IMG/VR virus record: IMGVR_UViG_3300046011_008818
Coordinates: 1-25,693 of that record
Origin: a virus
Reading direction: 5' to 3' (one strand)
DNA: 25,693 nucleotides
Made by a program: the position numbers and the translations under genes
Part shown: piece after piece, positions 1 to 25,693 of the stretch
How the letters are laid out: each line of letters opens with the position of its first letter
Numbering within the stretch: the first letter of the stretch is position 1
Notes under the pieces: generated by a model
What the model was told of the DNA's origin: nothing
What the model saw: the letters and a program-made list of their open reading frames with translations, nothing else
Databases searched by the model: none

Positions 1-540
1 AAATGTTTCAAGGAGATATGTTGCGAAAATAAAATAGGCGTAGATCCTAGTCCAGTTTCAGACCACACCACACATATAATGACTTCCGATTCTTTTTTTG
101 ATAGTATAGATACTGATCAGAAATTCGATATAATTTTTATTGATGGCTTGCATTTAGATTTTCAAGTCGATAAGGATATTGAAAACTCTTTGAGACATCT
201 ATCAGAGGGAGGTACTATAGTTCTTCATGATTGTAATCCACCTACTAAATATCACGCGGCGGAGTCACCTGTTTTTTCTGCTCCTGCCAACGGTGAGTGG
301 AACGGGACTGTATATCTTTCGTTAATAAAGCTTAGGCTATATAGAAACGATCTTAAGTTAGTTACCGTAGATACTGATTGGGGAGTTGGTATATTAACTA
401 GGGACATAAGCGAGAGCCTTGATGTTTTTCCTAATCTTGCTATATCCTGGGATTTCTTTTCTGGAAACAAAAATCTTATACTCGATCTAATTTCTCCTGA
501 TGAATTTAAGGAGAGATATTCAATTTATAAAAATGTTTAA
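1..540 (+). CDS. Class I SAM-dependent methyltransferase, 5'-partial
   Basis: The frame is open from the first base, so this is the C-terminal part of a longer gene. The first ATG (position 79) lies inside the fold and is not a real start: upstream codons read IGVDPSP, the usual post-strand-2 acidic motif of these enzymes, then a TSDSFF segment. Next comes FDIIFIDGLH (about positions 124-153), a Lys/Asp-rich helix, and LSEGGTIVLHDCNPP (about 202-240). The IDG-x-H and GG-x-x-x-x-HD pattern is characteristic of the Methyltransf_24 family. Family knowledge says SAM is the methyl donor; the substrate cannot be read from the sequence. Phage and glycan-cluster members often act on sugars or small molecules, which is only a possibility here. 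The SAM-binding glycine loop lies upstream of the window. A 37-nt gap follows, and the gene is not obviously part of the tail machinery. Confidence 0.8.
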   Translation, partial: KCFKEICCENKIGVDPSPVSDHTTHIMTSDSFFDSIDTDQKFDIIFIDGLHLDFQVDKDIENSLRHLSEGGTIVLHDCNPPTKYHAAESPVFSAPANGEWNGTVYLSLIKLRLYRNDLKLVTVDTDWGVGILTRDISESLDVFPNLAISWDFFSGNKNLILDLISPDEFKERYSIYKNV

Positions 541-577
541 CGAAATTATTTATTAAATCCATGATATAAAAGTTATT

Positions 578-841
578 ATGACTATAGAAAAAGGCTATAA
601 GCTTATTATTTCTAGGGAAAAAGGAAAAAATTATGTCGAAATAGCTAGACACAAAGATCCACATATGGATAATATACTCATAATAAATAGTTTTGGAAGT
701 AAAAGATATGAGGATGTTTGGATAATAGAAAAGGATTTACCTTCTTGGCTTTACAGTATAGGGAAAGAGGGTTTTACAAAGATAAAAAAGGAAGAAGATG
801 CTGAGTCTCCTAAAAAAAATACTAAAAAGAAAAAACAATAA
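578..841 (+). CDS. Small hypothetical protein with Lys-rich C-terminus
   Basis: This is an 87-residue protein with no family that I recognise. The first two thirds look like a compact alpha/beta domain (YKLIISREKGKNYVEIARH, then VWIIEKDLPSWLYSIGKEGF). The last 20 residues are strongly basic and low complexity, ending in KKNTKKKKQ, which may bind nucleic acid or simply be disordered. The ATG follows a 37-nt AT-rich gap with A at -3 and no Shine-Dalgarno sequence. The stop codon lies one base before the ATG of the next gene, which suggests the two are co-transcribed and translationally coupled. No signal peptide or membrane segment is visible. Function is unknown. Confidence 0.65.
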   Translation: MTIEKGYKLIISREKGKNYVEIARHKDPHMDNILIINSFGSKRYEDVWIIEKDLPSWLYSIGKEGFTKIKKEEDAESPKKNTKKKKQ

Positions 842-842
842 G

Positions 843-1421
843 ATGGAAAACATAGAGGAAATAGACATAGAATATCTAGACAATGAACTTAAACCATTTC
901 TTTACAAATGGAGTAAAGGAGATAATGCAGGGGATATTTGTGAATATGATAATGTTTTTAAGGATCCTACTACGGGAATTATATGGATAAATTTTAAGGG
1001 AGGGTCAAGAATAAACTATGTTATCCTTAATGAATATATGCTGCAAATAGAACCTTCGTCTATAGTACACAGCGAGCCTATTGTAAAAAACGCATTACCA
1101 GTTAAAAATGTAATGCTTTCAGAAACTAAAGCAAAAGTTCCAGACTTAGAAAACCCTATAGTTCCCTTGTTACAAAAACAGAAACCCAATTGGGTTGAGG
1201 TTGGTATAAACCTAAAATTAAACCTTCCAACAAAGAATCTTTATAATGTATTGACATCATCTTTTGATGATGCAGAAGATGAAATTATAGAGTTTGTTGT
1301 AAGAGACCTAGACATCGAACTAATAAAAGAGAGTCTAAGGATAAATATAAAGGATATATATAAATCAAATGGAACTTTACGAAAAAGCGGATCAAACAGT
1401 AATACAAAAAACGAGGAATAG
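843..1421 (+). CDS. Hypothetical phage protein (192 aa)
   Basis: The frame is open back to an ATG at 798, but that start would overlap the upstream gene by 44 nt and add a short Lys-rich stretch. The ATG at 843, one base after the previous stop and with A at -3, is the better choice. The N-terminal half is acidic with a beta-rich segment (GIIWINFKGGSRINYVILNEY). A Pro-containing linker leads into PIVPLLQKQKPNWVEVGINL, and the C-terminal half is helical (SSFDDAEDEIIEFVVRDLDI). The arrangement of linker plus acidic helical domain resembles small uncharacterised proteins in structural regions of large myoviruses, but I cannot name a family. The end overlaps the Nudix gene by 53 nt. Function is unknown; it could be a small virion or assembly protein. 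Confidence 0.6.
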   Translation: MENIEEIDIEYLDNELKPFLYKWSKGDNAGDICEYDNVFKDPTTGIIWINFKGGSRINYVILNEYMLQIEPSSIVHSEPIVKNALPVKNVMLSETKAKVPDLENPIVPLLQKQKPNWVEVGINLKLNLPTKNLYNVLTSSFDDAEDEIIEFVVRDLDIELIKESLRINIKDIYKSNGTLRKSGSNSNTKNEE

Positions 1422-1926
1422 GGAGGTCGTTGATATAGACGGACACCTGTTTATCAGACAGATAAATCCTGGTGTTATAATAATGCCATTTACTGTGGAT
1501 GATTCTGGTTTCCCTTCTAAAATAGGAATTATATCAGAGGTTCTAGATCAAAGACCTGGTGGAATGGCTAAAACCCTTATTACTGGATCTCAAGACGATA
1601 AGGATGCTAACATATATCAGACTGCTGTTAGAGAAATGGAAGAGGAGTCTGGGTTTTTAGTTGAAGATCTTAAGAGGTGGAAATTTTTAGGAAGTCTATA
1701 CACTTCCAAGATGATAATAAATTCTAATCCTTGTTTTGCTGTCAATATAACTGGACTAGTTTCCGGAGAAAAAAAGACAGACGGATCTAAATCTGAAAAG
1801 GATACCAAATTTGAATTAGTGAGTATACAAGAAGCCCTAGAATTGGAGGATTCCTTAGTTAGTACTCTTTTTATAAAAACATTTAAGGACATTTTTAATA
1901 AAGAAGAAGATGAATCTACCAAATAG
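1369..1926 (+). CDS. Nudix hydrolase family protein
   Basis: This 185-residue protein carries the core of a Nudix box, REMEEESGF at residues 88-96, which fits the RE-U-x-EE-x-G-U consensus that binds Mg2+ and catalyses hydrolysis of nucleoside diphosphates linked to another group X. The upstream half of the box is atypical: residue 80, where the first Glu of G-x5-E is expected, is Ala in a DDKDA stretch. Metal geometry or substrate range may therefore differ. Flanking segments fit the fold (HLFIRQINPGVIIMPF before, WKFLGSLYTS after). The start overlaps the previous gene by 53 nt; the next in-frame ATG (residue 39) would cut into the fold. Phage Nudix enzymes act on ADP-ribose, dinucleotides, NAD-like molecules or RNA caps; the substrate here is unknown. 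Confidence 0.82.
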   Translation: MELYEKADQTVIQKTRNREVVDIDGHLFIRQINPGVIIMPFTVDDSGFPSKIGIISEVLDQRPGGMAKTLITGSQDDKDANIYQTAVREMEEESGFLVEDLKRWKFLGSLYTSKMIINSNPCFAVNITGLVSGEKKTDGSKSEKDTKFELVSIQEALELEDSLVSTLFIKTFKDIFNKEEDESTK

Positions 1927-2080
1927 GAAGGAAAGAAGAAAAATGGCTAAAGAAATGGGCCTACTCAGCAAAAAAAGTAACCTGGTAAGCGATGAATCTA
2001 AGGAGAGATCGAAGATCATGGGTAATTTAATAAGGCTGAGAAATCTAACTGAACAGAGAAACAGAAAAAAAGATAATTGA
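1910..2080 (+). CDS. Small basic protein (56 aa)
   Basis: A short frame starts with ATG at 1910, overlapping the end of the Nudix gene by 17 nt, and ends with TGA at 2078-2080, seven bases before the next start. It encodes a highly charged, predominantly helical 56-residue protein that begins MNLPNRKERRKMAKEMG and ends RNRKKDN. Without it there would be a 161-nt hole in an otherwise tightly packed operon, which supports it being real. An internal ATG at 1943 (MAKEMGLLS) would give a 45-residue version. The MNxxxRKERRKM-type opening is seen in small uncharacterised basic phage proteins, but this gives no function. A nucleic-acid-binding or assembly-helper role is possible only as speculation. 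Confidence 0.55.
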   Translation: MNLPNRKERRKMAKEMGLLSKKSNLVSDESKERSKIMGNLIRLRNLTEQRNRKKDN

Positions 2081-2087
2081 TTCTATA

Positions 2088-2411
2088 GTGGATATAAAAT
2101 CATTTATAATTTCTAAAGCTGATAAGGTTAAAACCTTTAGTACGGATTCTTGTGGAGGAATTCATGTTATAGATGTTAATATGTGGTTCAAGAACAACAA
2201 TCTTACACCATCTAACATGAATGAAATAAGGCAATACATTTTTGAAGAGTGGCTACATAAAAAAATAACAAGCTCTAAAACAAAAATGTCTAACGGATGT
2301 AGTCTTATTATAGTTTATGATAGCCCAACTGACCCTTTTATAGATCTTTTAAAACATAAAATCCTAGAAATATTAGACTATGATTTTTGTGATGTTGTTT
2401 TAGTAGACTAA
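2088..2411 (+). CDS. Hypothetical protein, GTG start (107 aa)
   Basis: This 107-residue protein begins with GTG at 2088, seven bases after the preceding stop. The next in-frame ATG is at residue 32, which would remove the first strand, so GTG is preferred. The sequence alternates beta and alpha segments (GGIHVIDVNMWF, then MNEIRQYIFEEWLHKKI, then NGCSLIIVYD and CDVVLVD at the end), consistent with a small alpha/beta fold. No catalytic motif, signal peptide or membrane segment is visible, and I recognise no family. It lies directly before the first large baseplate gene, 22 nt away, and may be a structural accessory or chaperone, but the sequence does not show that. Confidence 0.6.
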   Translation: MDIKSFIISKADKVKTFSTDSCGGIHVIDVNMWFKNNNLTPSNMNEIRQYIFEEWLHKKITSSKTKMSNGCSLIIVYDSPTDPFIDLLKHKILEILDYDFCDVVLVD

Positions 2412-2433
2412 ATAAAAATAGGGTATATAATGT

Positions 2434-4338
2434 ATGGCTAAGTTACAGGGAACAAGTTTAGGGATAAACAACCCATCCAACATTTCGGAGGCGGGAACTA
2501 CCGTATCAGATATACAATATTATTCCACATCTGGAATATACGCTTCTAGTGCAGATAAAGCATTTGCTACCTATGAGTTATCCGAATTAAAATATTTACC
2601 AAAGAGTCTTTTCTATGATGCTGCTACTTCGGATGGTGTTTACAGGGGACTTTTTTCATATTATGTTTTAGGCGGATCAAAGGACAGAGTTAGATACGAT
2701 CTTTCAGAAACAAAAGATTACTTACAAAAAATTACCCCTAGGGAGTCTAAAAATCCCACAGCCAAACAAATAATGGATGTAATTAACGGAGCGGGACCTT
2801 CAGGAATACCTAGCTATTTAGATCCACAAAGTCCTTACAGAGGACAAATTTATAATGTTAAGGATTTTATATTCTGTAAATATTATGGTATAATTCCTAA
2901 TAACAGAATGCTCACCTTAAGAAGATTTGCTTACCCAACTTTGGATTCATTAAGAGTTTTAGCTTCTGACAAGGTCGGTGACTTTTCTGTAGCAGCGGGT
3001 GCAAATAACGTTAATCAGGTATCATACAAAAATTTTGAAATAAAGGATCTTGGACGATTACAAGACGTTAAGGGTATTTACAATACTTCTCTTCCAGTAG
3101 CTCAATTAGTAACTTATTTTGGAGGGGATACCAAAAATAACTTAAATAGTATATTAGGTATAGACACAGGGCTAAACTTCGCCTTACAAACACAGGATCC
3201 AGTAAAAACAGAAAATACCGGAGATCCTGGTTTAATGAATACTCCTTATGGTGATTTAATTAAAGCTGCAATTACTAGTGGAGATAACCAAATATCAGAA
3301 ACTGATCTGGAGTCTCTTGATAAATTAGCTGCAACACTGATAAGTCCAGAGAAACAAATCAATATCCTACAAAGATCTCTATTAGATGCTGCAGTTAGTG
3401 CTGAAGGTCCATTATCTAAGAAGATATTCGTTAACGTCAATACAGTGAACCAAGTAAATACTAGGGCACAGGGATTTAATGGCGGAACTAATTCATTCAC
3501 TTTAAACTTTGATTTTACATTAAATTCTGCAGGACAGGTAAACTCTAAGCTTCTTTTCCTGGATTTAATGACTAATGTTTTCTCTGTTGCGACTGACTAT
3601 GGACAATTTTTAACTCCAGAGATAAGGATACAGCAGACTAACTTAGGTCTAGGATTCCCAGGAGGTCCTGGTAAATACGCAATGTCGATAACTGATCCTA
3701 TAAACTATGTAAGGGACGTGGTTAGTAGGATGCTTTCTAAAAGTGAGGTTGATAGACAATTAAATGCGGAGAAGAGTCTTACTGAAGAAATGACTCAGCT
3801 AGCTAACGAAATGAAGGAGTTTGTATATAATCCTGATCAAGGGCTAACACCGGATAAGAAACTTTATAAGTCGATAGCAGTTATGATCTCTGATGCCTTT
3901 CTTAAGAAGGTTTATTTTAGCCCGATAATGCTAAGTGGATATCCTACTGGAGATTGGCATTTAACCATAGGAAATCCTTTAAATCCTATTGCAATGATGG
4001 GAAACCTAGTTTGTAAAAATGTTAAAATCGGCTTTAATGATGAATTAGGTCCTGATGATTTCCCTACTGAAATGAACGTTCAGATAACATTAGAACCTGG
4101 AAGACAGAGACATAGAGGGGATTGGGAATCTATGTTTAACAGAGGTAACGGAAGATTATATCTAGGTCAGCTTGTTAAAAGCCAAGAAAGTACAAATGCT
4201 TGGGTTAACGTTTCGACTGGTCAATTTGTTAATCAAACAGATGGTCAAGATATTTACGACATTACTAGAAATAATATAGATCCTCTAACTGGAACAGAAA
4301 CGAATGCTACAATAGGAGAATCCCAACAGGGTAATTAA
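2434..4338 (+). CDS. Large tail tube/baseplate structural protein
   Basis: This is a 634-residue soluble virion-type protein rich in Asn, Gly, Pro and Thr. The N-terminal part is extended and loop-rich. A conserved-looking C-terminal domain holds TGDWHLTIGNPLNPIAMMGN (from about residue 505) followed by GPDDFPTEMNVQITLEP and RQRHRGDWESMFNRGNGRLY (about 558-577). Blocks of this kind (GNPLNPI, then DDFPTE, then a charged R-x-RGD-x-ESMFN motif) recall baseplate or tube-end proteins of large myoviruses; I recognise the pattern from memory without a named family. Position, immediately upstream of a gp53-like and a gp27-like gene, supports a role in the baseplate centre or tube initiation. No coiled-coil tape-measure character is visible, and no enzyme motif. 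Virion role is likely; the exact subunit is uncertain. Confidence 0.65.
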   Translation: MAKLQGTSLGINNPSNISEAGTTVSDIQYYSTSGIYASSADKAFATYELSELKYLPKSLFYDAATSDGVYRGLFSYYVLGGSKDRVRYDLSETKDYLQKITPRESKNPTAKQIMDVINGAGPSGIPSYLDPQSPYRGQIYNVKDFIFCKYYGIIPNNRMLTLRRFAYPTLDSLRVLASDKVGDFSVAAGANNVNQVSYKNFEIKDLGRLQDVKGIYNTSLPVAQLVTYFGGDTKNNLNSILGIDTGLNFALQTQDPVKTENTGDPGLMNTPYGDLIKAAITSGDNQISETDLESLDKLAATLISPEKQINILQRSLLDAAVSAEGPLSKKIFVNVNTVNQVNTRAQGFNGGTNSFTLNFDFTLNSAGQVNSKLLFLDLMTNVFSVATDYGQFLTPEIRIQQTNLGLGFPGGPGKYAMSITDPINYVRDVVSRMLSKSEVDRQLNAEKSLTEEMTQLANEMKEFVYNPDQGLTPDKKLYKSIAVMISDAFLKKVYFSPIMLSGYPTGDWHLTIGNPLNPIAMMGNLVCKNVKIGFNDELGPDDFPTEMNVQITLEPGRQRHRGDWESMFNRGNGRLYLGQLVKSQESTNAWVNVSTGQFVNQTDGQDIYDITRNNIDPLTGTETNATIGESQQGN

Positions 4339-4351
4339 TATAAGATAAGTT

Positions 4352-4957
4352 ATGCTTACAATAGACGTAATAGAAGGTAAACCATTTTTCACTAATCCGC
4401 AAACGAGCGAGAGATATCTTGATTTGCTTACCCCATCGTGGAATACTAGAACTCTGAGATATACCTTAAAAACTATTGGTATTGTAACAGAGGAGACTGA
4501 AATGCGTGCTGATCTGGTTTCTTTTACTTATTTAAACGAGACATCTAGACTCGGAACAATGCTAAAGTTAAATAATATATCTAATCCGCTTAGTTTGAAA
4601 TCAGGAGAAGTTCTTTTTATTCCTGGAGATGATATGGTAAGTGAACTTTTTAGAAGCGGAGAGGCTGCTAATAATCAAAAGCAGAAAGCAAGATCGTTTA
4701 GAAAAGAGCTACAAGAAAAAATATCCCAAGTTAGTAAAGAAAGATTGGAGTATTTAAATTCCAAGAATATCTCAAACATAGCGGATACCCCGCTTCCTCC
4801 CAATTTGCTAAGGGAAGGAGAACAGCAGATATTAGTAACAGAGGGAAGATTGATATTCGGTCCTGATATAGGACAATGTAGAACAAGAACGAAAAAGAAT
4901 GTATCCGTTACTGATGTTAAAACTAAACTAGCACAGAAAAACATATTTAGAAGATAA
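4352..4957 (+). CDS. LysM-like baseplate protein (gp53 type)
   Basis: This 201-residue protein contains a LysM-like module at about residues 53-91: ADLVSFTYLNETSRLGTMLK, then LNNISNPLSL and GEVLFIPGDD. The order ADL-x-x-F, L-x-LNNI-x-NP, L-x-x-G-x-x-L-x-IP is the signature of the small LysM-fold proteins of contractile tails (P2 gpX-like and the LysM part of T4 gp53). In tails these modules clamp neighbouring baseplate proteins, not peptidoglycan. After it come a charged helix (about residues 106-135) and a Cys-containing C-terminal arm. The start lies 13 nt after the tube-like gene and the stop is 2 nt before the gp27-like gene, so it sits exactly where a hub or wedge clamp would be expected. 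Whether it is closer to gp53 or gpX cannot be decided by eye. Confidence 0.72.
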   Translation: MLTIDVIEGKPFFTNPQTSERYLDLLTPSWNTRTLRYTLKTIGIVTEETEMRADLVSFTYLNETSRLGTMLKLNNISNPLSLKSGEVLFIPGDDMVSELFRSGEAANNQKQKARSFRKELQEKISQVSKERLEYLNSKNISNIADTPLPPNLLREGEQQILVTEGRLIFGPDIGQCRTRTKKNVSVTDVKTKLAQKNIFRR

Positions 4958-4959
4958 TT

Positions 4960-6576
4960 ATGGCTGTACAGGTAAACGTAAGAAAAACTATATTACAGTA
5001 TAGAGATCCGGATATATTTCTAGATGAATTGTCGGTAGTTGATACTTCTTCACAAAAAGGAGATACTAAACTAAACGACGAGAAAAATGACAACGTTCAG
5101 AAAAAATATTTTGGAACTAGTAAACCTTTAATAAGAATAAATTCCCAGGTTATTGAGGGATTATCTTACTTTAAAATGGATATGACTGGGTTCAAGCCAA
5201 CAGTTATATTTAGATTTGAAACTATAGATGAAAGATTTATATCTACTGCATTTCCAAAAGATGGCGATATTGTTTCAGTTTACATAAGACCCTTCGGTGA
5301 GATATTTAAACCGATAAGGATGGATTTTATAATAAACGAGGTTATATCACCATTCTCAAATGGTCCTTATAATGACTATGCGCCTTCTACTGGTAGATTT
5401 CAAAGCTATACTGTTTTAGGAGAGGTTAGGATACCTAAACTATACAAGGATATATGCAAAGTGTTTAAAGGTAATAGCTCAGATGCTTTACTTAAGATAG
5501 CAGAGGATCTTAATTTAGGATATGCTTCTAACGAAACGAAGACTAATGATTCAATGAACTGGATATCCCCAAATATTGATTACAATACATTGATTAAGCA
5601 TATTGTTAATGGATCTTGGTTAGGTGAGGAGGATTATTTCGATTGCTGGATAGATCAGTATTATAACTTAAATTTTATAAACTTAAAGAAGCAATTTGAT
5701 GACGTAAATCCTAGTATCGAGACAATGAGAATGGCTTACGGAGCGGATAGCTTTGGTGCGGTATTTCCAGGAGGAACTGAAACAGCTGAAGTTGAGTTCC
5801 CTTTGTTGTTAACCAACTCTACCCAATTTAGTAAATCCCCTCTTTTTATAAAAGATCTTTCGGTAGAGCAAAATGCTGGTTCTATAAATAACGATCTTGG
5901 TTATTTTCAAAAGGTACAATTTTACGACAGTAAGCTCGTTTCTGATAAACCTAAAAATAAATTCGTTGAGTATAATATAGAATCAGTTACGAACAAGAAT
6001 CTAGGATCAAGAGATAATATAAACAAGGGAAGACTTGGTGAGGATTTATATAAAGAGGAAATTAAAAAGACTTATGTTGGTACTCTATATTTTGAAAATG
6101 TTCATGAAAATTTCCAACAGGCATCTATACAGAACATCATTAATAGAAACGATAGTTATAAGATAATCCTTAAAGTTAAAAATAATTCATGGACACCTTT
6201 CCTTTATAGAGGACAGACATTTCCTGTAATAATTGTTTCAGAGGGTAGTCAGACAGCTAGCGCATCTTCTAAATACAGTCCAGGTGGAGGACAAAAATCT
6301 TCATTAGCAAATTCCGGTGATAAGAGAAATATAAATGCTTTTCTTTCGGGTAATTATGTTGTTTTAGGATTTACCGTGGAATATGATACTAGTGGGATAT
6401 ATCAAACAATGGTACTTGGAAAAAAACAATGGGCAATGAACCCTGGATTATCATCAGAACCTCAAGCTCTAGATCCTAAGATCTTTAATGCTGAGTTCGA
6501 TGATCTTGTTAGTAATGCTTCCACTATTTTACAAGAAAACACACAGAAGCTTAAGAGTGACATATACTCTAAATAA
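4960..6576 (+). CDS. Baseplate hub protein (gp27/gpD-like)
   Basis: This 538-residue protein has the layout of the gp27/gpD/gp44 hub family. A first beta-barrel-like domain (about residues 48-170) contains LIRINSQVIEGLSYFKMDM and RFETIDERFISTAFPKDGDI. The central segment is NWISPNIDYNTLIKHIVNGS (from about residue 200) followed by EEDYFDCWIDQYYNLNFI, the typical tail-hub element in which an inter-domain helix precedes a strand describing a coordinate-frame domain. The C-terminal half carries more strands and ends with a helical tail. Family knowledge: trimers of this protein cap the tail tube and hold the spike; the gp5-like spike gene lies two genes downstream. There is no enzymatic motif. 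It starts 2 nt after the LysM-like gene with A at -3 and no Shine-Dalgarno sequence. The exact family is recognised by pattern, not alignment. Confidence 0.7.
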   Translation: MAVQVNVRKTILQYRDPDIFLDELSVVDTSSQKGDTKLNDEKNDNVQKKYFGTSKPLIRINSQVIEGLSYFKMDMTGFKPTVIFRFETIDERFISTAFPKDGDIVSVYIRPFGEIFKPIRMDFIINEVISPFSNGPYNDYAPSTGRFQSYTVLGEVRIPKLYKDICKVFKGNSSDALLKIAEDLNLGYASNETKTNDSMNWISPNIDYNTLIKHIVNGSWLGEEDYFDCWIDQYYNLNFINLKKQFDDVNPSIETMRMAYGADSFGAVFPGGTETAEVEFPLLLTNSTQFSKSPLFIKDLSVEQNAGSINNDLGYFQKVQFYDSKLVSDKPKNKFVEYNIESVTNKNLGSRDNINKGRLGEDLYKEEIKKTYVGTLYFENVHENFQQASIQNIINRNDSYKIILKVKNNSWTPFLYRGQTFPVIIVSEGSQTASASSKYSPGGGQKSSLANSGDKRNINAFLSGNYVVLGFTVEYDTSGIYQTMVLGKKQWAMNPGLSSEPQALDPKIFNAEFDDLVSNASTILQENTQKLKSDIYSK

Positions 6577-6585
6577 TTATTAGAA

Positions 6586-9150
6586 ATGGCAGATTATTTT
6601 TCAGGGTTTGGAAGTTCTTTAGGAGATAAGGTTTTACCTACCGGTGATGCTTTAAAAAGAAAGGTAGACGGCCAGAGAGAAAATTGGTTAAGAGGAATAT
6701 CCACAACTAAACACGGGAAAAAAGAAGATCCCACGTATTTACACTTCAGATTTATATTTGATTTTGGTGATACTTCACTAATAGACCCAGAAACATTTTT
6801 ACCACCATCTCCGCTTTTTAGAGCAGTATCTTCTGATAATCCTTTAGCAGAAGCTCAGTCTCTTAATAATCTGGATCCTAATGCACCTACACCTTCACAG
6901 ATTATAGATGCTGCTCAAAGGGCTCAAGCTGGTAACTTTTACACCGACATGGATTTTTTCTACGGTAGTAAAATGGTAATAGACTCGAGGGTGCAAAACG
7001 GGGTTTTTCCTGTTAACGGACCTGTTGCATATATGGGAGCTCAGCAATTTTTAGCACAGAGATCTGTAAAAAGACAGCAGATGCTTAATTCTTTTAGGAA
7101 GGGGTTAAAATTTATAAATGAGAAATGTCCTTATTATTTTCAATCTCTTTCAGGGCTAGACCAATTATTAAAAGTAGACATTAAGAATTTCCATAAAGCA
7201 GCAGGAAAACCACAAAGAGCAGGGACACTAACAGTAGAGTGTCTAGAATCTATAGACATGAGAATTTTTGCTTTGTCTGATCTTTATAGAAAAGCAATAT
7301 ACGACTATACTTACCATAGAACAATGCTTCCTGAAAACCTTAGGAAGTTTAGGATGTGGGTAGTTATAACTGAGATAAGGAATATACAGTTAACCTATGG
7401 TATTAATGACGTTTTAAACCCTTTCTCTATTCCTTCAGTTGCTCAGGGAGCTAATTTCTTAGATAGTTTTAATAGTCAAACTGGACTATTAGACAACACG
7501 GAAGGAATTTTACAAAAAACAACAGGAAGAGACGAGGATAAATTCGGATCCTATGAGTTAGGTCCATACGCTTTTATTTACCAACTAGATCAGTGTGAAT
7601 TTGATTTCGACGATTCTTACCCATCTTTTTCTACCATAGATAATAAAGGGTTAAGTACACCAGTTAGCAACAAGTTTAAGATACATGTTGGTAGAGTAAG
7701 AGATCACAAGATACAATTTAATCAAATAGCGGACGTTATACAGAAAAACGATAATATAAAATCCATGGTTCTTTCCGATATCTGGGGTCCTAGAACTGGC
7801 GATTATGCTGATTATGATTATTTTGGATCTGCTGGTATTGCTGAAGCTAATGCTACAGGAGCTAGTCAGTCTGCTGAATACTTTGCACAACTTGCTTCTA
7901 ATTTTATAACTAATAGCGTTGCAGATCTTAAAGATCAAGGGGTTCAGATATTACAAGGTGCTCTTCTTGGGAATATCTATGGATTAGGAGGTATTAATCC
8001 TGGTACAGCATTAAGAAGTGTTCAATCTACAATTAACACTGTAAATAATTTTGTAAATAACGGAGTTCCAAATCCATTTGCAGACAACACTCCTCAAGGA
8101 CAGGGATTAGGAGGTCCGGGGCAAAGACAGTATCCTTCTCTTAATGAAGATGCTTATACCGGAGTTCCGTCCAGCACACAGGAAAATTTAGGAACTGCTT
8201 ATAGCGGAACACCAGGTAATCCTGGTTCTTTAAATGAGGATGTATATTCAACTAACCCTGGAACATCACTAGGATTACCCGACAGGGAATATCCTATACC
8301 AGGAGGGGATGAATATGTCAATGTTCCTGGATCCGATTCAGGAGTCCCTGGTAGGGTTTATCCATCGGTAGACGAGGATTTATATAACAATAATCCGGGG
8401 AGTGATCTTGGATTACCTGATAGACAATATCCTATAGTCGGAGGAGAGGATGAATACGATAATGTTCCTGGATCTGATTTAGGCGTACCTAATAGGGTTT
8501 ATCCAACAACGAGTGATGATATCTATAGCGGTAATCCTGGAGCTGAATTAGGTCTACCAGATAGACAGTATCCTCCTATATCAGAGGATCAATATCCGGA
8601 TCAACAGCAGATAGAGACGAACAACATTGGCTCGATCTATCCCGATTTGAGTAACGAGTATGATTCAATTAACACTAGGGAGTATGAGGACGCAATTAAG
8701 GTTTCAACTGATAATATAGGAGACGTCTATGAGGATAAAAATAACTTGTATACTGAGATAAATGAGACTGTATATAATAATACCTCATCCTTAGTGATTA
8801 ATGAGCCTATAGGCGATGTTTACGAGGATAGCAGTAACAGATATCCGCAGGTTAATGATAGTGTTTATGATACAACAAACCCACCTAATAGTGATTTTCT
8901 AGGAGAAGTTTATGAGAGATCAAAAAATACATATCCACAGGTAAATGATGATCTATATCCTAATCAAAGATCCGTAAGCGGTAATATAAATGATGATGTA
9001 TATAAAAGAGTACCTGGATCAGATCTAGGAACCCCAGGAAGAAATTACGAAGGAAATAATTCTAATGAATATTCTAAAATACCTCAGCAAATTAATGTAA
9101 ATAATATAGGAAGAGTTTATCCTAATAAACAAAATGAAAACAATCTGTAG
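6586..9150 (+). CDS. Baseplate/tube-like protein with repeat-rich tail
   Basis: This 854-residue protein has two parts. Residues 1 to about 470 look globular and virion-like, with HFRFIFDFGDTSLIDPETF near the start, an amphipathic helical stretch (QQFLAQRSVKRQQMLNSFRK), LRKFRMWVVITEIRNIQLTY (about 256-275) and YAFIYQLDQCEFDFDDSYPS. The LR-x-F-x-M-x-V-x-I-x-EIR and Y-x-L-x-x-C-x-F-x-F pattern recalls tail-tube-fold proteins that start or cap the tube. Residues 516-854 are a low-complexity, Tyr/Pro/Asp/Asn-rich array of about 23-30-residue repeats with no hydrophobic core. The gene lies between the gp27-like hub and the gp5-like spike, so it may be a hub or tube-initiator subunit with a long flexible arm. 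The function of the arm is unknown. No transmembrane segment or enzyme motif is visible. Confidence 0.6.
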   Translation: MADYFSGFGSSLGDKVLPTGDALKRKVDGQRENWLRGISTTKHGKKEDPTYLHFRFIFDFGDTSLIDPETFLPPSPLFRAVSSDNPLAEAQSLNNLDPNAPTPSQIIDAAQRAQAGNFYTDMDFFYGSKMVIDSRVQNGVFPVNGPVAYMGAQQFLAQRSVKRQQMLNSFRKGLKFINEKCPYYFQSLSGLDQLLKVDIKNFHKAAGKPQRAGTLTVECLESIDMRIFALSDLYRKAIYDYTYHRTMLPENLRKFRMWVVITEIRNIQLTYGINDVLNPFSIPSVAQGANFLDSFNSQTGLLDNTEGILQKTTGRDEDKFGSYELGPYAFIYQLDQCEFDFDDSYPSFSTIDNKGLSTPVSNKFKIHVGRVRDHKIQFNQIADVIQKNDNIKSMVLSDIWGPRTGDYADYDYFGSAGIAEANATGASQSAEYFAQLASNFITNSVADLKDQGVQILQGALLGNIYGLGGINPGTALRSVQSTINTVNNFVNNGVPNPFADNTPQGQGLGGPGQRQYPSLNEDAYTGVPSSTQENLGTAYSGTPGNPGSLNEDVYSTNPGTSLGLPDREYPIPGGDEYVNVPGSDSGVPGRVYPSVDEDLYNNNPGSDLGLPDRQYPIVGGEDEYDNVPGSDLGVPNRVYPTTSDDIYSGNPGAELGLPDRQYPPISEDQYPDQQQIETNNIGSIYPDLSNEYDSINTREYEDAIKVSTDNIGDVYEDKNNLYTEINETVYNNTSSLVINEPIGDVYEDSSNRYPQVNDSVYDTTNPPNSDFLGEVYERSKNTYPQVNDDLYPNQRSVSGNINDDVYKRVPGSDLGTPGRNYEGNNSNEYSKIPQQINVNNIGRVYPNKQNENNL
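8131..9147 (+). repeat. Protein-level tandem repeats, two related types
   Basis: In residues 516-854 of the 854-aa protein, units begin with YP or YE. The first type reads YP-x4-(D/E)D-x-Y-x-x-NPGSDLGLPDRQ, with variants VPGSDLGVPNR and NPGAELGLPDRQ alternating, about 23 residues per unit. The second type reads NIGDVYEDKNNLYTEINETVY and variants (EPIGDVYED, FLGEVYERS), about 28-31 residues. At the DNA level the copies differ largely by synonymous changes, so they are old duplications kept at the protein level and not recent slippage. Confidence 0.85.
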
Positions 9151-9169
9151 TATTTGTATATAATTTAAA

Positions 9170-10066
9170 ATGGGATTAGTAGACAGAAATAAATTAGAAA
9201 AGCCTAATATAGAGATATCTCACTATCTAGGCGTTGTTGTAGACAATAAGGATCCTGAGTTTAAATGTAGGGCTAAGATAAGAGTTTTTGGTGTTTTTGA
9301 TGAACTACTTGATGAGGATCTTCCTTGGGCACATCAAAGATTTGAACAAAGCTATGGATTAGGAGGCGGATCTGGGAGAATGTCTGTTCCTAAACTTGGT
9401 TCTGTTGTTCATGTGCAATTTAACAATGGTAACTATTATAGTCCTGAGTATAAGGCAGTCCAGGAATTGGCACCAGACTTGGTTGAAGAGATAAGAGCTA
9501 GTTATGATGGAGCACATTCTTTGATATACGATGGTATAGAAAGATTGAAGATGTATTATACTGTAGAGAAGGGATTAGTTATTGATCTTAAAGAATCAAA
9601 AATCATAATACGAAACGACAACTCTATACTTATAACACATGCTGATGACACCGCTTCAATAGAATTAAAAGGTGGAAAGATAACAAAGTATGCTGACCAG
9701 GAGATAGAAAATACTGCTATAACTAGGATCAAGCACAGTTCAGAAGAAGTTTGGATGGATGGTAAAACAACGAATCTAGGACACTCTCCGCTTTTTTCTG
9801 CTGTTTGTGCGGAGCCTTTATTTGATTTTCTAAAAAAATTAGCTATATCAGTCGATGCTAAAATGCCAGCAACACCTGGTGTTAATTCGACATTAGCTTC
9901 TAGTTTTGAGCAATTAGCAACAAGTCAAACCGTTAGGGTAACTAGGGAAAATGCTCCAGACTTTCCAGTAGTCCCTGCTACTGCTGATTCCCCTGTTGGT
10001 ATACCTAATACTGGTACATCAGGTACGTCTGGAACATCAGGAACTAGCGGAATAACAGCAGTCTAA
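9170..10066 (+). CDS. Baseplate central spike, OB-fold (gp5/gpV-like)
   Basis: This 298-residue protein opens with an OB-fold of the phage_base_V/gp5_OB type at about residues 18-100: YLGVVVDNKDPEFKCRAKIR, the PWAHQRF segment, and VPKLGSVVHVQFNNGNYYSP. It then has a strand-rich section (GLVIDLKESKIIIRNDNSIL and following short strands with SIELKGGKITKYA) that fits the intertwined beta-helix of gp5/VgrG spikes. The C-terminus is low complexity and ends in four Gly-Thr-Ser repeats. The T4 lysozyme domain is absent, as in gpV-type spikes, so peptidoglycan cutting must come from elsewhere. By family knowledge, a trimer sits below the gp27-like hub and punctures the outer membrane. It starts 19 nt after the repeat-tailed gene. 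No PAAR protein was seen in this window. Confidence 0.8.
   Translation: MGLVDRNKLEKPNIEISHYLGVVVDNKDPEFKCRAKIRVFGVFDELLDEDLPWAHQRFEQSYGLGGGSGRMSVPKLGSVVHVQFNNGNYYSPEYKAVQELAPDLVEEIRASYDGAHSLIYDGIERLKMYYTVEKGLVIDLKESKIIIRNDNSILITHADDTASIELKGGKITKYADQEIENTAITRIKHSSEEVWMDGKTTNLGHSPLFSAVCAEPLFDFLKKLAISVDAKMPATPGVNSTLASSFEQLATSQTVRVTRENAPDFPVVPATADSPVGIPNTGTSGTSGTSGTSGITAV
10013..10051 (+). repeat. Gly-Thr-Ser triplet repeat
   Basis: Four consecutive Gly-Thr-Ser units plus a final Gly lie near the C-terminus of the spike protein. The copies use different codons (GGT/GGA, ACA/ACG/ACT, TCA/TCT/AGC), so selection acts on the peptide. It is probably a flexible linker or a short collagen-like tether. 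Confidence 0.9.
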
Positions 10067-10067
10067 T

Positions 10068-13000
10068 ATGGAAAGTATAGAATCTAGAATAGACAGCTTA
10101 CTCGGTAAGGATTTTGCTAATATGTCTGCTGACGAGATATTAAATACGATATCTGGCGGACAGAATTTTAATATACCTTATGAGGATCTTCAGTCTAAAG
10201 AGGGATTCGAGAAAGAGTTAAATAAAACTCAAAAAGAAGTAGATGGAGTAATAAAAAGCTTAAATCCTCAAAAACCACCTATACCACTAAAGGATATTGA
10301 AGATTTAGCTTGTAACTATGAGGGAGATGATCTATACAGTAGAATAATATTAGAAACTATAAGGAGAGAGGATAAGAAATTATATGCTAATCTTATAAAT
10401 TCCGCTGAATATAAAAATAATTTACCAATATCCGAGACGGATCTTGGTGTTGAAGTAAAAGGAGTAGATCTAGGATTTTCTAAAAAAATACCATCTGAGG
10501 GAATAACAAAATACCTTAAAAGAAAAAATCCTGGATTTTTAGAAAAAATAAACGAAAAAATATTCGATAACCTAGACCCTCTGATTTTAGGAAAGCCTTC
10601 AAATTCTGGATCTAGAAAAAAAAGAAAACTAAATATACTAGGATTTGAGATACCACTTGAATTCATAATGAACGGTACACAAATAGTACACGTAAAAATA
10701 GGTGGTGATGAAATAAATTTAGATCGTGCTTTAGAAAAAATAAACGGTCTCTTAAAAAAACAAAATGAGAATTCTAAGCCTTGTGACTTTGATGGTATAG
10801 ATGTAAACACATCCTCTGAAAGGATAGATGGCTTCGATGCTAATTTTTTTCCCGATGGAGACGATCCTATAGTTGATGACGAGTGTTTACCAGGTATTCC
10901 AGAAGATCCTATAACAGGAGATCCTATATTAACCAAAGGAAACTTTGATGAATCGTTAGAAGATTTCTGTGATCCGCCTATTTATGAATTTAAAAGAGAT
11001 GAGGTACCAGATCCTGAACCACCTCAAGTTGATGTTGATTCAATAGATGCTTGTCTATCTTCTGCACTCGACAAAAGCAAAAAACTGGAAGATGATATTA
11101 AACTTCTAGCTAGATGGCAAATGATAGAGATGAGTCTACAGGAAATCCTTTATCATTATGAGCCAATATATGAATATCAAAAATCTTTATCTGAAAATTG
11201 GAGGGATAGAATCACAGTAAACAGCGGAGGCGATCCTTCAAATTTTGATATAGGTATCCAGATATTGACATATAGAGATGAGATAGAAAGATATAACCAG
11301 GAGCTTACTGACCAGGAGGAAAAATATAATAATGATAGGGATCTATTTCTAAAAGAGAATGAAATATTTACTGAGGATCTTTTTCTTTTAAATGTTTATG
11401 ATACAGAACTAAGTTCTATTGGGGTTGAAGAATTATTTAACAACCAGATAAATGCTAATAAATCTCCTATAACTTATGAAAGCTCTACAGATTCATGGCC
11501 TATAGCGGAGGGTGTTTCTAAATTTTTATCTAATGCTGAGAGTATTAGAGATATTATGATAGAAAAGAATTTTATAGGTATAATAGAAACTAAAATAAGT
11601 GATACACAGGCTTTATTAGATGCTTCGATACAGACTCTATCTGAAAGGTTACAAAAACAAGTCACAGTTAGCGACGTTGAAAAATCTTTTATCCCATCTA
11701 GTACTACTACATCGGATCTCTATGGACAGGGTAATGAGTCTTTAGAGATAAATGCTAGAGTTTTTAAAAGCCCCGCGCAACTTCTCTTAACTACTTCTTC
11801 ATACACATATGATTCATATGGATATGATTTTTTAGAAGCTCTTAAGGAATTTTCAGTTAGATATACAACAAACTTTAATAAGTCACTGAGCGAGTTAGAA
11901 TTTAAGTTATCCTTGGCTACGGACTACGGATTCCCTTTACCTTACAAGAAAGTAAAGAAACCATCCAAGATAACATTTACTGGAAAAAGCACTGGTCCTT
12001 TGGGAGATGTTAATATACCAGACGAGGAAAAGATAAAAATAGGAAACGAATATGCAAATAACGGAGGACTTTTAAGTGATGAATCCGCGGACTATTTAGA
12101 ATCTTACCAGTTTATAAAAATAGATAACATAAGAACTGGATTTCCCGATGTAGCTAAATTTTATGATTTTATAGATAAGATAGTAAATACAAACAGATCT
12201 AAAGAAAACATAATAGAAGACATAGTAGAAGATAGAGGAATACTATACGGTCAGCTCATAGAGAAATCTGCTTCACCATGGCTTTTCTTTACTCCTGAAG
12301 AAAGGGGAGACAACGATGCTAGAGATCCTTCTAAAAGCAGGCCATCTAGTTTTACAGCGGACGGGGAACCAACTCCGGTATTTACTGAATTTTATAGCAA
12401 CTTTAAAACTAAATGGAACGAGAAGTACATTTTAAATAAAGAGACTTATATTAATCCAGCCATAGAGGATTTAAAAGAAAAAGCTAGAAAGGCTGGTGAA
12501 GGATTAGGAAAAACACTACCCACCTCGGATGTTATCGGTATAAGAATATTTGAAAATTATACTGACGTAAAAAAGAAATACGACCAGATAAAAGAAACTA
12601 TCTTGCTCGCATCTCAGAAGATCAACGAGCTTAATGAATCTCTAAAACCAGAAAACGTAGAGAAAAGATTTAGTGATATTAAATGCGCTGGTGCCCAATC
12701 TCCTCCAGACGAGGACGATAAAGAAAATTGTCCTCCCGTTTGTTGTGGAGAGCCTGGATCTGATTTTAAAACCGGTAACTATCTGCTTTCTTCTCCACCG
12801 AGTTCAGATTGTCCGACTATGTTTCAAAGATGCTGGTGGAAGCAATTTTCTAAAGACCTCACTAAAGTTGGGTTGCTACCATATCCAAATGGACTCCCAC
12901 CAATTGAGGATCCTAAGTATTTTTTAACACCTGGACCTTCGGTTAGGTTGGGATTAAAATATTGGCCGGTGGGATATCTACCACCTTCTTTTATTCCTAT

Positions 13001-15164
13001 TCCTGTACCTAATCCGATAGATGGTAATCCGTACATAAGAATACCTCTTCCTATGATATGGACTATAGTTCCTCCTATATTAATACCTTTACCTTTCAAT
13101 TTGGGAATGTTAGTTATATTCATTCCATTTATAGGAGGGTTTATGCCAACTCCTTTAGTTTATCTGAAAGAGTTTGTCACGGGTAGTTCTTTATTTCTTA
13201 CTGGACTTAGAGGACCAAGATTTATACCTAGGAAATCTGATCCATCGGTTAAAGATCCATTTGAAAAAATTAAACAGGCTCTATCTTTTGGTATTCCTGA
13301 TAAATTAATTCCACTTCCTGGATTTGGCTTAGATGATCTTGATTCTCCGTCTAGGGTATTGAGTGACATTAGGAGTAATTTAAATAAGATATTTGATTCT
13401 GTTCCCCCTCCAGGTAATGTCCAGCAAATAAGGGATATACAAGAAAAGGAAAGGGAACTAAAAAGAAAGATAAGGGAAAAGGAAAAGGATTATAAGAGTA
13501 AAAGTGCACTTCTAGATTTACCAGCACCGGATCTTTCAGCTGAGGAAGAACAACTAAAAATATTACTAGGACAAAGGAAGGAAGGTTTAAAATCTGCCAT
13601 AAAGGATTATCTCAAAGTAAGTATACCTGATCCTAAATCAATATATTTTCCAAAAGATAAAGATAAGTTAAAAATAGACATACCTGGGATAATAAAATCC
13701 TTGAGGATACTAAAAGAAATGAGAGCTAGTTTAGTCCCTATAGATTGTCCTAACTTTGTGAACTTTAAGGATGAAATGAGGGAGGTTTTAAAACTAATGA
13801 AAATAGTTTGCCCTCCGATATACCTGGATGAAAATCTAGGAGTAGCTAATTCTAGTAAGATATTTTTAAGAATTAGAAAAGACCCTAGGTTAATGACTGA
13901 TGATGAATTCAGATCACTAGTAAAAGGGATAAGGGGATCTTCGATGGTGATAGCCAAAGTTATACTTTGGGGTAACAGATTCTCCGTAATAAAGAAAGTT
14001 AGAGACGGAGCATTCTCTTTAGTTGAAAGAAGTGAATTTGAAGGAGTTTTTAAATTTCCAGAAATAAAGATAACAAACTTAGCTCCTAGAGCACTTAAAT
14101 TTTTCAGAAAGAAAAATCCTATTATAGAAGCTATGAAGTTTCGTATAATGGAGGGATTACTAAATATAGAATATACGAGGGAGGATTTTTCAAGATATGT
14201 TAGATATGACGGTGAAGATCCTATACTAGTTATAAGAGTTAAGGATTTAAAGAGGTTGGTGTCTAAAAAGATTGGATTAAGTAGGATTGGTCCTTTTGAT
14301 CCTGTCAGACCCTTAGATCAAGAAGATCCGTTAATATCTAATTTCCCTTTTCCTAAAGGACCTTTATCATGTCTTAGCTCTTTGAATGGCGGATTCGGTA
14401 ATGCGGTTGCAGCTTTTGAATTACCTACAGTTTTTCCACCTAAGCAGGATCAAGTTGCTCAAATTCCAGGATTAGGAGGGATTGTACAAGTTACTATACC
14501 TGGATCTGTCGTAAAGAACTTTTTAATAAGTACTCTGGATAAATCATTAGATGCTGGAGCTCTCGAAAAAATATTCCCAGAAATATCGGATATAAATTCA
14601 CCCAAGTTTTTGAACATAGAGCCTTCTGATATACAGAAGATAGCTAAGAATCTGGTTACAGATTTAATAAAGCCAGAATCAAAGGATATACCTGCATTTT
14701 TAAATGTTCTAAAGATACCAGTGATTCCTAAATCTAGACCTACTGATATAATAGAGCAGGCGTTAATAGGAATGGGAGCTCCACCTCCTGCTAGAATCGT
14801 TTACAGTCTTTTCTGGCAATACTTCAAGAGTCTACCAAAAACGCCATTATCAGATATATTGGTGTTACCTAAAGTGACTGCTTCCGCAGAGTTGCTTTCT
14901 AAAATACCTTGGCCTCTTGCTGTGCTAATAGGAAGGGATATATTAAATATAATCAACCCGATATCTATGAACGACGACCATCCTGTTTGGAGAAGAATGA
15001 GCTTAAAGAATACATACTATGTGGTTTATTTAGACGAATTCTTAAGAAGCGCTGCTGATGTATCGGGATTATTCAAGTTTTTCCTCGGATCAGCAGATCC
15101 AGTATACCCTATACCGGAGCTTCCTTCCGAATTAAAAAAAGAGACCAATATAAAAAAATATTAA
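10068..15164 (+). CDS. Giant baseplate-associated structural protein (1698 aa)
   Basis: This is the longest complete gene here, starting 1 nt after the spike gene. Residues 1-300 are acidic with scattered Cys. About 320-860 is helical and charged (for example EIERYNQELTDQEEKYNNDR). Residues 873-923 form a Cys cluster including ENCPPVCCGEPGSD and CPTMFQRCWW. Residues about 937-1050 are a Pro-rich hydrophobic block with PSFIPIPVPNP and YIRIPLPMIWTIVPPILIPL. About 1115-1180 is a predicted coiled coil (EKERELKRKIREKEKDY), followed by a mixed C-terminal region with repeated short Pro motifs. It resembles very large structural proteins of jumbo myoviruses that keep such a P/I/L-rich core, which I recall only as a pattern. 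A tape-measure role is possible from the length, but the position after the spike gene and the modest coiled-coil content argue against it. Virion location is inferred from context. Confidence 0.62.
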   Translation: MESIESRIDSLLGKDFANMSADEILNTISGGQNFNIPYEDLQSKEGFEKELNKTQKEVDGVIKSLNPQKPPIPLKDIEDLACNYEGDDLYSRIILETIRREDKKLYANLINSAEYKNNLPISETDLGVEVKGVDLGFSKKIPSEGITKYLKRKNPGFLEKINEKIFDNLDPLILGKPSNSGSRKKRKLNILGFEIPLEFIMNGTQIVHVKIGGDEINLDRALEKINGLLKKQNENSKPCDFDGIDVNTSSERIDGFDANFFPDGDDPIVDDECLPGIPEDPITGDPILTKGNFDESLEDFCDPPIYEFKRDEVPDPEPPQVDVDSIDACLSSALDKSKKLEDDIKLLARWQMIEMSLQEILYHYEPIYEYQKSLSENWRDRITVNSGGDPSNFDIGIQILTYRDEIERYNQELTDQEEKYNNDRDLFLKENEIFTEDLFLLNVYDTELSSIGVEELFNNQINANKSPITYESSTDSWPIAEGVSKFLSNAESIRDIMIEKNFIGIIETKISDTQALLDASIQTLSERLQKQVTVSDVEKSFIPSSTTTSDLYGQGNESLEINARVFKSPAQLLLTTSSYTYDSYGYDFLEALKEFSVRYTTNFNKSLSELEFKLSLATDYGFPLPYKKVKKPSKITFTGKSTGPLGDVNIPDEEKIKIGNEYANNGGLLSDESADYLESYQFIKIDNIRTGFPDVAKFYDFIDKIVNTNRSKENIIEDIVEDRGILYGQLIEKSASPWLFFTPEERGDNDARDPSKSRPSSFTADGEPTPVFTEFYSNFKTKWNEKYILNKETYINPAIEDLKEKARKAGEGLGKTLPTSDVIGIRIFENYTDVKKKYDQIKETILLASQKINELNESLKPENVEKRFSDIKCAGAQSPPDEDDKENCPPVCCGEPGSDFKTGNYLLSSPPSSDCPTMFQRCWWKQFSKDLTKVGLLPYPNGLPPIEDPKYFLTPGPSVRLGLKYWPVGYLPPSFIPIPVPNPIDGNPYIRIPLPMIWTIVPPILIPLPFNLGMLVIFIPFIGGFMPTPLVYLKEFVTGSSLFLTGLRGPRFIPRKSDPSVKDPFEKIKQALSFGIPDKLIPLPGFGLDDLDSPSRVLSDIRSNLNKIFDSVPPPGNVQQIRDIQEKERELKRKIREKEKDYKSKSALLDLPAPDLSAEEEQLKILLGQRKEGLKSAIKDYLKVSIPDPKSIYFPKDKDKLKIDIPGIIKSLRILKEMRASLVPIDCPNFVNFKDEMREVLKLMKIVCPPIYLDENLGVANSSKIFLRIRKDPRLMTDDEFRSLVKGIRGSSMVIAKVILWGNRFSVIKKVRDGAFSLVERSEFEGVFKFPEIKITNLAPRALKFFRKKNPIIEAMKFRIMEGLLNIEYTREDFSRYVRYDGEDPILVIRVKDLKRLVSKKIGLSRIGPFDPVRPLDQEDPLISNFPFPKGPLSCLSSLNGGFGNAVAAFELPTVFPPKQDQVAQIPGLGGIVQVTIPGSVVKNFLISTLDKSLDAGALEKIFPEISDINSPKFLNIEPSDIQKIAKNLVTDLIKPESKDIPAFLNVLKIPVIPKSRPTDIIEQALIGMGAPPPARIVYSLFWQYFKSLPKTPLSDILVLPKVTASAELLSKIPWPLAVLIGRDILNIINPISMNDDHPVWRRMSLKNTYYVVYLDEFLRSAADVSGLFKFFLGSADPVYPIPELPSELKKETNIKKY

Positions 15165-15221
15165 TTTCTTGGAAATTTTAATCCAATTTTACACTAGAAA
15201 ACAATACAAACCCAAAATAAT
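15165..15221 (+). promoter_or_regulatory. Longest intergenic gap; candidate promoter/leader
   Basis: This 57-nt AT-rich gap separates the central baseplate block from the S1-like gene. It holds TTAATTTCTTGGAA at 15161-15174, nearly the same as an element in the 18563-18600 gap, followed by an A-rich leader without Shine-Dalgarno sequence (CAAACCCAAAATAATATG, ATG at 15222). No clear hairpin terminator is visible. A promoter reading is tentative. Confidence 0.28.
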
Positions 15222-16331
15222 ATGAAAAGCAAAAATTTTAGTTGTTTCGAGTACGAAGTTACTGAAAGAGAAAGATTACAATCGATGTATGATGGAACAT
15301 TTCCCGAAGATGTTAGAAATATCTCAGGGAAGGACATACAAAATAATACATCGGAGAGAGTTGTTATTACGTCCGTAGACGACGAAAAAGGTGTTGCCTT
15401 AGGTGAAACATCTTTTGGACAAACTATCATAATAGACACAAAGAAAGAGGAGAAAAACATGAGGAAGCTAGGATATCCATCTATGGAGATATCTAGTGGA
15501 CAGGTACTCGATGTTGTGATCCATAAAGATTCTGGAGGATCGTTCAACGGATCGGTTTCTGCCGGATACGAAAAAGCACTTAAGAAGGAGCTACATAGAT
15601 CTATCAAGGACGAGGATTGCGCATTTAAAGTTAGAGTGAAGAATGTTTGTAACGGAGGATTCATGGTGGATCTTTCTGGAATAGAATGTTTCCTACCTGG
15701 TAGCTTAGCAGCTGCAAATAGAATAATGAACTTCGCTGATTATGTAGGCAAAGAATTAAACGTTATGGTTGAGGTCTATGACCAGAAAAGAGATATCTTC
15801 GTAGTTTCATTTAAAAAATACCTAAGAAAAATCATCGACAGTGAGGTTCAAAATCTATCGTTCTCTAGCAAGTATGAGGGAGTCGTTACTGGAGCTTCTA
15901 ACGGAGGAGTTTTTGTTGAATGGGACGAGATCTATACAGGAATAATTCCTATGGACGACTCAAACAGAGAAACTCTTTCTTCTTATAGTGCTGGTGATGT
16001 TGTAGAATTTTATGTCTTAGATATAAAGAATCCGCAAAGAATATCCTTGTCTGTTACTCAGCCTAGCGAGAAAATGAAAAATATCCAAGAAATGAAGGAT
16101 ACTTCGTCTGAAGTTTTAGGGGAAAATACCGATTTGAAAATATATAAAGGAGAGATTACTAAAACTAAAACCTTCGGTGTTTTTGTTAAAATGGAAAACG
16201 GATTAACTGGACTTATCGAAAAAGAAAGATTAGTAAACTCTATTAAAGAATATGAGGTTGGAAAATCGGTTGATTTTTCTATCTTGAGTGTAGATAGTTC
16301 TACTCTCAAAATACAATTAATAGAGAAATAA
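15222..16331 (+). CDS. S1-domain RNA-binding protein (ribosomal protein S1-like)
   Basis: This 369-residue protein is built from OB-fold S1 modules. The first (about residues 44-115) is degenerate. The second is about 133-200 (FKVRVKNVCNGGFMVDLSGI, then ECFLPGSL and the VSFKKYLR end). The third is about 215-280 (YEGVVTGASNGGVFVEWDEI, then TGIIPMDD). The fourth is about 305-369 (YKGEITKTKTFGVFVKMENG, then LTGLIEKERL). G-x-V-x-x-x-x-x-x-GVFV and the G-x-IP or GL-I patterns are the S1 signature. Cellular bS1 has up to six modules and helps the 30S subunit bind mRNA; this version has four. It lies between baseplate genes but has no virion character, and it follows the largest intergenic gap, so it may have its own promoter. 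Likely role, by inference: helping ribosomes select phage mRNAs that lack Shine-Dalgarno sequences. Other RNA-binding roles are possible. Confidence 0.85.
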   Translation: MKSKNFSCFEYEVTERERLQSMYDGTFPEDVRNISGKDIQNNTSERVVITSVDDEKGVALGETSFGQTIIIDTKKEEKNMRKLGYPSMEISSGQVLDVVIHKDSGGSFNGSVSAGYEKALKKELHRSIKDEDCAFKVRVKNVCNGGFMVDLSGIECFLPGSLAAANRIMNFADYVGKELNVMVEVYDQKRDIFVVSFKKYLRKIIDSEVQNLSFSSKYEGVVTGASNGGVFVEWDEIYTGIIPMDDSNRETLSSYSAGDVVEFYVLDIKNPQRISLSVTQPSEKMKNIQEMKDTSSEVLGENTDLKIYKGEITKTKTFGVFVKMENGLTGLIEKERLVNSIKEYEVGKSVDFSILSVDSSTLKIQLIEK

Positions 16332-16335
16332 AAAA

Positions 16336-17778
16336 TTGGCTAATTTACTTGGTAATGATTTTTTCTATTCTGCTAAACTTGGTTTCGAATTTGAGTTTTA
16401 TAGCAACTTAAATAGAAACGAAATAGCATATGACCTTGGCAAGGTCCTTGGAAAAAAAGTGCTAGTTTTTAAAAAGTATCATTCCAACTTTAAACCAACT
16501 AAGGACATTTTTAAGTTAGAACCTGATTATTCGGGAGGCTCAAAAATGGTAGAATTTATTACTGGACCGCTTCCCTATTTTGAAGCGGTCGTAATATTAA
16601 TAAAAACCCTTAAGTGGATAGACGAGAATGGATATACTGATAAGAAATGTGCTTTCCAGTTCGGTGTTAGCATAGACACTTCGATTTATCCTGACGTTCC
16701 TCCTATGACCCAAATAAATATTCTTAAATTTATATTAGGGTTTGATGAGAATATTATCTATAAAAGATTCCCAGATAGAATGGGATCTTTATACGCTAAG
16801 TCTATAAAAAGAATAGTGCCTTCTAATAAGTTTGTAGATCCCACTAACATATCTTTTATAGACAAGAATCTTTTTGACGTTCCTCTCGAAAAAAACATGG
16901 GAATTAATTTCTTAAAGGTTCCAGATGGATATTTTGAGGTTAGATATTTAGGAGGTAAGGATTATCAGAAAAAATATAATGCTATAAAGGATGTAATAGA
17001 CTATATAGTAACCTACACTGTTGATGTTCTTAGATTCAATAACGGATTTACAGAGAATGATGTTAAGATTCTTAAATTATTTCTGAATGAGATATACAAG
17101 AATTCATCGACATTTATAGATCCTGAGACGTTTCAAAAGAATTATCCTCACTTAAATGTAATGGTTGATCTTAGATCTGATCCACAGATTTTAAGATCTT
17201 TCTTCCTTAATATAAGAGAGGTTCTTTACGATATAATAGTAGAGAATAATATAAAGGAAGGAATTATAAATTACGATAGTAATCTTGGTAAATTCCAGCT
17301 AAAAGATATTAAAACCCAAAGAGCTTACTTGTTGAAGGACTATGATATTTTAGAAAGCGAAATAGCTGGAAATGTTTTAAACTGTAGATTGTTTACTTGT
17401 AAACTTAACGATTGCACTATTGAAGAATGTGATTTGATAACGAATAATGAAATAAACAGATCTAAAATAATGGTTTCTGATATTTATTTCACAAACACAG
17501 TTCATGATAGTTATATTGATAACAAGGAGAAGGAAATAAACTGTGAAGTATTTGGCGGTATAATTAGATCTGGGTTTATTGGAAAACTTGCTACTATATC
17601 TCCAGAAACTGAAATAGTTAAAGAGGCTGAGGACGATAAGAAATTAAAAGGAAGTTCTAAAAAACAACAGTTCCCAAATAGAAACGAGGGTGAAGCTCTT
17701 TCTAAGCCAGTAAGATTTGGTGATAACAATTCTAAGCCATCAGGTATTCCTGGAATAAACTTCAAATCAAATAATTAA
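16336..17778 (+). CDS. Putative GS-fold amidoligase with beta-helix-like tail
   Basis: This 480-residue protein starts with TTG at 16336, 4 nt after the S1-like stop; the first in-frame ATG (residue 71) would remove key motifs, so TTG is preferred. Motifs fit the glutamine-synthetase-fold COOH-NH2 ligases (amidoligase family): LGFEFEFY at residues 15-22, MVEFITGPL at 71-79, CAFQFGVSID at 105-114 and YFEVRYLGGKDY at 199-210. In this family the acidic residues bind metal and ATP and the Arg contacts phosphate; the enzymes form amide bonds on peptides or proteins. The usual His in the third motif appears replaced by Gln or Phe, so activity is uncertain. Residues about 335-428 are strand-rich with CRLFTCKLNDCTIEECDLI, resembling a pentapeptide or beta-helix ladder. 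The C-terminal 50 residues are polar and disordered. The target may be a virion or host protein; this is inference. Confidence 0.5.
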   Translation: MANLLGNDFFYSAKLGFEFEFYSNLNRNEIAYDLGKVLGKKVLVFKKYHSNFKPTKDIFKLEPDYSGGSKMVEFITGPLPYFEAVVILIKTLKWIDENGYTDKKCAFQFGVSIDTSIYPDVPPMTQINILKFILGFDENIIYKRFPDRMGSLYAKSIKRIVPSNKFVDPTNISFIDKNLFDVPLEKNMGINFLKVPDGYFEVRYLGGKDYQKKYNAIKDVIDYIVTYTVDVLRFNNGFTENDVKILKLFLNEIYKNSSTFIDPETFQKNYPHLNVMVDLRSDPQILRSFFLNIREVLYDIIVENNIKEGIINYDSNLGKFQLKDIKTQRAYLLKDYDILESEIAGNVLNCRLFTCKLNDCTIEECDLITNNEINRSKIMVSDIYFTNTVHDSYIDNKEKEINCEVFGGIIRSGFIGKLATISPETEIVKEAEDDKKLKGSSKKQQFPNRNEGEALSKPVRFGDNNSKPSGIPGINFKSNN

Positions 17779-17782
17779 TGTC

Positions 17783-18562
17783 ATGACTGAAGCAGATCTA
17801 ATACAGGAAATAAAAGATGACATATCTCATTCTTGTGCATTACCTTACAATCTAAATGAGCAAGAGATAAAAAGGATCATTAAAAGAGCAAGAGCATACT
17901 TTTATGATAACTATCAATATGCAGTAGAAGATAGAATTTTTGTATTAGGGAGAGAGCTTTTTTCAACACCTGCTTTCAGAGCAACTAGACAAATACAAAT
18001 GCCTCAGTGTGTGAGATCTATATACGAGGTAAGAGAGGTTAACGGAGGAGGATTGATCGGTACACCGGATAAAGATTTTGGTGACTCTAAACTTTTAGGA
18101 TCTGAGCTTATGCTTTCTCCTTTTGTTGGGGATAACCTAGTTTATAGAACGGTTTTATATTCATTCTTCGATTTAGCAAAAGCTTATCTTTTGGAAACAT
18201 ATGCTTTTAATTACAACAAAAACACCAAAAGATTAACCATATTAGGTAGAGATCCTAATAGAACTTATCAAACAGACGGAGGAAGCTCCAGTACTCTTTT
18301 TACTGGTACCGATGTTGGTGTAAGAGCATACATTGATATACCAGAAGAAAATTTATATGATGACGAACTATTTGTTAGATATTGTTTAGCAGAGGGTAAA
18401 ATAAATATAGGTAGATTACTAGGTACATTCGAATACAATCTCCCTGGCGGTGTTAGAGTCAACTATAACAATATACAAACTATAGGAACCACAGAAAAAC
18501 AGGAGATTATCCAGATGATAAAAGACGAGAATACTCCTTCATACTTCTTGCAGTGGAATTAA
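17783..18562 (+). CDS. Virion structural protein, neck/baseplate-type (259 aa)
   Basis: This 259-residue protein begins with a helical segment (MTEADLIQEIKDDISHSCAL, then EQEIKRIIKRARAYFYDNY). A beta-rich middle follows, with RQIQMPQCVRSIYEVREVNG, an alternating hydrophobic helix (YSFFDLAKAYLLETYAFNYN) and TKRLTILGRDPNRT. It ends with CLAEGKINIGRLLGTFEYNL and PGGVRVNYNNI. The combination of an N-terminal helix bundle, IQ-x-P-x-x-V-x-x-I-x-E-V, a FNYN-x-N-x-x-RL-x-I-x-G segment and L-PGGV near the end resembles small structural proteins of T4-like and jumbo myoviruses. I cannot assign a specific gp number. It starts 4 nt after the amidoligase-like gene (an ATG overlapping the previous stop is a dead end after two codons) and precedes the gp25-like gene by 38 nt. 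Role is inferred. Confidence 0.55.
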   Translation: MTEADLIQEIKDDISHSCALPYNLNEQEIKRIIKRARAYFYDNYQYAVEDRIFVLGRELFSTPAFRATRQIQMPQCVRSIYEVREVNGGGLIGTPDKDFGDSKLLGSELMLSPFVGDNLVYRTVLYSFFDLAKAYLLETYAFNYNKNTKRLTILGRDPNRTYQTDGGSSSTLFTGTDVGVRAYIDIPEENLYDDELFVRYCLAEGKINIGRLLGTFEYNLPGGVRVNYNNIQTIGTTEKQEIIQMIKDENTPSYFLQWN

Positions 18563-18600
18563 TTTATTGTGTTATTAATTCTTGGAATATATAGAGCAAG
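18563..18600 (+). promoter_or_regulatory. Intergenic gap with repeated CTTGGAA element
   Basis: This 38-nt AT-rich gap lies before the gp25-like gene and contains TTAATTCTTGGAATATATAG (18575-18594). The core TTAATT-CTTGGAA matches the 15161-15174 element apart from one T. It lies 13 nt before the ATG, so transcription from it would give a very short leader, or it may be a translation-related site. There is no Shine-Dalgarno sequence. Promoter assignment is tentative. Confidence 0.28.
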
Positions 18601-18972
18601 ATGGCAAGATTTTCTGAAATTTATCCAAGGAATCCTGATGATCCAAATTACAAGGAGGGTCTTTTACATACCGATGATGAGGTAGAAATCCTTATTGGTA
18701 TGATTAAGAATTGTATGCTTTCTAGACCTGGTGAGGTTTTAGGAGATCCTTATTTTGGTATAGATCTAGAAGGACTTATATTTGATCTTGGTGTAGACCA
18801 GAATACTTTAACTAGAGCTATAGATCTTCATCTCATGACGTATGTACCTATAGCTTATTCCCTTTTTAATGTTGAATTCAAAATCGGATTTTTTCAGGGT
18901 GATACTAGAGATGCTTGCGTTATCGATTTTGCAATAAAGGGTAACCCTATATTAGGAATTAAAATATTATAA
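18601..18972 (+). CDS. Baseplate wedge protein, GPW/gp25 family
   Basis: This 123-residue protein matches the GPW/gp25 family in length and key features: EVEILIGMIKNCMLSRPGEV (residues 27-46) and GDPYFGIDLEGLIFD (48-62), which correspond to the family's helix, the P-G-E turn and the P-x-FG-DL segment. The conserved Glu is residue 45. The C-terminal half has the expected helix and long strand (FNVEFKIGFFQGDTRDACVI). By family knowledge gp25 sits between wedge arms and the sheath and starts sheath assembly; despite its historical name it is not a lysozyme. It is followed one base later by the gp6/J-like gene, the usual gp25-gp6 order. The start is ATG at 18601 with A at -3, after a 38-nt gap. 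Confidence 0.85.
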   Translation: MARFSEIYPRNPDDPNYKEGLLHTDDEVEILIGMIKNCMLSRPGEVLGDPYFGIDLEGLIFDLGVDQNTLTRAIDLHLMTYVPIAYSLFNVEFKIGFFQGDTRDACVIDFAIKGNPILGIKIL

Positions 18973-18973
18973 A

Positions 18974-20671
18974 ATGGATTTATTATCAAAAAATCGGGCA
19001 AAGATATCTGACTTATTAACACAGACTTTTGAGTTAATACAGGCAAGATATGGAATGTCTAATCAGCTATTTACCGTAGCTTCGGTGTGGGGACAAATAA
19101 TATTTGTTTTAGATAACCTTTCCCAATTTATCTTATTCTTCATTGAGGATTCAATAACTGAATTAAACATAAACACAGCTACCAGAGAATCGTCTATATA
19201 TGGATTGGCAGCTTTAACTGGGCACAATCCAACTAGAGCAATATCAGCTAAAGGAGAGGTTATTATAAAATGGAACGGTAAAGGATTTGAAGATATTGGA
19301 GGAAGCGCGGTTCTTATTCCTAAAAACTCCGAGATCAAATGTGTAAATAATGGTAAAACATATCTGCTTAAATTTCCACAAGAATACACAAGACTAAATC
19401 TAGATAGCACATCAAATTTAGCATGTTCTGTAGTAGAAGGAACGCTAAATGTAAATCAATATACCGGGAATGGTGGGAAACTCCAAAGCTATAATATCTC
19501 TTCAAGAGGAACTTCGAGTATAGAAAACTTTGAAGTTTATGTTAAAGTTAACGGTGTTGAATGGAAACAATACGATTCTCTCTATGATATTCCTAGGAAC
19601 GGATTAGGGTACATAGTAAAAAGTTCCATAATATCTGGTATAGATATATTTTTTGGAACGGGTGACTTTGGGTTACCTCCATCGTCTGGATCTATAATAG
19701 AAGTTACCTACCTAGAATCTGCTGGTGCTTCTGGTAATATAGTTGTAGACGACTCTGCACAGGTTATATTTAGATTTGATTCTGAGGGAACAGATCTTTT
19801 TGGCAATACAGTAACTCTTGCAGATGTTCTTCAAATTTCTTGTACTATTGCTCCACAACTTGGAGCTGGACAGGAGCCAGTAGATCTAACAAGACTAATA
19901 GCTCCTAAGACATCAAGAAGTTTTGTTTTAGCAAATCCTACTAACTACATAACTTTCTTTGAAAAGTTTGGGCAATTTTCCATAATAGAAGCCTTTACAA
20001 CTTTTGACGATCAGTACATAGATGACGATAATATTATTTACTTGATACTTGTACCAGATATACAATTGACTTTAAAAAGCAACGAAACGTATTTTGATAT
20101 ACCGGTTTCCAGATTTAAATTAACTCAACCACAAAGAGATAGAATAAATCAATTATTAGATGAGAGCGGACAGAAAATAGTTACCACTGAGGTAAGAATA
20201 TTAGATCCTGTCATTAAAAAATATGTTGTTAACATCTCAATAAGTATATTCGAGGGGAATGATCCTGATACTGTAAAGTCACAGATAGTAAATACAATGA
20301 GCGATTACTTTTTGAATATCAGAAGAAGAGATAAGATCCCGAGATCGGATTTAATCGCTGCGGTAGAAGAAATAGAAGGGGTGGATTCGGTTTCACTTTA
20401 TTTTGTTGGTGAAGAAAACGAAGCTGCTAAGGCACAAAATCCAAATTCACCGGAGATTGGCTTTGATGAATTTGGTGATATAGTTATGAGTAAGGACGAG
20501 ATAGTTATTATATCCGGAGGATGGGAAGATAGAAACGGGATCTTTTACGATCTTGGAGCTGGTATGAATACCCTGTCATCCATAAATATAGATATTAGAT
20601 CTATTGTCCCTTTCACTTATAACTCGAGAGTTAATAATATATTAAAGAGCTCGTTAAAAACAGGAAACTAA
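18974..20671 (+). CDS. Baseplate wedge protein, gp6/gpJ (Baseplate_J) family
   Basis: This 565-residue protein follows the gp25-like gene by one base. The N-terminal helical domain (RAKISDLLTQTFELIQARYG, then QIIFVLDNLSQFILFFIEDS) leads to the family's junction GLAALTGHNPTRAISAKGEV (about residues 77-96), where a small beta domain starts. Later PTNYITFFEKFGQFSIIEAF (about 322-341) matches the J-type insertion point, and the C-terminal part has VVNISISIFEGNDPDTVKSQ and DLIAAVEEIEGVDSVSLYFV, the usual alternating strand-helix ending. By family knowledge this protein forms the wedge core: it dimerises around the hub and changes shape when the tail contracts. Length is a little shorter than T4 gp6 and longer than P2 gpJ. 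No unusual insertion or frameshift is seen. Confidence 0.82.
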   Translation: MDLLSKNRAKISDLLTQTFELIQARYGMSNQLFTVASVWGQIIFVLDNLSQFILFFIEDSITELNINTATRESSIYGLAALTGHNPTRAISAKGEVIIKWNGKGFEDIGGSAVLIPKNSEIKCVNNGKTYLLKFPQEYTRLNLDSTSNLACSVVEGTLNVNQYTGNGGKLQSYNISSRGTSSIENFEVYVKVNGVEWKQYDSLYDIPRNGLGYIVKSSIISGIDIFFGTGDFGLPPSSGSIIEVTYLESAGASGNIVVDDSAQVIFRFDSEGTDLFGNTVTLADVLQISCTIAPQLGAGQEPVDLTRLIAPKTSRSFVLANPTNYITFFEKFGQFSIIEAFTTFDDQYIDDDNIIYLILVPDIQLTLKSNETYFDIPVSRFKLTQPQRDRINQLLDESGQKIVTTEVRILDPVIKKYVVNISISIFEGNDPDTVKSQIVNTMSDYFLNIRRRDKIPRSDLIAAVEEIEGVDSVSLYFVGEENEAAKAQNPNSPEIGFDEFGDIVMSKDEIVIISGGWEDRNGIFYDLGAGMNTLSSINIDIRSIVPFTYNSRVNNILKSSLKTGN

Positions 20672-20672
20672 A

Positions 20673-20918
20673 ATGGAAAAGAAAAGCTGGTTTGAATTTA
20701 TAAACTCTCAGAACGATGTTAGATCTAATGTTGGTTTTGATTACGAAGGAAAAATATTCCAAAAAACATTGTCTAATCCTGTATTAAATGGTGATAATAA
20801 TAGATTGGTAATATTAGCAAGTATAGAGAAAGTTGTTTATGCCTTGTTTGAAACTACTAAGTATATAAAGAACTATTTTAATTATACTGTTCCTAAAAAT
20901 AACAAATACGTAAGATAG
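20673..20918 (+). CDS. Small hypothetical protein in wedge operon
   Basis: This 81-residue protein lies one base from both neighbours, between the gp6/J-like gene and the giant last gene, so it is surely co-expressed with the wedge. It begins MEKKSWFEFINSQNDVRSN and has one likely amphipathic helix (RLVILASIEKVVYALFETTK) and a Tyr/Asn-rich end. No family is recognised. Neighbouring wedge genes and the small size make a baseplate linker or assembly factor plausible, but nothing in the sequence shows which. Confidence 0.7.
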   Translation: MEKKSWFEFINSQNDVRSNVGFDYEGKIFQKTLSNPVLNGDNNRLVILASIEKVVYALFETTKYIKNYFNYTVPKNNKYVR

Positions 20919-20919
20919 A

Positions 20920-23900
20920 ATGGCTTTTGAAAATCTTTTATTCTTTAATAAAAAAGGGGACCAATATAATTTTAAATGGAATGGTGAATATTGGGAGGGA
21001 TCGGTTCTATTTGAGGTAGTATCCGAAAAACTTTTTGAGATTGAACACATATTCGTAATTGAAAAATTTCTAAACCCATCTTCTGAAATAAAATATGGAT
21101 TTCCACACTCATATGGAGTTAGCCCAGGTGCTCCTGTTTGGAGAACTAGATGGGTTTCCAATTACGATGGAAGGACCAACGTAGAATCCATAATTTATAC
21201 ATACGAGCTTGGTGTTGATGGAAATCTGGATGCTCCTATACTCGTTAAGTCTAATAATATTGAGTTTTATCCTGAGGTTGTAAGTGGCGATACTATTTCA
21301 TCTCCTGGTGGAATAGTTATCAGTAACGATATCAATCCATCTTCAATGCAAATCAATATTGCATTAAACTCTAACACTGAAGGGATATATGACAGAACTT
21401 TAATATTAGAAGACTATACTGATCCTAATAATCCGGTAACTATAATGTCTATTAACTTCCACGGTGAAGTAGAAGGCGAAGATAGTAGATTGTCTGTTAT
21501 TCTAGGTAACTTTGGTAGATCATTTAATCCGGATGACGCTTTTATAGTAAGAGAAAGTGATATAAAGGAAGAATTTCCAGATTATGAGATAATAAACAAG
21601 AAAAGAAAGGAGTTACTTCTCACTGGAGAAAGTATATTCCCGTATTTAGGTTCATATAAGTCTCTTTTCAATGCAATAAAATTCTTTGGATACTATGATC
21701 TTAGAGTAAAAGAATATTGGCTAAATATAAAAAAAGATGATGCTGATACATTAACACCTTTACAGCAAAATCAAAAGATTTTAGATCAGCTATCACAGCC
21801 AAACTTAGAGGGCCAAAGTAAATTGGAACTGATAAGTAGTTTAATAAAAGACGAGAACGAGGGAAAATACAAGCAAGTAGAGATATACGGTAAAAAGAAG
21901 GACGGTACATTCGGACTAAAAAAACAGCTGGATAAAATATTCCCTTCTAAATCTTATAAGAAAACCGCTTTATTTGGTCTTTTCTATGATATTAACAGAG
22001 TAGTAGAGGATCAAGATGAGGATCAATACGGATACCCAATAGTTGAAGATAGCTTCTTGTTTAGTCCAGAGGAAGTACTTATAAAGCTATTCGGACTAAA
22101 AGAAAGATTAAAAAGAGATTACCTTCCATTAAATGCCAGGATTATTGATATAACCGGAGAGGGTGTTTATTTTAATATTTATAAAACAAGAGGCTGGACA
22201 GATTCTGTAGACATAAGTGAAATTAAAGGCGGTATAGAGGTTGACTTTACTGTTTTCCCTAATGAAGGTTACATAGAGGATTTAAGACCTTTTTATACAA
22301 AGCCAAATCAATCGGGCCTTTTATATCCTGCAGTAAATGGAACTGAGGCGGGCATAAGTCTTTATGGTAATACTGTAGATCCTTATTCGTTCTTCCAGGA
22401 ATATCCTAAATCAGCAATACCAGCATTAGAAACTGCAGTAAGAAGCTTTTATGATGATGTTAAATCTGGAGAAATGCCTAAGTTTCTTGGAGATGGGGAT
22501 TACGATCCGCCAGGGTATAAACTATTTTCTGATAGCAGTGACTATGTTTTTCCTGCTGGGTGTCCTATCATAATAACGAATAATACCTTTGATCTCTCTT
22601 GGGAAGAAATAAGTGGTAGCTGGACATCTTTCGATACAACAATAACCCTAACTGATTTAGATATAGCTAGTTACACTAGTACAGCTTCACAAAATCCAGG
22701 AGGACCTTTACAAAATGCCTATAGTACTGACACATTTACATTGCCTGATACTTTTCCTAGCAATACAACAATTAATATAGGAACAGGAAAGGATTGGTTT
22801 TCTACCACATCGCCAGAGGTTATATTTGTAAGAGTGGAATCAGTAGACTCTCCTGGTAATTTAGTTTTAGGATACTGTAGTTCCGGCGATTATAATACGT
22901 TAACCGGGGATCTTTATATTGAATTCGTATACACAAGGGGATCTGGAGAATATTCAAACTGGAAGGTCAGTCCGACGAATATTAAATTCAGTTCTTATGT
23001 TTTTGATTACTATCAGAATTTTGTACACTCTAACGGATTTTATTCTTGGGACAGAATACCATATTTGGATTTCTATGAAATAGAATGGACAATATACAAG
23101 GATGATGACGATAAGCCTTATTATTTCCAGATAACTGGTGATTTACCGGGATTGGATACTCTCGTGCATTTTTTACCGTATGACGGGGAGTACAATGTTA
23201 AATGTAGAGTTTGGGACACATTAAATTCTATATCTCTGGGTATAAAAAGAGGGATAGTAAAAGTAGATAAGAGGGGAATAGAACTAAATACGATTACTAG
23301 ATTTAGAGAATCCGAAATCTATAACTGGGACAATATGCCTCTTAAATGGGATAGCTATTTTTCTCAATGGATTTTCCCAGTAGAGAACACAAGTAACTTA
23401 TTAGATATTTCACAATTTATACAGAACTATCCTGAATACTCTAATAACTTTAATGAGGGTCAACAATGCGAGGTGTTAACTAAATTACCTGAAGTTAAAG
23501 CCACCGCAACTTTCGATATAGGTGCGGATGAAATAGGTATATCTAGTATTGTTAGCTCTTATAACGGAAGTGGATATGATTTAGCTACTGTTACTACTTT
23601 AACTCCTCATGGGTATTCATCAGGATCAACTGTTTGGATATACGATGCAGCCGGCGCTCCTTATGGACAATACCCTATAACAGTTACTGGAAGCAACACA
23701 TTTGAGATCCCTGACATAATTATTACTCCTATAAGCGGTGGGCATGTTTATGGATCGGGTACAATAAATATAATAATTGATTCCGTTCAGGTAGCGTCTT
23801 GTAATTTTCAGGGTGATTTAAATTCAACGACATCTTTACTGTATAGTATCATAAATGCTTCTCCAATAAATCCAAAGTATAAAGTTGTATCCTTAGTTGA

Positions 23901-25693
23901 TTCAGTTATTCCTGGATACAAGACTTTTACTATACAAGCGCCAAACAACTCCGGTTCTTTATGGAACGGTAAGTCAGTTATAATACAGGTAACCGGATCA
24001 ATACTAGCATCTCCTATATCTACTAGCTTCTCTGGTGGTGTTAACGAAACAGAATCTTACGTTCCTTATGACTTCGTTACTATCCCTAAAAAGGAAATGA
24101 AGTACTGGGGTACTAAAAGGTTATCATGGGAAACTTTTGAAGATTTTGCTTTTGAAAAAGCTTATGCTCACACATGGGATATGTACGACTACCATAATGA
24201 TTGGCTAGGCGGGTTCGATTTATATTCACTACAATATGGAGATAGGATCAGAGTTACCAGCGATTCATCTGGAATAGTACTAGCCGAAACTGATTCACCA
24301 AATAATAATTATTTAGATCTAGAAGAAGCTGCAGATCAATTAAATAATTCTACCGATGCAAACATCGATAGATTTGATTATACAGTAAGAGGATTCTCAG
24401 CTCTTCCTAATAATTTTTATATAAACAGCAATCCAATTTCACCAGACCTTAGCACAAACCCAGGTCCTAAGAACATAACTTCTAAATTTTTCAAGATTCC
24501 AACATATTCACCTGTTCTTTTCGAGCCAACAGGATTAGCTTGGGATGCTGATGGAGATATATGGGTAACTGGGGAGGATGTTATAAAATTTGATGGATTA
24601 AATTACACCACTTATGACTCTACTAACAGTGTAATACCTGGTGTATCTATTTTAACAAATTGTATAAAAATTGATAGGAACGATGTTAAATGGATCGGTG
24701 TAGAAAACAGTTTAACACCTCTGGTTAAAATAGACGATAGAGATCCTTCTAACAGCTTAGCTTATTCAGTAAGTGATTTTGTAGACAACGGAGGAAATCC
24801 TGTTAGTCCTATAACTGCTTCAAGTATAAATGCAATAGAAATAAACCCTCAGAGCGGTGATATATTTGCAGCATTTACATGTAACTCGTCTCCTTCTTTC
24901 GACGGACTTTTATTTTACGATTCACATGCGAATTCTTGGGGACTTTACACCACAGCTAATTCTGATATTCCTTCCGATAACATCAGAGATCTTAGATTAG
25001 AATATTACGGAATAAACAAATGGTATCTTTGGATTGCTACAGATAATGGCTTATCAAGATTTAATGGGGTTAGTTTTAAAAATTACAACGATGGAAATTC
25101 GGGACTACCTGATAATGATGTTTATTCGATTGAGCTTGATAAATTAGATCACAAATGGATAGGAACTGGATCTTCATTAGTTTATTGGGATAATACAAGA
25201 TGGGCAGTATGGAACAATGGAACCAATCCAGAGATATCAACTGGAAAGTTCGGTAATATCGTAGAGACTGGTAATGCTAACATATGGTTTACAATAGATC
25301 AGGGATCTTCTCCAGGAAATGCGGAGCTATATTTCTTTGATGGATATTTCTTTACTAAAGTTTTATACAGGAACGATGGCATTTCTTTAATAAATCCTTG
25401 TAATGTACTACACGGTAAAACACTTCTTTCTGCTCCATGGAAAACAATTAAAAATGGAGAAACTACATATCCTAGAAATTTGATATTCCTGACAGAGGAC
25501 GGCGAGATAGGAAAGCTTGACTATATTATACCTCATGTACATGCAAGTTCTAAAATATCTGATGTACAGGGTTGGGATTTCGTTTATCATGAATCTTCTA
25601 CACCTCTTCCTTCCATAGAGTATATTTATAACAGCGCTATAGGCAACTCACAGTTAGGATTTAGCTTTGTAGTAGGACCTTTTAATGACAATA
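20920..25693 (+). CDS. Giant wedge/fibre protein with C-terminal Reg_prop propeller, 3'-partial
   Basis: The ATG at 20920, one base after the previous stop, opens a frame with no stop to the window edge, giving at least 1591 residues. Residues about 90-190 look like an Ig-type beta-sandwich. About 237-267 (ESIFPYLGSYKSLFNAIKFF, then GYYDLRVKEYW) resembles the helical motif of gpI or gp7-type wedge proteins, followed by LKRDYLPLNARIIDITGEGV (about 398-417), a familiar junction in large myovirus baseplate proteins. The middle is made of polar Ig or PKD-like strands. Residues about 1195-1560 hold six or seven propeller blades (for example DADGDIWVTG, LDHKWIGTGS) of the Reg_prop type found in Bacteroidota sensor proteins. 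By position after gp25 and gp6 it is the likely gp7/gpI counterpart; the propeller may contact a receptor. The 3' end and any further domains are outside the window. Confidence 0.78.
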   Translation, partial: MAFENLLFFNKKGDQYNFKWNGEYWEGSVLFEVVSEKLFEIEHIFVIEKFLNPSSEIKYGFPHSYGVSPGAPVWRTRWVSNYDGRTNVESIIYTYELGVDGNLDAPILVKSNNIEFYPEVVSGDTISSPGGIVISNDINPSSMQINIALNSNTEGIYDRTLILEDYTDPNNPVTIMSINFHGEVEGEDSRLSVILGNFGRSFNPDDAFIVRESDIKEEFPDYEIINKKRKELLLTGESIFPYLGSYKSLFNAIKFFGYYDLRVKEYWLNIKKDDADTLTPLQQNQKILDQLSQPNLEGQSKLELISSLIKDENEGKYKQVEIYGKKKDGTFGLKKQLDKIFPSKSYKKTALFGLFYDINRVVEDQDEDQYGYPIVEDSFLFSPEEVLIKLFGLKERLKRDYLPLNARIIDITGEGVYFNIYKTRGWTDSVDISEIKGGIEVDFTVFPNEGYIEDLRPFYTKPNQSGLLYPAVNGTEAGISLYGNTVDPYSFFQEYPKSAIPALETAVRSFYDDVKSGEMPKFLGDGDYDPPGYKLFSDSSDYVFPAGCPIIITNNTFDLSWEEISGSWTSFDTTITLTDLDIASYTSTASQNPGGPLQNAYSTDTFTLPDTFPSNTTINIGTGKDWFSTTSPEVIFVRVESVDSPGNLVLGYCSSGDYNTLTGDLYIEFVYTRGSGEYSNWKVSPTNIKFSSYVFDYYQNFVHSNGFYSWDRIPYLDFYEIEWTIYKDDDDKPYYFQITGDLPGLDTLVHFLPYDGEYNVKCRVWDTLNSISLGIKRGIVKVDKRGIELNTITRFRESEIYNWDNMPLKWDSYFSQWIFPVENTSNLLDISQFIQNYPEYSNNFNEGQQCEVLTKLPEVKATATFDIGADEIGISSIVSSYNGSGYDLATVTTLTPHGYSSGSTVWIYDAAGAPYGQYPITVTGSNTFEIPDIIITPISGGHVYGSGTINIIIDSVQVASCNFQGDLNSTTSLLYSIINASPINPKYKVVSLVDSVIPGYKTFTIQAPNNSGSLWNGKSVIIQVTGSILASPISTSFSGGVNETESYVPYDFVTIPKKEMKYWGTKRLSWETFEDFAFEKAYAHTWDMYDYHNDWLGGFDLYSLQYGDRIRVTSDSSGIVLAETDSPNNNYLDLEEAADQLNNSTDANIDRFDYTVRGFSALPNNFYINSNPISPDLSTNPGPKNITSKFFKIPTYSPVLFEPTGLAWDADGDIWVTGEDVIKFDGLNYTTYDSTNSVIPGVSILTNCIKIDRNDVKWIGVENSLTPLVKIDDRDPSNSLAYSVSDFVDNGGNPVSPITASSINAIEINPQSGDIFAAFTCNSSPSFDGLLFYDSHANSWGLYTTANSDIPSDNIRDLRLEYYGINKWYLWIATDNGLSRFNGVSFKNYNDGNSGLPDNDVYSIELDKLDHKWIGTGSSLVYWDNTRWAVWNNGTNPEISTGKFGNIVETGNANIWFTIDQGSSPGNAELYFFDGYFFTKVLYRNDGISLINPCNVLHGKTLLSAPWKTIKNGETTYPRNLIFLTEDGEIGKLDYIIPHVHASSKISDVQGWDFVYHESSTPLPSIEYIYNSAIGNSQLGFSFVVGPFNDN
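24520..25520 (+). repeat. Beta-propeller blade repeats (Reg_prop-like)
   Basis: Within the last gene, blades recur about every 45-60 residues. Typical strands are LAWDADGDIWVTG, IKIDRNDVKWIGV, IEINPQSGDIFAAF, WYLWIATDNGLSRFNGVSF, IELDKLDHKWIGT and NANIWFTI; a seventh may be FLTEDGEIGKL. The GL-x-x-(F/Y)-(D/N)-G, nSGLP-x-(N/D)-x-V and WIGT elements are hallmarks of two-component-regulator propellers. Confidence 0.8.

Follow-up and report, generated by a model that had tools for sequence, protein, structure and literature searches.

A shortened bS1-like protein held in the baseplate block of a phage family that probably infects Bacteroidota

Why should a phage keep a protein resembling ribosomal protein bS1 among the genes for its baseplate? 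The question is raised by a reading frame on the plus strand, beginning with ATG, in the window, by which we mean the whole stretch of 25,693 nucleotides analysed here (IMG/VR virus record IMGVR_UViG_3300046011_008818). The original prediction, made from the letters, had described a 369-aa S1-like protein with three clear modules and one degenerate module. This description is confirmed by Pfam, profile alignment and an AlphaFold model (Table 1). A chance origin of the reading frame can be discounted because 228 viral stretches encode relatives.

Table 1. Features of the window around the S1-like gene, with the evidence for each
Feature	Coordinates	Strand	Evidence
gp5-like baseplate hub / tail lysozyme OB-domain protein	9170..10066	+	PHROG 430 E=2.2e-13
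Upstream neighbour, 1698 aa	10068..15164	+	no PHROG family found; upstream of S1 in family
S1 leader, A-rich, no Shine-Dalgarno 4-mer	15165..15221	+	leader count
Phage S1-like protein, 369 aa, four OB/S1 modules D1-D4	15222..16331	+	Pfam, bS1 match, AlphaFold model
N-terminal helix, residues 13-26, putative counterpart of the uS2-binding helix	15258..15299	+	model secondary structure, alignment
Module D1, residues 43-111, degenerate S1 module	15348..15554	+	profile, model, alignment
D1-D2 linker helix, residues 112-130	15555..15611	+	model
Module D2, residues 135-196, most conserved	15624..15809	+	pairwise identity, residue counts
Module D3, residues 217-277	15870..16052	+	Pfam stretch, model
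Module D4, residues 308-368	16143..16325	+	Pfam stretch, model
Amidoligase-like protein, C-terminal beta-helix, TTG start	16336..17778	+	PF12224 in relatives, Foldseek, start codons
Conserved structural protein, head-tail adaptor	17783..18562	+	PHROG 211 E=2e-6
Baseplate wedge protein	18974..20671	+	PHROG 219 E=1.8e-27

The Pfam S1 profile (PF00575) matches with E=1.9e-21 and 76.6 bits (cut-off 22), in three stretches (15621-15794, 15870-16055 and 16140-16319). The first, degenerate module emerges from a profile of 16 relatives, positions 12-366 of which align with residues 5-369 of PDB chain 9zcd_A, a bS1 that is identical over the bait stretch to that of Flavobacterium sp. IB48. In the AlphaFold model, strands lie at residues 43-111, where bS1 has D1. 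The top PDB sequence match is the E. coli bS1 chain 6bu8_Z (E=1.5e-21). Among NCBIfam models those of bS1 rank first, the best with 89.5 bits against an equivalog cut-off of 524, so that the protein falls below every listed bS1 cut-off. The modules follow the order D1-D4 of bS1 and the bS1 linkers are kept, as seen in the profile and the alignment and, for D1-D2, in the structure. The protein has four modules and ends after D4, whereas bS1 of E. coli and Bacteroidota has six. It belongs with bS1 and not with non-ribosomal S1 proteins: an identity as a single-domain S1 protein (RNase R/II, PNPase, Tex, NusA) was considered and rejected, since each of these aligns with one module only. The pI of the phage protein is 5.1, and bS1 is described as acidic (PMC10123108).

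The AlphaFold2 model, for which 36 family sequences served as input, has a mean pLDDT of 80.7 and a pTM of 0.57. A Foldseek search with this model places bS1 chains of 30S complexes on top (9gut_B, E=1e-22). With VIA-align, residues 28-202 superpose on residues 3-174 of bS1 in a 30S pre-initiation complex (9guq_B; Z 14.1, rmsd 3.1 over 166 residues), a match that spans D1 and D2 together. The longer superposition on 9gut_B has an rmsd of 20.7 over 243 residues. Such large values over long stretches are expected of flexible modules, and D3-D4 are therefore assigned from their order in the sequence and from the linkers. E. coli bS1 is anchored to uS2 by D1, and its D2 sits at the mRNA exit (PMC10123108). 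The model supports the view that the first modules of the phage protein correspond to these ribosome-side modules. The original prediction held that the roles of the modules could not be told by eye, and the comparison settles this in part. The N-terminal helix and D1 together match the module of bS1 that binds uS2, D2 would be the ribosome-proximal module with the mRNA pocket, and D3-D4 would be RNA-binding modules by their correspondence to bS1. However, one residue of the uS2-binding module is changed.

This residue is Lys43, which in E. coli bS1 inserts into the zinc pocket of uS2 (PMC10123108). The bS1-30S contacts given in that paper were mapped by alignment onto 35 rows of the window family, with eight other phage rows (L039, a distant relative, and seven huge phages). 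The Lys43 place is Gly in all 35 family rows (Gly66 in the window), so that the zinc-pocket lysine is lost; Lys is found in five of the eight other phage S1 proteins, in all eight Bacteroidota bS1 rows and in six of seven other bS1 rows. The Phe9 place is Tyr throughout the family (35/35; Tyr23 in the window), and Tyr stands there in six of eight Bacteroidota bS1 rows. At the Phe5 place there is Leu in 22 and Met in 13 family rows (Leu in 5/8 of Bacteroidota bS1), at the Phe79 place Phe in 20 and Tyr in 15 (Phe108 in the window), and at the Lys117 place Asn in 21 and Pro in 14. Phe120 and Phe130, the mRNA-pocket residues of D2 in E. coli (PMC10123108), are Phe in every family row (Phe147 and Phe157 in the window). 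Since all eight Bacteroidota bS1 rows carry Met where E. coli has Phe120, this phage Phe is common to E. coli and not to the presumed host. D2 is also the most conserved part of the protein, with a mean pairwise identity of 0.76 (residues 134-209) against 0.40 for the N-terminal part, 0.52 for D1, 0.58 for D3 and 0.59 for D4. In D4, Phe318, Phe321 and Lys314/Lys316 are nearly invariant and the aromatic pair is kept; we take these positions to be RNA-binding in S1 modules.

The loss of the zinc-pocket lysine and the absence of Phe at the Phe5 place speak for an RNA chaperone that works away from the ribosome, binding phage transcripts for protection, unfolding or nuclease activation while bS1 on the 30S is not replaced. 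The aromatic pair retained in D4 would suit such a protein, Bacillota have four-module S1 proteins, and host bS1 activates RegB of T4, as cited in PMC13157829. But the D1-D2 order is kept and D2 is the most conserved module, neither of which a mere chaperone would obviously need, and we regard this explanation as unlikely. The Bacillota proteins, of which two with 386-410 aa were included here (Limosilactobacillus, 410 aa), have the same number of modules as the window protein. To our knowledge, they are not firmly ribosomal, and the Bacillota and phage forms may have been truncated independently.

The tree was built on D1-D4 (320 columns) from 15 bS1 rows and 20 phage rows, the latter comprising 13 members of the 36-row family alignment and seven huge-phage records. 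Phage S1 and cellular bS1 are split by a 100/100 branch, in a tree that is unrooted and contains long branches. The window family forms one clade (100/99), which L039 joins (100/98), followed by Lak (94/80). By sequence, then, the window protein groups with the S1 of Lak and other huge phages, apart from bS1. Recent capture from a host was rejected, as there is no close bS1. The trees do not show phage S1 joining Bacteroidota bS1, although such a grouping is not rejected (AU p=0.371), and one with the two Bacillota rows is present in the best tree with a support of only 40/83. In Lak S1 (L170, L171) D4 is missing and an acidic tail takes its place. One record filed as Acinetobacter phage MD-2021a (L172, CAKLQH020000011.1) carries cmk-rpsA-himD and other housekeeping genes, and is a bacterial chromosome.

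How firmly is the gene tied to its place? Two scans of viral contigs, the largest of 244,850 bases, gave 81 loci including near-duplicates (39 in the first scan and 42 new ones among the best 80 of 228 relatives), with identities to the window protein down to 40%. An upstream partner, the 1698-aa or the gp5-like gene, lies on the same strand in 77 of 77 testable loci, a downstream partner, the amidoligase-like or the PHROG 211 gene, in 80 of 80, and the wedge gene is downstream of S1 in 61 of 61. In a reverse search from the PHROG 211 gene, S1 is present in 75 of the best 80 of 185 relatives and the other five contigs stop short of its position; thus no clear S1-less member of the family was seen among these 80. 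The original prediction had called the placement of S1 in a late structural operon unusual, and for this family the opposite holds: the position is the rule. Its claim of tail genes on both sides applies to the block, with the hub/lysozyme and wedge genes, but not to the immediate neighbours, which are the family-less 1698-aa protein and the amidoligase-like protein. The gp5-like gene reaches 23.5 bits with Pfam Phage_base_V (E=7e-5; cut-off 23.8), and a gene with a weak wedge match (PHROG 261, E=0.029) lies between the PHROG 211 and wedge genes. The large proteins at 4960-6576 and 20920-25692 match PHROGs of unknown function best (35886, E=8.6e-19, and 28177, E=9.5e-22). No tRNA genes were found in the window or in six loci searched.

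The order gp5 - S1 - amidoligase-like - PHROG 211 - wedge is retained in LR756500 (462 kb) and in L039. Within 6 kb of S1 in LR745206, LR756501, LR756502, LR756504, Lak-A1 and Lak-B1, no homologues of the window neighbours were found, and the baseplate position therefore belongs to one branch of the huge phages. This distribution bears on the idea of a virion component, an OB-fold protein of the baseplate or tail that is perhaps injected with the DNA and acts early on host ribosomes. A place in the baseplate block in every testable locus, and also in L039 and LR756500, is what such a protein would show, and packaging was raised for phage bS21 by Chen et al. 2022 (PMC9723584). Against it, the homology is to bS1 and not to baseplate OB domains, and the wider family, as the six huge phages illustrate, is untied from these genes. 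We think a virion component decidedly unlikely.

A ribosomal protein of another kind occurs in some of these phages. bS21, which contacts D1 of bS1 in E. coli (PMC10123108), is encoded by four of the six huge phages with S1 and was found in two of ten long, incomplete contigs of the window family. No terminase or capsid genes were recognised among ten open reading frames around bS21 on two contigs of the family. In Bacteroidetes phages of lakes, bS21 is expressed late, with the structural genes (Chen et al. 2022, PMC9723584). From this and from the baseplate block we infer that the S1-like protein is probably also made late.

The leaders bear on how phage mRNAs may be initiated. A Shine-Dalgarno (SD) 4-mer is found in none of 42 distinct S1 leaders. 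The block TTGGAAATTTT / TTGGAAAT(T/C)TT at 15169-15179 is strongly conserved in 13 aligned loci, and ACAAAC occurs in 21 of 42 S1 leaders against 3.0 in shuffled sequence, while it is rare in other leaders. Over the whole family, 66 of 400 distinct leaders contain an SD 4-mer (0.17 against 0.07 when shuffled), and in the window alone 4 of 18. The leader of the 1698-aa gene lies partly within the coding sequence before it, and this gene supplies 23 of these 66 (24/29 counted by gene). Without it the count is 43 of 372 (0.12 against 0.04), ranging by gene from 0 to 17/46 (the gene at 20673). Since the counts exceed the shuffles, the leaders are SD-poor, not SD-free. Their A content is 0.58 at -16 to -11 against 0.40 further upstream, and A reaches 0.76 at -3. 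At -6 it is 0.48 over all family leaders (against 0.40) and 0.88 for the S1 gene. Positive determinants in Flavobacterium are A at -3, -6, -12 and -13, and the same source puts D4 of bS1 near mRNA nucleotides -12 to -15 (PMC6847099).

We rejected the missing SD as evidence for an S1 function. The same count on 40-48-kb stretches of three phages gave 26/41 for T4, 1/51 for Flavobacterium phage MaF61 and 0/62 for Tenacibaculum phage pT24, and the S1 search found no match in the latter two. Though these are two phages only, SD is rarer still in them than in the window family; the lack of SD thus seems to track the host and not S1, and the leaders suit the ribosome of the presumed host without indicating S1. 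As to this host, the wedge gene has relatives in phages of Prevotella (Lak), Tenacibaculum, Flavobacterium and Chryseobacterium and, as an exception, in Sphingomonas phage PAU. Bacteroidetes hosts were also predicted for the Mahaphages, that is, Lak and five genomes of >634 kb (Al-Shayeb et al. 2020, PMC7162821). The window family therefore probably infects Bacteroidota.

Transcription signals were sought as well. In the window, ACAAACCCAAATAAY, a pattern of the leaders, shows no enrichment (4 against 2.6 expected, three mismatches allowed), and over 14900-19200 a sigma-70 scan gave 16 hits against 18.8 in shuffles and a terminator scan 3 against 1.5. Of 42 distinct leaders compared for the gene at 18601, 40 contain a AATATATA box (0.6 in shuffles), mostly at -14 to -17; the window copy of the box is GAATATATA at 18585-18593. 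The box looks promoter-like, in which case the leader of the gene at 18601 would be very short or absent.

Taking these results together, we lean, with modest confidence, towards a shortened phage bS1 (D1-D4) that is made late and is predicted to serve SD-independent initiation. The S1-like protein would be produced alongside the baseplate proteins. Its N-terminal helix and D1 would dock on the 30S near uS2, D2 would be placed at the mRNA exit channel, and D3-D4 would be offered to the A-rich stretch 11-16 nucleotides upstream of phage starts. Phage mRNAs would then initiate without SD pairing on Bacteroidota-type ribosomes, the phage protein replacing host bS1 or acting alongside it, and this may benefit phage over host mRNA. 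Given where D1, D2 and D4 of bS1 lie (at uS2, at the exit, and near -12 to -15), D1-D4 would suffice to reach the A-rich leader, no more. We favor this reading because D1-D4 is collinear with bS1 and the model matches bS1 on the 30S, because D2 is most conserved with both pocket Phe kept and Tyr and Phe/Tyr stand at the Phe9 and Phe79 places, and because of the A-rich leaders, the fixed baseplate position and the bS21 companions. It is weakened by the loss of Lys43, by Leu/Met at the Phe5 place, by the absence of D5-D6, and by a location among structural genes that suits a virion protein equally.

The truncation could also serve host shut-off, if the protein fills the bS1 site on the 30S as a decoy and, without D5-D6, blocks initiation on host mRNA. 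A precedent is a phage bS21 that was incorporated into E. coli ribosomes and brought translation down to ~5% (PMC6375957). But a blocker should harm phage mRNA too, because SD-poor, A-rich leaders are common to phage and Bacteroidota, and the place in the baseplate block points to a need for synthesis. Such a decoy seems to us very unlikely.

The amidoligase-like gene may be joined to S1 in its translation. Among 24 relatives, 17 match PF12224 with E<=1 (best 7.5e-4), while the window copy has no Pfam match. An AlphaFold model of the amidoligase-like protein (pLDDT 75.3, with the tail 429-479 below 50) was obtained, and in Foldseek the protein weakly resembles glutamine synthetase (E=9.7e-5, TM 0.22). 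The alignment omits L025 because its frame stops early. In the window, 4 nucleotides separate the S1 stop from the TTG start at 16336-16338. TTG is the start in all 38 window-family loci where the gene abuts or overlaps the end of S1, beginning 2 to 5 positions downstream of the final base of the S1 stop, or 13 or 22 upstream of it. ATG is the start in all 12 loci where the gene begins 69-1651 positions past S1. This rule is obeyed in 50 of 51 distinct loci, the exception being the distant L039, where the gene overlaps S1 yet starts with ATG. For other genes TTG was chosen in 0 of 365 distinct contexts, by a start picker that prefers ATG. In eleven of the separated loci, inspection by eye showed a hairpin with a T-run in six, an inserted reading frame in three before the ATG, and GAATATATA directly before the new ATG in eight. 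With descent counted, there are four independent pairs on supported branches (six on all), which is not significant (sign test, p=0.125). The pattern of start codons suggests that the amidoligase-like gene is translationally coupled to S1.

Gaps between the two genes can hold other reading frames. In L027 there is one of 420 aa, which from a motif seen by eye presumably resembles S-adenosylmethionine synthetase, and in L141 and L149 a different one of 137-141 aa. A bolder idea is that S1 and the amidoligase-like gene form a two-gene cassette for remodelling ribosomes within the baseplate operon. Because its TTG lies at the S1 stop, only ribosomes fresh from completing S1 would make the amidoligase-like protein, and it would ligate amino acids to S1 or to a ribosomal protein, so that late ribosomes are re-fitted and chemically tagged. 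We give this idea very little credence.

As the original prediction noted, bS1-like proteins are known from large phages: rpS1 of huge phages was published in 2020, a few genomes encoding as many as six S1 domains, and identifiable SD being rare in the phages that carry it (PMC7162821). These proteins fall into the same tree group (100/100) as the window protein. The window protein differs in being locked in a baseplate block, which among the compared records is shared with LR756500 and L039; the passages of PMC7162821 considered here give no such family, module assignment or locus. With bS1 of Flavobacterium and E. coli it has in common the D1-D4 order, the linkers, the N-terminal helix and the D2 motif GGF...FLPGSL, but bS1 has six modules and Lys43, and the window protein four and Gly. 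Like bS21 of the lake phages (PMC9723584), it would belong at the mRNA exit channel of the ribosome, and its gene, too, stands among structural genes. However, bS21 is a different protein with TerL/MCP neighbours there, and none of these were recognised among the ten reading frames around bS21 in the window family. The Microcystis phage PhiMa05 is another jumbo phage with bS1, accompanied by five other ribosomal proteins and thought to be of Vampirovibrio-like host origin (PMC13157829); it was not among the matches of the S1 search. A phage S1 prediction is mentioned in PMC8545117, and BFVD holds viral entries named "30S ribosomal protein S1" (373 and 385 aa) with strong structural matches. 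Two Lak papers and one on a marine megaphage contain no "ribosomal protein", and a jumbo-phage survey no "S1 domain". In the openly accessible texts covered by our literature search, neither this locus nor an assignment of modules to D1-D4 is described, and neither is the conservation of D2 or the use of TTG.

Phage S1 was already known, but the fixed place, the module make-up and the apparently coupled neighbour give it a well-defined, testable form. The SD controls, though two phages are few, warn that the correlation of phage S1 with missing SD in print (PMC7162821) may merely mirror the host phylum. Bacteroidota initiate without SD pairing, and the reading of A-rich leaders by bS1 was still speculation in 2019 (PMC6847099). 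A natural, minimal S1 of D1-D4 from phages of presumed Bacteroidota hosts would provide a ready reagent for testing it.
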